A stretch of DNA of 64,000 nt from an uncultured Bacteroidota bacterium (lineage in GTDB: Bacteria > Bacteroidota > Bacteroidia > Flavobacteriales > Flavobacteriaceae), in assembly GCA_902620455.1 (NCBI GenBank), contig CACNIG010000001.1:124001-188000 (forward strand), written 5' to 3'. A program made the position numbers and the translations under genes. Shown here piece by piece: positions 1 through 64,000 of this stretch; the first letter of the stretch is position 1, and each line of letters begins with the position of its first letter. A model generated the notes under the pieces. That model was not told the origin of the DNA. It made no database searches and saw only the letters and a list, made by a program, of their open reading frames with translations.

Positions 1-5
1 ATACT

Positions 6-500
6 TTGAATATTTTAAAAATATTAGTCTTTCTCTTATTTACTTCATTTTATAAGCCAAGTGAAAGGTGCTCTAACATTTACCTAATTAGACATGCTGA
101 GAAAGTAAGGACTGATAAATCAGATCGTGATCCAGATCTTAACAAGAATGGTTTTTTAAGGGCTATAAATTGGAAAAATTATTTTAGTGATAAAAATATT
201 TCTAGAATATACTCCACAAATTATAAGAGGACAATAAAAACAGTCGAACCTCTTGCAGAAAATAATAGCTTGGAAATAATTTTATACTCTTCCGATGATA
301 TAATATATGAAGCTTTTTTAAAATCAAGTATTGGGAAAAACACACTTGTTGTTGGCCATAGTAATACTATTCCTGGTTTTGTAAATAATCTTATTGATGA
401 AGATTATTATGATCAAATTGATGACTTGAATAATTCTAATCTTTATATTGTTTCTCTCTGTGATTCAGGTATGATCCACAAATTAATAACTGTAGATTAA
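6..500 (+). CDS. SixA-like histidine phosphatase, probably exported
   Basis: Histidine phosphatase superfamily, about 164 aa. The phospho-accepting histidine sits in RHAEK (about residues 29-33) and the second catalytic histidine in VVGHSN (about 115-120). These are the two hallmark motifs of SixA/phosphoglycerate-mutase-like phosphatases; the substrate cannot be told. A hydrophobic N-terminus (ILVFLLFTSF) looks like a signal peptide or anchor. The only start in view is a TTG five bases from the window edge, so the true start may lie outside. The stop directly abuts the ATG of the next gene, suggesting co-transcription. Confidence 0.75.
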   Translation: MNILKILVFLLFTSFYKPSERCSNIYLIRHAEKVRTDKSDRDPDLNKNGFLRAINWKNYFSDKNISRIYSTNYKRTIKTVEPLAENNSLEIILYSSDDIIYEAFLKSSIGKNTLVVGHSNTIPGFVNNLIDEDYYDQIDDLNNSNLYIVSLCDSGMIHKLITVD

Positions 501-1109
501 ATGGAGTCACCTATTAAGGTATTTAGTAATTGGGCTTTAAATGGAAAAGATGAAGGTATGGAGAAAAACCATTCTGCATCTGTTGAGAACATGATTCAAT
601 ATTCAACTAAAGGAATCGATAAATATAAATTTATAGATGCTGGCTGTGGGAATGGTTGGGTTGTTCGAAAAGTTTCTTCTGATAAAAAGTGTATCAACGC
701 AATTGGTGTTGATGGATCAATACACATGATAGAAAAGGCAAAAATGTTAGATGATAAAAATCAATACTTCTGCTCTGACCTGTTAAGATGGATCCCTAAG
801 CAAAAAGTAGATATCGTTCATTCAATGGAGGTTTTCTATTATTTTGAAAAACCTGAAATTCTCATAGGTCATATTCATGATAATTGGTTAGATAATGGTG
901 GTCGCTTAATTATGGGTATTGATCATTATTTAGAAAATAAACCGTCACACAGTTGGAAAGATGATATATCAATAAGTACTATGCAATTACTTTCTAAAAA
1001 CACATGGTTAAACTTTTACAAATCAGCAGGGTTTAGTAATGTAGAATATTGGTATTTCGGAAAAAAAGGTAAGTGGAATGGAACACTAATCATTACTGGA
1101 GTGAAGTAA
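501..1109 (+). CDS. Class I SAM-dependent methyltransferase
   Basis: A 202-aa Rossmann-fold methyltransferase. The SAM-binding motif I is DAGCGNG (about residues 46-52), followed by an acidic strand end in GVDGS (about 73-77). SDLLRW then VDIVHSMEVFYYF correspond to motifs II/III. No membrane or signal sequence is seen, so it is cytosolic. The substrate is unknown. It starts at the base after the upstream phosphatase stop, with no room for a separate promoter, and overlaps the convergent FMN reductase gene by 24 nt at its 3' end. Confidence 0.8.
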   Translation: MESPIKVFSNWALNGKDEGMEKNHSASVENMIQYSTKGIDKYKFIDAGCGNGWVVRKVSSDKKCINAIGVDGSIHMIEKAKMLDDKNQYFCSDLLRWIPKQKVDIVHSMEVFYYFEKPEILIGHIHDNWLDNGGRLIMGIDHYLENKPSHSWKDDISISTMQLLSKNTWLNFYKSAGFSNVEYWYFGKKGKWNGTLIITGVK

Positions 1110-1646
1110 GTTATCAACTTGACTTGAGAATATACTTATCTGTTTATCTAACTCTTCGCTTAGTTTTTTGTTAATAATTCCATCGGTATCGGAAAAGTTT
1201 TCATTAAAGTTTGGAAGTGAAAAATGAGGAATTTCCTGTTTACTTTGTCTAGAAAAACGAGATAAGGCTGTTTGAAGCACTGTTTTGCCAGCATTTTGTC
1301 CATCACTGGTTGATAATAGTATTAAAGGCTTGTTACTCCATACTGTTGTTTCAATTACAGAAATCCAGTCATATATATTTTTAAATGCCGAGGTATAAGA
1401 ACCATTGTGTTCAGCAAGTGAAATTATTATTCCTATACTTTCATTGACCAATTTTTTAAACTCATGTGCTTTATCTGGAATACCTATCTCTTGTTCTCTA
1501 TCTTCACTATAAATAGGCATTTCGAATTCGTTTAAATCAATGAGAATAGCCTCTTTTGGAGCCATTTTATTGGCAACATAAGAGGCTAGTTTTTTGTTTC
1601 TTGAATTTTTTGAGGAAGAAGCCCCAAATGCAAGTAACTTATTCAT
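1086..1646 (-). CDS. NADPH-dependent FMN reductase family protein
   Basis: A flavodoxin-fold NAD(P)H:FMN oxidoreductase of 186 aa (FMN_red family). The phosphate-binding loop GASSSKNSRNKK lies at residues 8-19. The LAEHNGSYTSAFKNIYDWIS block (about 97-116) resembles the conserved FMN_red YN.s.p..lKnaiDw segment. It is the last gene of a minus-strand operon with a YceI lipoprotein and a 27-aa CDGSH-type protein. Its ATG shares one base with the preceding TAA (TAATG), so translational coupling is likely. The link to a CDGSH peptide suggests a flavin/iron-sulfur redox partnership, which is inference. Confidence 0.85.
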   Translation of the reverse strand: MNKLLAFGASSSKNSRNKKLASYVANKMAPKEAILIDLNEFEMPIYSEDREQEIGIPDKAHEFKKLVNESIGIIISLAEHNGSYTSAFKNIYDWISVIETTVWSNKPLILLSTSDGQNAGKTVLQTALSRFSRQSKQEIPHFSLPNFNENFSDTDGIINKKLSEELDKQISIFSSQVDNLLHSSND

Positions 1647-1729
1647 TATTGGCTGCTATGAGAACCATCACAAAACCCTTCTGGGTCTTGCGTGTTTCCA
1701 CATCCACATCTTGGTCTATTAGGATTCAT
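1646..1729 (-). CDS. CDGSH-type iron-sulfur microprotein (27 aa)
   Basis: A 27-aa reading frame reading MNPNRPR then CGCGNTQDPEGFCDGSH then SSQ. The C-x-C...C-D-G-S-H signature is that of CDGSH [2Fe-2S] proteins (mitoNEET, MiNT), where three Cys and one His bind the cluster. Here nine residues separate the second and third Cys; mitoNEET has eight. Its ATG is one base after the yceI stop and its TAA overlaps the ATG of the FMN reductase, the spacing expected of a real gene in an operon. Known CDGSH folds need more residues and act as dimers or tandem domains, so a 27-aa version is unusual; it may bind iron only as an oligomer. Expression is unproven. Confidence 0.7.
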   Translation of the reverse strand: MNPNRPRCGCGNTQDPEGFCDGSHSSQ

Positions 1730-1730
1730 A

Positions 1731-2342
1731 TTATGAAGTTTTAAGATTAATTTCTAACTCAATATCATCGTAAATGAGTTTGTCACCAAGATTCTCAAAA
1801 AATGTTCCTGATCTAAACTTCACATTATACTTTGATCTATCAAAAACAAGATTGGCTGTCCACCCATCCTCAGTATTTGCCATTTCAAATAAAACAGGGT
1901 GTGAAATGTCTTTTATAGTTAAAAAACCGTTCACCATCCATTTTCCATCCGATATAAGCTCAGAACTTGAAATATAGAGATGAGCTGAAGGAAAGGATTC
2001 GACTGAAAAAAAATCATCTGATCTTAAATGGCCCTCTAACCTTTCTTTACTTCCACCTGTTAAATCTTGTACGTTAATAGATGTCATGTCAACAAAAAAC
2101 TCCCCCTGAGAAATAAGACCATCTGCAACTTCAAATTGTCCAGATGTAAAATTAATTGTTCCAAAGTGGGAGCTTGTTGAGACTTCTCTACCAGTCCAAA
2201 CAAGGCTACTTTCGTCTTGATTAATATTATAAATTGCATCAGACGCATTAACTGTAACACTATTGGCCTCTTCTGACTTATTAGAGTTCATATTACATGA
2301 AACCAGTGAGACAAACATTAATAAAGTGATTAATTTTTTCAT
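1731..2342 (-). CDS. YceI-family lipoprotein
   Basis: A 203-aa YceI-family protein with a lipoprotein signal peptide (lipobox LVSC, Cys16). YceI domains are lipocalin-like barrels that bind isoprenoid or lipid ligands. Recognisable segments are SSLVWTGREV near residue 45, a central LEGHLRSDDFF..ESFPSA block, and LTIKDISHPVLFE. The family is usually about 190 aa, so it looks complete. It is first in a three-gene minus-strand operon with the CDGSH microprotein and FMN reductase. The stretch upstream is shared with the divergent XRE regulator and its operators, so the regulator might also affect this operon (inference). Confidence 0.88.
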   Translation of the reverse strand: MKKLITLLMFVSLVSCNMNSNKSEEANSVTVNASDAIYNINQDESSLVWTGREVSTSSHFGTINFTSGQFEVADGLISQGEFFVDMTSINVQDLTGGSKERLEGHLRSDDFFSVESFPSAHLYISSSELISDGKWMVNGFLTIKDISHPVLFEMANTEDGWTANLVFDRSKYNVKFRSGTFFENLGDKLIYDDIELEINLKTS

Positions 2343-2431
2343 GCATTAAAATTTTTGTAAAACTAGAAAATTGAGTTTTTTAGGTTTCTTTTTGATATGG
2401 TTTTAATTATTATTTAACATCTTTAAAATAA

Positions 2432-2547
2432 TGTAAAGCAAACTATACATTTATAATGTAAAGTTTATTTTACAAAAAAAATTTAAAAGTTATAATGTAA
2501 AGTTTATTTTACAAAAATTTTATTATATTTGTAAAGCTTACTTTACA
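2432..2547. promoter_or_regulatory. Four palindromic operators TGTAAA-N6-TTTACA
   Basis: Four 18-bp inverted repeats lie just before the XRE gene: 2432-2449 (right arm TATACA, one mismatch), 2457-2474 and 2496-2513 (identical TGTAAAGTTTATTTTACA) and 2530-2547 (TGTAAAGCTTACTTTACA, a perfect palindrome). Starts are 25, 39 and 34 bp apart. The last copy overlaps the -7 box and ends one base before the ATG. Each has two 6-bp arms, the size expected for an HTH dimer. Autorepression by the adjacent regulator is the simplest reading. Confidence 0.8.
2524..2531 (+). promoter_or_regulatory. TATATTTG -7 box of the XRE gene
   Basis: Matches the Bacteroidota -7 consensus TAnnTTTG, 17 nt before the ATG at 2549. 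The fourth operator begins inside the box, so regulator binding there would block RNA polymerase. Confidence 0.55.
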
Positions 2548-2548
2548 T

Positions 2549-2743
2549 ATGCTTATAAATAGAGTTAAAGATTATAGAAAAGGTGCGGGTCTAACCCAAG
2601 AGGATTTAGCACTTCTCGCTGGCGTTAGCAGACAAACAATAATATCAATAGAGAAAAATAAATTTGTGCCTGGCCTTGACATAGCTTTAAAAATATCAGA
2701 GTCTTTAAAAACCCCAATTAATAAACTTTTTTATTTTGTTTAA
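2549..2743 (+). CDS. Small XRE-family transcriptional regulator
   Basis: A 64-aa protein that is essentially one Cro/CI-type helix-turn-helix (HTH_3/YozG type). The reading GLTQEDLALLAGVSRQTIISIEKNKFVPGLD (about residues 14-44) holds the scaffold and recognition helices. There is no sensor domain. Four matching palindromes precede it, one overlapping its promoter, so it very likely represses itself. Its TAA is directly followed by the ATG of the Stealth gene, making the phosphotransferase the obvious co-regulated target. Proteins of this class often stand before small membrane-protein genes; a sugar-phosphotransferase partner is less usual. Confidence 0.88.
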   Translation: MLINRVKDYRKGAGLTQEDLALLAGVSRQTIISIEKNKFVPGLDIALKISESLKTPINKLFYFV

Positions 2744-3685
2744 ATGGAAAAAATTGATGCAGTAATAACTTGGGTTGATGGATCTGACCCTAATTACAAA
2801 ATAAAACTTGAAGAGAATCTTAAAAACAAAAAGATCATCAACAGACAATACACTCAGGCAAATGAAATTGATTTCTGTGTAGCATCTATTATTAAATTTG
2901 CCCCATTTGTTCGAAAAATATTTATTGTTACTGATAAACAAAAACCAAAATTTAGTGGGATTAGACATATGGTGTCTTTAGAAAAAATTGAAATTATTGA
3001 TCATGAAGAAATTTTTCGTGACAATTTAGATTGTATGCCATCATTTAATATTAGATCAATAGATGCATTACTTTTTAAGATTAAAAATCTTTCTGATAAG
3101 TTCATTTATTTTAATGATGATATGTTTCTTATCAAAGAGACTACCAAAGAAGATTGGTTTAAATATAATAAAGCAGTTTTAACAGGAAGTTGGGCCAAAA
3201 CATACAATAAACAATTAATAAAGACCATCTCACATAAAATAAAAAACTTATTAAATATTAGGCCAAGCTTCAACGCTGCTCAATCAAAAGCTGCAAATAT
3301 TGTGGGTTTCCATAATAGGTATTTTAAATCATTTCATTGTGGTAGACCACAAATAAAATCAGTTATTAAAGATTTTTATGATAAAAACCCTCAAAGACTA
3401 ACAAACCAAATAAGGTACAAATTTAGAGACGGCAGACAATATATGCCATACAGCCTTTGTTGGCATCTGTTAATAAAAGAGAATCTCTATGTTGAGTCTT
3501 CCACAAATAAACTTGTAGAGATAAATAAATCCCGAAATCTTTCAGCCAAAAAACTAGAAAAGATATTAAAAAGTATTGATTCAAAAGCTGAAGTTAAATT
3601 TCTGAATATACAAGACCTAAATATGGCAGAACCTGAAACACAACAAGTTTTTCAAAACTGGTTTATAAAAAAATTAAATAGCTGA
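2744..3685 (+). CDS. Stealth-family sugar-phosphate transferase
   Basis: A 313-aa Stealth protein. The conserved regions are in order: CR1 DAVITWVDGSDP (residues 4-15); CR2 including IRSIDALLF and DKFIYFNDDMFL (about 103-130); and later blocks around FHCGRP and MPYSLCWHLL. Stealth enzymes transfer sugar 1-phosphates onto polysaccharide chains (for example capsule synthesis) and are related to GlcNAc-1-phosphotransferase. No membrane helix is seen. It abuts the XRE gene with no gap. It converges on a class V aminotransferase gene whose stop is 1 nt away. No capsule locus surrounds it, so the acceptor is unknown. Confidence 0.82.
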   Translation: MEKIDAVITWVDGSDPNYKIKLEENLKNKKIINRQYTQANEIDFCVASIIKFAPFVRKIFIVTDKQKPKFSGIRHMVSLEKIEIIDHEEIFRDNLDCMPSFNIRSIDALLFKIKNLSDKFIYFNDDMFLIKETTKEDWFKYNKAVLTGSWAKTYNKQLIKTISHKIKNLLNIRPSFNAAQSKAANIVGFHNRYFKSFHCGRPQIKSVIKDFYDKNPQRLTNQIRYKFRDGRQYMPYSLCWHLLIKENLYVESSTNKLVEINKSRNLSAKKLEKILKSIDSKAEVKFLNIQDLNMAEPETQQVFQNWFIKKLNS

Positions 3686-3686
3686 A

Positions 3687-4904
3687 CTAAATAGACTTTA
3701 TAACCTCAATTGCCCTATCTATCTCTTTTTTTGTGTTGTAGAGTGAAATTCCAAGTCTTGTTACACCTCCTCTGCTTTCAAGACCTAATTGCTGGATTGC
3801 CTTTAGTGCATAGAAATGCCCATCCCAAGCACAAATATTGTGTTTAGCTAAGCTAGCACATACTTCTTGCGGAGAGTAATTTGAGTGAACAAATGATACT
3901 GTCGGTGTTCTTTCTCTTGTAGAAAAATCAGGGCCAATAACAGTTGTTTTATCAAAGCCTTCCAATGACTCATAGAGATGTTTTGCAAGATTAAATTCAT
4001 GATCACTAATTTGTAAATATGCACTTTCCAGTTTTTCCCTATATGTTCTTCCTTGACCAAGAGATGAAATAAAATCAATAGCTGCTGAAACTCCTGAGCA
4101 TGCTGCATGATTCAGTGTCCCTGTTTCAATTATATAAGGGGCCTCCTGATCTTGGACAACTAGTCTATCTGGATTAAGATCGTTCAAAACTCCAGGCTTA
4201 GAGTAGAGAAAACTTATATGTGGTCCATAAAACTTATAAGCTGAACATAACATAAAATCACAGTCAAGAACTTTAACATCAATTGAAAAATGTGGTGCAT
4301 AATGGACAGCATCTAGTAGAAAAAGGCATTTTCTGTCTTTTAGATATTCTTTAACTCTATTAAAGCTGTTAAGTGTTCCGAGTGCATTGGATGACATACC
4401 CATGCAAACCATTACGGTTTTATCATTTATTTTACTTTTGAAATCAGAATAATCAAGAGTTCCATTCTGCTTTAGATTAACTTCAATAATCTTCACACCT
4501 ACTTCTTTCAAAATCATCCATGGGCCTCTATTTGCCTCATGATCAAGCTCTGTTACAATCACTTCGTCACCTTCTTTAAATTTTCTTGATAAAGCTCTTG
4601 CCAAACTGTAATTTAATGTGGTCATGTTTTGACCAATTGAAATTGAGTTAGGATTTTCTGCCCCAAGCATAAGAGAAACTTTAAATCGGAGATCATCCAT
4701 AATAGAGTCGGTTTCCTTACTTGTAATAAATTCTCCGTGTGTATTCGCATTTGATCTTAAATAATATTTGGAGATTGCCTCGATTACCTGAATAGGAACT
4801 TGAGTGCCTCCGGGGCCATCTAAGTATATAATTTGTTGATTTGAGCTATTAACTCTATTTAAAGAAGGAAAGTACTCTCTAGTTTTTTCTGAAAAACCTT
4901 CCAT
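3687..4904 (-). CDS. Cysteine-desulfurase-like class V aminotransferase
   Basis: A 405-aa PLP enzyme of fold type I, aminotransferase class V, most like the VC1184-type branch of the cysteine desulfurase family. It begins YFPSLNRV...IYLDGPGGTQVP. Active-site features are visible: His122 in TELDHEAN, Asp198 and His201 in LLDAVH, and the PLP lysine Lys224 in SAYKFYGP. I see no obvious mobile cysteine loop of the IscS type, so desulfurase activity is uncertain. It is the last gene of a minus-strand run after a YVTN propeller (5-nt gap), an LVIVD protein and katG. Confidence 0.82.
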   Translation of the reverse strand: MEGFSEKTREYFPSLNRVNSSNQQIIYLDGPGGTQVPIQVIEAISKYYLRSNANTHGEFITSKETDSIMDDLRFKVSLMLGAENPNSISIGQNMTTLNYSLARALSRKFKEGDEVIVTELDHEANRGPWMILKEVGVKIIEVNLKQNGTLDYSDFKSKINDKTVMVCMGMSSNALGTLNSFNRVKEYLKDRKCLFLLDAVHYAPHFSIDVKVLDCDFMLCSAYKFYGPHISFLYSKPGVLNDLNPDRLVVQDQEAPYIIETGTLNHAACSGVSAAIDFISSLGQGRTYREKLESAYLQISDHEFNLAKHLYESLEGFDKTTVIGPDFSTRERTPTVSFVHSNYSPQEVCASLAKHNICAWDGHFYALKAIQQLGLESRGGVTRLGISLYNTKKEIDRAIEVIKSI

Positions 4905-4909
4905 TTAAA

Positions 4910-5962
4910 CTAATCTGCAATTTTCCAAAAAGCAATTCCTCCAGCCTGTTTTCCAACCTCAGCAGAATCAACTAACTCAAGTTTTTCGAGACTAATAACA
5001 TCTACCTTACCTGCCTCACCTCCTACACCTTCAACAGAAACAAAAGCATACTTGTTGTCCGGTGAAATTACCACTCCATGTGGAATTTGAGTTGATGTCT
5101 TTATCTTGGAAATTTGCTTACTTTTATCTAAGGACCAAATAGAAACTGCACCCTCGTTTTTCAGGGTTGTTATAATGTGTTTTCCATCAGAAGTAGCAGC
5201 TATGTTATATGGTCCCTCCCCTGTCTCAATTGTTTGCTTAACTTTCCATTCTTGGACATCAACAATGAAGATTTTGTTTGAACCATTACCAGCTATGTAT
5301 AATTCTTTTCCTGATGGAGACGGAGTTACCCACGTTGGTTTAACTTTTGAGTGATGCATGGCGTTCCTATGATGTTTATTGGTGTCAAGACTCAAAATAC
5401 GCTTTACACTCAAATCAACGGCATCTATTTCAAATAGTTCTCCTGACATCATCGCCACAGAATAATGAAAATTTCCATCTGGAGACATTCTTGAACCATG
5501 TGGCATAATGCCGGTTTTTATTTTACTTATCTCTACCATGTACTCTGGATCAACAACTGAAACAGTGCTTGTTTTCATTAGCCCATGTAAATTAAAATTA
5601 ACCACATAAAGAAGTCCTGTTGTTTTTGATATTTGCATGGTAGCTGGAAAAAGGCCTAACTCAACTTTTAATAGTGGCTCGTTGTTTTCAGTAGAATACT
5701 TAACAACTGATCCATTTGGATTTCCGTGCGCCAATGTTAAATACCAATATTCACCGCTAGGGTCAATAGTTATTCCGTGTGGACCTTCATTTTCTGTTGG
5801 CATTACTCCAACTGAAACTCTATTTGTTTCTTGTATTTCATTTCCATCAAATTTTAATATGGAAACCTGATCATCTGACTCAGCTGCAACATAGACATAA
5901 TATTCTTGTGAAAATCCAATGTTAAAAATTAAAAGGAATAAAATTGTATATAATCTCTTCAT
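4910..5962 (-). CDS. Secreted YVTN/YncE-like beta-propeller protein
   Basis: A 350-aa exported protein: signal peptide ending near residue 18 (FNIGFSQ), then repeated propeller blades of the YVTN/YncE type. Repeats such as GPHGITIDPSGEYWYLT, MPHGSRMSPDGNFHYSV, TWVTPSPSGKELYIAGNGSNKIFIVD and IPHGVVISPDNKYAFVSVEG share the H-G/P-S/D-G pattern and are spaced about 45-50 residues apart. No catalytic residues are evident, and such propellers usually bind ligands or surfaces. It is 3 nt downstream of the LVIVD gene, so the two are probably made together. Confidence 0.8.
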   Translation of the reverse strand: MKRLYTILFLLIFNIGFSQEYYVYVAAESDDQVSILKFDGNEIQETNRVSVGVMPTENEGPHGITIDPSGEYWYLTLAHGNPNGSVVKYSTENNEPLLKVELGLFPATMQISKTTGLLYVVNFNLHGLMKTSTVSVVDPEYMVEISKIKTGIMPHGSRMSPDGNFHYSVAMMSGELFEIDAVDLSVKRILSLDTNKHHRNAMHHSKVKPTWVTPSPSGKELYIAGNGSNKIFIVDVQEWKVKQTIETGEGPYNIAATSDGKHIITTLKNEGAVSIWSLDKSKQISKIKTSTQIPHGVVISPDNKYAFVSVEGVGGEAGKVDVISLEKLELVDSAEVGKQAGGIAFWKIAD

Positions 5963-5965
5963 GGT

Positions 5966-7987
5966 TTAGTCGATTAATCTTGGTCTGTCTAAGTATTCAT
6001 TAATTCTAGAATTATCCGGCTTTGTTGGCAAGACTTTTGAAGAACCAATTCCACCATTATGATCTGAATAAAAAACATATCCTTTATAGAGTTGTGCACC
6101 CCATGTCATAGCAGCATTTGGAATGTATCCGTTTGGGTTTGCCGTATTAATATGACCGATTTCTCGCCCTTGTCTAAAGAGATCCCCCATAAGTTCTCCA
6201 CTAATATCAACTATCCTAACACCGCCTGTATACATTGCAACATATAGTATATCATCCTCTATCCAATAATTGTGAGAGCCGTGCCCAGGCAGTTCATATC
6301 TAGCAACTTCTTCTGGATTATTAATATCAGTAAAGTCGACAAAGTGAATGAAGCCTGCAGTCTCATTGGTGGTATACACATCAATACCTTGTGGAAAAAT
6401 TTCATCACCTAATACTGTGTAAAACTTATCAGTTGATTTACTTTTAAAAGGAAATGTTGCGTGATGAGCTCCTGATTCATAGGTATAATTTGCCATTGCT
6501 ACTGGGTTTGATGGTGAGCCACCAGCAACTCCGTTTCCAACATCAATCATGTAAACTCCATGCTTCCAATTAGAAGAGTATGCAATGCCATCCTCTATCC
6601 ATACATCATGAATAGCTTGTCCTTTTTCTCCTATTTCAAACATACCAACTTCATAGGGATTTGTTGGATCCTCGATATTTATAACATAAAACCTTTCTCC
6701 ATTGCTGAGTGCATAAACATGGTCTTCATATATAAATAAATTGTGAACACCCCCTGTTAAGTTTGTTGTGTACTCTGAAAGAATTTTAACATCATAAGGA
6801 TTAGTTGTATCAAGTATTACAATTCCATTTCTCCTGTTAGACGCACCTTCTCTGCTTATAATAGAAATTTTACCATCTGCTGAAACCTTTACATCATTAA
6901 CGGTTCTTGCATCTACTTGAACACTATCTATTTTTTTCAAATTTCCTGGGTCTGTAACGTCCCAAAAATAAGTAGTTCCATCTGCACCCCAAGTCCCGGA
7001 TACTGCATAATCATTTCCATCTTGACCCTCAAAAACCCAAAAGTCTGAAGTGTGCTTGTCTTCCACTGTACCAGTTCCAATAGTAATAACCTCTCTTTGG
7101 ATTCCTCTATCGTAAACAACTAATGGCTTTGAAATTGACTTTTCTCCTGCCGTTACGGTAATTAAATACTTACCTGCTGTTTCAGCTACAAATCTTCCAT
7201 CATCTTTTATTAAACCTGCTGCGGTTGAGCTCTTATCAAAAGACTCTCCAGAGAAAGAATAACTAAAAGGAGCATCTGAAACAACCTTTCCTTTGTCATC
7301 ATAGGCAATTGTGGAAAACTTTACTACATCTCCTGTTCTTGCTACATCAAGGTTAGCATTAATTGAAAGTTTCGAGATTGGTGTTTCTTTAATTTTAAAG
7401 CTTAAAGATGTCGATACTCCATCAAGCTCAATTTTTAGTTCAGCATTTCCGGGCTTAACAGCTTTTACATTATTAAAGTTATCTATTTCAACTAAGTCAT
7501 TTTCAGAACTTATTTGAATATCCGCATCGAACCTAGTAAAACCATATGCGTCAACCACTTTATATTGAAGAGGCACATATGTTCCTGTGTAAACTGTTTC
7601 TCTGCTTAAGTTAACTTGTAATTCTTTTGGCTTTGCGTAATTGACGGTCACATCAAAATCTCTACTCAATCTTCCGTCAGATAGTCCAATACAAAGCGCA
7701 ATAACTTTATGTTGTCCTGGAATTTCTCCTTTAATTGTTCCTCTTCTTCTATTTACACTAATCCCATCATCCCAATTTAATGCACCATTTTTATTGTAAT
7801 AAATTATGTTGGGACACTCAACTTTATTTCCATTCTTATCTAAAATATCTGTTATAGGCTCAAAAATCTCGCCAACTTCAATTGACAAGTTTTCTAGGTT
7901 TGATTGCACTGTAAACTCTTGTGAGTTAATACAAATTGAAGATAACAGGAGTGAGCTTAGTATAAATTTAAAAGTGTAATTTTTCAT
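5966..7987 (-). CDS. Secreted Ig-like plus LVIVD-repeat protein
   Basis: A 673-aa exported protein with signal peptide (cleavage near ICINSQ). The N-terminal half (about 25-290) reads as three or four bacterial Ig-like domains (GEIPGQHKVIALC, VKPGNAELKIELDG, TAGKYLITVTAG). The C-terminal half is an LVIVD-repeat propeller with blades ending in YVINIEDPTNPYEVG, YMIDVGN and VRIVDISGE. Histidines recur in each blade (VHNLFIY, IHDVWIEDGIAY, HHATFPF, GSHNYWIEDDILYVA), typical of the family. Function is unknown. It sits between katG (37 nt upstream) and the YVTN protein. The signal peptide puts it outside the cytoplasm, whereas KatG is cytosolic. Confidence 0.78.
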   Translation of the reverse strand: MKNYTFKFILSSLLLSSICINSQEFTVQSNLENLSIEVGEIFEPITDILDKNGNKVECPNIIYYNKNGALNWDDGISVNRRRGTIKGEIPGQHKVIALCIGLSDGRLSRDFDVTVNYAKPKELQVNLSRETVYTGTYVPLQYKVVDAYGFTRFDADIQISSENDLVEIDNFNNVKAVKPGNAELKIELDGVSTSLSFKIKETPISKLSINANLDVARTGDVVKFSTIAYDDKGKVVSDAPFSYSFSGESFDKSSTAAGLIKDDGRFVAETAGKYLITVTAGEKSISKPLVVYDRGIQREVITIGTGTVEDKHTSDFWVFEGQDGNDYAVSGTWGADGTTYFWDVTDPGNLKKIDSVQVDARTVNDVKVSADGKISIISREGASNRRNGIVILDTTNPYDVKILSEYTTNLTGGVHNLFIYEDHVYALSNGERFYVINIEDPTNPYEVGMFEIGEKGQAIHDVWIEDGIAYSSNWKHGVYMIDVGNGVAGGSPSNPVAMANYTYESGAHHATFPFKSKSTDKFYTVLGDEIFPQGIDVYTTNETAGFIHFVDFTDINNPEEVARYELPGHGSHNYWIEDDILYVAMYTGGVRIVDISGELMGDLFRQGREIGHINTANPNGYIPNAAMTWGAQLYKGYVFYSDHNGGIGSSKVLPTKPDNSRINEYLDRPRLID

Positions 7988-8024
7988 AATTGATTTTTAA
8001 GTCGTTAAAGATAAAAACTATAGT

Positions 8025-10220
<2,196 letters not shown>

Positions 10221-10442
10221 CTATTAAATTATAAATTTTTACATAAGGACACAATAAGTACAAACACTTATTGATATTTTTTACTTAATCTTTATAACTA
10301 AAGATTATAACTAATTAAAAACCACTACTCCGTATTTAAAAAATATTTCGATTTTTTTTAAATTTATGTATGAGGTATTATTTTATAATCGGCTACATTT
10401 TTATCCTTATATACTGGTTGTATAAAAAGTTTTTTAAGAAAA

Positions 10443-10697
10443 ATGAGATATAAAATTGTTGAAACTGAAAAGGACCAAAGGCAAAAAGAGCTCAATGGAA
10501 ATACCATGCTGTATAAAAAAACTAAAATTGAACATGACTCATCAATTAATGAATATGAAATGGTTGTAACTTATTTTGAAAATGATATTGATTTTGGTGT
10601 ATTTAAAGATAATGTTGTAATAAAAGATGAAGAATTGGTTAGTTTTTTAAAAAGTGTTTTTTTCGATTACATGTTAACTAATGTAAGAGCTCAATAA
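10443..10697 (+). CDS. Hypothetical protein (84 aa)
   Basis: I do not recognise this family. It is a small, charged, probably cytosolic protein rich in Lys/Glu/Asp, with two likely beta strands around EYEMVVTYFENDIDFGVF and a C-terminal helix (ELVSFLKSVFFDYML). There is no signal or membrane segment. It starts with ATG after an AT-rich stretch and its stop lies inside a 14-nt palindrome (10692-10705) followed by five T, which could be a weak terminator. The next gene, a DUF975 membrane protein, follows after 43 nt in the same direction. Confidence 0.5.
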   Translation: MRYKIVETEKDQRQKELNGNTMLYKKTKIEHDSSINEYEMVVTYFENDIDFGVFKDNVVIKDEELVSFLKSVFFDYMLTNVRAQ

Positions 10698-10740
10698 TAT
10701 TATTGTTTTTATTACATTTATATTAACCATTAATTAGTTT

Positions 10741-11331
10741 ATGATATCAAACCGTGATTTAGTCGAGAAGACAAAACCTATTTTAAAGGATTCTTATTTT
10801 CAAGTATTTATTAGTATTGTTCTGGCATCCATATTGCCGCAGATAATATCTTCTGTTTCTCCACAAAATTTGTATTTAAATATCGGTGTGGTTTGCCTTT
10901 CTGGATATATTCAACTTGGTATTGCTGTTTTTTGTCTTGATGTTTTTAAGAAGGGTGAGGGAGAATTTACCACAATCTTTAGTCGTTTTGATAGTCTTAA
11001 GCCGATTTTCTTTATAGCAGTACTTTCAATCATTATTCTTCTTGGATTTATACTTTTTATTATACCAGGTATCATATTAGCATTAATGTACTCACAGGTT
11101 TTTTTCATACTTGCAGACGATCCAGATATTAGCGTAATTGAAGCTTTTAACTTAAGTGAAAAAATGATGAGAAATCATAAGTGGCAACTATTCATGCTAA
11201 ACTTAGAAGCATTTTTTTACTTTATTGCTGGAGTTTTTACTTTGTTTATATGGTGGGTGTGGCTTCTTCCAAGGTATTCTGTTGCATATGCCGGTTTTTA
11301 TGAAGAACTTAAAAAAGAGTTTAAAGGTTAA
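10741..11331 (+). CDS. DUF975-like integral membrane protein
   Basis: A 196-aa membrane protein with about five hydrophobic helices (near residues 22-40, 45-65, 84-108, 110-122 and 155-180). The block IIPGIILALMYSQVFFILADDPDISVIEAFNLSEKMMRNHKWQLF and the ending LLPRYSVAYAGFYEEL match the DUF975 pattern of conserved IPGI, YS, Dp, S..mM..hk and FYe elements. Function unknown. A strong hairpin terminator lies 130 nt downstream. Confidence 0.7.
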   Translation: MISNRDLVEKTKPILKDSYFQVFISIVLASILPQIISSVSPQNLYLNIGVVCLSGYIQLGIAVFCLDVFKKGEGEFTTIFSRFDSLKPIFFIAVLSIIILLGFILFIIPGIILALMYSQVFFILADDPDISVIEAFNLSEKMMRNHKWQLFMLNLEAFFYFIAGVFTLFIWWVWLLPRYSVAYAGFYEELKKEFKG

Positions 11332-11460
11332 AGGCTACCTTAATTATTTATTAATGATTTTATAAAATACAGACAACATCAGTCAATTGTAAAAATCTCA
11401 AGTTTGTAATACTTTAATTCCTATTAAAGCATTTCATACATTCGGTTTTTTTATATGTGA

Positions 11461-11485
11461 CCCCCTTTATTAAAAGGGGGTTTTA
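11461..11485 (+). terminator. Intrinsic terminator after the DUF975 gene
   Basis: The 8-bp stem CCCCCTTT / AAAGGGGG with an ATTA loop (11461-11480) is followed by TTTTAT. The T-tract is on the plus strand only, so it should end transcripts from the DUF975 gene. The rest of 11332-11651 (320 nt) shows no other gene or site I can support. Confidence 0.8.
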
Positions 11486-11651
11486 TATGGAGATTAAGTT
11501 TTTTTAACCTTTAACATGGTTCTGGCTCCCAAATTACCCCAATAATATTTTAAGTTTTAAATTGTTATAAGATAATAACTCAAAAATTTAAAATACTGAT
11601 AATACTAAGTTAAAGTTTCTTAATAATACATTCAGTAAATTAAAAATTAAA

Positions 11652-11768
11652 ATGAACAATTCAAATTTAGATTCAAACGCTAACATATATGTAAATGTTG
11701 AATGTTCTTGCGGACAAACATCCAACCCTTATGGAATATGTGATGGCACTCACTGGAGTTGTAGGTAA
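11652..11768 (+). CDS. CDGSH-type iron-sulfur microprotein (38 aa)
   Basis: A 38-aa reading frame with an Asn-rich N-terminus and the motif CSCGQTSNPYGICDGTH at residues 18-34, ending WSCR. The Cys-x-Cys, Cys and His positions match the CDGSH [2Fe-2S] signature. Spacing is identical to the 27-aa protein at 1646-1729 (C-x-C-G-x-T-x2-P-x-G-x-C-D-G-S/T-H). An extra Cys lies at residue 37. It stands alone, with no co-directional neighbour within 300 nt upstream, and no perfect TAnnTTTG box was found. Two frames keeping the same 17-residue pattern in 10 kb make coincidence unlikely, but expression is not shown. Confidence 0.6.
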   Translation: MNNSNLDSNANIYVNVECSCGQTSNPYGICDGTHWSCR

Positions 11769-11866
11769 TTTATTATAATTACTAATTGATGTTGTGATTA
11801 AAATCAACTAAATGCTATTATTAAAAAAACACCTATACAATCCTATCAGATAGTTACAAAACTTAG

Positions 11867-12059
11867 TGGAACCCTTAGGGTTCCAAAATGGAACCCCGGG
11901 GTTCCACCTGTCCTCGTAGGAAGGTTACTCTTCCTTCGTAAATACTTACTTTTTTAGATTTAAGAGGTTCAGAGTCCGAACCTTTTAGGTTCGTATTACG
12001 AACCTTCTCAAAAATCAAGATGTTTTGACTACAACCCCGGTTCAGGTTCTTTTAGAACC
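11867..12059. repeat. Cluster of GGTTC/GAACC palindromes
   Basis: Seven inverted repeats in 193 bp: 11867-11885 (8-bp stem, TTA loop); 11889-11906 (perfect 18-bp palindrome TGGAACCCCGGGGTTCCA); 11915-11938 (9-bp arms, one mismatch); 11966-11982 (imperfect); 11977-11993 (7-bp stem, TTT loop); 11987-12005 (8-bp stem, ATT loop); 12045-12059 (6-bp stem, TTT loop). Six share a GGTTC/GAACC core. The fourth to sixth overlap, one arm serving two hairpins, so alternative folds are possible. The last lies in the 3' end of the neighbouring minus-strand gene. 11769-12041 holds nothing else I can support. Confidence 0.85.
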
Positions 12060-12443
12060 ATTGTTTTGAATTGTTATATGTAGAAAATAAAAAACTATTC
12101 CCCCAATAATTGTCCATACAATATCATTCCAATCAAAAACTCCTCTTCCCGGAGTATAAATTGTTATGAATTCATTTCCAATTAGACCAATCATAGAAAT
12201 GATTATTGACCACTTTAATCTATTTCTGTAAATAGATGTATTAGGTTTAAAAATCTCTGGAATGGTTACATAAAACATACTTGGAAGACCAATACCTGGA
12301 AGGAAGTTGGGAATTACTCCAAGAAAATAAATTATAAGGTCATTTCCTCCTTCATAATTTGGTCTGATGTAATCTTGAACCAATCCGAATGTTAAAAATG
12401 TAACTCCAAAAACTATATAATAAAAATATTTTCTGTTCATCAA
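12042..12443 (-). CDS. Hypothetical four-helix membrane protein
   Basis: A 133-aa integral membrane protein I cannot assign. Hydrophobic stretches are near residues 6-22, 36-58, 78-97 and 105-125. A GRGVFDWNDIVWTIIG segment in the last third recalls VanZ-like or small DUF membrane proteins, but not enough to name one. Its stop codon lies beside the last hairpin of the GGTTC/GAACC cluster, which encodes its final residues (GSKRT). It lies alone on the minus strand, upstream of a tRNA terminator and the divergent rbfA. Confidence 0.6.
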   Translation of the reverse strand: MMNRKYFYYIVFGVTFLTFGLVQDYIRPNYEGGNDLIIYFLGVIPNFLPGIGLPSMFYVTIPEIFKPNTSIYRNRLKWSIIISMIGLIGNEFITIYTPGRGVFDWNDIVWTIIGGIVFYFLHITIQNNGSKRT

Positions 12444-12503
12444 CTTTCAAAAATAATTAATTTGGTTTGGATTTAGGTTCGGACAAAAAAATCAAAAAAA
12501 CAA

Positions 12504-12534
12504 AAACCCTCATAGTCAAGGACTTAGAGGGTTT
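12504..12534 (-). terminator. Intrinsic terminator of the CAT-anticodon tRNA
   Basis: Reading on the minus strand, arms AAACCCTC and GAGGGTTT (12534-12527 and 12511-12504) enclose an inner AGTC/GACT pairing. Long T-tracts follow (TTTTTG, TTTTTTTG and ATTTTTTTG, down to about 12485). It lies six bases from the tRNA 3' end. Confidence 0.8.
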
Positions 12535-12539
12535 AAGGG

Positions 12540-12613
12540 TGGTCCCACCTGGACTCGAACCAGGGACCAAATGATTATGAGTCATCTACTCTAACCAACT
12601 GAGCTATAGGACC
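12540..12613 (-). tRNA. tRNA with CAT anticodon (Met elongator or Ile2)
   Basis: A 74-nt cloverleaf. The acceptor stem is GGTCCTA/TGGGACC with an A discriminator, the D arm GCTCAGTTGGTTAGAG, the anticodon loop CTCATAA, and the T arm CCTGGTTCGAGTCCAGG. CCA is not encoded. The anticodon is CAT. The absence of initiator features (it begins G-C paired and lacks the CCC/GGG initiator anticodon stem) excludes fMet. The variable/T-arm region resembles tRNA-Ile2, whose C34 becomes lysidine, as much as elongator Met, so I leave identity open. Confidence 0.9.
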
Positions 12614-12680
12614 AGTAAGAGGGCAAATATACAATTTCGCAATGTTTTTATAAAACTTAAATATTGTTTTTTATTTCTAG

Positions 12681-12688
12681 TACTTTTG
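12681..12688 (+). promoter_or_regulatory. TACTTTTG -7 box of rbfA
   Basis: TAnnTTTG match ending only 4 nt before the rbfA ATG at 12693. If transcription starts the usual few bases downstream, the mRNA would be leaderless. Confidence 0.6.
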
Positions 12689-12692
12689 AAAA

Positions 12693-13052
12693 ATGGAAAG
12701 TCAAAGACAAAAAAAAATTTCCTCTCTAATTCAAAAAGAAATTGCAGAGTTAATTGGGTCTGATTTGAGAAGAGGTGGAGTCAAAAATCTTATCATTTCT
12801 GTAACTAAAGTTAGGGTCTCACCAGATCTTTCTTTATGTAAAGTTTATTTAAGCATTTTTCCAAGTGATAATGCAACACATCACTTAGAATTAATCAGGG
12901 ATAATGCTGCTAGAATAAAACATGATCTGTCTTCTTCTCTTAAAAACTACTTAAGAAAAATTCCCGAGCTTACTTTTTTTGTTGATGATTCTCTGGATTA
13001 CATTGACTCAGTTGAAGATTCTATTAATAACCCTGATAACCCTATTGAGTAA
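12693..13052 (+). CDS. rbfA: Ribosome-binding factor A
   Basis: RbfA, 119 aa, a KH-like factor that binds the 30S subunit during late 16S rRNA maturation and cold adaptation. The N-terminus RQKKISSLIQKEIAELI and the central VSPDLSLCKVYLSIFP strand block are typical, as is IPELTFFVDDSLDY near the end. Length is standard. A -7 box lies 4 nt upstream of the ATG. The stop is one base before the ATG of a LolE-like permease, so the two form an operon, an arrangement I have met in other flavobacteria. Confidence 0.93.
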   Translation: MESQRQKKISSLIQKEIAELIGSDLRRGGVKNLIISVTKVRVSPDLSLCKVYLSIFPSDNATHHLELIRDNAARIKHDLSSSLKNYLRKIPELTFFVDDSLDYIDSVEDSINNPDNPIE

Positions 13053-13053
13053 A

Positions 13054-14247
13054 ATGTTCAAACCATACATTTATAAGATCGCTATTCGCTATTTTTTTTC
13101 TAAGGATAAAAAAACAATTGTCAACAGAATTAATGGGTTTGCTTTTTTTATGATCGTTTCAGCTGCCTGTGTTCTTCTTTTAGTTTTAAGTGGATTTGCA
13201 GGTCTTAAGGATTTTGGTTTAACATATACGAGTTCCTTTGATCCTGATCTAAAAATTATTCCTAATAAAGCAAGTTATTTTATGGTAGACAAAGAAAAGC
13301 TGGGTTTAATAGAAAAGATTGAAGGTGTAATATCTGCTTCGCCTGTTATTGAGGAGAAGGTTGTGCTTTCAAATGATCTAAGTTCAGGTGCTGTTCTTCT
13401 TAAGGGTGTTTTTGATGATTACTACATGGGTCCTACGCTAGACTCACTATCTCTTATTGGTGCATTTTCTCCTAACAAACCCAACACAATATACTTAGGT
13501 GCAGATTTAGCGTCATCTCTTGAGGTTGTAATGAGTGATGATTTTTCTCTATTAGCGACAGCTGCAAAAAAAGAAACAAGGTCGTTGTTTAGTTTTTCTC
13601 CATTTAACACTAAGTTGTTGGACATTGAGGGTGTTTATCAAATAAGTTCAGATATTGAAAAAAAGTTTGCATTCACCTCAATGAAAACAATTTCTTCCCT
13701 AATTGGTGTTGGTGAAAACTCATACACATCAATTGAGGTTGCTTTAGATGGCAATGTAAATAAAGCTGATTTTGAAAAAGAGATAAATAATCTTTTATCT
13801 TCTGATTTTTCTGTACTGGATAAGCAAGATCTCAATCCAGCTTTATACAAGATGCTTAATACAGAGAATCTTGCTGTCTATATGATTTTTTCATTGGTTG
13901 CCTTAATTTCAATGTTCAATCTTGTTGGCTCAATTACAATAATGATGGTTGAAAAAAAGAAAGATTTACGTGTTATTGAAATTCTGGGTGGTCAAAAAAA
14001 AGACTTTAACAAAATCTTCTTTTCTCTTGGTGTTTTTACAACAGTTTTTGGTACTATAATTGGAATTGGTCTTGCTTGGTTGCTGGTTATGTTACAGAAT
14101 TTTTATTCGTTAGTATCTGTACCTGGCACCTCTATTCCTTACCCTGTCTCTTTAACCTCTACTAATGTAATTATTGTTTTTTTGACTGTTGTGCTTATGG
14201 GAATTATAACCTCTGCTTGGTCATCAAGTGCTCAAGGAAAGGTTTAA
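13054..14247 (+). CDS. FtsX/LolCE-like ABC permease
   Basis: A 397-aa ABC-transporter permease of the FtsX-like/LolC-LolE (MacB-type) class: TM1 near residues 25-45, a large periplasmic domain (about 50-270), then three TM helices (about 275-300, 330-355 and 365-390). The probable role is lipoprotein release to the outer membrane. No ATPase gene is adjacent, so the partner must be elsewhere. I chose ATG 13054 rather than an upstream in-frame ATG at 12979 because the extra 25 residues overlap the end of rbfA and the N-terminus FKPYIYKIAIRYFFSKDK is typical of the family. The 3' end overlaps dusB by 4 nt. Confidence 0.82.
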   Translation: MFKPYIYKIAIRYFFSKDKKTIVNRINGFAFFMIVSAACVLLLVLSGFAGLKDFGLTYTSSFDPDLKIIPNKASYFMVDKEKLGLIEKIEGVISASPVIEEKVVLSNDLSSGAVLLKGVFDDYYMGPTLDSLSLIGAFSPNKPNTIYLGADLASSLEVVMSDDFSLLATAAKKETRSLFSFSPFNTKLLDIEGVYQISSDIEKKFAFTSMKTISSLIGVGENSYTSIEVALDGNVNKADFEKEINNLLSSDFSVLDKQDLNPALYKMLNTENLAVYMIFSLVALISMFNLVGSITIMMVEKKKDLRVIEILGGQKKDFNKIFFSLGVFTTVFGTIIGIGLAWLLVMLQNFYSLVSVPGTSIPYPVSLTSTNVIIVFLTVVLMGIITSAWSSSAQGKV

Positions 14248-15236
14248 TAAAGAACGGCTTCTGAAAAGTTTTTTTTAACCCCCTCAAGTTCTTTTATAAT
14301 TGTTTCAGGGTCTTTTTCATTTAAGATTCTACTCTTTGTGTCTTTAAAATTTGCAATACCCTTAAAATAGTTTCCATAATGTCTTCTTGTTTCTAATACT
14401 CCCAAAACTTCTCCTTTCCATTCAACAGACATCTTTAGGTGACGAATAGCCATTTCTGCTCTCTCAGCAATTGTTGGTTCTTGTTTTTTATCCCCGGTTT
14501 TAAGATAGTGTTTTACTTGGTCAAAGAACCACGGGTTTCCAATTGATGCTCTTCCTATCATAGCACCGTCTAAACCAAATTCATCCCTCATCTCTTTGGC
14601 TTTTTCTGGAGTATTTACGTCTCCATTTCCAAATACTGGAATGTGCATTCTTGGGTTGTTTTTTATCTCAGCTATTTTAGTCCAATCCGCAAACCCTTTA
14701 TACATTTGAGCTCTAGTTCTTCCATGAATGGATATGGCTTTTATGCCCACATCTTGTAATCTTTCCGCCACCTCTACAATTTTAATTGACTTTTCATCCC
14801 AACCGAGTCTTGTTTTTACGGTTACGGGCAGCTTTGTCCTCTCTACTATTTCTTTTGTAAGACTTACCATAAGTGGAATGTCTTTTAAAATTCCTGCTCC
14901 GGCTCCTTTACAAACAACTTTTTTTACAGGACACCCGTAATTAATATCAATTATATCTGGGTTTGTTCTCTCTACTATATCTACCGCTCCCAACATTGAA
15001 TCAAGATTTGATCCAAAAATTTGAATTCCAACAGGCCTTTCTTTTGTGTAGATGTCTAGTTTTTTTGTGCTTTTTGCTGCGTTTCTTATTAACCCTTCAC
15101 TTGATATAAACTCAGTGTATACAACATCTGCACCCTGCTCTTTACACAAAGCTCTAAAAGGTGGGTCGCTAACATCTTCCATGGGCGCAAGCAACAATGG
15201 AAATTCAGGAAGTTCTATGTTTCCTATTTTAAGCAT
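14244..15236 (-). CDS. dusB: tRNA-dihydrouridine synthase DusB
   Basis: A 330-aa FMN-dependent tRNA-dihydrouridine synthase, DusB type. It starts with the TIM-barrel strand FPLLLAPMEDVSDPPFR. It carries the YGCPVKKV block with the catalytic Cys, the VKTRLGWDE strand, SIHGRTRAQMYKG, and the FMN phosphate site FGNGDV...DGAMIGRASIGNPWFF. It reduces uridines in the tRNA D-loop. It lies convergent to the permease gene (4-nt overlap) and divergent from lepA. Confidence 0.93.
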   Translation of the reverse strand: MLKIGNIELPEFPLLLAPMEDVSDPPFRALCKEQGADVVYTEFISSEGLIRNAAKSTKKLDIYTKERPVGIQIFGSNLDSMLGAVDIVERTNPDIIDINYGCPVKKVVCKGAGAGILKDIPLMVSLTKEIVERTKLPVTVKTRLGWDEKSIKIVEVAERLQDVGIKAISIHGRTRAQMYKGFADWTKIAEIKNNPRMHIPVFGNGDVNTPEKAKEMRDEFGLDGAMIGRASIGNPWFFDQVKHYLKTGDKKQEPTIAERAEMAIRHLKMSVEWKGEVLGVLETRRHYGNYFKGIANFKDTKSRILNEKDPETIIKELEGVKKNFSEAVLY

Positions 15237-15299
15237 GTGGCAAAATTAACAATTCTTCAATTTATTTTTACGTTGTCCTTAAAGATTATACAAAGTAAG

Positions 15300-15307
15300 T
15301 ATCTTTG
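15300..15307 (+). promoter_or_regulatory. TATCTTTG -7 box of lepA
   Basis: TAnnTTTG element 15 nt before the GTG at 15323. A possible TTG start at 15305 falls inside this box, which argues against it as the translation start. Confidence 0.65.
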
Positions 15308-15322
15308 TCGAAAATATCTATT

Positions 15323-17122
15323 GTGTCAAAAAACATACGTAATTTCTGTATTATTGCCCACATAGACCATGGAAAGAGCACTCTTGCTGATCGTCTTCTT
15401 GATTTTACTGGGTCTGTATCAGATAGAGAAAAACAGGACCAATTATTGGATGACATGGATCTTGAGAGGGAAAGGGGTATAACAATAAAATCTCATGCGG
15501 TACAGATGGATTATGAGATGGGCAATGAAAAATTTATATTGAATTTAATTGACACGCCTGGTCATGTAGACTTTTCTTACGAAGTTTCCAGAGCTATCGC
15601 TGCATGTGAGGGGGCTTTGTTAGTTGTGGATGCTGCTCAAAGTATTCAGGCCCAAACAATATCTAATCTGTATTTAGCTGTTGACAATGATTTAGAAATT
15701 ATACCTGTTGTAAACAAGATCGACCTGCCCTCCGCAAACACAGAGGTTGTTGTTGACGAAATAGTTTCTCTAATTGGGTGTAAGCCTGAGGAGGTTATTC
15801 TTGCCTCAGCAAAAACTGGAGAAGGTATAGAAGATATAATAAAAGGGATTATTGATAGGGTCCCCGCTCCAGAAGGAGACCTAAACTCTCCTTTACAAGC
15901 ACTAATCTTTGACTCTGTTTTTAATCCATATCGTGGGATTGAGACATATTTTAAGGTTGTAAACGGAAAGCTTTCAAAGGGTGATAGGGTCAGGTTTATG
16001 TCTACAGGAAAAGATTATGGCGTTGAGGAAGTAGGTACACTTAAATTAAGTCAGGTTCCAAAAAAAGAGGTTTTAACTGGTGATGTTGGTTATTTAATTA
16101 CTGGTATAAAAGAAGCAAAAGACGTGAAGGTTGGTGATACAATTACGCTTGTTGGTGATTCAAATGTTGATGCTATTGAGGGCTTTGAAGAGGTAAAACC
16201 AATGGTTTTTGCTGGTATATATCCAGTTGACACTGATGATTATGAGGACTTGAGGTCTAGTATGGAAAAACTTCAACTTAATGATGCTTCTCTAGTTTTT
16301 TCTCCTGAAAGTTCTGCCGCTCTTGGTTTTGGTTTTAGGTGTGGTTTTTTAGGTATGCTTCACTTAGAAATTATTCAAGAAAGGTTGCAAAGAGAGTTTA
16401 ACATGTCGGTAATAACCACCGTTCCAAATGTTTCATACAAGGCTTATGTGAACAAAGACCCGTCTAAAGAAATTCAGGTGAACAACCCTTCAGACCTCCC
16501 GGACCCCTCTAGCTTAAATCGTGTGGAAGAGCCTTACATTGACGCAACAATCATAACAAAGTCAGAGTTTGTTGGCAATGTGTTAACGCTTTGTATTGAA
16601 AAAAGAGGTGAAATTAAAAACCAAAGATACCTGACAACAGAAAGGGTTGAGCTTAACTTTAAGCTTCCTTTAGCTGAAATTGTTTTTGATTTTTATGATC
16701 GTCTCAAGTCTGTTTCCAAAGGATATGCTTCATTTGATTATACGCCCACCGGTTTTGTTGCATCAAAGCTTGTCCGTTTGGATATTCTACTTAATGGAAA
16801 ACCTGTTGACGCTTTGTCTTCTTTAATTCATTTTGATAATGCACAAAGAATGGGTAGAAAAATGTGTGAAAAACTAAAAGAGTTAATACCAAGGCAACAG
16901 TTTGATATTCCTGTTCAAGCGGCAATAGGTGCTAAAATTATTTCAAGAGAAACAATCAAGGCTTACAGAAAGGATGTAACCGCTAAACTATATGGTGGTG
17001 ACGTCACAAGAAAGAGAAAGTTGTTAGAAAAACAGAAAAAAGGTAAAAAGAAAATGAGAATGGTTGGAAGTGTTGAGATTCCTCAGCAAGCTTTTATGGC
17101 TGTCCTTAAAATCAACGATTAA
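15323..17122 (+). CDS. lepA: Elongation factor 4 (LepA)
   Basis: EF-4/LepA, a ribosome-bound GTPase that aids back-translocation or initiation under stress. From GTG 15323 it is 599 aa, the usual family length, starting [21 protein letters not shown] motifs: G1 AHIDHGKS, G3 DTPGHVDF, G4 NKID. The C-terminal domain ([10 protein letters not shown]...[22 protein letters not shown]) is the LepA-specific signature. An upstream TTG in frame lies within the -7 box and was rejected. The MBL hydrolase gene begins one base after the stop. Confidence 0.96.
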
Positions 17123-17123
17123 C

Positions 17124-17975
17124 ATGCATTTATATTCAATTGAGACTGGTAATTTTAAACTTGACGGTGGGGCAATGTTTGGTGTTGTTCCTAAGGTTTT
17201 GTGGGAAAAAACCAACCCGGCTGACTCGAGCAACAAAATTGAAATGAGCGCGCGCTGTCTTTTAATTGAGGACGGTAAGAGGCTTATTTTGGTTGATACT
17301 GGTCTTGGCAACAAACAAAGCGAAAAGTTTTTTAGTCATTATTCACTGTTCGGTGATGCAACCTTGGAAAGTTCTTTGAAATTAAACGGTTTCTCTACTG
17401 ACGATGTTACTGATGTTTTGTTTACGCATCTTCATTTTGACCATTGCGGTGGTGCAACAAAACGTGAGGGCGATAAAATTATCCCCCTTTTTAAAAATGC
17501 TCGTTTTTGGTGTTCTAAAAAACATTGGGACTGGGCAAACATAAGCCCAAACCCAAGAGAAAAGGCTTCTTTTTTAAAAGAAAACCTTTTGCCTTTGGAA
17601 GAGTCTGGTCAGCTAAACCTTTATGAGGGTGTTGATGGTGGTTTTTGTAAAGAGCTTGGTTTTGATCTTTTGCTTGTTGACGGCCATACTGAAAAAATGG
17701 CATTGCCTATGGTTCAGTATAAGGGGCGATCTATTCTTTTCACTTCTGATTTAGTACCTACAGCTGGGCACATTCCTGTCCCATATTTAATGGGTTACGA
17801 TGTTAGGCCCTTGGTTACCATGGAAGAGAAATCTCAAATTTTAAAAAACTGTTTAGAAAACGAAACGCTTCTTTTTCTGCAGCACGACCCGTACAATGAA
17901 CTGGTGTCTTTAACGAACACAGACAAAGGTGTGAGGTTAGAAAACAGCTCTTCTATAAATGATTTTTTTTCGTGA
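17124..17975 (+). CDS. Metallo-beta-lactamase-fold hydrolase
   Basis: A 283-aa MBL-fold protein. The di-metal motif THLHFDHCGG (HxHxDH) is near residue 96-105, with later ligands in LLLVDGHTEKM and the second domain at LFTSDLVPTAGHI. It is most like the AttM/lactonase-type or general MBL hydrolases; the substrate is unknown. ATG 17124 was chosen over an upstream in-frame start at 17064 because that would overlap lepA and add 20 residues of poor family fit. It runs in a lepA-MBL-rnpA operon, and its TGA overlaps the rnpA ATG (TGATG). Confidence 0.85.
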   Translation: MHLYSIETGNFKLDGGAMFGVVPKVLWEKTNPADSSNKIEMSARCLLIEDGKRLILVDTGLGNKQSEKFFSHYSLFGDATLESSLKLNGFSTDDVTDVLFTHLHFDHCGGATKREGDKIIPLFKNARFWCSKKHWDWANISPNPREKASFLKENLLPLEESGQLNLYEGVDGGFCKELGFDLLLVDGHTEKMALPMVQYKGRSILFTSDLVPTAGHIPVPYLMGYDVRPLVTMEEKSQILKNCLENETLLFLQHDPYNELVSLTNTDKGVRLENSSSINDFFS

Positions 17976-18295
17976 TGAAACCTCTTAAAGGAAATAAAAA
18001 CGTTGAGGTGTTGTTTAGTTCTGGTAAAAGAGTTTCATCTTCTTTTCTTCATTGTGTTTACCTTTTAAACAAGGAAGATTCTCGTTTTGTTGTGTCTGTT
18101 CCAAAAAAAAATTTTTCTCTTGCTGTTGACAGAAACAAAATAAAACGCCTACTTCGTGAGGCTGTTAGAAAACACTCAAAAGAGGTGTTGTCTTTTGGCG
18201 GGGGTTGGTTTATGTTTATTTATTCTTCTGACAAAGTTGTTTCTTTTTTGGATATTGAAAAAGACCTTAAACTTCTTGTTAAAAACATCTCCTAG
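17975..18295 (+). CDS. rnpA: Ribonuclease P protein component
   Basis: RnpA, 106 aa, the protein subunit that helps RNase P RNA process tRNA 5' ends. The hallmark RNR motif is in DRNKIKRLLREAVR near residues 54-67, preceded by FVVSVPKKNFSLAV. The ATG at 17975 overlaps the MBL stop by one base; a GTG one codon upstream is also possible. In many bacteria rnpA follows rpmH, but here it follows lepA and an MBL gene. T and G clearly exceed A and C on the coding strand, part of a local compositional bias. Confidence 0.92.
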   Translation: MKPLKGNKNVEVLFSSGKRVSSSFLHCVYLLNKEDSRFVVSVPKKNFSLAVDRNKIKRLLREAVRKHSKEVLSFGGGWFMFIYSSDKVVSFLDIEKDLKLLVKNIS

Positions 18296-18310
18296 CTTTA
18301 ATTTAGTCCA

Positions 18311-19000
18311 ATGAGATGTTTCTTTGTTTTCTTCTTGCTTTTTTTGTTCTCGTGTGACAAGGGGTCCGATTTAATTATTGAAGAAACGGCTTTCCCAGAA
18401 ATAGCAGAAGTTTATTTATTAAACGATTTAGACCCTAATTTTGTGTTTCCTGAAAACCTTCAATATATGGCTTCGAATGGAGTCAACAGTAGCGTTTGCA
18501 TAGACATTTCTGAAACTTTATATTCGCCTTATGGGGGCGGGGGCGCTCCAATGCAAGGCGCTGCCGCTAAAAGCTCGTCTGTTGCACTTGATGTACCCCT
18601 AAAAACTCATAATTGCCATTCTGACTTTAACAGACGTAATGTTAGTATTGGTGGTTCTGGCGGTATTTCTCCGGATCAGGGTTTTGAGGTTTCCAAAATT
18701 CCCGATGGTGAGTTTAGATTTCCTTTTTACAATGTTTGCATGGAGGTAGAAAACATAGGTAATCGCTCAGATTTAATTTTACGTGAGTGCGACCAAAACC
18801 CTAATCAAAAATTTGTTTTCGCGGATGATGGTAAAATTAAACCAGCTAATGACCTTAGTTTGTGTTTAACTGCTTCTGCTAATTATGATTGGTACGGTGG
18901 GGGATACAATCCTATTTTTATTATACGTGATTTATTTATGAGTGCTTGTAATCCTACTTTTACAAAAAGACAAAGCTGGGGCTTAAGGACTTCTAATTAA
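18311..19000 (+). CDS. Lipoprotein with ricin-like C-terminus
   Basis: A 229-aa lipoprotein: signal peptide with lipobox LFSC (Cys15). The middle is low-complexity and Gly/Ala/Ser-rich (GGGGAPMQGAAAKSSS). The C-terminal about 90 residues look like one or two ricin-B/beta-trefoil subunits: VCMEVEN..., LRECDQNPNQKFVF, DDGKIKP, LCLTAS and a closing QSW. Such modules bind carbohydrate. Eight cysteines after the lipid Cys could form disulfides. It follows rnpA by 15 nt and converges on elaA. I cannot name a family for the N-terminal half. Confidence 0.65.
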   Translation: MRCFFVFFLLFLFSCDKGSDLIIEETAFPEIAEVYLLNDLDPNFVFPENLQYMASNGVNSSVCIDISETLYSPYGGGGAPMQGAAAKSSSVALDVPLKTHNCHSDFNRRNVSIGGSGGISPDQGFEVSKIPDGEFRFPFYNVCMEVENIGNRSDLILRECDQNPNQKFVFADDGKIKPANDLSLCLTASANYDWYGGGYNPIFIIRDLFMSACNPTFTKRQSWGLRTSN

Positions 19001-19001
19001 T

Positions 19002-19451
19002 TTATTTGTTATAATACATTGCACAGTGAGGGATGCCGTCCTCCATATATCTCTCCCCTCTAAACTCAAAGCCCAGGTCTAAATAAAATTTTTCTAAATA
19101 CTCTTGTGCAGAAATTTTTATTTCCTTTGTTTCAAAATTTTTTTCACAAACCTCTATACATTTTTTTACCAGTTCTTTTCCGTAATTGTTTCCTCTTTTT
19201 TTTTCTTCTACCGCTACTCTTCCAAAACCTGGATTGTTTTCATAATAGTCACCTTTATCAAAAATTCTTGCATATGCCATTAGCTCGTCATTTATGAATC
19301 CTGATAGATGAATAGCTTTGTAGTCTTTATAATCGAAGTCATTGTATAATATTTCTTGCTCTACCACAAAAACCTCACTCCTGAACTTAAATATTTCGTA
19401 GAACTCCTTGGTGCTTATATCAGAAAACCTTTGTTCTTTCCACTCAATCAT
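19002..19451 (-). CDS. ElaA-like GNAT acetyltransferase
   Basis: A 149-aa GNAT-fold acetyltransferase of the ElaA type: it begins MIEWKEQRF, has FRSEVFVVEQE near residue 26, GRVAVEEKKRGNNYGKELV (acetyl-CoA-binding motif A) around 77-95, and ends in FYLDLGFEFRGERYMEDGIPHCAMY. The substrate is unknown. I chose ATG 19451, which matches how ElaA proteins begin; TTG 19460 and ATG 19457 lie further into rpiB. It overlaps the end of rpiB by 8 nt, so the two are co-transcribed. Confidence 0.88.
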   Translation of the reverse strand: MIEWKEQRFSDISTKEFYEIFKFRSEVFVVEQEILYNDFDYKDYKAIHLSGFINDELMAYARIFDKGDYYENNPGFGRVAVEEKKRGNNYGKELVKKCIEVCEKNFETKEIKISAQEYLEKFYLDLGFEFRGERYMEDGIPHCAMYYNK

Positions 19452-19878
19452 TTCCATCAATTTTATCTATTCTTCTTTTATGTCTTCCTCCTTCAAAGTC
19501 TGTTTTTATAAAAACTTCTACTATGTTTATTATTTCTTTTTCTGATAAAAATCGTGATGGTATACTAATTATGTTTGCGTCATTGTGTTGTCTGGCAAGC
19601 TCAGCAATTTCTTCACTCCAGCATATTGCCGCTCTTACCCCCTTGTGTTTATTAGCTGTCATTGCTGCCCCATTACCACTTCCACAAATTATTATTCCTA
19701 TTTGTGCTTTCTTTTCTTTTACTTCTAATGATACGGGGTGTATATAATCTGGATAATCTACACTTTCTTTTCCATCATACCCTTTGTTAATAACCGTGTA
19801 TCCTTTTTCAGATAGAAGTTTTTCTATGTTTTTTTTTACCTCAACCCCTGCATGATCATTCCCTATTGCTATTTTCAT
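19444..19878 (-). CDS. rpiB: Ribose-5-phosphate isomerase B
   Basis: RpiB/LacAB-family sugar-phosphate isomerase, 144 aa, interconverting ribulose-5-phosphate and ribose-5-phosphate. Conserved features are IGNDHAGVEVK at residues 4-14, DYPDYIHPVS, the ICGSGNGAAMTANKHKGVRAA active-site block (the catalytic Cys is in ICGSGNG), and ARQHNDANIISIPSRF. Length and motifs are complete. It is transcribed away from rnr across a 419-nt spacer and leads an operon with elaA. Confidence 0.93.
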   Translation of the reverse strand: MKIAIGNDHAGVEVKKNIEKLLSEKGYTVINKGYDGKESVDYPDYIHPVSLEVKEKKAQIGIIICGSGNGAAMTANKHKGVRAAICWSEEIAELARQHNDANIISIPSRFLSEKEIINIVEVFIKTDFEGGRHKRRIDKIDGND

Positions 19879-20297
19879 TTTTTCAATTTACTAATTCCTT
19901 TATTATTTCTTTATATGTTGTTAATAGTTGTTTGTTTATTTTTAATAATTATAACTCTTTTTTTTTCTAAACATCTATTTTGATTTTGCTAACTCTTTTT
20001 CTTCAGTTTTGTTTGTGTTAGTTGTTAACCTTTATGTTGTTTTTCCTACTATTAACAGTTGTTTATTTATTCCCTTTTTATCTGTAAATCAACTTTTTGT
20101 GATGTTTATTATTTGTTAGTTTTTTCTTTTCAGTGTTAATTGTATTATTTCATTACACTATTTATAAAGAAATTAACAATACATATAATATTTATTTAAT
20201 ATTTAGATAAACTTATTATTAATATGTTTAAATGTTTATTGGTAATAAAATTAATCTAGGTTTTAATAACAGTATCTTTGAACTTTAAAAAATATAA
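19879..20297. other. T-rich spacer with degenerate direct repeats
   Basis: A 419-nt spacer between the divergent rpiB and rnr genes. I see no gene or RNA in it. The first part is very T-rich on the plus strand: in 20041-20100 I count 33 T, 13 A, 10 C and 4 G. Two 20-mers match at 18 positions: 19921-19940 and 20052-20071 (TTAAyAGTTGTTTrTTTATT). From about 20150 the T excess disappears. The rnr promoter is at its right end. It coincides with a switch in strand composition of the flanking genes. Confidence 0.6.
20273..20280 (+). promoter_or_regulatory. TATCTTTG -7 box of rnr
   Basis: TAnnTTTG element 17 nt before the rnr ATG at 20298. Confidence 0.65.
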
Positions 20298-22448
20298 ATG
20301 TCAAAAAAGAAGAAGGACTTAAAGGGACTAGAAAGAAAGATAAAGTCATTTATTGGGAGCAAACCCAACAAGGAATTTAATTATAAACAAATAGCATTTG
20401 CCTTAGGAGTAAACGACACAAAAGGAAGAAACGATATAATAAAAATATTAAACAAACTTCTAAAAAAAGAACAGATCATAAGGGTTAATAAAGGAAAGTT
20501 TGTTGCACCAGGAATTCAGTCAAACACAGCAGAAGGAGTTTTAGAGATTACAAGCACAGGAAGAGGATATGTTGTTTGTGAAGATCTAGACGCCGATGTT
20601 CTAGTTGAACAAAGAAATTTAAATAGGGGTCTGCACGGAGATATTGTTTCTGTTGCTGTTGGAGAAAGAAAAAACAAAAACAAATACGAAGGAAAAATTG
20701 TAGATATAATAGAAAGAAAAAAAGATGTTTTTGTTGGTGTTTATGAAAAAAATAAAGACTATGCGTTTGTAAACACAAGAAACGCAAGAATGTATACCGA
20801 TTTTTTTATAGATAAAGAAGAGATGAAGGGGTATCAGGAAGGAGAAAAAGTGGCTGTTGAAATAAAATCATGGGATTCTCCAAAAAACTCACCAGAGGGA
20901 AAAATAATTAAAAGCTTTGGGTTTGATGATGACTCATTAGACGCCTATTCAATTCTGTATGAATATGGTTTGTCAACGGAATTTGAAGACAAAGTAGAAG
21001 AAGAAGCGAAAAAAATATCATCAACAATAACAAAAGAAGAGGTAAAAAAAAGAAGGGACATGAGGGGAGAGCTAACCTTTACAATAGATCCAGTAGATGC
21101 TAAAGATTTTGATGATGCAATATCATTTAAAAAAATAGAAGAAAACAAATATGAAGTGGGTGTACACATTGCGGATGTTTCACACTATGTAAGGCCAGGG
21201 TCAAAGATAGACGACGAGGCCCAAAATAGAGCAACATCGGTTTATTTGGTAGACAGGGTGATACCCATGTTACCAGAAACACTCTCAAACAATCTTTGTT
21301 CCCTAAGGCCAAACGAAGAAAAACTCACCTTTTCAGCAGTATTCTTAATTAATAAAAACGGAGACATTAAAGAAGAGTGGATTGGAAAAACAATTACAGA
21401 ATCAGACGTAAGGCTGTCGTACGAAGAAGCTCAGCATATTATTGAGACAGGCCAAGAAAAGATTCCAAAAGAACACACAATATTAAAAAAAGAAAAAAAA
21501 GTAACACAAAAAACAGTAGAAGCTATAACAACCCTAAATAGTATAGCAAAAACTATAAGAAATAAAAGAATAAACAACGGTGCAATAATTTTTGACAAGA
21601 CAGAAATTAAATTTGAGCTTGATAAGAAAAATCAACCCGAAAATATAGTTTTTAAAAAAACAAAAAGTTCAAACAAACTAATAGAAGAGTTTATGTTACT
21701 TGCAAACAAAAAAGTAGCAGAAAAAATGAGAAAAAGCAAAGAGCGTTTTGTTTACAGGGTTCACGATCAACCAGACCAAGAGAAGCTAAAAAACCTACAA
21801 ACCGTTGTGAAAAGGCTAGGCTATAACTTAAAACTGTCTTCAAATGAACTAAACGACTCCCTTAATAGTCTTTTAAAAAAAGCATTCGGTAAAAACGAAC
21901 AAAACCTAATAGACACTCTAATGATTAGAAGTATGAGTAAGGCGGAGTACACAACAAAAAACATAGGTCACTACGGTCTGTCATTTGAAAACTACACACA
22001 CTTCACATCACCAATTAGAAGGTATCCTGATGTAATGGTTCACCGGTTAATCCAGGCAGAAATAGATGGAGAAAAAATAAAAACAGATGAAACAGAAATC
22101 CTGTGTAAGCATTCAACACACATGGAGATTTTAGCAACAAAAGCAGAAAGAGATTCCGTAAAGCTCATGCAAATTAAGTTTATGAAGGATAAAGAAGGAA
22201 AGACATTTGATGCTGTTATATCTGGCGTGGTGGCAAGAGGGGTTTTCGTTGAGGTTATTGAAAATAAATGTGAAGGGCTAGTAAAAGCAAAAGATTTACC
22301 AGGGGATTTTTATGTGCACGATGAAAAAAACCACAGGTTTGTAGGAGAGAAAACGGGAAAAAAGTATCAGCTTGGAGATAAAACAAGAGTCATGCTTATC
22401 AAAGCAGATCAAATAAAGAAAAGGCTTGATTTTCAAGTCCTTACTTGA
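20298..22448 (+). CDS. rnr: Ribonuclease R
   Basis: RNase R, a processive 3'-5' exoribonuclease for structured RNA, 716 aa. Order of domains: Lys-rich N-terminal winged helix (about 1-75), cold-shock domains (about 80-230), the RNB catalytic domain beginning TFTIDPVDAKDFDDAI (catalytic aspartates) and including FTSPIRRYPDVMVHR, then a C-terminal S1 domain (GVVARGVFVEVIENKCEGLV). The coding strand is unusually A-rich: 38 A to 9 T in 21481-21540. Its stop codon's last base is the discriminator base of the convergent tRNA-Cys. Confidence 0.95.
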   Translation: MSKKKKDLKGLERKIKSFIGSKPNKEFNYKQIAFALGVNDTKGRNDIIKILNKLLKKEQIIRVNKGKFVAPGIQSNTAEGVLEITSTGRGYVVCEDLDADVLVEQRNLNRGLHGDIVSVAVGERKNKNKYEGKIVDIIERKKDVFVGVYEKNKDYAFVNTRNARMYTDFFIDKEEMKGYQEGEKVAVEIKSWDSPKNSPEGKIIKSFGFDDDSLDAYSILYEYGLSTEFEDKVEEEAKKISSTITKEEVKKRRDMRGELTFTIDPVDAKDFDDAISFKKIEENKYEVGVHIADVSHYVRPGSKIDDEAQNRATSVYLVDRVIPMLPETLSNNLCSLRPNEEKLTFSAVFLINKNGDIKEEWIGKTITESDVRLSYEEAQHIIETGQEKIPKEHTILKKEKKVTQKTVEAITTLNSIAKTIRNKRINNGAIIFDKTEIKFELDKKNQPENIVFKKTKSSNKLIEEFMLLANKKVAEKMRKSKERFVYRVHDQPDQEKLKNLQTVVKRLGYNLKLSSNELNDSLNSLLKKAFGKNEQNLIDTLMIRSMSKAEYTTKNIGHYGLSFENYTHFTSPIRRYPDVMVHRLIQAEIDGEKIKTDETEILCKHSTHMEILATKAERDSVKLMQIKFMKDKEGKTFDAVISGVVARGVFVEVIENKCEGLVKAKDLPGDFYVHDEKNHRFVGEKTGKKYQLGDKTRVMLIKADQIKKRLDFQVLT

Positions 22449-22518
22449 GGCATCGAGCGGATTCGAACCGCTGTAAAAGCTTTTGCAGAGCTCCGCCTAG
22501 CCACTCGGCCACAATGCC
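22448..22518 (-). tRNA. tRNA-Cys (GCA)
   Basis: A 71-nt cloverleaf on the minus strand: acceptor GGCATTG/CGATGCC with U discriminator, D arm GCCGAGTGGCTAGGC, anticodon loop CTGCAAA (GCA, Cys) and T arm GCGGTTCGAATCCGC. A U73 discriminator is the main Cys identity element. CCA is not encoded. Its 3' end overlaps the rnr stop codon by one base. Confidence 0.95.
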
Positions 22519-22543
22519 ATAGGTTGCAAAAATAAAAAAAAGA

Positions 22544-22894
22544 TTAAACTTTCTTTCTTAACTCGACAGAATCAACATTACCTCCAATAGGAGGAGAGAG
22601 TTTTTTGATACTAACATCTACAGCAGTTATGTTACGGCTAATTCCTTTTATTGAGGTTATCATTCTCTCCATAACAGACTCAAGTAGTTTTGAAGGCTTG
22701 TCCATTTCTGTCTTAACAGCATTATAAATATCAACATAATCAATTGTGCTTTTAAGGTTATCATTTTTTTCAGCATCATCGGTGTTAGTTTCCACCATAA
22801 TGTTTACTAAATACTCAGCCCCAATAACACTCTCTTCATGAAGGCAACCATGAAAAGAATAAAACCACGCGTTATTTACATATATTTTTGACAA
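22544..22894 (-). CDS. folB: Dihydroneopterin aldolase
   Basis: FolB of the folate pathway, cleaving dihydroneopterin to hydroxymethyl-dihydropterin. It carries FYSFHGCLHEESVIGAEYLVNI (the YxxHG..eE..iGq motif), the STIDYVDIYNAVK block and the ending IKKLSPPIGG. I chose a TTG start at 22894, giving 116 aa (MSKIYVNNAWFYSFHG), which fits the family. The longer frame to 22990 would run through the promoters and into glnS. A TATCTTTG box ends 8 nt upstream. It is divergent from glnS with only 63 nt between starts. Confidence 0.85.
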   Translation of the reverse strand: MSKIYVNNAWFYSFHGCLHEESVIGAEYLVNIMVETNTDDAEKNDNLKSTIDYVDIYNAVKTEMDKPSKLLESVMERMITSIKGISRNITAVDVSIKKLSPPIGGNVDSVELRKKV

Positions 22895-22902
22895 AATCTT
22901 AC

Positions 22903-22910
22903 CAAAGATA
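22903..22910 (-). promoter_or_regulatory. TATCTTTG -7 box of folB
   Basis: A perfect TAnnTTTG on the minus strand, ending 8 nt before the TTG at 22894. It supports the short folB start and a near-leaderless transcript. Confidence 0.6.
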
Positions 22911-22944
22911 TAAAAGCAAACATATTTTCTATCTTCCTTTTCAA

Positions 22945-22952
22945 TATCTTTG
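22945..22952 (+). promoter_or_regulatory. TATCTTTG -7 box of glnS
   Basis: TAnnTTTG ending 5 nt before the GTG at 22958. It is divergent from the folB box, 34 nt away, so the two promoters face outward from one short spacer. Confidence 0.6.
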
Positions 22953-22957
22953 GAATT

Positions 22958-24610
22958 GTGAAGAAAAAAGGCCCAAATTTTATTGAGCAAATAATAGAAG
23001 GTGATATAGCAAGAGGGTTTGACAAGAAAAACTTAAGGTTTAGGTTTCCCCCAGAGCCAAACGGTTACTTGCACATTGGTCATTTAAAAGCAATATGCTT
23101 AAATTTTAACCTTGGTAAAAAATATAACTCTCCTGTTAATTTAAGGTTTGACGACACAAACCCTGAGAAAGAAGCAAAAGAGTATGTTGACGCCATTAAA
23201 CACGACATTAATTGGCTTGGCTTTGACTGGGACAAAGAGTGTTATGCATCTGACTACTTTGATCAGCTTCATGAGTGGGCAATTATTTTAATTAAAAAAA
23301 ACAAAGCATACATAGACTCTCAAACCTCAGAGCAAATAGCCACTCAAAAAGGAACACCCACTAAACCAGGACAAAATAGCCCCTTTAGAGAAAGACCAAA
23401 CGAAGAAAGCCTTTCAATTTTTGAAGGAATGTATAAAGGGGAGTACAATCAAGGAGAACACGTTTTAAGGGCAAAGATTGACATGGCCTCCCCCAACATG
23501 TTAATGCGAGACCCTGTTGTTTATAGGGTGATGAAGGTAAGCCATCATAGAACCGGAGAAAATTGGAACATTTACCCAATGTATGATTGGACACACGGAG
23601 AATCTGATTATATAGAACAGGTTTCACATTCACTTTGTACCCTTGAGTTTGAGCCTCACAGGGAATTGTACGACTGGTTTTTAGATGCAATTAGTCCATT
23701 AGAAGGAATTAGACCAAAACAAAGAGAGTTTTCAAGGCTTAACCTCTCTTTTACAATTACAAGTAAAAGGAAGCTTGCTCAATTAGTTGAAAAAAAAATA
23801 GTTTCAGGGTGGGATGATCCGCGAATGCCAACAATTTCTGGACTGAGAAAAAGAGGATATACACCCCAGTCCCTAAAAAACTTTGCAGTAACAGTCGGAG
23901 TTTCAAAAAGGGAAAACGTCATTGATGCTTCACTTTTAGAGTTTTGTGTAAGGTCACATCTAAATGAAATTGCTCCTAGGGCAATGGCGGTTATTAACCC
24001 TTTAAAAATAAAAATTATAAATTATGCTAAGCAAGAAGGAGAGAAGATAAATTTTGATATTAACCCACAAAACAAAGAAGAAGGAAAAAGAGAAATAATA
24101 TTTACAGATGAAATGTTTATTGAGAAAGAAGACTTCCAAGAAAACCCAGAGGACGGATTTTTCAGGTTGTCTCCAGGAGAAGAGGTTAGGTTAAAGAATG
24201 CATATATAATAAAGGCTGTTGATGTTCTTAAAGATGAAAAGGGAGGAGTGACTGAAGTTTTATGTGAGTACGATCCAAAAAGCAAAAGCGGAACAAACAC
24301 ACCAGAGAGCAACAGGAGGGTTAAAGGAACAATTCACTGGGTTTCATCCAAAAAGGCAGTGAGGGCAAAAATAAATATATATGACAGGCTTTTTAAGGTT
24401 GAAGAGCCAGGAAAAAACGAAACAATAGAAAATGAAATAAACGAAAACTCACTAATAACAAAAGAAGCTTTTGTTGAGCCATATTTATCAAACGCAAAAG
24501 ATGGGCAGCAATATCAATTTCAAAGATTAGGTTATTTCGTTAAAACAGACAACAAAAAAACCCTAGAGTTTAACAAAACTGTAGGGTTAAGAGATGGTTG
24601 GAAAAAGTAA
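22958..24610 (+). CDS. glnS: Glutaminyl-tRNA synthetase
   Basis: Class Ic synthetase, 550 aa, charging tRNA-Gln. It has the HIGH signature in PPEPNGYLHIGHLKA (about residues 31-45), LRFDDTNPEKE (about 62-72), YDWTHGESDYIEQVSHSLCTLEFEPHRELYDW and ITSKRKLAQLV as the KMSKS region, followed by the C-terminal anticodon barrels. A GlnRS gene next to gltX means direct tRNA-Gln charging is available. The start is GTG 22958, 5 nt after the -7 box. The coding strand is C/A-rich: 29 A, 17 C, 8 G and 6 T in 23341-23400. Confidence 0.95.
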   Translation: MKKKGPNFIEQIIEGDIARGFDKKNLRFRFPPEPNGYLHIGHLKAICLNFNLGKKYNSPVNLRFDDTNPEKEAKEYVDAIKHDINWLGFDWDKECYASDYFDQLHEWAIILIKKNKAYIDSQTSEQIATQKGTPTKPGQNSPFRERPNEESLSIFEGMYKGEYNQGEHVLRAKIDMASPNMLMRDPVVYRVMKVSHHRTGENWNIYPMYDWTHGESDYIEQVSHSLCTLEFEPHRELYDWFLDAISPLEGIRPKQREFSRLNLSFTITSKRKLAQLVEKKIVSGWDDPRMPTISGLRKRGYTPQSLKNFAVTVGVSKRENVIDASLLEFCVRSHLNEIAPRAMAVINPLKIKIINYAKQEGEKINFDINPQNKEEGKREIIFTDEMFIEKEDFQENPEDGFFRLSPGEEVRLKNAYIIKAVDVLKDEKGGVTEVLCEYDPKSKSGTNTPESNRRVKGTIHWVSSKKAVRAKINIYDRLFKVEEPGKNETIENEINENSLITKEAFVEPYLSNAKDGQQYQFQRLGYFVKTDNKKTLEFNKTVGLRDGWKK

Positions 24611-24613
24611 AAA

Positions 24614-25633
24614 TTATTCACCCTCAAACTCACCAAACTCAGGTGTATCAGGCTCTTCAGGCATATCAGGCTCTTCAGGCGTATTATGCTCAGCCTTAAT
24701 TGTACCCACTTCAGAACTTTTTTGATTTTGTTTTTGCATAGCCTCTCCAATCTTGCTGCTAGCCGTAAAAGCAGCAACCATATCGTTAAGCATAGTACTT
24801 CCTGCTTGTGGGGAATTTGGTAGAAGTATTAAGTTTGAATTAGTTTCACCACCAATAGACTGAAGTGTGTCATAGTGTTGTGTAACAACAATAAGTGCAG
24901 AAGCCTCTTGTGAGTTAATACCAACAGTTCCAAGTGTCCCAACAGAATCTTCAATACCCTTCGCAATCTCTCTTCTCTGATCAGCAATCCCCTGCCCCTG
25001 AAGTCTCTTACTTTCTGCTTCAGCTTTTGCTTTTTCAACAATCAGAATTCTTGCAGCATCACCCTCGTACTGGGCTGCTGTTTTTTCTCTGTCTGCAGCA
25101 TTAATTCTGTTCATTGCTCTTTTTACCTCCGCGTCAGGTTCAATATCTGTTACAAGGGCTTTGACAATAAAGTAACCATATTCTTCCATAGCATCCCCAA
25201 GAGATTGTTTAACAGCCACAGCAATATCATCTTGTTTTGAAAACACGTCATCTAGTTTCATTTTTGGAACTTGAGAACGGATAAGGTCAAAAACATATGA
25301 TGTTATTTGATCTTGCGGAAAATCAAGTTTATAAAATGCGTCAAAAACTTTTGATTCAACAACTCTGTATTGGACGGAAACCTTTAGTTTTACAAAAACA
25401 TCATCACTTGTTTTAGTTTCTACAACCACATCAAGTTGCAAAACCTTTAAACTTAATCTTCCAGCTATTCTGTCAACCAAAGGTATCTTGACTTGAAAAC
25501 CAGGTTTTCTAACGGATTGAAATTTTCCAAACCTTTCGATAATTGCAGCTGATTGCTGCTTAACGATAAATACCGTAGAAATTGTAATAAAAAAAAGTAG
25601 TAATATAATTAAGGGTGTTGTAATTAGGCTCAT
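24614..25633 (-). CDS. SPFH/stomatin-like membrane protein (QmcA type)
   Basis: A 339-aa SPFH-domain protein with an N-terminal TM (about 6-25) and the band-7 domain (about 28-190): ERFGKFQSVRKPGFQVKIPLVDR, LQLDVVVETKTSDDVFVKLKVSVQYRV and the coiled RAMNRINAADREKTAAQYEGDAA. These scaffolds organise membrane microdomains and proteases. No NfeD partner is adjacent. The acidic C-terminus carries short repeats (TPEEPDMPEEPDTPE), visible in DNA as repeated TCAGGCTCTTCAGGC units. It follows gltX by 3 nt. Confidence 0.88.
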   Translation of the reverse strand: MSLITTPLIILLLFFITISTVFIVKQQSAAIIERFGKFQSVRKPGFQVKIPLVDRIAGRLSLKVLQLDVVVETKTSDDVFVKLKVSVQYRVVESKVFDAFYKLDFPQDQITSYVFDLIRSQVPKMKLDDVFSKQDDIAVAVKQSLGDAMEEYGYFIVKALVTDIEPDAEVKRAMNRINAADREKTAAQYEGDAARILIVEKAKAEAESKRLQGQGIADQRREIAKGIEDSVGTLGTVGINSQEASALIVVTQHYDTLQSIGGETNSNLILLPNSPQAGSTMLNDMVAAFTASSKIGEAMQKQNQKSSEVGTIKAEHNTPEEPDMPEEPDTPEFGEFEGE

Positions 25634-25636
25634 GTG

Positions 25637-27086
25637 TTAAATTTTATTTATTAAACTTTCAATTCTATAGAGTGTTTCTTCCGGGCCAATAATATCCATA
25701 ATTTTAAATAAATCAGGACCCGACAAACTTCCAACTATACAAAGACGCAACGTCTTCATAATATTTCCAAAAGAAATTTGATTTTCAGAACCAAAAGACA
25801 TCAAACTTTCTTTTAACGACGAGGGCTCTGAAATTAACTCCTTCTTTAATTTACAAAAATTTAGAACATTATAAATGGTGTTTCTTGTAATTTTTTCTAT
25901 TACCTCTTTGTCGTAATTTTTTGGCTGGCTAACAAAGACAAAAACTTCTTTTTCTACATCAAATAAAGTATTAAGCCTTTCCTTAACCAAATCAATAATT
26001 TCTTCACACACATCAGCATTATATTTTTTTTCTAGTAAGACATTAGCCTGTTCACATAATGAGAGAATTTTTTTTTGATGAAAAATCTCGAAGATGAAGA
26101 TGGTTAATCCACACTGCTTTTTTTAAGTCAAATCGTGCACTCGATTTATTTATGTCTTTGCTGTCAAATTTTTTGACAAGCTCATTTAGAGAGTATTTTT
26201 CATCATCACCTTTCCCTTTCCACCCCAATAAAGCAAGATAGTTTAATATTCCCTCCGGTGTATATCCTGATTCTTTAAACCCCTTAGATTCTTCCCATTG
26301 AACAGCAAAAACAGGGTGCCCTTGCTCTTCAGCATCTCTTTTAGACAACTTCCCTTGACCTGTACTTTTTAAAATAAGTGGTAGGTGATAAAATTTAGGG
26401 AGAGACCAACCAAAGTGATTATAAAGTGTTACATGTGATGGAAGGGAAGACAACCATTCCTCACCCCTAACAACAGAGGTAATTTTCATATCATGATCAT
26501 CTACAACATTAGCAAAATGATATGTAGGCATACCATCAGACTTCATAATTACCTTATCCTCAATTTCATCTGAGTTAAAACTCAAAGGGCCTCTAATTTC
26601 GTCATTAACTAAAATTGTTTTTTTCTCAGGAACTACCATTCTAATAACATAACCTCCTCTTTCAATTCTGCTCCTAGCTTCCTCTTCTGAAACGGTGAAA
26701 GAATTAATCATATTCTTCCTTGCCTCATGGTTATACTTAAACTCACCGTTTGACTCTTTTCTTGCTCTTTCAAGTTCAGCAGAAGAGTCAAACGCATAAT
26801 AAGCTAAACCTTTTTTAAGAAGCTCATCAACTCGTTTCTTGTACAAAATTCTTCTTTCACTTTGTTTTATTGGTCCCTCATCAATATTTAAACCAAGCCA
26901 CTTTAAAGAATCTTTAATATGATCCTCTGCACCCGCAACCGTTCTTTTTGAATCTGTGTCCTCAATTCTTAAAATAAATTTACCCCCACTCTTTTTTGCT
27001 ATTAGATAATTAAATAGGGCTGTTCTTACACCCCCAATGTGAAGAGGTCCTGTTGGGCTTGGAGCAAATCTAGCTCTTTCTATCAT
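25637..27086 (-). CDS. gltX: Glutamyl-tRNA synthetase, split by a frameshift
   Basis: Class Ic GluRS, two frames of one gene. 27086-26052 encodes the catalytic domain (FAPSPTGPLHIGG, RIEDTD, GEEWLSSLPSH, KLSKRDAE) up to WINHLHLRDFSSKK, then shifts and stops. 26011-25637 continues the anticodon-binding domain (CEEIIDLVKERLN...). The shift is at an A9 run on the coding strand (forward T run 26068-26076). Removing one A gives SSKKILSLCEQANVLLE and a continuous 482-aa protein, normal for GluRS. As gltX is essential, a sequencing or assembly error, or slippage on the A run, is more likely than true loss. Confidence 0.9.
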
Positions 27087-27141
27087 GCTTCAAATATAAC
27101 ACCATATTATTCCTTATTGAAATTATCCTGAAGAATTGATT

Positions 27142-27149
27142 TATATTTG
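27142..27149 (+). promoter_or_regulatory. TATATTTG -7 box of ybeY
   Basis: TAnnTTTG ending 7 nt before the ATG at 27157. It favours this start over the upstream in-frame TTG at 27136, which would precede the promoter. Confidence 0.55.
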
Positions 27150-27156
27150 TCCAATT

Positions 27157-27591
27157 ATGCAAATGATAAAGTTTATTAGCTGTCCAAGCGATTTAATAGA
27201 TAAGGATGTTTTAAAGGAAACTATTAACCATTTTGCTGATAAAGATGGTTTCAAAATAAAAAAGTTAGAGTACAACTTTGTTGATATAAAACAGATGGAG
27301 TCTCTGAACAACAATTTTTTAAATCACAAAAATGATACAGATATTATCACCTTTGATTACTCTGAGGGCAAAACAATTATAGCAGAAGTTTTTATATCCA
27401 CAGTGATGATGATAGATAACGCACAAAAATATACGCAAAGTGTTGAAAATGAGTGTATTAGGTTAATTTCTCACGGACTTTTCCATTGTCTTGGTTATAA
27501 AGACAAATCATCTAAAGAAAAGGAGATTATGAGAAAAAAAGAAGAAGAGTTTATATTTGCTGTTTCACGTGAAACTAATCAAGATGTTTGA
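27157..27591 (+). CDS. ybeY: rRNA maturation endoribonuclease YbeY
   Basis: YbeY, a metal-dependent endoribonuclease for 16S rRNA 3' processing and ribosome quality control; 144 aa from ATG 27157. Conserved features are NNNFLNHKNDTDIITFDYSEG (about 47-67) and the metal site ISHGLFHCLGYKDKS. The canonical third His (GYDH) is replaced by the GYKDK form usual in Bacteroidota, so this is not a defect. A parS-like site (27561-27576) lies in its 3' end. It overlaps mnmG by 8 nt. Confidence 0.9.
   Translation: MQMIKFISCPSDLIDKDVLKETINHFADKDGFKIKKLEYNFVDIKQMESLNNNFLNHKNDTDIITFDYSEGKTIIAEVFISTVMMIDNAQKYTQSVENECIRLISHGLFHCLGYKDKSSKEKEIMRKKEEEFIFAVSRETNQDV
27561..27576. promoter_or_regulatory. parS-like ParB site (TGTTTCACGTGAAACT)
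   Basis: 15 of 16 bases match the widely conserved parS consensus TGTTTCACGTGAAACA. It lies within the end of ybeY, 8 nt before the mnmG ATG. ParB/Spo0J binds such sites to segregate chromosomes. No parA/parB gene is in view. Confidence 0.65.
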
Positions 27592-29455
27592 TTCTCAATT
27601 TGATGTTATTGTTGTGGGCGGTGGTCATGCCGGAGCTGAAGCCGCTGCAGCCTCCGCAAATCTTGGAGCCAAAACACTTTTGGTAACAATGAATCTTCAA
27701 ACTATTGGGCAAATGTCGTGCAACCCAGCTATGGGAGGGATTGCAAAAGGGCAAATTGTTAGAGAAATTGACGCAATGGGTGGTTATAGTGGTATAGTTT
27801 CTGATTTAACCTCAATTCAGTTTAAAATGTTAAATAAATCAAAGGGCCCTGCAATGTGGAGCCCTAGGGTTCAATCAGACAGGGCACAGTTCGCTTTAAA
27901 GTGGAGGGAAATGTTAGAGAGCACGACAAACCTTGATTTTTATCAAGACATGGTCGTAGGCTTAATTGTGGAGAAGAATAAAATAAAAGGTGTTATGACA
28001 GGATTGGGTAATAAAATATATTCTCGTGCTGTTATTCTAACCAACGGAACCTTTTTAAATGGTTTAATTCATGTTGGAAACAAAAATTTTGGAGGAGGGA
28101 GAGCAGGTGAAAAACCCTCTACTGGGATTACCGCAGATCTTGAGTCATATGGTTTTAAATCTGGTAGAATGAAAACAGGAACACCACCAAGAGTTGACGG
28201 TCGGTCTATAGATTATAGTGTTATGGAAGAGCAGCCAGGAGATAAAAATCCAGGAAAGTTTAGCTATCTACAAACTGTTCAACCTTTAAAGAAACAAATC
28301 AGCTGTCACATGACATATACAAACAAAGAGGTACATGATATTATGGCCAGTTCATTTGATAGATCCCCAATGTTTAATGGTAGTATAAGTAGTACAGGGC
28401 CTAGATACTGTCCTTCGATAGAGGATAAAATACACAGGTTTTCTGAGAAGGAAAGACACCAAATATTCGTAGAGCCTGAAGGTGAGAAAACGGTTGAGGT
28501 TTATGTTAATGGATTTTCAACTTCAATGCCAGAAGACGTTCAATATTCAGCAATAAAAAAAATCAAAGGTTTTGAAAATGTTAAGTTTTTTAGACCTGGA
28601 TATGCTATAGAGTATGATTATTTTCCTCCCACACAATTAACACTTACTCTTGAAACCAAATTGATAGAAAATTTATTTTTTGCCGGACAGATTAATGGAA
28701 CAACTGGATACGAAGAAGCTGCAGCTCAAGGTTTGATGGCAGGAATTAATGCAGTTTCAAAAGTTTTTGAAAAAGAACCCTTTATATTAACAAGAAGTGA
28801 GGCTTACATAGGGGTACTCATAGACGACTTAATTACTAAGGGAACAGAGGAGCCTTATCGAATGTTTACTTCTCGAGCTGAATACAGGACTCTCCTCAGG
28901 CAAGATAATGCAGATATAAGGCTAACAGATAAGTCTTTTAAAATAGGCTTAGCGAAGGAAGAAAGATATGTTCGTGTTCAAGAGAAACAAGATAAAGTAG
29001 AAGACTTTGTTAAATTTTTTAGTGAAACTAGCTTTGATCTTGATGAGGTGAATGAACTACTGGAGTCTGTAAATTATGAACCTGTCCCGCAAAAAGGAAA
29101 AATCGATAAAATATATGCAAGGCCAAACATTAAACAAGAGGACATAAGAAAATTAAGCTCGGTAGAAAATTATATTGAAAGTAACAAATTAGATCAGGAA
29201 GTTTTAGATCAAACAGAGATCCAAATAAAATATAAAGGCTATATAGAAAAAGAAAAAGCAAATGCGGATAAACTTCAAAGGCTTGAGGATATAAAGATAC
29301 CGGTCAATTTTGATTATAATCCACTAGCTTCTCTTTCTAATGAAGCTAAAGAAAAATTAAACAAAATTAGACCATCAACATTATCTCAAGCATCAAGAAT
29401 AAGCGGTATTAAACCAAGTGATATTAGTGTTTTACTAGTCAAAATGGGTAGATAA
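27584..29455 (+). CDS. mnmG: tRNA uridine carboxymethylaminomethyl enzyme MnmG
   Basis: MnmG/GidA, FAD enzyme that with MnmE modifies U34 of tRNAs; 623 aa, standard length. The FAD-binding start is DVIVVGGGHAGAEAA, followed by MSCNPAMGGIAKGQIVREIDAMGG, KTGTPPRVDGRSIDYS (catalytic region), GYAIEYDYFPPTQL, GQINGTTGYEEAAAQGLMAGINA and the tRNA-binding C-terminus. ATG 27584 replaces an upstream TTG that would add nine residues. Two parS-like sites flank it. mnmG sits near the origin in many bacteria. Confidence 0.97.
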   Translation: MFDSQFDVIVVGGGHAGAEAAAASANLGAKTLLVTMNLQTIGQMSCNPAMGGIAKGQIVREIDAMGGYSGIVSDLTSIQFKMLNKSKGPAMWSPRVQSDRAQFALKWREMLESTTNLDFYQDMVVGLIVEKNKIKGVMTGLGNKIYSRAVILTNGTFLNGLIHVGNKNFGGGRAGEKPSTGITADLESYGFKSGRMKTGTPPRVDGRSIDYSVMEEQPGDKNPGKFSYLQTVQPLKKQISCHMTYTNKEVHDIMASSFDRSPMFNGSISSTGPRYCPSIEDKIHRFSEKERHQIFVEPEGEKTVEVYVNGFSTSMPEDVQYSAIKKIKGFENVKFFRPGYAIEYDYFPPTQLTLTLETKLIENLFFAGQINGTTGYEEAAAQGLMAGINAVSKVFEKEPFILTRSEAYIGVLIDDLITKGTEEPYRMFTSRAEYRTLLRQDNADIRLTDKSFKIGLAKEERYVRVQEKQDKVEDFVKFFSETSFDLDEVNELLESVNYEPVPQKGKIDKIYARPNIKQEDIRKLSSVENYIESNKLDQEVLDQTEIQIKYKGYIEKEKANADKLQRLEDIKIPVNFDYNPLASLSNEAKEKLNKIRPSTLSQASRISGIKPSDISVLLVKMGR

Positions 29456-29456
29456 A

Positions 29457-29472
29457 AGTTCCACGTGAAACA
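29457..29472. promoter_or_regulatory. parS-like ParB site (AGTTCCACGTGAAACA)
   Basis: 14 of 16 bases match the parS consensus; the TTCCACGTGAAAC core also occurs in known parS sites. It lies just after mnmG and contains the GTG start codon of the next gene. It is 1.9 kb from the other parS-like site. Confidence 0.6.
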
Positions 29473-30277
29473 ATTTCTAAAAAAAGACAAAAAATTTTTA
29501 AGCACTAAAGATTATATTGTCTCAAACGAGACCTATAACCTTTATCTTGATTTAAAAACTAAAATTGTTTGGACAGAAATCAATAAGCAGCAGAATCTTA
29601 ATAAATATTATAAAAACACTAATTATCTTCCTCATAATAAAAAGATTGGGCTATTGTCTATCTTATATGAGATTTCACAGAATATAATGTTTTTATATAA
29701 GTACAAGGTCTTACAAAAGAAATTACAATCACTAGGCCTAGTTTTAGATTATGGGTCAGGGGATGGGAAATTTGCTAAATATTTACAACAAAAGAAAATT
29801 AATGTTCACACATATGATCCAATAATAAAAAATCAAAATAAGGCCCAATTATTTGATAATCAATATGATACAATTATGTTGTGGCATGTTCTTGAACACA
29901 TATTAGACATTGAAGCCGGCATTTTTACATTAAGAAAGAAATTAAAAAACGACGGGGCTATTGTTGTGGCAGTTCCAAATAGAGATTCTTTTGACTCTAA
30001 AGTATATAAGAAATACTGGGCTGCTTGGGATGTCCCTCGACATTTATATCATTTTAATCATAAATCTTTAATTGATTTTATGAAAAATAATGGGTTTAGT
30101 TTAATTTCAAAACATCCTTTATTCTTAGATTCATATTACATTTCCTACTTATCTTCAAAATATAAAAATTCATTTTTTCCATGGATTAACTCTTTGATAA
30201 TAGGCACTATCTCAAATATACATGGAGTTATTACATCAAAATATTCTTCTTCTTTTTATGTGTTTAAAAAAGATTAA
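29465..30277 (+). CDS. SAM-dependent methyltransferase
   Basis: A 270-aa class I methyltransferase (Methyltransf_23 type). Motif I LDYGSGDGKFAKYL is near residue 97-110, followed by VHTYDP, then IMLWHVLEHILD and VVAVPNRDSFDSKVYKKYWAAWDVPRHLYHFN, a block usual in cell-wall or lipid-associated methyltransferases. It has a charged N-terminus and no signal. The GTG start falls inside the parS-like site, 9 nt after mnmG. It overlaps holB by 4 nt at the 3' end. Substrate unknown. Confidence 0.8.
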   Translation: MKQFLKKDKKFLSTKDYIVSNETYNLYLDLKTKIVWTEINKQQNLNKYYKNTNYLPHNKKIGLLSILYEISQNIMFLYKYKVLQKKLQSLGLVLDYGSGDGKFAKYLQQKKINVHTYDPIIKNQNKAQLFDNQYDTIMLWHVLEHILDIEAGIFTLRKKLKNDGAIVVAVPNRDSFDSKVYKKYWAAWDVPRHLYHFNHKSLIDFMKNNGFSLISKHPLFLDSYYISYLSSKYKNSFFPWINSLIIGTISNIHGVITSKYSSSFYVFKKD

Positions 30278-31386
30278 TTCTCACTTCGATTAATAAGTTT
30301 TGTCATTTTAATTGCAAACGATGTAAACACAATTTTAGAATTGACATTCCTGGAAATTGAATAATGAGAGTCCTCTATTAAGTCTATTATCTCAATTAGA
30401 TTTTGACTATGAATAAATGGGGATAGCTTCTCGATCTTAAAATCTGAACTTGAAATGAAAGATGTTAAGTTTTGAGATTTATAGCTTACAAGCATAGCTT
30501 CTCTTACGAGAAAAGAACAAAAACTCAAAAACTCTTTTTGTTGAATTCGAGGGTTTGAGGATATTTTTTCAGACCATTTTGTTAGATCTAACACAGCTTT
30601 TTTGCTTTTTTTTGCAAGAAAAGCAAACCTCAAACAATCAACAAAATTTTGTTCGTGTGAAATAGAAGAAGCACTTTCACTGATATAATTCATACTTCTT
30701 GAAACACTTCCTCTAGAAGACTTAACTATTAAGTCGTAATCAATATTATCTACTAAATTTTCCAAAAAATATTTGTGCTCATCGAAATTAACAGGAATTA
30801 AATTAGAAATTTGACACCTAGAAATTATTGTTGGTAATAGAGAATTTAGACTTTCAGTAACAAGTATAAAAAATGTATCATTTGGAGGTTCTTCAAGCAA
30901 CTTAAGCAACTTGTTTTGTCCATAATTATCCAACTGCTGCATGTTCCAAATAATAAAAACTTTAGCTCCACCAACGAAAGACTTTAGATGAGCCTTTGAA
31001 AAGATAAGATCTATTTCAGCTTTCCTAATTTTCCCCTCAGTGTTTTTACTTTTGCTATCCAATGAAATATTCTTCCAATCATTAAAATCTATATAAACAT
31101 TCTTTTTGATAAGATCTATCCATGAATCTAGCAGATCTGGACTGGTTTGTTTATCTGCAAATGTTGGGTAAGAAAAATATAGATCAGGATGATTCAGAAT
31201 TTCACCTTTGTAATTTTTTTCAACTCCCAGTAATCCTCTTGCAATTTCGATGGCAAGGTTAAGCCCGCCATAACCGTCTCTATCAACAAGAATTTTAGAT
31301 TGTGGGAAAATTTTTTTTTCAATTGAATCATAGATCTTTTTTTTTAAATGCTCTTGACCTAAAATTCCATCTAATTTCATACCCAA
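30274..31386 (-). CDS. holB: DNA polymerase III subunit delta'
   Basis: DnaX-like AAA+ clamp-loader subunit delta', 370 aa. It starts LDGILGQEHLKKKI, has a degenerate P-loop (LVDRDGYGGLNLAIEIARGLLG) as expected of delta', then HPDLYFSYP and KVFIIWNMQQLDNYGQNKLLKLLEEPPNDTFFILVTESLNSLLPTIISRCQ (arginine-finger and SRC region). It loads the sliding clamp at the replisome. It is convergent with the methyltransferase and divergent from pgk (42-nt spacer holding the pgk promoter). Confidence 0.9.
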   Translation of the reverse strand: MGMKLDGILGQEHLKKKIYDSIEKKIFPQSKILVDRDGYGGLNLAIEIARGLLGVEKNYKGEILNHPDLYFSYPTFADKQTSPDLLDSWIDLIKKNVYIDFNDWKNISLDSKSKNTEGKIRKAEIDLIFSKAHLKSFVGGAKVFIIWNMQQLDNYGQNKLLKLLEEPPNDTFFILVTESLNSLLPTIISRCQISNLIPVNFDEHKYFLENLVDNIDYDLIVKSSRGSVSRSMNYISESASSISHEQNFVDCLRFAFLAKKSKKAVLDLTKWSEKISSNPRIQQKEFLSFCSFLVREAMLVSYKSQNLTSFISSSDFKIEKLSPFIHSQNLIEIIDLIEDSHYSISRNVNSKIVFTSFAIKMTKLINRSEN

Positions 31387-31401
31387 ATATATATCATATT
31401 A

Positions 31402-31409
31402 TATCTTTG
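31402..31409 (+). promoter_or_regulatory. TATCTTTG -7 box of pgk
   Basis: TAnnTTTG 19 nt before the pgk ATG, in the 42-nt spacer with holB. TATCTTTGTCGA is identical to the lepA box and its next four bases. Confidence 0.65.
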
Positions 31410-31428
31410 TCGACAAAATTATATTAAC

Positions 31429-32616
31429 ATGTTTAATCTTGAAAAACAAGAATTAAAAAACAAAAAAGTAATTATAAGGGTTGATTTAAATGTTCCGCTA
31501 GATGATAAATTTAAAGTTACAGATACCACTAGGATTGAAGCGTGTAAAGAAACAATTGATCTAATCTTAGGCAAGGGAGGTACATGTATTTTAATATCAC
31601 ATTTTGGTAGACCAAAAGAAAGGGAGGACAAATTTTCTCTAAAACACATAGTAGAGACTGTTTCGGATGTTCTTGGTCACCCTGTGTTTTTTCACAATGA
31701 TTGCATTGGTGATGAAGTTCAAGAGGTTATTTCTAATTTAGATCCGGGAGATATAATTCTTTTAGAAAACTTACGTTTTTACAAAGAGGAAACATTGGGA
31801 GATACTTTGTTTGCTGAAGAGCTATCAAAGTTAGGGGACATATATGTAAATGATGCTTTTGGGACATGCCATAGGGAGCATTCTTCAACAGCTTTAATTG
31901 CAAAATATTTTAATAATAAAAAATTTGCAGGCAAGCTCCTTGAAAAAGAACTTTTGGCAATTAATCAAATAGCAAATAATGGAAAAAAACCTGTACTAGC
32001 AATATTAGGAGGAGCAAAGGTTTCCAGCAAGCTTAATATTCTGTATAACCTTATAAAAAAAGTTGACAAAATAATTATTGGAGGAGGAATGGCATATACT
32101 TTTATTAAAGCAAAAGGAGGAAAGATCGGAAATTCTCTAGTTGAGGATGAATTAATAATAAACGCTAAAGAAATTCTAAGTTTAGCAGATAAACTAGAAA
32201 AACAAATAATTCTACCTACTGACACTAAAGCATCAAAGGATTTTGAAAATAATGATCAAATAAAAACTTTTAATTCAAATGAGATTGAAGATGATTGGAT
32301 GGGGCTAGATATTGGAAAAAAATCAATAGAAAAATTCAGCCAAGAGATTTTTTTAAGCAATACTATTTTTTGGAATGGACCTATGGGTGTTTTCGAAAAG
32401 GAATTATTCTCTGAAGGAACGAGCTCAATATGTAATTTACTAAGAGAAGCAAAAGAAAAAGGAGTTAACGTAATAGTTGGAGGAGGTGATTCAATAGCAG
32501 CTTTGAAAAAGCTTGGAAATAAAGACTGGGTTAGTTATATTTCAACAGGAGGAGGGGCTCTTTTAGAAAGTCTAGAAGGGAAAACTCTGCCGGGTGTAAA
32601 GGCTTTAATGCAATGA
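31429..32616 (+). CDS. pgk: Phosphoglycerate kinase
   Basis: Glycolytic/gluconeogenic PGK, 395 aa, standard length. It begins KKVIIRVDLNVPLDD (substrate loop), with HFGRPKE, LLENLRFYKEE, the DAFGTCHREHSST hinge side, LGGAKVSSKLNIL, WNGPMGVFEKE and the nucleotide-binding GGGDSIAAL plus STGGGALLESLEGKTLPGV. It makes ATP from 1,3-bisphosphoglycerate in the cytosol. Its TGA overlaps the ATG of a DUF4837 lipoprotein gene. Confidence 0.97.
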   Translation: MFNLEKQELKNKKVIIRVDLNVPLDDKFKVTDTTRIEACKETIDLILGKGGTCILISHFGRPKEREDKFSLKHIVETVSDVLGHPVFFHNDCIGDEVQEVISNLDPGDIILLENLRFYKEETLGDTLFAEELSKLGDIYVNDAFGTCHREHSSTALIAKYFNNKKFAGKLLEKELLAINQIANNGKKPVLAILGGAKVSSKLNILYNLIKKVDKIIIGGGMAYTFIKAKGGKIGNSLVEDELIINAKEILSLADKLEKQIILPTDTKASKDFENNDQIKTFNSNEIEDDWMGLDIGKKSIEKFSQEIFLSNTIFWNGPMGVFEKELFSEGTSSICNLLREAKEKGVNVIVGGGDSIAALKKLGNKDWVSYISTGGGALLESLEGKTLPGVKALMQ

Positions 32617-33590
32617 ACATAAAAAATAAAATTACAGCTATAATAGCTTGCATGATTTTCATTTCATGTCAATCAGATGTTTCAAAAGCATATGTTCCAG
32701 AATCTAATGGTAATATTAATGCTCTAACTATTGTAATGAATAGTAGTTTATGGGAAGGAAGACTGGGAAATAATATAAAAGAGTCATTAATGGAACCATA
32801 TGAAGGGCTACCATTTGACGAACCTAAATATGATTTGTACTATCTTCAGCCTTCAATTTTTAAAGGCTTTGCAAGGAGCAGCAGAAATATAATTGTTTTT
32901 AATAAAGACACAGTAGGTCAAGGGTTTAGGCTAATTAAAAATCTTTGGGCAAGACCTCAAGTAACCGCAATAATAACTGGGGAGGATGAGGATGTTATGA
33001 ACTTTTATTTTGATGAAAATAAAGACCTTCTACTTCGATCAATCTCTGAAAATGAAAGAGTCGAAAAAATTCGTAGAATGACTAAGTCCCTCAATGATGA
33101 TCCACAATTAAAAGATCGTTTTGGAATAAATCTAACTTTTCCAGATGCGTATTCCACAGTTAAAGACACAACCAACTTTGTTTGGATTGAAAAACAAGTT
33201 GTAAAAGGACACCTTAATATTATTGCTTATACTTTACCTATTAATATTGATTTAAACAAAATAGAAGAAAGAATACCAGCAATAAGAGACTCAATTGGAA
33301 AAATATATATTCCGGGAAGAGTTCCAGGTTCATATATGATTACAGAGAGAGCTTATCTACCCTACTATTATAAAACAAAAGTTAATAATTTAGATGCTAT
33401 CCTTACAAAAGGGACATGGGAAGTTCAAAATGATTTCATGGCAGGACCTTATGTAAACTATATTATTAAAGACACAGTAAATAAAAGAAATATAGTTATT
33501 GAAGGCTTTTCGTTTGCACCATCAGAAAGCAAAAGGGATTACATGTTTGAATTAAACACGATTATAACGACAATGAAGTTTGTTAAATAG
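32613..33590 (+). CDS. DUF4837 family lipoprotein
   Basis: A 325-aa lipoprotein (lipobox FISC, Cys19) of the Bacteroidota family DUF4837. The order ...LTIVMNSSLWEGRLGNNIKESL, FNKDTVGQ..IKNLWARPQ, DAYSTVKDTTNFVWIEKQ and ITERAYLPYYYK... is typical. Role unknown. It overlaps pgk by 4 nt (ATGA), so it is translated with it. It is convergent with tatA, whose stop is 5 nt away. Confidence 0.82.
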   Translation: MNIKNKITAIIACMIFISCQSDVSKAYVPESNGNINALTIVMNSSLWEGRLGNNIKESLMEPYEGLPFDEPKYDLYYLQPSIFKGFARSSRNIIVFNKDTVGQGFRLIKNLWARPQVTAIITGEDEDVMNFYFDENKDLLLRSISENERVEKIRRMTKSLNDDPQLKDRFGINLTFPDAYSTVKDTTNFVWIEKQVVKGHLNIIAYTLPINIDLNKIEERIPAIRDSIGKIYIPGRVPGSYMITERAYLPYYYKTKVNNLDAILTKGTWEVQNDFMAGPYVNYIIKDTVNKRNIVIEGFSFAPSESKRDYMFELNTIITTMKFVK

Positions 33591-33595
33591 AAATT

Positions 33596-33748
33596 TTATT
33601 CTTTTGAATCATCGTCTTCTTCTTTAGTGGCTTTTTTAAATTCCTTTATTCCACTTCCAAGCCCTCTCATAAGCTCAGGAATCTTTCTACCACCAAATAG
33701 TAAAAGAACAACGATTACAATTAAAATAATTTGAGGTCCACCTATCAT
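33596..33748 (-). CDS. tatA: Twin-arginine translocase subunit TatA/E
   Basis: A 50-aa TatA-type protein: short N-terminal membrane helix ([18 protein letters not shown]), the conserved hinge [23 protein letters not shown], and an acidic tail ([10 protein letters not shown]). TatA oligomerises to pass folded, cofactor-containing proteins across the inner membrane. tatC is not in the window. It sits alone on the minus strand between the DUF4837 lipoprotein and the M23 peptidase gene, and is short enough to be missed by ORF cut-offs. Confidence 0.9.
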
Positions 33749-33846
33749 ATTTAAAATTTTGTACTAATTACTAGTAACAAATCTACTGAATTATTTTTTG
33801 TAATGTGAATTTATTATTCATATAATAACTTATGCTTAACTATACA

Positions 33847-33854
33847 TATATTTG
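33847..33854 (+). promoter_or_regulatory. TATATTTG -7 box of the M23 gene
   Basis: TAnnTTTG ending 5 nt before the ATG at 33860, so the transcript is likely leaderless. Confidence 0.6.
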
Positions 33855-33859
33855 CATTA

Positions 33860-34717
33860 ATGTCAAAAAAGAAAAAACATACTATAATTGATAAATTCTC
33901 TGAGAGGTTCCATGTACTATTAGTGAATGAAAAAACACTTGAAAAAAAGAAACTTATCTCATCATCAACATTTAGTCTTTTAGCTTCTTCTTTTATAATA
34001 TTCCTAGTTCTTCTCTCAGCTTCTTTTCTTTTGATATATTTCACACCATTAAAAGAATATTTTAGAGGATATACAAGTGTTGAATTAAGACAGAATTCAG
34101 TTGAAAATTCTATGAAGTTAGATTCCCTAGAGAACCTTTACATTATGCAAAGTAATTATATTAACTCATTAAAAGATTTACTTTCTGGAAACATTTCATA
34201 TGAAGAATTAGATGAGAATATTGGCAGAAGTGACAACAAAACTATCGAGTTGGAGATTGTTGCAACTAATCAGGAAGACTCATTGTTAAGAGCAATTGTT
34301 GAGGAGGAGGACAAGTATAATGCATTTGATATTCAGGGAGAGAGGTTTACAACTGTGCTTTTTCCGCCTGTTAAAGGTGGACTTTCATCAGCTTTTGATA
34401 TAAATAGCAAACACTATGGTGTAGATATAGTTATGCCTGAGAATTCACCTGTGCACTCAATTAGTGAAGGAATTGTTGTTTTCTCCGAATGGACTTCAGC
34501 AACTGGATTTGTAATTATAATCGAACATCTGAATGGATTAACATCTATTTATAAACATAACTCTTCAATTGTCAAGAATCAAGGAGACAGAGTAGGTACT
34601 GGAGAAATAATTGCATTTACTGGGAATACTGGAGAATTAACCACAGGTCCACATCTTCATTTTGAGCTTTGGTATCAGGGAGAACCAGTAGATCCTCAAA
34701 GCTATATTGAGTTCTAA
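33860..34717 (+). CDS. Membrane-anchored M23 metallopeptidase
   Basis: A 285-aa inner-membrane protein: Lys-rich cytoplasmic start, one TM (about 36-62), a short helical linker, then a LytM/M23 domain (about 165-285). Zn ligands are seen as HYGVDI (H and D) and the closing GPHLHFELW. It should cut peptide cross-links in peptidoglycan during growth or division. It is first in a plus-strand run with GH3-like, GT4, pyruvyltransferase and purD genes; the next ATG follows its stop directly. Confidence 0.9.
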   Translation: MSKKKKHTIIDKFSERFHVLLVNEKTLEKKKLISSSTFSLLASSFIIFLVLLSASFLLIYFTPLKEYFRGYTSVELRQNSVENSMKLDSLENLYIMQSNYINSLKDLLSGNISYEELDENIGRSDNKTIELEIVATNQEDSLLRAIVEEEDKYNAFDIQGERFTTVLFPPVKGGLSSAFDINSKHYGVDIVMPENSPVHSISEGIVVFSEWTSATGFVIIIEHLNGLTSIYKHNSSIVKNQGDRVGTGEIIAFTGNTGELTTGPHLHFELWYQGEPVDPQSYIEF

Positions 34718-36205
34718 ATGAAAACCTTAATTACAATATTTTTTGCTAGACTAGTAAAAAAAAGAAATAATAAATGGATTTCTAACCCCATAGAAACACA
34801 AGCTAAAACTTTTAATAAACTTTTATTAAAAGGCACTAAGACTGAGTTTGGTAGAGACCATAATTTTTCTATTATTAAAAATTATGAGGATTTTAAAAAC
34901 CAAGTTCCGATAAGAGATTATGAAGGTCTAAAGCCATATATTGATAAAGTCGTTTCAGGAGAAAAAAATATACTTTGGCCAGGGCTACCCCTTTATTTTG
35001 CAAAAACCAGCGGAACAACTTCTGGTGCAAAATATATCCCTATCACAAAAGAATCAATTAAAACACATATTAATTCAGCTCGTGATGCCTTGCTAAACTA
35101 TTTTTTAAAGACAAAAAACTATAAACCAATAAATGGAAAACACATGTTTTTACAAGGTAGCCCAAAACTTGAAAAAAAGAATGGGGTTTTTATAGGAAGA
35201 CTTTCTGGTATAAGTGCACATTATATCCCAAAACTTTTTTTAAATAACAGAAAGCCCTCTTGGAATACAAACTGTATAGAGGATTGGGAGGAAAAAGTTG
35301 ACACTATAATCAACGAAACGGTTGGTGAAAAAATGACAATTATAGCTGGAATACCATCATGGGTACAAATGTATTTCGAAAAGATTGTCCTTAATGAAAA
35401 TAAATCAATAAAGGAAGTCTTTCCAGAATTATCACTTTATGTATATGGTGGAGTGAGCTACGAACCTTATAAGTCAACTTTTGATAAACTATTTGGAAAA
35501 AAGGTTGATACACTAGCAACATTTCCAGCATCAGAAGGTTTTTTCGGATATCAAGATACTTTTACTGATGAAAATACTGATTTATTATTGTTATTGAACA
35601 ACGATATATTTTATGAATTCATTAAAGCTGAAGATTTTATAAAAGGAGAATATGAAAGAATTACTCTAAAAGATGTTCAGGTTAATGTTAACTACCTTTT
35701 AATTATATCTACTTCAGCTGGCCTTTGGGGTTATAACATCGGAGATACCGTAAAATTTACTTCAATTAGGCCATACAGAATAATTGTGTCAGGACGAATC
35801 AAGCACTTTTTATCTGCTTTTGGAGAGCATGTTATTGCTGAAGAGGTTGAAAATTCAATGAAGATTGCCACAAAGGATCATGGTGTAACAATAAGAGAGT
35901 TTACCGTTGCACCAAATATAAATCCAAAAGAGGGTCTACCATGTCATGAATGGTATATCGAATTTGAAACCCAACCAAAAGATATCAATGCTTTTTCAAA
36001 AACTTTAGAAACAGAAATGTTAAATCAAAACATTTATTATAAAGACTTAATACGTGGTGCAATAATAAAGCCCTTAGAGGTAATCTCAGTAAAAAAAGGC
36101 GGATTTAACGACTATATGAGATCAGTTGGCAGATTAGGGGGGCAAAATAAAGTTCCTAGGCTCTCAAATGATAGAAAAATTGCAGATAAATTAAATGTTT
36201 TTTAA
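34718..36205 (+). CDS. GH3 family acyl-adenylating enzyme
   Basis: A 495-aa GH3-superfamily protein (auxin/jasmonate-conjugating enzyme relatives). The ATP-binding motif is AKTSGTTSGAKYIPIT near residues 89-104, then YGGVSYEPY, TFPASEGFFGYQ, and YNIGDTVKFTSIRPYRIIVSGRIKHFLSAFGEHV, the adenylation block. In plants GH3 joins amino acids to acyl acids; the bacterial role is largely unknown. It abuts the M23 gene and is followed by a glycosyltransferase after 2 nt, so a role in a cell-envelope metabolite is suggested by context only. Confidence 0.85.
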   Translation: MKTLITIFFARLVKKRNNKWISNPIETQAKTFNKLLLKGTKTEFGRDHNFSIIKNYEDFKNQVPIRDYEGLKPYIDKVVSGEKNILWPGLPLYFAKTSGTTSGAKYIPITKESIKTHINSARDALLNYFLKTKNYKPINGKHMFLQGSPKLEKKNGVFIGRLSGISAHYIPKLFLNNRKPSWNTNCIEDWEEKVDTIINETVGEKMTIIAGIPSWVQMYFEKIVLNENKSIKEVFPELSLYVYGGVSYEPYKSTFDKLFGKKVDTLATFPASEGFFGYQDTFTDENTDLLLLLNNDIFYEFIKAEDFIKGEYERITLKDVQVNVNYLLIISTSAGLWGYNIGDTVKFTSIRPYRIIVSGRIKHFLSAFGEHVIAEEVENSMKIATKDHGVTIREFTVAPNINPKEGLPCHEWYIEFETQPKDINAFSKTLETEMLNQNIYYKDLIRGAIIKPLEVISVKKGGFNDYMRSVGRLGGQNKVPRLSNDRKIADKLNVF

Positions 36206-36207
36206 TC

Positions 36208-37254
36208 TTGAAAAAGAATGCAACCATAGTTTATACCATTAAAAGAAGTTTTGTAAAATCAGACATTTCAATTTTAGAGGCATTAGAGTATAATGTTTTT
36301 CAAATACAATCTAGGCCAAAAAAAACATTTATGTCTTTTATAATAAACAGGATAAAAGAAAAAATAAAATCAATTTTTTTTGTATCCAGATCGAAAATAG
36401 TAATTATTTGGTTTAATGATTATCATGCCTTTATACCAATTATTTTTTCAAAGCTTTTTTTAAAAAAATCTGTGATTATTGTTGGAGGATATGACGCTAT
36501 AGTTGATAAGGAGAATAGGCATGGGCTATTCTTTAAAAAAGGTATTAGATCAACTTTAGCAAAAATAAATTATAGCTTAGCTAATGAAATCTGGGTAGTC
36601 CATAAATCTTTGGACATAGGATGTAGTTATGCTAGGGAGAAGTTTAACATTATATCAGGAATTAGAAGTTTTCTAGTCAACAAAAAGATTGTAATCAAGG
36701 AAATTAGCACTGGATATGATACTAGATTTTGGGATTATGAAAATAATAATCAAAAAATAGGAGTATTGACAGCTGCGTATTTTTCAGATGAACGAGTTAT
36801 AAACATCAAGGGCTTAAATATTTTCAACGAATTAGCCTCTTTATTGCCAGATGTACCTTTTACAATTGTTGGAGAGTCAAAAATTCAAATAGATAATTTT
36901 ATAAACTTAAATCCTAATGTAAGTGTACTAGGAGTTCAGACAAGAACTCAAATGAAACAGCTTTATCAAAATACTAAGTTTTATTTTCAAGGCTCAAGAC
37001 TTGAAGGTCTTCCTAACGCGGTTTGTGAAGCAATGTTATGCGGATGTATTCCAATCGGTTCACGGGTTTTTGGTATTCCAGATATAATTGGCAATACAGG
37101 ATTACTTTTTGACACAGAAAAAGACTTAGTTCAGGTTAAAGATTTTATACTTTCAGGCTTAGGAGAAAAAGAGTCAAAACAGGCAAGGAAAAGAATAATA
37201 TCAAAGTTTAACATATCCAAAAGGATTGAAAAAATAAAAGAAAACATAGATTAA
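36208..37254 (+). CDS. Glycosyltransferase family 4
   Basis: A 348-aa GT-B-fold glycosyltransferase. The C-terminal domain has the GT4 hallmark LEGLPNAVCEAMLCGCIPIGSRVFGIPDIIG, with the E-x7-E-like glutamates that bind the sugar nucleotide. The N-terminal half is Lys/Ile-rich with IVIIWFNDYHAFIPIIF and IIVGGYDAIVD. Start is TTG 36208, 2 nt after the GH3 stop. It ends in TAATG overlap with the pyruvyltransferase. The acceptor is likely an envelope glycan. Confidence 0.85.
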   Translation: MKKNATIVYTIKRSFVKSDISILEALEYNVFQIQSRPKKTFMSFIINRIKEKIKSIFFVSRSKIVIIWFNDYHAFIPIIFSKLFLKKSVIIVGGYDAIVDKENRHGLFFKKGIRSTLAKINYSLANEIWVVHKSLDIGCSYAREKFNIISGIRSFLVNKKIVIKEISTGYDTRFWDYENNNQKIGVLTAAYFSDERVINIKGLNIFNELASLLPDVPFTIVGESKIQIDNFINLNPNVSVLGVQTRTQMKQLYQNTKFYFQGSRLEGLPNAVCEAMLCGCIPIGSRVFGIPDIIGNTGLLFDTEKDLVQVKDFILSGLGEKESKQARKRIISKFNISKRIEKIKENID

Positions 37255-38183
37255 TGGAAATAGGGGTTCTGGGTTTTAGTGGATCTAAAAATATTGGAGA
37301 TTATATTCAGACAAAGGCTGTAATTGATATTTTAAACACACAAAACATTAAAATTCTTGATAGAGAAAAACTAAATAATTACAAAGGAAATAGAATAAAA
37401 ACAGTAGTTAATGGATGGTTTATGGAGAGCCCAGAAAATTGGCCACCTAGTAAGAATATATATCCATTATTTATATCTTTTCATATTAATCCATCTGTCA
37501 AAGATACATTTACAAATCAAGATTCAATAAATTATTTTAAGAAGTATGAGCCTATAGGATGTCGAGATTATTACACAAGAGACCTTTTACTTGAACATGG
37601 AATAAAAGCTTATTTTTCATCATGTGTAACATTAGGAATTGAGAGAAAAAAGTATCTTAAGAAACAACCAGATGGAATAATTGTAATTGGAGCATTTGAC
37701 AGGCTTAAACCATTTTTAGATTATAAATCTTCTCTAAAATTTCTTTTGTCTTTCTTTAAATATCCATCAAGATTTTTTAATTATAAGATTAAGGTTTATA
37801 GATTTAATAAGCATTTAAAAAAACAAAAATTTAAAATCAAAAAATTTGATCAAATCACAAAAAAACCAATTGATTCTCATTCCAAAGGCATACAGCTTGC
37901 TGAAAATATGCTGCAGAAAATTGCTGAAAGTAAGATAATAATTACCTCACGAATTCATTCCGCCTTACCAGCTTTAGCTATGGGATTAAAGGTAATTTTT
38001 ATCAATGAGGGCTTAGAGCATAACAATCATAAAATGAGATTATCTGGCCTAGAAAATTATTTCAACACAGTATGTTTTAACAACTTTTTTATAATTAATT
38101 TAGACACAATTCAGAGAATGGAAAACCATACGGATTACATGGAAAAGACAATCCAAACAATTAATAATTTTAAAGTTAAATGA
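37254..38183 (+). CDS. Polysaccharide pyruvyl transferase family protein
   Basis: A 309-aa protein of the polysaccharide pyruvyl transferase (CsaB/WcaK) family: N-terminal VLGFSGSKNIGDYIQTKAV, the PIGCRDYYTRDLLLEHGIKAYFSSCVTLGI block, and the C-terminal IITSRIHSALPALAMGLKVIFINEG. Such enzymes add ketal pyruvate to sugars, or are related phosphosugar transferases. Its ATG shares a base with the GT4 stop, and its end overlaps the purD ATG (ATGA), so it is firmly in the operon. Confidence 0.83.
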   Translation: MEIGVLGFSGSKNIGDYIQTKAVIDILNTQNIKILDREKLNNYKGNRIKTVVNGWFMESPENWPPSKNIYPLFISFHINPSVKDTFTNQDSINYFKKYEPIGCRDYYTRDLLLEHGIKAYFSSCVTLGIERKKYLKKQPDGIIVIGAFDRLKPFLDYKSSLKFLLSFFKYPSRFFNYKIKVYRFNKHLKKQKFKIKKFDQITKKPIDSHSKGIQLAENMLQKIAESKIIITSRIHSALPALAMGLKVIFINEGLEHNNHKMRLSGLENYFNTVCFNNFFIINLDTIQRMENHTDYMEKTIQTINNFKVK

Positions 38184-39454
38184 ATATTCTAGTTATTGGT
38201 TCAGGTGGGCGCGAACATGCAATAATTAACAGCATATCAAAAAGTATTAAATGCTCAAAAATTTTTGCTTTACCTGGAAATGGGGGAACAGAATTATTAG
38301 CAGAAAATCTTTCAGGTGACGTAAATGATTTCGAGCTAATCAAGAAAATTAGTTTAAAATATAAAATATCATTGGTTTTTGTAGGACCCGAAGATCCAAT
38401 TGTAAACGGCATTTATGACTTCTTTAAATCTGACCCTCAACTAAAAGATATAAACATTATTGCACCAAGTAAACAAGCAGGTCTTCTTGAAGGGAGCAAA
38501 GATTTTGCTAAAGATTTTATGCAAAAGTATAATATACCTACAGCAAAACATAAAACTTTTTCGATCGAAAACATAGATGAGGCGGATAAATTTTTAGAGA
38601 GCATGAGCCCACCATATGTTCTTAAAGCAGATGGTTTAGCTGCAGGTAAAGGTGTTTTAATTATTCAAGATTTGAATGAAGCAAAAGCTGAATTAAGAAG
38701 TATGATAATAGATAAAAAATTTGGAAACTCATCTACAAAAGTTGTTATTGAGGAATTTCTCGATGGTATTGAGCTTTCATGTTTTGTTTTAACAGATGGT
38801 ATAAATTATAAAGTTCTTCCGTTTGCAAAAGACTATAAAAAAATTGGAGAAGGAGATTCAGGCCTAAACACTGGAGGGATGGGCGCCATTTCTCCTGTTC
38901 CTTTTCTTGATGATAAATTCTTATCTAAAATTAAAAGTAAAATAATTATACCAACGGTTAATGGTATAATTAAAGAGAAAATGCCATATAATGGATTTAT
39001 TTTTATAGGTTTAATAAAAGTAAAAGATGAGCCATATGTTATAGAATATAATGTAAGAATGGGAGATCCAGAGACAGAGGTTGTGTTTCCAAGACTAAAC
39101 AACGATATCCTCGAACTATTAGATTCAATGGGAACACCAAAATTTAATGATATTAAATTAAGTATTACTGAAAATCATGCTGCTACAGTCATATTAGTTT
39201 CAGGTGGTTATCCTGAGTCATATGAAAAGGGGAAAACTATAACTGGTTTAAATGATATATCTAATGAGTTAATCTTTCATGCAGGGACTATTAAAAAGGA
39301 TAATACTTTTATTACAAATGGTGGTAGAGTTTTGGCAGTAACATCTACAGCAAAAGATTTTAAGAAAGCTTTAAAGAGCTCTTATTCAAAGATTGATAAA
39401 ATAAATTTTGATAGAATGAATTATCGAAATGATATAGGTTTTGATTTACTTTAG
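38180..39454 (+). CDS. purD: Phosphoribosylamine-glycine ligase
   Basis: PurD (GARS), ATP-grasp ligase of purine synthesis, 424 aa. It begins NILVIGSGGREHAI, has the FVGPEDPIVNGIYDFF domain, YVLKADGLAAGKGVLI, KIGEGDSGLNTGGMGAISPVPF and EYNVRMGDPETEVVFPRL. It is at the end of an envelope-gene run rather than in a pur operon. It converges with a small DUF6341-like gene (9-nt overlap). Confidence 0.96.
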   Translation: MNILVIGSGGREHAIINSISKSIKCSKIFALPGNGGTELLAENLSGDVNDFELIKKISLKYKISLVFVGPEDPIVNGIYDFFKSDPQLKDINIIAPSKQAGLLEGSKDFAKDFMQKYNIPTAKHKTFSIENIDEADKFLESMSPPYVLKADGLAAGKGVLIIQDLNEAKAELRSMIIDKKFGNSSTKVVIEEFLDGIELSCFVLTDGINYKVLPFAKDYKKIGEGDSGLNTGGMGAISPVPFLDDKFLSKIKSKIIIPTVNGIIKEKMPYNGFIFIGLIKVKDEPYVIEYNVRMGDPETEVVFPRLNNDILELLDSMGTPKFNDIKLSITENHAATVILVSGGYPESYEKGKTITGLNDISNELIFHAGTIKKDNTFITNGGRVLAVTSTAKDFKKALKSSYSKIDKINFDRMNYRNDIGFDLL

Positions 39455-39679
39455 AAAAGAATGAGAAGTAATGTCTTTATTTTCTTCATCATTGTCATCA
39501 AACTCTTTTAATTTTTTTAACCAATAAGCTGCTCCGACCATCCCAATTAATATAAATGTCCAAGTGACAATGTTAGCGATATACCAATTGTCAAGCTGAA
39601 TACTTCTGAGAAGATCAAAAGGAAAGAAAAGTACTTCTTGAAAAAGCCAACCAAGAGAATAAAAAAAATCTTTAACCAT
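39446..39679 (-). CDS. DUF6341-like small membrane protein
   Basis: A 77-aa protein with a hydrophobic N-terminal part and one clear TM (YIANIVTWTFILIGMVGAAYWL, about 33-54), then an acidic tail (EFDDNDEENKD). It matches my memory of the flavobacterial family DUF6341 found between purD and a DUF6427 gene; that assignment rests on pattern and context. Function unknown. It is divergent from the DUF6427-like gene, with 36 nt between. Confidence 0.6.
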   Translation of the reverse strand: MVKDFFYSLGWLFQEVLFFPFDLLRSIQLDNWYIANIVTWTFILIGMVGAAYWLKKLKEFDDNDEENKDITSHSFLK

Positions 39680-39715
39680 AATTTAAATTATAATACAAAA
39701 TTAATACATTGAAAT

Positions 39716-40669
39716 ATGATTGCAAAAGTATTTCAAAAATTTAATTATACTTCACTAATTGTTTCATCTATTTTATTAATGGGAGTATCATATTATTACA
39801 CTACTCTTGATATAATCTGGTCTTTTTTTGAATCAAAAATTTTAAATGGGATAATAGTTTTTGGAGCCTTCATGCTGACAATCTACTCAATTGATACTGT
39901 TACAAGGCAACTAACAATTGAAAGAGCAAACAGAAATGCCTACCATCTCTTATTGTATCCATTAGTTATATTTTCTTTTCCATTAGAATCAATTGATATG
40001 AGATTTATTCTTGGCTCAGCAGCTATTTGGTCTGCCTGGAGAAATACCAGATTATTTCTTGAAACAGTAAATAATCAAGAAAAAATAAAAAGACTTTTTG
40101 ATGCTGTTCTCCTTATCACAATTTCTTCTTTACTAATTTTAGAAAACATCTTTATTCTGATAGTTCCTATTATGATTTTATTTATAGGAAATATTAATAG
40201 AGATGTTAGATACTTTATAATAATTATTGGAACCCCAATTATAATGATACCGGCAATTAATGTAATTCTAACATTTTTGAACTTAGATAGTGTATTATTT
40301 AGTTCGTATTTATTTAATACTTCAAATACATTAGAAATATCTAGGTTTTCTAATTTCGTAGTTCCATTTTCATTTTGGCCTCTTGTTATTGTTATTTTCT
40401 ACTTTTTAATATCTGTCATTTTAAAGTTAAGAAAGACTGTAGGATTCCAGAGACGATTACTTGATATTATAGGTGTTATTTTCTTTTTTTCGTTCATAAC
40501 ATTTTTTATAACGAATCAAAATATCAGCGGTTCAGAGTTTCACTATATTTCATTAATATTAGTTTACTTCATTTCTCAGATTTTTACAATAAACATTAAC
40601 AGTATTTATGTAAATCTTATCTTTATGTCTATAATTGCATCGACATTTATTTTTAAATTCATCATATGA
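39716..40669 (+). CDS. DUF6427-like polytopic membrane protein
   Basis: A 317-aa membrane protein with about nine helices. RQLTIERANRNAYHLLLYPLVIFSFP and GSAAIWSAWRNTRLFLE are loops resembling flavobacterial DUF6427. The function is unknown; the number of helices and the few charged loops suggest a transporter or polymerase-like role, which I cannot prove. Its end overlaps the DUF4254 start (ATGA). Next come a DUF4254 protein and a GT9 enzyme, so it may serve a lipopolysaccharide or glycan pathway. Confidence 0.65.
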   Translation: MIAKVFQKFNYTSLIVSSILLMGVSYYYTTLDIIWSFFESKILNGIIVFGAFMLTIYSIDTVTRQLTIERANRNAYHLLLYPLVIFSFPLESIDMRFILGSAAIWSAWRNTRLFLETVNNQEKIKRLFDAVLLITISSLLILENIFILIVPIMILFIGNINRDVRYFIIIIGTPIIMIPAINVILTFLNLDSVLFSSYLFNTSNTLEISRFSNFVVPFSFWPLVIVIFYFLISVILKLRKTVGFQRRLLDIIGVIFFFSFITFFITNQNISGSEFHYISLILVYFISQIFTININSIYVNLIFMSIIASTFIFKFII

Positions 40670-41295
40670 CAGAAATAAAAATCAGTAAAAAAGCGATCGA
40701 AATATTTGAAAAATCAGTAAATGACTACCATGTGTATGATGATATAACACGCAACCCAAATAACCCTTTTGAGAATAAAAGCTTTGAACATCTTTTGTAT
40801 GAGAAAAATTGGATAGATACGGTTCAGTGGCACTATGAAGATATTATTCGCGATCCCGACATTGATCCAAGTGAGGGAATGAAACTCAAAAGATTGATTG
40901 ACAGCTCAAATCAAAATAGAACAGAGATGGTTGAGTATATTGATTCATATTTTCTAAATCTATATTCAAATATAAATCCTCAAGAGAATGCTAAAGTAAA
41001 TACCGAGAGTCCCGCATGGGCAATTGACAGACTATCTATATTAATTTTAAAAATATATCATATGGAAGAGGAGTCAAACAGAAAAGATGTCTCACAAGAT
41101 CATAGAAATAATTGTCAAAAAAAATTAAATGTTCTAATTGAACAGAGAGAAGATCTTTCAGAATCAATAGATCAATTATTAATTGACTTGTCCACAGGCA
41201 TAAAGAAGATGAGAGTTTATAAACAGATGAAAATGTATAATGATGAATCATTAAATCCTGTCTTGTACAAAAAAGATGACTCAGCAAAAGGATAA
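40666..41295 (+). CDS. DUF4254 family protein
   Basis: A 209-aa cytosolic helical protein of family DUF4254: YHVYDDITRNPNNPFE, LYEKNWIDTVQWHYEDIIRDPDIDPSEGMKLKRLIDSSNQNRTEMVEYID and TESPAWAIDRLSILILKIYHMEEE are the characteristic segments. DUF4254 usually stands just before a GT9 glycosyltransferase gene, as here, suggesting a helper role in glycan assembly. It overlaps the DUF6427 gene by 4 nt and GT9 by 20 nt. Confidence 0.85.
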   Translation: MTEIKISKKAIEIFEKSVNDYHVYDDITRNPNNPFENKSFEHLLYEKNWIDTVQWHYEDIIRDPDIDPSEGMKLKRLIDSSNQNRTEMVEYIDSYFLNLYSNINPQENAKVNTESPAWAIDRLSILILKIYHMEEESNRKDVSQDHRNNCQKKLNVLIEQREDLSESIDQLLIDLSTGIKKMRVYKQMKMYNDESLNPVLYKKDDSAKG

Positions 41296-42343
41296 ACCTC
41301 TTTTAGTATACAGATTCTCTGCCCTTGGTGATATTGCCATGACAATACCTGTATTAAGATCTTTTTTTAAATCATACCCTAATCAAAAAATTATATTTGT
41401 TTCGAGAAATTATGCAAAACCACTTTTTGATGAATTTGATAATTTAGAATTCATTGGGGTTGAATTTAACAAGCAGTATAAAGGTATTCATGGGCTTATA
41501 AAGTTATTTAAGTTTTTAAGAAAAAAAAACATAAAATCAGTTGCAGACCTTCATAATGTTATAAGAACCAAGATCTTAAACTTTTTATTTAGGATAACAT
41601 TAAAAAAAGTTCAATTTGTAAAAAAGGGAAGAAGTGATCGTAAAAAACTTATAAGAAGAAAAAACAAAATTTTTAAACCATTAACTCCAATTCAGTATAG
41701 GTACTGCGATGTCTTCAGGAGATTAGGTTTTCCAGTGGACCTAGTAAATCATGAGTATCCTGTAAAGCCCTTTTTAGATAACGATACTGAGGAACAAAAA
41801 CTACTTTCTTCATGTCAAAACAAAAAGATTATAGGTATTGCACCTTTTGCGTCATTCCAAGGTAAAAGCTATCCACTTGATCTTATGCAAAATGTAATTG
41901 CTTACCTTCAAAAGTCTCATAGCATATATCTTTTTGGTGGTGGGGAAAATGAATTAAAGCAAATAAAAATTTGGGATAGAGCATATGAAAACGTTTTCGA
42001 TGTTTCTAAAAACTTCAACCTGGGGCAACAATTAAACATAATGAATTACATAGACCTTATGATTTCTATGGACTCTGCAAATGGACATCTCGCAGCAAAT
42101 TGTGGAGTTCCTGTTTTGACTATATGGGGAATGACTCATCCTTTTTGTGGTTTCACTCCTTTTGATCAAGCGCCAGAAAATTCAATAGTGATTGACAGGA
42201 ATCTGTACCCTGCAATCCCTACTTCAATTTTTGGGAATAATGTTCCAAAAGGTTACAGTAGTGCATTCAGGACTATAGAGCCTAAAGAAATAATTGAAAA
42301 AGCATTAAAAATTTTAGAGAATCCTAAACCTCGTCATAGCTAA
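41276..42343 (+). CDS. GT9 glycosyltransferase (heptosyltransferase-like)
   Basis: A 355-aa GT-B family 9 enzyme, LPS heptosyltransferase type. N-terminal LLVYRFSALGDIAMTIPVLRSFF is the GT9 signature. The C-terminal half has GIAPFASFQGKSYPLDL, YLFGGGENELKQI, MNYIDLMISMDSANGHLAANCGVPVLTIWGMTHPFCGFTPF. It probably adds a sugar to an LPS-like core. It overlaps DUF4254 by 20 nt and the convergent ferredoxin gene by 20 nt. Confidence 0.88.
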   Translation: MTQQKDKPLLVYRFSALGDIAMTIPVLRSFFKSYPNQKIIFVSRNYAKPLFDEFDNLEFIGVEFNKQYKGIHGLIKLFKFLRKKNIKSVADLHNVIRTKILNFLFRITLKKVQFVKKGRSDRKKLIRRKNKIFKPLTPIQYRYCDVFRRLGFPVDLVNHEYPVKPFLDNDTEEQKLLSSCQNKKIIGIAPFASFQGKSYPLDLMQNVIAYLQKSHSIYLFGGGENELKQIKIWDRAYENVFDVSKNFNLGQQLNIMNYIDLMISMDSANGHLAANCGVPVLTIWGMTHPFCGFTPFDQAPENSIVIDRNLYPAIPTSIFGNNVPKGYSSAFRTIEPKEIIEKALKILENPKPRHS

Positions 42344-42605
42344 TTTCAACCTCATCAGAAGTTATCCTAGCCTGACAAGTTAATATGTAACCATCTTCAA
42401 CCTCATCATCTGTAAGGATTTGGTTATTATCCATTTCAACAGACCCTTTATTAATTTTTGCTAAACAAGTGCTACATATACCACCTTGACATGAATAAGG
42501 AGCATCAATATCATTGTCAAGCGCAATATCTAATATAGTCTTATCATCTACTGTTTCAAGATTATATTCTATATCATCACAAATTATTTTAATCTTTTTA
42601 GACAT
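42324..42605 (-). CDS. [2Fe-2S] plant-type ferredoxin
   Basis: A 93-aa ferredoxin with cluster Cys motif PYSCQGGICSTC (C-x4-C-x2-C) and the distal Cys in GYILTCQARI. It is of the kind found as the C-terminal domain of PaaE reductases, here standalone. It carries single electrons to an unknown partner. It is divergent from the bactofilin gene and convergent with GT9. Confidence 0.9.
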   Translation of the reverse strand: MSKKIKIICDDIEYNLETVDDKTILDIALDNDIDAPYSCQGGICSTCLAKINKGSVEMDNNQILTDDEVEDGYILTCQARITSDEVEISYDEV

Positions 42606-42693
42606 CTACTTATTGATTTTCAGCGCAATATTACTAATAAATTAATTATTTTTTAAAAATAAAATTGTAGATTTATCCCCCAATTTTAAGAGT

Positions 42694-43095
42694 ATGAAGA
42701 ATTACGATTTATCAGCAAGTTGTAACACTATTGAAAAAAATAGCAGTTTCGTGGGTAATTTTAACTCAGAATCTGACTTTAGAATTGATGGCTCATTCGA
42801 GGGAAACATAGAAACTAAAGGAAAGGTTGTAATTGGAAAGAATGGAAACATAGACGGTACTATTATTTGTACTTCTGCTGACATTGAAGGTAAATTTAAA
42901 GGTACTATTCATGTCGATGATTTATTATCGATAAGATCCTCAGGTGAAGTTCATGGAGATATTGTCATGTCAAAGTTAATAGTTGAGTCAGGTGCTGTTT
43001 TCAATGCAAAGTCATCAATGAAAAATGACGCATCTAGTTCAGCACCATTAAAAAAGATTACAAATTTTAACGATACACGTGAAAAAACAGCCTAA
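42694..43095 (+). CDS. Bactofilin (polymer-forming cytoskeletal protein)
   Basis: A 133-aa bactofilin. Repeating beta-helix units FRIDGSFEGNIETKGKVVIGKNGNIDGTIICTSADIEGKFKGTIHVDDLLSIRSSGEVHGDIVMSKLIVESGAVFNA fill residues 20-105. Bactofilins form membrane-associated filaments that shape cells. In Bacteroidota this gene commonly precedes the atp operon, as here. It overlaps the atpZ-like gene by 17 nt. Confidence 0.92.
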   Translation: MKNYDLSASCNTIEKNSSFVGNFNSESDFRIDGSFEGNIETKGKVVIGKNGNIDGTIICTSADIEGKFKGTIHVDDLLSIRSSGEVHGDIVMSKLIVESGAVFNAKSSMKNDASSSAPLKKITNFNDTREKTA

Positions 43096-43282
43096 ACCTT
43101 GGCTTATTTTTTCAGGTTTATTTTTTCAGATTGCCATAGTTATGTTTGTATTAACAAGACTTGGAAATTATGCTGACTCGTATTTTCAAAAAGAATCAAA
43201 TCAGCTTACCCTAACATTATCTTTACTTGGTATAATTCTAATTATTTACCTTATAATTTCTCAGACAAAAAATTTAAAATAA
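43079..43282 (+). CDS. AtpZ/AtpI-like membrane protein
   Basis: A 67-aa protein with two TM helices (about 10-25 and 42-60) of the AtpZ/AtpI type found at the head of ATP synthase operons. It probably helps c-ring assembly or Mg/Ca transport. Start is GTG 43079, inside the bactofilin end. The next gene is atpB after 88 nt with its own -7 box. Confidence 0.75.
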   Translation: MKKQPKPWLIFSGLFFQIAIVMFVLTRLGNYADSYFQKESNQLTLTLSLLGIILIIYLIISQTKNLK

Positions 43283-43331
43283 CTTTTTAAATTTTGACAT
43301 CAAATGATTTTATAAATATGTATTTATATCT

Positions 43332-43339
43332 TACATTTG
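43332..43339 (+). promoter_or_regulatory. TACATTTG -7 box of the atp operon
   Basis: TAnnTTTG 31 nt before the atpB ATG. It allows the F0F1 genes to be transcribed apart from bactofilin-atpZ. Confidence 0.6.
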
Positions 43340-43370
43340 TCGCGCAAAACTTAATCTACTTAGTTTAAGC

Positions 43371-44441
43371 ATGATTTATACAAAAAGCAGATATTTTTTC
43401 CTTTCTTTAATAATGTTGTCTGCCTTATTTGCTGAAGCAAAAGAAGAAGAAAAAGAGCAGACTCTTCAAGAGGAAATTACGGAATATATATATCATCATG
43501 TACAAGATTCCCATGACTTTTCATTTTTTTCAACTAAGGATAAAGAAACAGGAAAGAAAAAGTATTATGGCTTTCCATTACCTGTTATATTAGTTGACGA
43601 AGGTATTAAGGTTTTCATGTCGTCAAAGTTAGATCACGGAAAAAAGGTAGTTAATGCTTCAGGTAAATATTATAAGTTATACCACGGTAAAATATATGAA
43701 ACAGATTCAGAAGGTTATATTTCATATGATGATGAAGGAAATGTAACTAATGCTAAGCCTCTTGATCTATCAATTACAAAAAGTGTTTTTTCAATTTTAT
43801 TAATATCATTATTGATGTTTTGGTTATTTACTTCATTAGCTAAATCATATAGGGATAACAATCAAATAGCATCTGGAATCGGAAGGTTTTTTGAACCTAT
43901 CGTGCTGCTTATAAGAGATGAGATTGCTATACCAAGTATAGGAGAACACCATTATAAAAAATATATGAGCTTCTTGCTAACTTTATTCTTCTTTATCTGG
44001 TTTTTAAATTTATTAGGTTTAAGCCCACTAGGAGTGAATGTTACTGGAAATATAGCAGTTACATTTGGGCTTGCTTTAATAACTTTTTTAATTACAAACT
44101 TGACAGCAAATAAAACATATTGGAAGCATATTTTTTGGATGCCAGGTGTTCCAATATGGTTAAAACCCCTTCTGGCACCAATTGAACTTTTGGGAGTATT
44201 TATAAAACCTTTCTCTTTAATGATTAGGTTATATGCAAATATTCTTGCAGGTCATATAGTACTTTATAGCTTGATAGGACTAATTTTTATTTTTAAAAAT
44301 TTAGTTGGTTCTAGCTTATCACTTGTCCTTGTGTTTTTTATTTCAATAATTGAAGTTCTAGTAGCTCTATTACAAGCTTATATCTTTACGCTTTTATCAG
44401 CTCTTTACTTTGGTTTTGCAGTTCAGGAGGACGATCATTAA
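43371..44441 (+). CDS. atpB: ATP synthase F0 subunit a
   Basis: Subunit a, 356 aa. The N-terminal about 135 residues follow a signal-like segment and form the long periplasmic extension I associate with Bacteroidota. The membrane part has the FFFIWFLNLLGLSP helix, and FSLMIRLYANILAGHIVL carries the essential Arg. The end IIEVLVALLQAYIFTLLSALYF holds the proton-channel Glu and Gln. It forms the half-channels next to the c-ring. First gene of atpBEFH-lipoprotein-AG. Confidence 0.95.
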   Translation: MIYTKSRYFFLSLIMLSALFAEAKEEEKEQTLQEEITEYIYHHVQDSHDFSFFSTKDKETGKKKYYGFPLPVILVDEGIKVFMSSKLDHGKKVVNASGKYYKLYHGKIYETDSEGYISYDDEGNVTNAKPLDLSITKSVFSILLISLLMFWLFTSLAKSYRDNNQIASGIGRFFEPIVLLIRDEIAIPSIGEHHYKKYMSFLLTLFFFIWFLNLLGLSPLGVNVTGNIAVTFGLALITFLITNLTANKTYWKHIFWMPGVPIWLKPLLAPIELLGVFIKPFSLMIRLYANILAGHIVLYSLIGLIFIFKNLVGSSLSLVLVFFISIIEVLVALLQAYIFTLLSALYFGFAVQEDDH

Positions 44442-44478
44442 CTTAAAAACAATAATTGTATAATTTAAATAAATAAAA

Positions 44479-44673
44479 ATGGAAATACCTAAAATAGTCG
44501 GAGCAGGACTTGTAATTATCGGAACAGGAATTGGTATCGGCCTTATCGGCCGCGGTGCAATGGATGCAATTGGAAGACAGCCTGACGCATCTAATAAAAT
44601 TCTTGTGGCAGCTATCGTTATAGCAGCTCTTGTTGAGGGAATTGCTTTTGCAGCTTTATTCGCAGTTAACTAA
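44479..44673 (+). CDS. atpE: ATP synthase F0 subunit c
   Basis: The c-ring subunit, 64 aa, two TM helices joined by GRGAMDAIGRQPDASN. The ion-binding Glu is in AALVEGIAFAALF. The residues after it (GIAF) lack the Ser/Thr of sodium-type c subunits, so proton coupling is likely. Confidence 0.96.
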   Translation: MEIPKIVGAGLVIIGTGIGIGLIGRGAMDAIGRQPDASNKILVAAIVIAALVEGIAFAALFAVN

Positions 44674-44685
44674 TAAAATTAGTTT

Positions 44686-45186
44686 ATGGAAAAATTAATA
44701 AGTGAATTTTCATCAGGACTTTTCTTTTGGCAGACTCTAATATTCGTTACTTTAATTTTCTTATTAAGAAAATTTGCTTGGAAGCCTATATTGGATACTA
44801 TTAATGAAAGAGAAAAATCAATAAGAGATTCTCTAAACTCTGCTAAACAGGCAAAAAAAGAGATGGAAAACCTTCAGGCAGAAAACAAAAAAATTCTGCA
44901 AGAAGCAAGAGCTGAAAGTGATGCAATGATCAGTCAAGCAAAACAATCAGGAAAGGAACTTGTTGAAAAAGCAAAATCTGATGCTCGTCTGGAAGCTGAA
45001 AATATTTTGTTACAAGCACGAAATTCAATCGAGAATGAAAAAAGATCAGCAATGAATGAAATCAAAAATCAAGTTGCAGATCTATCAATCGATATCGCTT
45101 CCAAAGTATTAGAGCAAGAGCTTGATACGAATAAAAACCATCAAGAGTATATTAACAAACTATTAAAAGAGAAAAAATTTGATTAA
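44686..45186 (+). CDS. atpF: ATP synthase F0 subunit b
   Basis: Subunit b, 166 aa: one N-terminal TM (FFWQTLIFVTLIFLL), then a long Ala/Lys/Glu-rich helix (about 40-150) that forms the peripheral stalk: FAWKPILDTINEREKSIRDSLNSA is typical. It follows atpE by 12 nt and precedes atpH by 5 nt. Confidence 0.95.
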   Translation: MEKLISEFSSGLFFWQTLIFVTLIFLLRKFAWKPILDTINEREKSIRDSLNSAKQAKKEMENLQAENKKILQEARAESDAMISQAKQSGKELVEKAKSDARLEAENILLQARNSIENEKRSAMNEIKNQVADLSIDIASKVLEQELDTNKNHQEYINKLLKEKKFD

Positions 45187-45191
45187 TAATT

Positions 45192-45731
45192 ATGGGTTTA
45201 GAAACTTCCTCTAAAAGATATGCAAAAGCTTTAATAGGCTATGGAGTCGAAAAGGATAACCTGGATATTTTATTTAGTGAATTTTCTTCCTTAATTCAAA
45301 CGTTAGAAGAATCTGAGGACTTAGTAAGTTTTATACATAACCCAACTATATCAAAAGATATCAAGCAGAAAGTTCTAGACGAATTAATTTCAGATAATCT
45401 GCCCAATACTTTAGTAGTAATTAATCTATTATCGCAAAACAATAGATTGGACATGCTTCTAGATGTATGTAAGGGGTTTATAGAACAATACAATGTTCAC
45501 AAGGATATTGTTGAAGTTATAGTTACCACTCCTATTGAGATTTCTGAAGATATTGAAAATTCTATACAGGCATACTTGAATTCAATAGAAAATGGAAAAA
45601 TTAAACTGGTAAAAAAAAGAGATGAATCTTTAATTGCAGGCTTTACAATTGATTACAATAATACTAGATTGGATGCAAGTGTAAAAAAGAGACTTGAGAA
45701 GATGAAGAAAGAATTAAAAAAAACAAATTAA
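45192..45731 (+). CDS. atpH: ATP synthase F1 subunit delta
   Basis: Delta subunit, 179 aa, joining the F1 head to the b-stalk. It begins SKRYAKALIGYG, has FIHNPTISKDIKQKVLDELI in the N-domain, and the C-terminal DESLIAGFTIDYNNTRLDASVKKRLEKMKKEL. A small lipoprotein gene, not atpA, comes next after 2 nt. Confidence 0.94.
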   Translation: MGLETSSKRYAKALIGYGVEKDNLDILFSEFSSLIQTLEESEDLVSFIHNPTISKDIKQKVLDELISDNLPNTLVVINLLSQNNRLDMLLDVCKGFIEQYNVHKDIVEVIVTTPIEISEDIENSIQAYLNSIENGKIKLVKKRDESLIAGFTIDYNNTRLDASVKKRLEKMKKELKKTN

Positions 45732-45733
45732 TT

Positions 45734-45958
45734 ATGAAAAAAATTATTATTCTTTTTATAATATCATATTTGTTTCAATCATGTATTGCTTTAAAGTTTC
45801 CAGATAAAATGGAAATAAATATTTCAGTTCCAGAAGACTATGATATAGAAAAACTTGAAATATTAGTTGATACATTAAGAAGTCAAGCTAAAGACAAGTT
45901 TGATATGCAAGTAGAAATAGGTACAGTTAAAAAATTAAAAAAAAAGAAAAAAAATTAA
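45734..45958 (+). CDS. Small lipoprotein between atpH and atpA
   Basis: A 74-aa protein I cannot assign. It has a lipoprotein signal peptide (lipobox FQSC, Cys17), a short domain KFPDKMEINISVPEDYDIEKLEILVDTLRSQAKDKFD and a very basic tail (KKLKKKKKN). It lies 2 nt after atpH and 11 nt before atpA, so it must be co-transcribed with the ATP synthase. No standard atp operon includes a lipoprotein here. Possibly a protein of the outer leaflet of the inner membrane that affects complex assembly; this is inference. Confidence 0.65.
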   Translation: MKKIIILFIISYLFQSCIALKFPDKMEINISVPEDYDIEKLEILVDTLRSQAKDKFDMQVEIGTVKKLKKKKKN

Positions 45959-45969
45959 AAATTTAAATA

Positions 45970-47544
45970 ATGCAAAAAATTAAACCAGCTGAGGTATCAG
46001 CTTTATTGAAAAAACAATTAGAAACCGCAGATATTCAATCATCTTTTGATGAAGTTGGAACAGTCTTAGAAGTAGGGGATGGAATTGCAAGAGTTTATGG
46101 CCTTACAAATGCAGAATACGGTGAGCTTGTATCTTTTGACAGTGGCCTCCAGGGAATGGTACTTAATTTAGAGGAGGACCATGTTGGAATTGTATTATTT
46201 GGTCCTTCAAAAGGAGTTAAGGAAGGTGATACTGTTAAAAGAACTAATCAGATAGCATCTATAAAAGTTGGAGAAGGGATTCTTGGGAGAGTTGTTGATA
46301 CTCTTGGAAACCCTATTGATGGAAAAGGTCCTATTGAAGGTGAACTATTTGATATGCCAATTGAAAGAAAAGCACCTGGAGTAATATATCGTCAACCTGT
46401 TAATGAACCACTGCAAACTGGAATAAAATCAATTGATGCTATGATACCTATTGGTAGAGGTCAAAGAGAATTGGTAATTGGAGATAGGCAGACAGGAAAA
46501 ACAACTGTATGTATTGATACAATCCTAAATCAAAAAGAGTTTTATGATGCTGGAGAGCCTGTTTTTTGTATTTACGTTGCAATAGGTCAAAAGGCTTCAA
46601 CTGTAGCAGGTATCGCAAAAACTTTAGAAGAAAAAGGTGCTTTAGAGTACACGGTTATAGTTGCAGCAAATGCTTCAGACCCTGCTCCTATGCAAGTATT
46701 TGCTCCTTTTTCAGGCGCCTGTATAGGAGAGTATTTTAGGGATACAGGAAGGCCTGCTTTGATAATATATGATGATTTATCAAAACAAGCAGTTGCATAC
46801 AGAGAGGTGTCACTTCTGTTAAGAAGACCTCCAGGAAGGGAAGCATACCCAGGAGATGTATTTTATCTTCACTCAAGACTATTAGAAAGATCGGCAAAGG
46901 TTGTAAATGATGATAAAGTTGCAAGCGGAATGAATGATCTACCAGTTTCTTTAAAATCAAAAGTAAAAGGAGGAGGATCACTAACAGCTCTTCCAATTAT
47001 TGAAACTCAAGCTGGAGATGTTTCGGCATATATTCCTACTAATGTTATATCTATTACAGACGGTCAAATTTTCTTAGAATCAGATTTATTTAATTCAGGA
47101 GTTAGACCAGCAATTAACGTTGGTATATCGGTTTCAAGAGTTGGAGGATCAGCTCAAATTAAATCAATGAAAAAAGTTGCAGGTACTCTTAAGCTTGACC
47201 AAGCTCAATACAGAGAGCTTGAAGCCTTTTCGAAATTTGGTTCAGATCTTGATGCTGCAACACTTAATGTAATAGAAAAGGGTAGAAGGAATGTTGAAAT
47301 TCTTAAACAGAATCAAAATGATCCTTTCCAAGTTGAGGATCAAGTTGCTATTATCTATGCTGGATCTCAAAATTTACTTAAAGAAGTTCCAGTTGAAAAA
47401 GTTAAGGCATTTGAAGAAGCTTTTCTTCAAGAGCTTAGAAAAAACAATAAGAAACTTTTAGCAGAATTAAAATCAGGAAAAATTTCTGATAAAGAAACAG
47501 ATGAAATTAAAAAAGTAGCTGAAAAAGTTGCTAAGTCATTTTAA
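45970..47544 (+). CDS. atpA: ATP synthase F1 subunit alpha
   Basis: Alpha subunit, 524 aa. It carries [11 protein letters not shown], the Walker A motif [13 protein letters not shown] (about 171-183), the alpha-specific [13 protein letters not shown], and [20 protein letters not shown]. It forms the alpha3beta3 head with AtpD, whose gene is not in this window; in Bacteroidota atpD-atpC are usually at another locus. Confidence 0.97.
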
Positions 47545-47547
47545 TAC

Positions 47548-48408
47548 ATGTCAGGATTAAAAGAGATAAGGAATAGAATTAGCTCAGTTTCTTCAACTAT
47601 GCAGATTACCAATGCCATGAAGATGGTTTCGGCTGCAAAGTTGAAAAAAGCTCAAGATTCTATTACTGCCACACTTCCTTATTCAAATAAACTTTCAGAA
47701 CTGGTCAAGAACATTTCAGCCTCTATTGATTCAGTTGATTCTAATCCATTATTTGTTGCAAGAGAGGTGAAAAAACCATTAATAATAGTCATCACATCTA
47801 ATAAGGGTCTTTGCGGTGGGTTTAATTCTAATGTAATAAAGGAAGTATATAATATTGGTGCTGAATACGGAAGTAACAAGCCTGACCTTTTGACTATAGG
47901 CAAGAAAGGTGATGATATACTTAAAAAGAAATTTAATGTGATCAGCTCTCATAATGATTTGTTTGATGAGTTTTCTTATTTAAACGTAAAATCAATAGCT
48001 AGTAAAATTATGGAGCTTTATACCGACGAAAAATATGATGAGGTAATACTAGTGTATAATCATTTTAAAAATGCAGCTACTCAGATTATTACTAAAGAGC
48101 AGTTTTTACCAATTTCTGAAAATAATGATGATAATGTATCAACTTCAGGAGATTATATTTTTGAACCAAATAGGAAAAAGATTCTAGAGGAATTGATTCC
48201 AAAGACTTTATCTATTCAATTATTCAAGTCTATATCTGATTCTATTGCTGGTGAACATGGTGCAAGAATGACAGCTATGCATAAAGCAACTGATAATGCA
48301 TCAGAGCTTAGAGACCAATTGAAACTCACATATAATAAGGCTAGACAGACAGCAATAACAAATGAAATATTAGAAATTGTTGGAGGTGCTGAGGCTTTAA
48401 ACTCTTAA
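47548..48408 (+). CDS. atpG: ATP synthase F1 subunit gamma
   Basis: Gamma (rotor shaft) subunit, 286 aa. It begins GLKEIRNRISSVSSTMQITNAMKMVSAAKLKKAQ, has ITSNKGLCGGFNSNVIK, and ends EHGARMTAMHKATDNASELRDQLKLTYNKARQTAITNEILEIVGGAEAL. It is the last gene of this atp cluster; epsilon and beta are not present. Confidence 0.96.
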   Translation: MSGLKEIRNRISSVSSTMQITNAMKMVSAAKLKKAQDSITATLPYSNKLSELVKNISASIDSVDSNPLFVAREVKKPLIIVITSNKGLCGGFNSNVIKEVYNIGAEYGSNKPDLLTIGKKGDDILKKKFNVISSHNDLFDEFSYLNVKSIASKIMELYTDEKYDEVILVYNHFKNAATQIITKEQFLPISENNDDNVSTSGDYIFEPNRKKILEELIPKTLSIQLFKSISDSIAGEHGARMTAMHKATDNASELRDQLKLTYNKARQTAITNEILEIVGGAEALNS

Positions 48409-48434
48409 AATAAATTTACATCCTACACTTTTTG

Positions 48435-48442
48435 TATTTTTG
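48435..48442 (+). promoter_or_regulatory. TATTTTTG -7 box of the nucleotidyltransferase gene
   Basis: TAnnTTTG 15 nt before the ATG at 48458, in the 49-nt spacer after atpG. Confidence 0.5.
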
Positions 48443-48457
48443 ATTTAAATAATCTAA

Positions 48458-49486
48458 ATGAAGATATTTATACCAATGGCAGGTAAGGGAACAAGGCTTA
48501 GACCTTTTACATTGACTTGTCCAAAACCGTTATTAAAAATTAATAATAAGCCAATAGTTGAACATCTTATAGATCAAATTACTTCAAAGCTAACAACTCA
48601 AATTGATGAGATCATTTATATATTGGGAGATGAAGCATATTTTAACTCAGATGTTGTCACTTCTTTAACTTTAATTGCAAACAAGTATAATGCTAAAACA
48701 ACGGTCTATAGACAGCTAGATCAGCTAGGTACAGGTCATGCTATAATGTGTGCTGAAGATTCATTAGAGGGTCCCTCTATAATTGCGTATGCAGATACAA
48801 TGATTCAGGGCCAAATTTCAATTGACTCAGATGTAGATGGAATAATCTGGGTAAAAAAAGTTAAGAATCCTTCTAGTTATGGGGTTGTTAGACTAGATGA
48901 GAAACAAAATATTACAGATTTAATAGAAAAACCACAAGATTATATTTCGGACCTTGCAGTTGTAGGTATATATTATTTTAAGGATATATCAATTATTAAA
49001 AATGAGCTAAAAATTCACTTAAATCAAAAGTTGAGTCCAGGAAAAGAGTATCTGCTTAACTATGGTATTGAGAAAATGATCGAAAAGAGAAAAGTATTTA
49101 AATCTCAAGAGATAGAAACATGGATGGATTGTGGTACCCCTAAATTATTGATTGAGTCTGCAAAAAAAATGATGAACTCTCAAATTATTCCTGATGATAA
49201 TCATAGTTTCACAAAGTCGGATAATGTTAAAGTTACCCAACCTGTTTTCATTGGTAAAAATGTTAAAATAAAAGATTCAAAGATTGGCCCTTTTGTTTCA
49301 ATTGGTGATGATACAGACATATCTAATTCAAATATTGAGTCAACGTTGATATATAAAAGTGTAAAAGTTTCAAATGCAGATATTAAAAACTCAATACTTG
49401 GTGCATATTCAGTTTATGATGGATCAAATAAAGAAATTTTTTTAGGGGATTATTCACAAATAAACAACAATGAAGACAACTTATAA
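48458..49486 (+). CDS. Sugar-phosphate nucleotidyltransferase
   Basis: A 342-aa NTP_transferase-family enzyme. It begins IPMAGKGTRLRPFTLTCPKPLLKINNKPIVEH, the nucleotide-binding signature, with YADTMIQG (metal site) and WMDCGTP. A C-terminal part has left-handed beta-helix hexapeptide-like repeats (KNVKIKDSKIGPFVSIGDDTDI), as in GlmU-type or dTDP-glucose synthases. The sugar is unknown. It leads an operon with a DUF4292 lipoprotein and an EnvC-like protein. Confidence 0.85.
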   Translation: MKIFIPMAGKGTRLRPFTLTCPKPLLKINNKPIVEHLIDQITSKLTTQIDEIIYILGDEAYFNSDVVTSLTLIANKYNAKTTVYRQLDQLGTGHAIMCAEDSLEGPSIIAYADTMIQGQISIDSDVDGIIWVKKVKNPSSYGVVRLDEKQNITDLIEKPQDYISDLAVVGIYYFKDISIIKNELKIHLNQKLSPGKEYLLNYGIEKMIEKRKVFKSQEIETWMDCGTPKLLIESAKKMMNSQIIPDDNHSFTKSDNVKVTQPVFIGKNVKIKDSKIGPFVSIGDDTDISNSNIESTLIYKSVKVSNADIKNSILGAYSVYDGSNKEIFLGDYSQINNNEDNL

Positions 49487-50261
49487 AGCCTATTCTTTTT
49501 TATATTCTGTTCTATTATTAATTGTATTCCAAGGGTGTTCAACAAAAAAAAATCTTGTTAGTGATTTTCCAATAGCAGGAATTGAAATTTCGGAAATTAT
49601 CAAAAACTCACGAAAGACAGGTTTCACATATGAGAATCTTAGGAATAGAGTCAAAGTTGAATTTGACAATGGCCGGGTAACTCAGAACATTATTTTAAGT
49701 TTTAGAGCTATTGAGGATAAAGTTCTTTGGCTAAGCGCATCAATGATTGTGCCAATAGCAAAAATACTTATGACTAATGAAAGATTTGTTTTTTATGAAA
49801 AATTTCAAAAAAATTACGTTGATGAGGACCTATCTCAATTATCAAAATTGTTGAATCTAAAAAATCCAGTAAATTTTCTACAAAATATTCTTTTTGGAAG
49901 TCCAGTTATAGATATAAATAAAGTTAAATGGGAAAAGATTCAAAATTCAAATTATTATGTGCTTCAATCATCAAAAGAGATTCAAACAACACTTTTTATA
50001 AATCCAAAAACCTTTCAGCTTGAACAACAAAGAATTTATATTCCATTACTTTCTTCATTGGTAACATTTAATTACAGAAACTACAAAAACATTGATGGAA
50101 AAACAGTTCCAAGTGATGTATTAATCTCTTACATAAAAGGAAATCAAATTACAAAGATAAACTTAGAGTATTCACAGTTTGATTTTCCAGAGACCCTAAA
50201 TTTTCCAATGGAAATACCGTCAGATTATAAACTTTTAACTCTAGATGAGATTATTAAGTAA
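49470..50261 (+). CDS. DUF4292 family lipoprotein
   Basis: A 263-aa lipoprotein (lipobox FQGC, Cys23) of DUF4292, whose fold resembles LolB/LolA-like barrels. Segments include KTGFTYENLRNRVKVEFDN, IEDKVLWLSASMIVPIAKILMTNERFVFYEK and PKTFQLEQQRIYIP. It overlaps the nucleotidyltransferase gene by 17 nt and the EnvC-like gene by 17 nt. A role in outer-membrane lipid or lipoprotein transfer is possible. Confidence 0.83.
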   Translation: MKTTYKAYSFLYSVLLLIVFQGCSTKKNLVSDFPIAGIEISEIIKNSRKTGFTYENLRNRVKVEFDNGRVTQNIILSFRAIEDKVLWLSASMIVPIAKILMTNERFVFYEKFQKNYVDEDLSQLSKLLNLKNPVNFLQNILFGSPVIDINKVKWEKIQNSNYYVLQSSKEIQTTLFINPKTFQLEQQRIYIPLLSSLVTFNYRNYKNIDGKTVPSDVLISYIKGNQITKINLEYSQFDFPETLNFPMEIPSDYKLLTLDEIIK

Positions 50262-51453
50262 AACATTAATTTACTTTCTTCTAATTTCAGTTATACAACT
50301 GAATGCCCAAGACTACCAGACAAGACAAAAAAAATTGGAAGCTCAAAAAATTTCTCTCAAAAAAGAAATTAGTCAAATAAACATATTAATTGCTGATTCC
50401 AAAAAAAGATCTAAAAATTTGGCTAATGATTTAGAGGATCTGCAGCTAAAAATATCTGCACGTGATAAGCTGATTAATATTAATAATTCACAACTTAATA
50501 ATTTGACTAGTATTATAAACAATCAAAATGACAGAATAGCTGATTTAGAGATTGATCTTGTTAATCTTAAAAGTGAGTATGAAAAGATAATATACAATTC
50601 TTATAAAAAAAGATCCACTCAAATGAAGTTAATGTTTTTATTTGCTTCTGAAAATGTAAATCAGGCTTTTAAACGTTTTCAATATTTTAAACAGTATTCA
50701 AAGTATAGAAAAAAGCAAGCTGACAGAATTGTACAAGTTCAAAATCAAATAGAAGATACAGTTGACAGTTTGGTAATTAGAAAGAATCAAAAACAAAAGA
50801 TTATTGAAGAAAATGAGGCAATAAAACAATTATTGTCAAAGGAAAAAAAGCAACAAGATGATTTATTTGATAGTTTATTGAAGAGTCAAAATAATTATGC
50901 TGCTCAAATAAATGAAAAAGAAAAACAAGCAAAATTAATAGACAATGAAATTGAAAAATTAATTAGACTAGCAATTGCTGAGTCAAATAAAAATAAAAAT
51001 TCAACAAATTTCGCACTTACTCCTGAGGGAAGAATAGTTTCATCAAACTTTCAAGCAAATCGAGGAAGATTACCTTGGCCAGTTAAAGAAGGAGTTATTG
51101 TTAGAAGATTTGGTACTCAACCACACCCTATTGTAAGAACGACAACTATTAATAGTAATGGAATTTCAATTGCAACCTCACCTAATTCATTAGCCTACTC
51201 CGTTTTTGATGGCGAAGTTTTATCTGTCTATGGTTTTTCTGGAGGTAATCCAGGAGTTTTAATCAGGCATGGGAAGTATATTTCCAATTATCAAAATTTA
51301 TCTTCAATTTTTGTAAAAAAAGGGGATAAAATAAATGCAAATGATGAAATAGGAATCGTGTTTACAAATGAGTCTAGTGGTAAAACTATCTTGAAGTTTA
51401 ATATTTTCAATGAATTAAAACCTGAAAACCCTACTATTTGGTTGGATAATTAG
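50245..51453 (+). CDS. EnvC-like murein hydrolase activator
   Basis: A 402-aa exported protein: signal peptide (ISVIQLNAQ), a long coiled coil (about 22-240; KKLEAQKISLKKEISQINIL...), then a degenerate LytM domain (about 285-402). The zinc ligands of true M23 enzymes are lost: the first motif reads NGISIA rather than HxGxD and the closing HxH reads KFN. This pattern marks EnvC/NlpD-type activators of amidases. Convergent with the SPOR-domain gene (4-nt overlap). Confidence 0.88.
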   Translation: MRLLSKTLIYFLLISVIQLNAQDYQTRQKKLEAQKISLKKEISQINILIADSKKRSKNLANDLEDLQLKISARDKLININNSQLNNLTSIINNQNDRIADLEIDLVNLKSEYEKIIYNSYKKRSTQMKLMFLFASENVNQAFKRFQYFKQYSKYRKKQADRIVQVQNQIEDTVDSLVIRKNQKQKIIEENEAIKQLLSKEKKQQDDLFDSLLKSQNNYAAQINEKEKQAKLIDNEIEKLIRLAIAESNKNKNSTNFALTPEGRIVSSNFQANRGRLPWPVKEGVIVRRFGTQPHPIVRTTTINSNGISIATSPNSLAYSVFDGEVLSVYGFSGGNPGVLIRHGKYISNYQNLSSIFVKKGDKINANDEIGIVFTNESSGKTILKFNIFNELKPENPTIWLDN

Positions 51454-52349
51454 TTTTCAATTAATAACCATGCGTCTTGTCCGCTAGTTTTAATTTTCAA
51501 GATTAATTCTGCTGCTTCTTTTCTTGTTTTAAGCCTTGCATATGCTACTCTGAAAAGGCCTTTAGGATTTACAGTGGTGTATGAGGCTTGGTAGCCATCA
51601 ATTATTAGGGTGTTTAGGTGTTTCTCGGCGTTTCTTCTAGATCTAAAAGCACCTGCAATAACACTATAATAGGTTGAGTTATCCTTGACTATAGGAGCTT
51701 TAACATTAACGTTGATGGGAGGAAGATCTCCTAAGTTGAATGTTGCTGTTTGGACATTTTCAAGTATTTTCTCTTGAGCTATTGCAATATTCTTTAATTT
51801 TTCATTGTTCAAATAGTTATTGTAATTAAAATACCCAAAATAAGATAATCCAAGTATGGATATAAAAATTGCTGCATACCTCAGCAAATTATTTGTATCA
51901 AATTGAGATTTATCTGCAGCCCTTTTAGAGCTTATATTAATTATAGGTTTTCTTACGAAAGAATTTAAACCAAAAACTGAGCTGTCAAAATTTATTGAAA
52001 AATCTGGGTTAAATGTTAAAGTATTTTTTTCTTTTAATTCAAAAATGCCCAAATACTCAGTGTCAAAAATTAAATCTTCAGATAATTTTTCATTTAACAA
52101 TTTAACTTCATCTGATATTAGTTTTAGAGATTTTTTATAGGATATTTTTCTTTCTTCACTTATGAACTTTGCTAAAAGGCCGTCATTATCTTTAAGCATT
52201 GAGTTGAATGATACATATTTACTAGGGGGAAAAAACTCATTATCTTCTATGTAAGCTGATTTACTTTTAAGGACAAAAGCACCAAAATTAGGAAGAATTA
52301 CACAATCGTTATAATATAAAAGGTGAGATATATCTTTAAAAATACTCAT
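51450..52349 (-). CDS. HU-CCDC81 and SPOR domain protein
   Basis: A 299-aa protein with N-terminal HU-CCDC81 domains (about 1-130; DISHLLYYNDCVILPNFGAFVLKSKSAYIE), one TM (about 155-175) and a C-terminal SPOR domain (about 220-299; YSVIAGAFRSRRNAEKHLNTLIIDGYQASY). SPOR binds denuded peptidoglycan at the septum, so it is a division-associated protein, cytosolic at the HU-like end. It is 23 nt downstream of trpS. Confidence 0.88.
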   Translation of the reverse strand: MSIFKDISHLLYYNDCVILPNFGAFVLKSKSAYIEDNEFFPPSKYVSFNSMLKDNDGLLAKFISEERKISYKKSLKLISDEVKLLNEKLSEDLIFDTEYLGIFELKEKNTLTFNPDFSINFDSSVFGLNSFVRKPIINISSKRAADKSQFDTNNLLRYAAIFISILGLSYFGYFNYNNYLNNEKLKNIAIAQEKILENVQTATFNLGDLPPINVNVKAPIVKDNSTYYSVIAGAFRSRRNAEKHLNTLIIDGYQASYTTVNPKGLFRVAYARLKTRKEAAELILKIKTSGQDAWLLIEN

Positions 52350-52372
52350 TAAGTAAATTTAAAAAAAAACAG

Positions 52373-53341
52373 CTAAAAACCAACACGACTCCTAACTCTT
52401 TTAAGAACTTTTTGAGCTTGCACTCTTGCCTTCTTGGATCCACTAAATAATAGCTCTTCAACCTTAGATCTATCTTCTAATAACTGAAAATATTTTTCTC
52501 TGTTTTCAGAAAAACGATTCAAAATTTTATCTAATAACAGTTCTTTAGCCTCACCATATCCAATCCCTCCTTTTAAATATTGTTTACTTAGTAGTTCAAC
52601 TTCATTTGTAGATGCGATAACTTCATACAACTTAAACACGTTACACTCTTTAGGATTTTTAGGATCTTCAACAGACAAACTATGAGTTTCAATTTTCATA
52701 ATTTGCTTTTTTAGTGTTTTGTCATCTACAAAAATATCTATGATGTTATTCTTTGACTTACTCATTTTTTCACCATCTGTTCCTGTAATATATTTTGTGT
52801 CATCTTGAATTTTAGCTTCAGGTATAATAAATGTTTCTCCCATCAAATTATTAAATCTTGATGCTACATCTCTAGTCATTTCAAGATGTTGTAGTTGATC
52901 TTTTCCAACAGGGACTATGTCAGCGTCATAGAGAAGAATATCTGCAGACATTAACATTGGATAAGAGAATAATCCCGAATTCACATCTTTTAAATTATCA
53001 GATTTGTCTTTAAATGAGTGAGCCAATTTTAATCTTTGATATGGAAAAAAACAACTTAAATACCAAGCTAACTCAGTTACTTCAGGTACATCACTCTGTC
53101 TGTAAAAACATGTTTTTTCTGGATCTAACCCAAATGCTAACCAAGTTGCTGCAGTTGAAAATGTATTCTCTTTTAGAATTTTTTCATTTTTAATTTGAGT
53201 AAGAGAATGCATATTGGCAATGAAAAGATACGACTCGTCATTAGTTGAATTCGCCATATCTACAGCAGGAATAATTGCTCCAAGTATATTACCAAGGTGA
53301 GGTGTTCCTGTGGATTGAATGCCAGTTAATATTTTGGCCAT
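52373..53341 (-). CDS. trpS: Tryptophanyl-tRNA synthetase
   Basis: TrpRS, class Ic, 322 aa. The HIGH-type motif is TGIQSTGTPHLGNILGAI (about 6-23), with DIVPVGKDQLQHLEMTRDVASRFN and the KMSKS loop GEKMSKSKNN (about 193-202). It charges tRNA-Trp. It is divergent from plsC and probably co-transcribed with the SPOR gene. Confidence 0.96.
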   Translation of the reverse strand: MAKILTGIQSTGTPHLGNILGAIIPAVDMANSTNDESYLFIANMHSLTQIKNEKILKENTFSTAATWLAFGLDPEKTCFYRQSDVPEVTELAWYLSCFFPYQRLKLAHSFKDKSDNLKDVNSGLFSYPMLMSADILLYDADIVPVGKDQLQHLEMTRDVASRFNNLMGETFIIPEAKIQDDTKYITGTDGEKMSKSKNNIIDIFVDDKTLKKQIMKIETHSLSVEDPKNPKECNVFKLYEVIASTNEVELLSKQYLKGGIGYGEAKELLLDKILNRFSENREKYFQLLEDRSKVEELLFSGSKKARVQAQKVLKRVRSRVGF

Positions 53342-53397
53342 GAGAGTTATTTACCAAACAAAGATATTTTTTTTTGACCTTGAAACAAAATACCTGC

Positions 53398-53405
53398 TAC
53401 CTTTG
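53398..53405 (+). promoter_or_regulatory. TACCTTTG -7 box of plsC
   Basis: TAnnTTTG 24 nt before the plsC ATG; a TTTTTTG about 20 nt upstream could be the -33 element. Confidence 0.6.
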
Positions 53406-53429
53406 GAAAATAATGTCAATTATTAAGAC

Positions 53430-54212
53430 ATGATAAAAAGGCTTTTACTTAAGATATGGCTTCAAACCTGGTTTTATTTTTTAGCAGGTATACAAGTACT
53501 TGTATATTTCCCTTTTTTAGTAATAATACTTACGTTACCAAAAGCCTATACTAAATTATTTTGGATTGCAAGAAATATATGGGCTAGAATTATACTTCAT
53601 GGTAGTGGCTATTACGTAAGTATTGAGAACAAAGAAAAATTAAATTCAGCAACTAATTGTCTTATTATAGCTAATCACTCAAGTCACATGGATGTTTTTT
53701 TAATGCTTATTGCAAACAAAAAGCCATTTATGTTTGTTGGTAAGAAAGAACTATATAGTATTCCGCTTTTTGGATATATATATAAACGAGCAGCAATAAT
53801 GGTTGATAGATCAGACCCAAAAAGTAGATTTGAAGTATATGGAAAGGCAAATGAGATGTTGAAGCGCGGTTATAATGTCTGTATTTTTCCTGAATCTCAT
53901 TATATGGACGATACCATACTTTTAGCTGATTTTAAAAGAGGAGCCTTTAAAATAGCCATTGATAATAATCTACCAATTATACCTCTTATATTTTATGACT
54001 TAAAGTTAAAACATCCATGGTATCCAAAGTTTGGATCACTTGGAAAGTTAAGAGTAAAAGTTTTAGACAAAATTAATGTAGAAGGCCTTGGCGAAGATGA
54101 TATACCAAAGTTAACAAAGAAAGCTTTTAATTTAATAAAAGGGGAATTAGAAAATGATCCAAAAAAAGCTGCAGTTACGGCAACAGAAAAATGGAAAAAA
54201 ATATTAGCTTAA
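53430..54212 (+). CDS. plsC: 1-acyl-sn-glycerol-3-phosphate acyltransferase
   Basis: A 260-aa membrane acyltransferase making phosphatidic acid from lysophosphatidic acid. The HX4D motif is NHSSHMD, motif III is FPESHYMDD (canonical FPEGTRS altered), and the acyl region is [22 protein letters not shown]-terminal TM (about 12-33). Divergent from trpS and convergent with recA (4-nt overlap). Confidence 0.9.
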
Positions 54213-55210
54213 TCTGATTTTAGCTCTTCTAGAATTTTTTGCTCAAGCTCTTCCATTAGTTCAGGATTGTCCTTTAAAATAGATTTAACAGAGTCCCTGC
54301 CTTGACCAAGCTTACTACCTCCATAACTAAACCACGACCCGCTTTTTTCAATGATATCTTTCTCAACTCCAATATCAAGTATTTCTCCAATTTTTGAGAT
54401 ACCTTCTCCATACATTATATCAAACTCAGCAGTTTTGAAGGGAGGGGCAACTTTATTCTTTACTATTTTTATCCTTGTTTTATTTCCTAATACTCCTCCT
54501 TCTGTATCTTTTAGTTGCGTCGATCTTCTAATATCAATTCTAACAGAGGCATAAAATTTAAGAGCATTTCCACCAGTAGTAGTTTCAGGATTTCCAAACA
54601 TTACTCCAATTTTTTCTCTGAGTTGATTTATGAAAAACACTGTACAATTTGTCTTACTGATTGAAGCTGTGAGTTTTCTTAATGCCTGAGACATAAGCCT
54701 TGCATGTAGTCCCATTTTTGAATCTCCCATTTCACCCTCAATCTCGCTTTTAGGTGTAAGAGCAGCCACAGAGTCGATTACCAACGCATCTACTGCTCCA
54801 GACCTGATTAAATTGTCTGCTATTTCGAGGGCCTGTTCACCGTTATCAGGTTGTGATATCACTAACTCTCCTAAATTTACCCCAAGCTTTTCTGCATAAA
54901 ATCTATCGAATGCATGTTCAGCATCAATAAAAGCTGCTATCCCTCCTGCTCTCTGACACTCTGCAATTGCATGCAATGTAAGTGTAGTTTTACCAGAGGA
55001 TTCAGGTCCATATATTTCAATTACTCTTCCTTTTGGATAACCGCCAACACCTAAAGCTATATCTAAACCAATTGAGCCTGAGGATATTGATTCAACTTTT
55101 TCTACAGTTTGATCACCAAGCTTCATAACTGAACCTTTACCGTATGTTTTATCTAATTTATCTAATGTTAATTTTAGTGCTTTAAGTTTGGAATCTTTAG
55201 GATCTGACAT
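54209..55210 (-). CDS. recA: Recombinase A
   Basis: RecA, 333 aa, for homologous recombination and SOS induction. The Walker A motif is GPESSGKTT (residues 68-76), with [19 protein letters not shown] and [32 protein letters not shown]. The C-terminus is short and acidic. No LexA box was recognised in the 54-nt spacer to the divergent M24 gene. Confidence 0.97.
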
Positions 55211-55264
55211 ATTAAATCATTTATCACTAAAGTAATATTTTTTATATTTATATTTTACCAAACT

Positions 55265-56596
55265 ATGAGAAAAATATTAATATTATTTACAGCTTTATTC
55301 ATTACAAACATTAATGCACAAGATATCCTTCCACTAAAGGAAAGAGCTGCGTTTATAAACAAACTTCAAAAAGAAAGACTCAATAAATTATTACCTCAGT
55401 TAATGGAAAAAACTGATATTGATATGTGGGTTTTGATTGCAAGAGAATACAATGAAGATCCGATAATTAAGACTATGTTGCCGCCTACATGGTTAAATGC
55501 AAGAAGAACAACAATTCTTGTATTTTCTTTAGATAAAAAAACTAAAAATTTTGAATCTGTAGCTATTGCTCGATATGCATTTGGTGATAATATACCTTCA
55601 ATTTGGGATAAGGACAAACAGCCTAATCAATGGGAAGCTTTGAAAGATTATATAGTGAGTAAAAATCCAGAAAAAATAGGACTGAATATCTCAAGTTATG
55701 AGTCATTAGCAGATGGTTTAAGTAAATATCATTACGATCAGCTCTACAATGTTTTATCCCCAGAATTTAGAAAAAAAATTACTTCAGCTGAGGACCTTGC
55801 AATTGCCTGGATTGAAACCAGAACAGATCTGGAGATGACAGTGTTTTCTCAATTAGTTGAAATTAGTAGTTCGATAATTAGAGAGGCTTTTTCTACAAAA
55901 GTCATTACTCCTGGAATAACTAGCACGGATGATGTAGTATGGTGGATGCGTGAAAAAGTTTTATCTCTTGGCTTAGACACCTGGTTTCATCCCACCGTTG
56001 ATGTTCAAAGAAAGGATAATAGTGACTTGTATGCATTTGATAATAAATCAAAATTTGATATAATATTACCTGGGGATCTTCTTCATTGTGATTTTGGAAT
56101 TTCATATCTGACATTAAATACTGACACTCAAGAGTTGGCATATGTTCTCAAGCCTGGTGAGACTGACGCCCCTGACTTTTTGATAAAAGCGTTTAAAGAA
56201 GGTACTAGGGTACAAGACATTTTCACAAATAATTTTAAACAAGGATTAACTGGTAATGAGATTTTGAGAAGATCTCTTGAACAAGGAAAGGCTGAAGGAC
56301 TAAGACCTTCTATTTACACTCATCCGCTTGGGACATATGGACATTCTGCAGGTACCACTATAGGTATGTGGGACTCCCAAGGAGGAGTTCCATTCACCGG
56401 AGATCATCCGTTACAATATAATACAGCTTATGCTATTGAACTAAATACAACTGTATATGTTGAGGAGTGGGAAAAAGATATTAGGATTATGCTTGAAGTA
56501 CCTGGATTCTTCGGAAAAAATGGATTTAGATATATAAATGGACGCCTAAAAGAATTTCTCTTAGTTGGCTCAAAACAAACAGGTCTTGAAGACTAA
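55265..56596 (+). CDS. Secreted M24 family metallopeptidase
   Basis: A 443-aa exported protein: signal peptide ending LFITNINAQ, an N-terminal creatinase-like domain and a C-terminal M24 pita-bread domain. Metal ligands are in place: D-x10-D in HCDFGISYLTLNTD, His in THPLGTYGHSAGTTIGMWD, Glu in AIELNTTVYVEEW and Glu in IMLEVPGFF. It is Xaa-Pro aminopeptidase-like, acting outside the cytoplasm on peptides. Divergent from recA. Confidence 0.85.
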   Translation: MRKILILFTALFITNINAQDILPLKERAAFINKLQKERLNKLLPQLMEKTDIDMWVLIAREYNEDPIIKTMLPPTWLNARRTTILVFSLDKKTKNFESVAIARYAFGDNIPSIWDKDKQPNQWEALKDYIVSKNPEKIGLNISSYESLADGLSKYHYDQLYNVLSPEFRKKITSAEDLAIAWIETRTDLEMTVFSQLVEISSSIIREAFSTKVITPGITSTDDVVWWMREKVLSLGLDTWFHPTVDVQRKDNSDLYAFDNKSKFDIILPGDLLHCDFGISYLTLNTDTQELAYVLKPGETDAPDFLIKAFKEGTRVQDIFTNNFKQGLTGNEILRRSLEQGKAEGLRPSIYTHPLGTYGHSAGTTIGMWDSQGGVPFTGDHPLQYNTAYAIELNTTVYVEEWEKDIRIMLEVPGFFGKNGFRYINGRLKEFLLVGSKQTGLED

Positions 56597-56629
56597 GAAC
56601 TAAATAAACGTTAGCTTAGTAAAAAGTTG

Positions 56630-56637
56630 TAATTTTG
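56630..56637 (+). promoter_or_regulatory. TAATTTTG -7 box of trhO
   Basis: TAnnTTTG 19 nt before the trhO ATG at 56657. Confidence 0.55.
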
Positions 56638-56656
56638 CATTCTATATAAGTATAGC

Positions 56657-57691
56657 ATGCAACTGTACAATAAACTTAGTGCTAAAGAGCGCGCTTGGAT
56701 AATTGATCAAAATTCTCAAGAGAGAATTACACTCTCGTTCTATAAGTATTTTAAAATTGGTAATCCGTCAATTTTTAGGGACAATTTATATATTATTTGG
56801 TCTAAACTTGACATTTTAGGCAGAATTTATGTTGCAAAGGAAGGTGTGAATGCACAACTATCAGTTCCTAAAGACAACTTTGAAAAATTCAAAACTTCAG
56901 TAAATGAAATCGCTCCTTTAAAAAATATTAGATTAAATGTAGCTGTGGAACATTACAGTAAATCTTTTTTAAAATTAACTATAAAAATTCGAGAAAAAAT
57001 TGTTGCAGATGGACTTGATGACTCTTCTTTTGATGTCACAAAAATTGGAGAACATCTTGATGCTAAAAGGTTTAACAAAATGCTAAAGGATAAAAATACA
57101 ATATGTATTGATATGAGAAATCATTATGAAAGTGAAATAGGTTTCTTTAAAGGGGCTATTAAGCCTGATGTTGACACCTTTAGAGAATCTTTGGGTATCA
57201 TTGACAGAGAACTTGAAAAAAATGGAAAAGACAAAAATTATTTAATGTATTGCACTGGTGGAATAAGATGTGAAAAAGCAAGTGCATATCTAAAACACAA
57301 AGGTATTCATAATGTTTTTCAGCTTGAAGGTGGGATAATTGAATACACTAGACAGGTTAAAGAGCAGAAGCTTGAAAACAATTTTCTTGGAAAAAACTTT
57401 GTATTTGACCAAAGATTAGGAGAAAGAATTTCAAATGAAATTGTTTCAAATTGCCATCAGTGTGGAGCTCCATGTGATACTCACGTAAATTGTGCAAATG
57501 AATCATGTCACTTACTTTTTATTCAGTGTGATGGCTGTAAAAGACAAATGAATAATTGTTGCTCAGAAGAATGCAAAGATATATATGCGCTTCCTTACGA
57601 GGAGCAGAAAGCTCTGAGAAAAGGGAAAGGCAATAGTAATAAGATTTTTAAAAAAGGACGGTCAAATAATCTTAAATACAAAATAAGCTAA
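56657..57691 (+). CDS. trhO: tRNA uridine(34) hydroxylase TrhO
   Basis: A rhodanese-domain enzyme (TrhO/YceA), 344 aa. It hydroxylates U34 of some tRNAs using oxygen. It has an N-terminal ferredoxin-like domain, the rhodanese domain with active-site Cys199 in YCTGGIRCEKAS, and a C-terminal Cys-rich region (NCHQCGAPCDTHVNCANESCHLLF, CDGCKRQMNNCCSEEC). The PBP gene follows 1 nt after the stop. Confidence 0.92.
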   Translation: MQLYNKLSAKERAWIIDQNSQERITLSFYKYFKIGNPSIFRDNLYIIWSKLDILGRIYVAKEGVNAQLSVPKDNFEKFKTSVNEIAPLKNIRLNVAVEHYSKSFLKLTIKIREKIVADGLDDSSFDVTKIGEHLDAKRFNKMLKDKNTICIDMRNHYESEIGFFKGAIKPDVDTFRESLGIIDRELEKNGKDKNYLMYCTGGIRCEKASAYLKHKGIHNVFQLEGGIIEYTRQVKEQKLENNFLGKNFVFDQRLGERISNEIVSNCHQCGAPCDTHVNCANESCHLLFIQCDGCKRQMNNCCSEECKDIYALPYEEQKALRKGKGNSNKIFKKGRSNNLKYKIS

Positions 57692-57692
57692 T

Positions 57693-59978
57693 ATGAAAAG
57701 ATTACTAACTATTAGATTATTATGGGCTTCAATCTTAATTGGATTAGTTTCCTTTTTTGGATTATTTATTCTTGCAGGTAACGGAACTTTTGGAGAAATG
57801 CCACAGTTTGAGCAGTTAGAGAATCCCAACACCAATCTTGCTACTCAAATAATATCATCAGATGGAGAAATATTGGGTAAATATTATTTTAATGATAACA
57901 GAACTCCAATAACCTATGATGAACTTCCAAAAAACCTGGTTGATGCTTTAATTGCAACTGAGGACGAAAGATTTTATGATCATCCAGGAATCGATGTAAG
58001 ATCAACTTTAAGAGCGATTGTTTTCTTAAATACACGAGGTGGGTCAAGTACAATTAGCCAACAACTTGCAAGACAACTATTTGTTGGAGTAAGATCCAGA
58101 AACATAATTCAGGCTATTCTTCAAAAGGCAAGAGAGTGGGTCCTTGCAATTCAAATTGAAAAGAGGTATACCAAGAATGAAATCATAGCCATGTACTTAA
58201 ACATATATGATTTTAACAACACGGCAGATGGTGTTCGCTCAGCATCTAAAATCTATTTTAATAAAACACCAGATTCACTTCTTATTGAAGATGCTGCAAC
58301 GCTGGTGGGTATGTTAAAGAACTCTTCACTTTACAATCCACTTAGAAGACCAGAACTTGTTACTGAAAGAAGAAATGTTGTTTTCCAACAAATGTATAGA
58401 AATGAGATGATTACAAAAGATCAAAGAGACTCATTATCAAGGCTTCCTCTTAATATTGACTATTCCCCCGAATCACATAGAGAAGGGTTAGCCACCTATT
58501 TTAGAGCATATCTCCAAGAGTTTATGAATAAATGGTTAAGAGATAATCCCAAATCCAATGGAGAGAGATACAATTTATACAAAGATGGGTTAAGAATCTA
58601 CACAACTATTGATTCAAGGCTTCAGTCTATTGCGGAAGAGTCTGTTAATGAGCACATGAAGAATCTTCAATCAGAATTTTTTGCTCAAAATAAAAAATCA
58701 GAAGAAAATCCAACACCTCCATTTAGAGAACTTAGAGAGGGTCAAGTTGATACACTAATTAAACTATCAGCAATGAGATCAGAAAGATGGAGAAAGATGA
58801 AATTAAGCGGTAAGGATGAAGATGAGATTTGGGATACATTTCAGGTAGAAACTCCGATGAAAATCTTTTCATGGAATGGAGAGATTGATACTATAATGAA
58901 GCCAATTGATTCAATTAAATATTATAAGTTTCACCTTAGGGCTTCTATGATGTCAATGGAGCCACAAACTGGTCATGTTAAAGCATGGGTTGGAGGTGTA
59001 AATTATAAACATTTTCAATATGATCAAGTTAAACAAGGAAGACGCCAAATAGGCTCAACTTTCAAGCCTTTTCTTTATGCAACAGCAATTGATCAATTAA
59101 AACTTTCTCCATGTTATACAGTCCCTGACGCATTATATTGTATAGAACCCAGAAAACACGGTAATATGGATGCATGGTGTCCAAAGAACTCAAGTGATAA
59201 GTATGGTCAGACAAGAAATTTAAAAAATGCTTTAGCTAATTCAATTAATACAATCAGCGCAAGATTAATGGACCAAGTTGGCCCAAAGCCCGTTGTTGCC
59301 TTAATGAAAAAAATGGGAATAAATTCATTTTTACCCGAGGTGCCTTCAATTGCACTTGGAACTCCGGATATTAGTCTATATGAAATGGTAGGAGCGTACA
59401 GCACTTTTGTAAACAAAGGAATATACATTGAGCCAATTTTTATCACAAGAATAGAGGATAAAAATGGAGTGCCTCTTTTTGAAGTAATACCAAACACAAC
59501 AGATGTTATTAGTGAAGAAGCAGCATATGTGACAGTTAACTTAATGGAGGGTGTAACAAAGTATGGTTCAGGAGGTAGGCTAAGACATTCGGGATTAGAA
59601 GAAACAAATTACATATACAAGAATTTAGTCACAGGATATCCTTACGCATTTGAAAACGCTATTGCAGGAAAAACTGGAACAACACAAAATCAAAGTGATG
59701 GATGGTTTATGGGAATGGTACCAAACCTTGTGACTGGAGTATGGGTTGGTGGTGAAGACAGATCTATTCACTTTGAAGATATTGCTTTTGGTCAAGGAGC
59801 GACCATGGCTCTACCGATTTGGGGTCAATATATGAAGGAAGCTTATTTAAATCCTGATTTAGGAATATCATCAGAAGATTTTCCTGTTCCAGAATTAGTT
59901 ACAATTCCGTTAGATTGTGAGAATTTAAATATTGAAAGCTCGAAAAAGAAAAAGGATCTCAAAGAATTAGGATTTTAA
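57693..59978 (+). CDS. Class A penicillin-binding protein 1A
   Basis: A 761-aa bifunctional murein synthase. An N-terminal TM (about 8-28) is followed by the glycosyltransferase domain with the catalytic Glu in ATEDERFYDHPGIDVRST and GGSSTISQQLARQLF. The transpeptidase domain has SxxK in GSTFKPFLYA, SxN in ANSINTI and KTG in AGKTGTTQNQSDGWF. It polymerises and cross-links peptidoglycan. It overlaps a convergent GNAT gene by 4 nt. Confidence 0.94.
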   Translation: MKRLLTIRLLWASILIGLVSFFGLFILAGNGTFGEMPQFEQLENPNTNLATQIISSDGEILGKYYFNDNRTPITYDELPKNLVDALIATEDERFYDHPGIDVRSTLRAIVFLNTRGGSSTISQQLARQLFVGVRSRNIIQAILQKAREWVLAIQIEKRYTKNEIIAMYLNIYDFNNTADGVRSASKIYFNKTPDSLLIEDAATLVGMLKNSSLYNPLRRPELVTERRNVVFQQMYRNEMITKDQRDSLSRLPLNIDYSPESHREGLATYFRAYLQEFMNKWLRDNPKSNGERYNLYKDGLRIYTTIDSRLQSIAEESVNEHMKNLQSEFFAQNKKSEENPTPPFRELREGQVDTLIKLSAMRSERWRKMKLSGKDEDEIWDTFQVETPMKIFSWNGEIDTIMKPIDSIKYYKFHLRASMMSMEPQTGHVKAWVGGVNYKHFQYDQVKQGRRQIGSTFKPFLYATAIDQLKLSPCYTVPDALYCIEPRKHGNMDAWCPKNSSDKYGQTRNLKNALANSINTISARLMDQVGPKPVVALMKKMGINSFLPEVPSIALGTPDISLYEMVGAYSTFVNKGIYIEPIFITRIEDKNGVPLFEVIPNTTDVISEEAAYVTVNLMEGVTKYGSGGRLRHSGLEETNYIYKNLVTGYPYAFENAIAGKTGTTQNQSDGWFMGMVPNLVTGVWVGGEDRSIHFEDIAFGQGATMALPIWGQYMKEAYLNPDLGISSEDFPVPELVTIPLDCENLNIESSKKKKDLKELGF

Positions 59979-60484
59979 TTTAAAATCTTTTCATAGCAGT
60001 GAAATGGAAACTCACTTTGATTTGGAAAATATACATCATCAAGTTGAATATAATTTCTAGATCTGTAAAATTTATTGTTTCTATTATTTTTACTAAAAGT
60101 ATCCAGCCTTACTGATTTTAATCCATTATTTAGGCCATATTCTTCAGCAAAATCCATTAATAATTTTCCTATTCCCTTTTTTTGATACATAGGATCAACA
60201 GCTAATCTGTGAACATAAAGATTTTTTTCATCCTTAGTGAGCCACTTTACATTGTTGTAAACTTTATCTTTAGATAAGCTTAACATAATACATCCAAGAA
60301 CTATTGATTTTTCCCTGTAAACATATAGATTTTGGTTATCAATATCTTTTTTAAAAATTTCAATATTAGGGTAGTTTTCGTCCCACTGAAAAATTCCTTT
60401 ACTTATCATTTCTAGGGCACAATCATTTGCAATTTTTTTAACCCTGTCAAGATCATAGATTTTAGCCAATTCAATTTTAAACAC
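59975..60484 (-). CDS. GNAT family N-acetyltransferase
   Basis: A 169-aa GNAT protein. The acetyl-CoA-binding motif is YVHRLAVDPMYQKKGIGKLLMDFAEEYG (Q/R-x-x-G-x-G/A) near residues 89-116, and the ending VRLDTFSKNNRNNKFYRSRNYIQL is typical. Substrate unknown. It is divergent from the LpxR-like gene and convergent with the PBP. Confidence 0.85.
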   Translation of the reverse strand: MFKIELAKIYDLDRVKKIANDCALEMISKGIFQWDENYPNIEIFKKDIDNQNLYVYREKSIVLGCIMLSLSKDKVYNNVKWLTKDEKNLYVHRLAVDPMYQKKGIGKLLMDFAEEYGLNNGLKSVRLDTFSKNNRNNKFYRSRNYIQLDDVYFPNQSEFPFHCYEKILN

Positions 60485-60523
60485 AGAAAATAATATTGTT
60501 TAAATTAGATTAAATTTAATTAA

Positions 60524-61417
60524 TTGTTTAACAAGAGAAACATTTGTTTTTTATTAATTGTGGGTATGGTGATTATCAATCCTTCTTACTCTCAAAAACA
60601 AGTTAATCTTGATGTTGACAATGATCTTTATTTTGATAGGGACTTCTATTATTCAAGTGGAATTTTCATATCCTACAGTTCCTTTAAATTTATTGAGGGA
60701 AATTCTTTTATTGATAATTTAAAATTAGGACAGTTAATCTATACTCCATCAAGTAGATATGAAACAGACCCAAATAAATATGACTATCCATACAGTGGTT
60801 ATTTGTTCTTAGAGTCAACTAGACAATTAAAAATTTCTGATTATTCAAGCTTTACTATCGGAGGAAATATTGGAATAACAGGTGATGCATCTTTAGCAAA
60901 GGGAATGCAGAATTTATATCATGACATAGTACTGAATTTGCCAAATTTAGAATGGAAATCTCAAATGCCCCAGGAATTTCAAATTAATTTAGTTGCAAAT
61001 TACTTAAGAGGTTTTAACCTCCAAGACAACATTAATCTCACAACAGAATTTTACTCGAGACTTGGAACTTATCAGCTAATGGCTGGACTAAATGTTGGCC
61101 TTTTAATAGGAGAGTTAAAATGGTTTAGTTTGTCAAACAACATTATAAATCAATCAAATAATTTATCATTTTATCTTGGGACTAGTCAGGAGTATTATTT
61201 ACATGATTATAAATTAGAGGGGAGTTTGTTTAATGAAAACGCTGAGCTAACAATGTTATCAAATAAATACAGGAATACTATTGAGGTTGGACTTCAAAAA
61301 AGATTTAATAAACTTCAAGTCCTTACCACATTTAATTCTATGTCGAAGGATACTGATTTGCAAAGGACCTTAAGACATCCATACTTAAAAATTAGTTTGA
61401 GCTATCAACTTGATTAA
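60524..61417 (+). CDS. LpxR-like outer-membrane protein
   Basis: A 297-aa outer-membrane beta-barrel: signal peptide ending INPSYSQ, then DNDLYFDRDFYYSSGIFISY, the LpxR/DUF2219 hallmark, with GQLIYTPSSRYETDPNKYDYPYSGYLFLES. LpxR removes 3'-acyl groups from lipid A. The start is TTG 60524; a later ATG at 60566 would lose most of the signal peptide. Catalysis is not proven here. Confidence 0.75.
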   Translation: MFNKRNICFLLIVGMVIINPSYSQKQVNLDVDNDLYFDRDFYYSSGIFISYSSFKFIEGNSFIDNLKLGQLIYTPSSRYETDPNKYDYPYSGYLFLESTRQLKISDYSSFTIGGNIGITGDASLAKGMQNLYHDIVLNLPNLEWKSQMPQEFQINLVANYLRGFNLQDNINLTTEFYSRLGTYQLMAGLNVGLLIGELKWFSLSNNIINQSNNLSFYLGTSQEYYLHDYKLEGSLFNENAELTMLSNKYRNTIEVGLQKRFNKLQVLTTFNSMSKDTDLQRTLRHPYLKISLSYQLD

Positions 61418-61477
61418 TTTTAACTTTTCTTTAAAATTATATCGCTTAGAATTATCTTATTTTTAGATGTATATTCT

Positions 61478-61563
61478 AAAACGCTCCTAAGGTCATTTTT
61501 AGTCCTTTTTTAGCTAGGTTAATTTTGAATTTTTGTTAATTGGTTTTGTTAGGAGCGTTTTTT
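61478..61563. terminator. 13-bp inverted repeat, likely two-way terminator
   Basis: AAAACGCTCCTAA (61478-61490) and TTAGGAGCGTTTT (61549-61561) are perfect 13-bp arms with a 58-nt loop. The right arm runs into TTTTTT (61558-61563). It lies between two convergent genes, with T-runs on both strands, so it can end transcripts from both sides. The long loop is unusual and could itself be a small RNA. Confidence 0.6.
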
Positions 61564-62443
61564 ATTCTACTCCAATTTTATACATATAAGGGCTACCAAT
61601 TCCTTCATCCTCTGATGTAATCCAGAAGGTTGTATCGTCAATTATTTTTAATGCTTCAATCTGTGCTCTCTCGATTGGAATTTTAAATTTTCTAAATTTT
61701 TTGTCAGCTAAATTTTCCAAGTTAAAATCTTCAAATAAAATTAAATACTGACTCCCCTTTGAGTTATAACTTACAAGAGCAAGAAGGCCAAGTTCCTCAT
61801 TATAGTCACCTCCAGTAATCAGAGAATTTACATCATATGTAATTTTACTTTCAAGTACTTGACTTGAATTGCTTTTCTTATCAATTAAATATAAATCAGT
61901 AAATAGATTGCTTCTATCCTTGGATAAAATCGCAATTTTATCTTCGATTAAAAATAATGCTTCAGCATCATATTTATGTTTTGGTCTTGGAAATCGGGAA
62001 AAGAATTTTTCCTGATCTTTATAGGTAAGATCAATTTTACCATCAATACTAAAATCATTTGTTTTAACTTTTATAATGTTTAGATTGGATCTATTACCAA
62101 AATTGTTTCCGGTATCAGCAATGAATATATAATTTTTGTCAGCTGTAATATCTTCCCAGTCATTGTTATAAATTTCCCAGAAAGATTCCTCTTCCAGCTT
62201 TATAGAATTTGTAATCTCTCCATTAAGATTAAAAAAGTATAAAACTGGCTCTCCTCCTGAATCATTATGAGTTATAAAAACTTCATTAAGAATTTCTAAA
62301 CCCGAAGTTTCATTTATGACTTTTGGTAAAACTATAGACTCAAGCACAATAGCACTTTCATATTCTTGCTTTTCTTGTCCATCAGAACAACTAAATATTA
62401 TTAACAATATTATGAAGTAATAATTTTTGAATGATTTAAACAT
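61562..62443 (-). CDS. Beta-propeller-like lipoprotein
   Basis: A 293-aa lipoprotein (lipobox FSC, Cys19). The order INETSGLEIL, THNDSGGEPVLYFFNLNGEI, DWEDITADKNYIFIADTGNNFGNRSNLNI and HKYDAEALFLIEDKIAILSKDR matches a family of bacterial propeller-like lipoproteins of unknown function. It overlaps the upstream BNR-type lipoprotein by 8 nt and ends in the 13-bp inverted repeat. Confidence 0.7.
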   Translation of the reverse strand: MFKSFKNYYFIILLIIFSCSDGQEKQEYESAIVLESIVLPKVINETSGLEILNEVFITHNDSGGEPVLYFFNLNGEITNSIKLEEESFWEIYNNDWEDITADKNYIFIADTGNNFGNRSNLNIIKVKTNDFSIDGKIDLTYKDQEKFFSRFPRPKHKYDAEALFLIEDKIAILSKDRSNLFTDLYLIDKKSNSSQVLESKITYDVNSLITGGDYNEELGLLALVSYNSKGSQYLILFEDFNLENLADKKFRKFKIPIERAQIEALKIIDDTTFWITSEDEGIGSPYMYKIGVE

Positions 62444-63635
62444 CTTTTGAGTTTAATCTTACTGTTTTTAATTGATTACTTTCATTATCATAAACAGTCC
62501 AAACAATAAATATTTCATCATCAAGTATTTCTAATTGAGGAACGCCTGTACCTCTTCCACCGTCAATTTTAGAGATCGTAATTGGCTTTGAAACTGTGCC
62601 ATCTGTTGATACTTTTTTTATTCTTAAATATGTTCCATCATCATCACCTTCCATATAACTTACTATCACTTCTTTTTTATTTAAGAAAGCAGTGTCAACT
62701 CTTCCAATAGCACTTAAATCATTAATTTTTATTGGGCTACCAAAAGAAGAACCATATGAATCTGAAAAGGAAAGATTAACTTTTGGTATTCCATCCGAAA
62801 CAGTGAACCAACTTACAGCAATATTATTTGAATTAGAAACAACTTTAGGCCCGTTGACTGGGCATCCATATATTACCCATCCATCATTATGAACTGGAAT
62901 AGGATCCTCCCAAACCTTATCTATGTTTCTAGTAACATATATATCTCTAACTTCTTCTTCGCTTCTATCACGGTAGACAACTAAAGGTCCCTTGTTGGTA
63001 TATGTCATTGATGTCTGACAACAATCACAAACTGATGAATCAAGTTCAGTTTCATTTATTATATCTCCAGCATTTGTTATTTCTGCAAATCGAATAGTCA
63101 TTGGCTTGTGATTACCATCTTTATCTTTCTCCACTGTATTTCTTCCGTCTAACCAAGTAACTAAAAATCCTTCGCTATCATTTGAAGTTATACTAACAAA
63201 CCCGTGTTCTGCTTTAAAGCCATCAGTATTTAATATAAAGTCTTCTTTTACTTTTTCTCCGGATAATTTATGTAGACTTAAAAAAACATCATAGTTATAT
63301 GTACCCGAGTCAGATTTTTTTAGATAACTCGAGAGAACTTTGTCACCGCTTATTGCATGTGTTGGAAAGTCAGCCCAATTGACAAACCAGTTGTTACCAT
63401 TCGCTAGTTTTATTGGATTAGTCCATCCTTCATTTTTAAATTGTCTAAAATTTAAACTAGCATTCATTTCCTCATCAATTGAAATCCACGTTAATGATAA
63501 TTTACCATTATTTGAAACTAGACTAGGTTGAGCATTATTGTTTTCATATAAAAAAGACATTTCTTGTATTTTTATATCACTTGAATTACACGAAAAAAGA
63601 ATTAAAAAGGAGAAAGAAATTATAAATTTTTTCAT
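62436..63635 (-). CDS. BNR/sialidase-like lipoprotein with CDCC motif
   Basis: A 399-aa lipoprotein (lipobox FSC, Cys16) with repeated propeller segments (PSLVSNNGKLSLTWIS, GFLVTWLDGRN, GPLVVYRDRSEEEVRDIYVTR, NNIAVSWFTVSDGIPKVNLSFS, IFIVWTVYD). A cysteine group VCDCCQTS (about residues 203-210) and a later YGCPVNGP are notable. It lacks the Arg triad seen in true sialidases as far as I can tell. One base separates it from the TlpA-like gene, suggesting a thiol or metal link. Confidence 0.65.
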   Translation of the reverse strand: MKKFIISFSFLILFSCNSSDIKIQEMSFLYENNNAQPSLVSNNGKLSLTWISIDEEMNASLNFRQFKNEGWTNPIKLANGNNWFVNWADFPTHAISGDKVLSSYLKKSDSGTYNYDVFLSLHKLSGEKVKEDFILNTDGFKAEHGFVSITSNDSEGFLVTWLDGRNTVEKDKDGNHKPMTIRFAEITNAGDIINETELDSSVCDCCQTSMTYTNKGPLVVYRDRSEEEVRDIYVTRNIDKVWEDPIPVHNDGWVIYGCPVNGPKVVSNSNNIAVSWFTVSDGIPKVNLSFSDSYGSSFGSPIKINDLSAIGRVDTAFLNKKEVIVSYMEGDDDGTYLRIKKVSTDGTVSKPITISKIDGGRGTGVPQLEILDDEIFIVWTVYDNESNQLKTVRLNSKDV

Positions 63636-63636
63636 G

Positions 63637-64000
63637 TTATAGCATCTTTAATTTATCAATCATTTCTATAGAATCCCACTCAACAGCCCCGACAATAGTT
63701 TCAACCATTTTACCATTTTCGTCAAAAATATATGAAGTTGGCATAGCATAGACTCCCAGTGTCTCAAATGATTTAGTGGATTTTAAAAAATTAAAATCAA
63801 AATTCCACTCTTTTTTAAAATCAGAGATTTCATCTAATGTTTCATCCGAAACTAATAAGAAAGTATACCCGTATTCTTCTAGTATTTCTTCAGCTTTTTT
63901 AATACCTGGCATTTCCTTAATACATGGAGCACACCATGTAGCCCAATAACTAACAACAATCTTACCTTTTTTATAGACCGAGAGATCTAAATTATTTTCA
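63637..64000 (-). CDS. TlpA-like thioredoxin-fold protein (partial)
   Basis: A thioredoxin-fold protein of the TlpA/ResA type, cut by the window edge at its N-terminus. The redox motif WCAPC is in YWATWCAPCIKEMPGIKKAEE, before an in-frame ATG (63912) that is internal. Next are DFNFLKSTKSFETLGVYAMPTSYIFDENGK with the cis-Pro loop (MPTS). Family members reduce disulfides in exported proteins. It is upstream of and coupled to the CDCC lipoprotein. Confidence 0.85.
   Translation of the reverse strand, partial: ENNLDLSVYKKGKIVVSYWATWCAPCIKEMPGIKKAEEILEEYGYTFLLVSDETLDEISDFKKEWNFDFNFLKSTKSFETLGVYAMPTSYIFDENGKMVETIVGAVEWDSIEMIDKLKML

What the first reader, a model, noticed from the sequence alone, without database searches (positions are those of the whole stretch)
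2432..2547. Four-operator array overlapping the XRE promoter
Four copies of TGTAAA-N6-TTTACA in 116 bp, two with identical centres, end one base before the ATG of a 64-aa XRE protein; the last covers the -7 region. This is a strong prediction of autorepression and possibly graded control of the abutting Stealth gene and the divergent yceI operon.
Basis: seen in the sequence. Interest (0 to 1): 0.6.

Follow-up and report, generated by a model that had tools for sequence, protein, structure and literature searches.

The report
Self-controlling repressor switch for Stealth gene
A very small bacterial DNA-binding protein probably switches off its own gene, and the surface-sugar enzyme gene directly behind it, by sitting on four matching DNA sites at their shared start; the sites are kept in its relatives, while in more distant relatives the same kind of site guards a different partner gene.

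Summary
The array is real: three exact TGTAAA-N6-TTTACA copies (2457, 2496, 2530) and one with a single mismatch (2432), the last ending one base before the ATG of a 64-aa CylR2-like XRE protein. It precedes the XRE in 20 of 20 same-genus genomes that hold it (four sites in 18, five in one, three in one), in fixed register, with sites better conserved than spacers. A TAnnTTTG promoter box runs into site 4 in 19 of 20. The motif (13 bits or more) also lies upstream of 42 of 51 other XRE homologs with the same type of recognition helix (0.2 expected), against 1 of 15 RK-helix and 0 of 7 other homologs; there it mostly precedes a small membrane-protein gene paired with the XRE. So the XRE is the likely binder and autorepression is well supported, not shown. 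In this genus the cassette drives an abutting Stealth gene; 25 Stealth loci outside the genus lack it. Control of divergent yceI is not supported. Known kind of switch, new wiring, moderate interest.

The parts
2432..2449 (.). Operator 1, TGTAAAGCAAACTATACA (one mismatch; on average the weakest of the four across the genus)
2457..2474 (.). Operator 2, TGTAAAGTTTATTTTACA (exact)
   Evidence: partly decayed in G013 and one change in G023
2496..2513 (.). Operator 3, TGTAAAGTTTATTTTACA (exact, identical to operator 2); about -40 to -23 from the predicted start site
2524..2531 (+). Promoter -7 box TATATTTG (flavobacterial sigma-A consensus TAnnTTTG); start site predicted near 2536, 5' UTR about 13 nt
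   Evidence: TAnnTTTG at this position in 19 of 20 orthologous loci (TATATTTG, TATCTTTG or TATGTTTG); consensus and its position -12 to -5 from passages of PMC9723704
2530..2547 (.). Operator 4, TGTAAAGCTTACTTTACA (exact); overlaps the -7 box, the start site and the 5' UTR; highest mean score
2549..2743 (+). XRE / HTH_3 regulator, 64 aa, CylR2-like, recognition helix VSRQTIISIE
2744..3685 (+). Stealth-family gene (Stealth_CR1 and CR2), 313 aa; its ATG abuts the XRE stop codon

Best explanation
The 64-aa XRE protein binds, as a dimer, the palindrome TGTAAAG-N4-CTTTACA. Sites 3 and 4 lie either side of and across the -7 box and start site of the promoter of the XRE-Stealth operon, so bound protein blocks RNA polymerase: negative autoregulation of the regulator and, in the same transcript, of the Stealth gene. 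Sites 1 and 2 upstream are accessory (extra occupancy, cooperativity or buffering). The pair (sites 3-4, 33-35 bp apart, -7 box embedded) resembles the operator of small-XRE + membrane-protein modules in near relatives; in this genus an XRE with that operator is linked instead to a Stealth gene, and two more sites stand upstream. Shown by sequence: array, spacing, conservation, promoter box, gene abutment, helix-motif association. Inferred: binding, repression, single transcript, direction of the rewiring. The inducing signal is unknown; no membrane partner that might sense it is adjacent.
For: Array present before 20 of 20 XRE orthologs, spacing 25 / 37-39 / 33-35 in the 18 four-site loci, operator identity to the window 0.89 vs 0.63 in spacers. 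It follows the XRE, not yceI: kept in G021 (methyltransferase next to it, no yceI match) and in G011 and G024 (an HxlR-type gene between). XRE and Stealth are both missing from the same 5 of 25 genus genomes, and no clustered sites were seen there. Independent homologs (all 73 non-orthologous hits): a site of 13 bits or more upstream in 42 of 51 with RQ[TSA] helix (0.18 expected from shuffles), 1 of 15 RK, 0 of 7 others. A two-site pattern search of 397 family genomes hit 5; the 3 outside the genus all lie upstream of a membrane-protein + XRE pair. The two closest such pairs (G028, G076) and the second copies in G011 and G018 have two sites 34-36 bp apart with the same TATATTTG/TGTAAA overlap. 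The best PDB sequence match is the repressor CylR2 (6.4e-12).
Against: No binding, footprint or expression data. 9 of 51 RQ homologs show no site of 13 bits or more (3 of these have short upstream DNA: 175, 470 and 788 bases). G008 keeps XRE and array after losing Stealth, so Stealth is not needed for their retention, or the loss is recent. The five genomes lacking the unit are 54-82% complete and also lack close matches to yceI and the neighbouring aminotransferase, so they inform little on the XRE-array link. Activation from sites 1-2 is not excluded. The scoring matrix came from the genus arrays (81 sites, one of them probably a chance hit) and the 13-bit line was chosen after seeing scores. 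Orthologous genomes are related, so 20 of 20 is not 20 independent events.
Confidence: 0.83

Rival explanations
1. Activator-repressor switch like the controller (C) proteins of restriction-modification systems: upstream sites activate the promoter at low protein, promoter sites repress at high protein.
For: C.AhdI (rank 1) and C.BclI (rank 4) are among the best fold matches; sites lie both upstream and across the promoter.
Against: Site 3 covers about -40 to -23 and site 4 overlaps the -7 box, so the sites nearest polymerase should block it; the closest sister modules show only the two promoter sites; the best sequence match is the repressor CylR2. Most of this is inference.
Confidence: 0.12
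2. The array is bound by a different regulator and the XRE is a bystander.
For: No direct binding data.
Against: The motif follows the XRE recognition-helix class across genera and gene contexts (42/51 vs 1/15 vs 0/7), and a related but different element stands before the VSRKSI paralogs (TGTAACG-N4-CTTCTCA / TGATAAG-N4-CGTTACA).
Confidence: 0.04
3. The array also controls the divergent yceI - FMN reductase operon.
For: Shared intergenic region in most relatives; a sigma-70-like minus-strand hit overlaps site 1 (2437-2409).
Against: Site 1 is about 67 bp upstream of the only TAnnTTT[GA] box on that strand (2365-2358); array kept without adjacent yceI in G021 and with a gene between in G011/G024; the promoter scan found 5 hits against 4.9 in shuffles.
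Confidence: 0.08

Closest known systems
CylR2 (Enterococcus faecalis cytolysin repressor; PDB 1utx)
   Same: 66-aa XRE, E 6.4e-12 over residues 1-62, VSRQTI in the aligned helix, fold TM 0.79; binds a promoter as a repressor, and its partner CylR1 is a predicted membrane protein (review PMC3709268, passages read)
   Different: CylR2 represses a divergent operon and works with a membrane partner; here no membrane partner is adjacent and the presumed target is a co-directional Stealth gene. The CylR2 operator sequence could not be read here.
Small XRE + membrane-protein pairs (partners annotated DUF2178, DUF3278, DUF6773 or hypothetical in the plasmid records opened)
   Same: Same operator motif, often two or three sites in register; found widely in the same family and order and, in a sample of ten plasmid records, in other phyla
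   Different: Operator sits before the membrane gene (relatives here) or before an XRE followed by the membrane gene (Priestia, Streptomyces records); no Stealth gene
Controller proteins C.AhdI / C.BclI
   Same: Size and fold; multi-site control of their own promoter (recalled)
   Different: No restriction-modification gene among the neighbours identified
Stealth capsule phosphotransferases (CpsY from the listing; SacB, XcbA recalled)
   Same: CR1 and CR2 domains
   Different: Short (313 aa), CR3/CR4 not detected, no capsule gene among the neighbours identified, preceded by an XRE

Membership tests
XRE / HTH_3 (Cro/C1-type) regulators | HTH_3 domain above curated cut-off | tested here: met
   52.2 bits, cut-off 23
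CylR2-like small XRE | Stand-alone domain of about 66 aa with full-length similarity to CylR2 | tested here: met
   phmmer E 6.4e-12 over 1-62; Foldseek rank 2, TM 0.79, from a medium-confidence model (pLDDT 77)
CylR2-like small XRE | C-terminal beta strands at the dimer (recalled feature of CylR2) | tested here: inconclusive
   Model shows four helices and no strands; last residues have pLDDT about 51
CylR1/CylR2-type two-protein system | Adjacent membrane partner protein | tested here: not met
   In the 20 loci the XRE lies between yceI, an HxlR-type gene or a methyltransferase and Stealth (the remnant in G008), with no membrane-partner gene
CylR1/CylR2-type two-protein system | Same operator as CylR2 | not tested
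   Primary paper not held; toxin locus not fetched
Stealth proteins | Stealth_CR1 and CR2 | tested here: met
   CR2 98.5 bits (cut-off 39.4), CR1 34.3 bits (cut-off 27.2)
Stealth proteins | CR3 and CR4 | tested here: not met
   Not listed even at E up to 5 (HMMER's filters may drop weak matches)
Autorepressed operon | Regulator occupies its own promoter and lowers its expression | not testable with these tools
   Architecture consistent

The most novel reading that the evidence does not exclude
A readable recognition code: small XRE proteins with a [VI]SRQ[TS]I helix bind TGTAAAG-N4-CTTTACA across several phyla, those with VSRKSI bind TGTAACG/TGATAAG variants, and this portable XRE-operator cassette was separated from its membrane partner and re-used, with an enlarged operator array, as a self-limiting dose controller of a surface-glycan (Stealth) gene in a small-genome Bacteroidota lineage.
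Probability: 0.5. Interest if true: 0.55.

Novelty: new variant of a known kind. Interest (0 to 1): 0.42.

Why it matters
It gives a specific, testable operator for a common class of tiny regulators (the XRE partner of small membrane proteins), with what looks like a natural specificity change in a paralog of the same genome, and it shows that class rewired to a surface-polysaccharide enzyme in a 1.24-Mb genome with only three HTH_3 matches. It also ties a Stealth gene to a dedicated switch, which suggests that its product is needed only at times.

Tried and rejected
Other genomic targets: only sites within one mismatch of TGTAAAG-N5-TTTACA were sought in the own genome. The best non-array ones, C7:47428 (20.9 bits) and C5:92996 (17.7), lie in a convergent intergenic region and inside trpB; C12:4757 scores 9.0, and C1:85643, C7:43088 and C1:165761 (window 41761) score below 8. 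So no sign of a wider regulon at that stringency. A sigma-70 style promoter TTTACA-N16-TATAAT at 2469-2496 (11 of 12) was rejected: 5 such hits against 4.9 in shuffles, and the TATAAT is not kept in many relatives. Viral contigs: 52 stretches with a two-site pattern; six were opened. L117 and L121 have intergenic arrays with other centres beside unrelated genes, L130 lies inside a gene, L119 precedes a 125-aa membrane protein at a contig end; no ORF of 45 aa or more with an S[RK]Q[TSA]I-type helix was found in any of the 52 stretches, so another regulator is likely there. XRE next to Stealth outside the genus: 0 of 25 loci, 3 of which are below the curated Stealth cut-off; my first regular-expression scan for XRE was faulty (it missed the window's own XRE) and was replaced by alignment scoring. 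A helix regular expression also missed some loci; one search used alignment instead. Literature, all listings unless stated: DUF2178 + XRE 0 papers; the DUF2975 search showed no paper with that word among the 12 listed; 'Stealth protein' + XRE + operon 2 plasmid papers; Stealth protein + capsular polysaccharide + phosphotransferase 9; TGTAAAG + CTTTACA + operator + repressor 13, none evidently about this operator; CylR2 searches. PMC3709268, PMC8960796 and PMC9723704: passages only. A 2025 survey of XRE palindromes (PMC12565409; outline, passages and part 1 of 2 of Results read) may hold this motif among its 223 clusters; its motifs are in figures and supplements that I could not see, so novelty of the motif itself is not claimed. 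CylR2 structure paper (PMC517608) not held.

Full report
Observation. Three exact copies of TGTAAA-N6-TTTACA (2457, 2496, 2530) and one with a single mismatch (2432) lie in 116 bp; two share the centre; the last ends one base before the ATG at 2549. Three copies of one palindrome are far beyond chance: mean 0.03 exact copies per shuffled window, and none of 5000 shuffles of the intergenic region exceeded one. Three 6-N6-6 palindromes of any sequence there are less striking (146 of 5000 shuffles), and at two mismatches the window as a whole is unremarkable. In the 1.24-Mb genome the exact TGTAAAG-N5-TTTACA sites are these three only, and in the window only the four sites reach 9 bits with the matrix.

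Organism. It is not named. That it is a marine flavobacterium is my inference.

Genes. 2549-2743 encodes a 64-aa HTH_3 protein whose best solved relative is CylR2 (E 6.4e-12, residues 1-62); an AlphaFold model (pLDDT 77, five-sequence alignment A1) finds C.AhdI and CylR2 as top folds. 2744-3685 is a Stealth-family gene (CR1 and CR2 above cut-off; CR3/CR4 not seen), starting immediately after the XRE stop codon. yceI is divergent at 1731-2342.

Conservation. All 25 genomes of the genus held were searched. 20 have the XRE ortholog, 5 (G001, G002, G003, G007, G017; 54-82% complete) do not; G007's only hit is a paralog. 19 of 25 have Stealth: the same set minus G008, where Stealth is cut down to a short 5' remnant while XRE and four sites remain. 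The five genomes without the unit also lack a close match to yceI and to the neighbouring aminotransferase (30-31% paralogs only), so they may lack the whole region. All 20 XRE orthologs are preceded by the array: four sites in 18, five in G012, three in G021, counted at 9 bits or more with a matrix made from these arrays; by plain mismatch counting (up to 2) the picture is the same, apart from one extra chance-like hit in G010 that also entered the matrix. In the 18 four-site loci spacing is 25, 37-39 and 33-35 bp. Operator columns agree with the window in 89%, spacers in 63% (18 sequences; the window and near-identical G022 left out). Mean site score rises towards the promoter: 22.4, 23.3, 23.8, 25.2 bits for sites 1-4.

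Promoter. TAnnTTTG stands at -25 from the ATG in 19 of 20 loci (TATATTTG, TATCTTTG or TATGTTTG). This is the sigma-A -7 box of flavobacteria, at -12 to -5 (PMC9723704, passages), which puts the start site near 2536. Site 4 then covers about -6 to +12 and site 3 about -40 to -23. Repression by exclusion of polymerase follows from this layout; it is inferred, not measured. G021 lacks site 4 and has TATCTTTA instead of the box.

The array belongs to the XRE. In G021 the array follows a methyltransferase gene and no yceI match was found. In G011 and G024 the yceI gene starts about 580-600 bp upstream of the XRE, and an HxlR-type gene (Pfam HxlR 91.2 bits for the G024 copy; its G011 relative found by alignment) lies between. 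So yceI is not a required target. For yceI in the window the only TAnnTTT[GA] box on its strand is TAGTTTTA at 2365-2358, about 67 bp from site 1.

Independent homologs. All 73 other XRE hits were read with up to 1 kb upstream (less at contig ends; loci). Sorted by recognition helix: RQ[TSA] 42 of 51 have a site of 13 bits or more (expected 0.18 from 200 shuffles each), RK 1 of 15 (expected 0.04; that one, in G007, is of the RK type below), other 0 of 7. The 13-bit line was set after seeing scores. Downstream, in up to 1 kb (about 300 bp in the loci), one locus of 73 showed a site of at least 9 bits (L219). In 47 of the 51 RQ loci an ORF with a predicted hydrophobic helix ends next to the XRE start (simple hydropathy, my count), and the sites lie before or at the start of it, mostly 400-600 bp from the XRE, and about 900-970 bp in five loci. 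Of 47 RQ loci with a site of at least 9 bits, 40% have a second, usually weaker site 21 bp to the right and 22% one 21 bp to the left; others lie at 20, 34-36 or 40-42; 13 of 47 have TAnnTTTG running straight into a site as here. The two closest relatives (G028, G076) and the second copies in G011 and G018 have two sites 34-36 bp apart with that overlap; the second copy in G024 has only 788 bp upstream and shows none; the next closest (G142, G088) have 20- or 40-bp spacing. Hence sites 3-4 look like an inherited core and sites 1-2 an addition; this order of events is inferred. An exact two-site pattern over 397 family genomes (evenly drawn) hit 5: two of this genus and three others, all three before membrane-protein + XRE pairs.

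Specificity change. The 15 RK paralogs (VSRKSI; one is in this genome, C16) have a related but different element, TGTAACG-N4-CTTCTCA or TGATAAG-N4-CGTTACA and the like; in 10 of 15 two copies 27-30 bp apart passed the limit, in 5 of 15 one. 13 of 15 have a hydrophobic ORF before the XRE. At that loose limit (3 of 14 mismatches) the element ties with the TGTAAAG motif in 13 of 15 and fits TGTAACG better in 2, so the distinction rests on the sequences shown and on the score gap, not on that count.

Other phyla. Of 565 plasmid records with a homolog (40 listed) I opened 10: sites of 10 bits or more near the XRE or its partner in 3 of 4 with [VI]SRQT helices (Bernardetia, Priestia megaterium, Streptomyces; the fourth, Nicoliella, has TGTAATATATAAATTACA at 6.1 bits) and 0 of 6 others (best 9.2 and 8.9; the helix of one was not resolved). 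In the Priestia record a second XRE is divergent. Small sample, hand-picked by organism.

Stealth elsewhere. PF11380 matched 24 of 249 family genomes, 21 above the cut-off. Of 27 Stealth loci read with about 1.5 kb flanks, the two of this genus have the XRE and sites; the other 25 (3 below the cut-off) have neither. The XRE-Stealth wiring thus appears restricted to this genus among those sampled.

Verdict. Autorepression of an XRE-Stealth operon through a four-site array is the best reading (0.83). The kind of switch is ordinary; the target, the absent membrane partner and the enlarged array are the variant. The inducing signal is unknown.

Noticed in passing
G000:C16:5958-6140 (locus L074): Paralogous XRE (VSRKSI helix) behind a small hydrophobic ORF, with its own two-copy element of a different sequence (TGTAACG.../TGATAAG..., 28 bp apart), similar in the other 14 RK loci.
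   Followed up: partly
window 2400-2421: GTTTTAATTATTATTTAACATC, an imperfect palindrome that recurs upstream of yceI in many loci where yceI is directly divergent (sequences, by eye); candidate site for a different regulator of yceI.
   Followed up: no
L059 (genome G008): Stealth gene reduced to a short 5' remnant beside an intact XRE and four-site array; the methyltransferase upstream is also in two pieces there.
   Followed up: partly
L117, L121 (viral contigs): Phage-like contigs with two to three TGTAAAG-N4-CTTTACA-like sites about 28 bp apart in an intergenic region, without an SRQTI-type XRE in the fetched stretch; regulator unknown.
   Followed up: partly
L119 8217-8663: Two perfect TGTAAAGTTTACTTTACA sites before a 125-aa membrane protein that runs to the contig end, possibly another membrane-protein + XRE module; host not determined.
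   Followed up: partly
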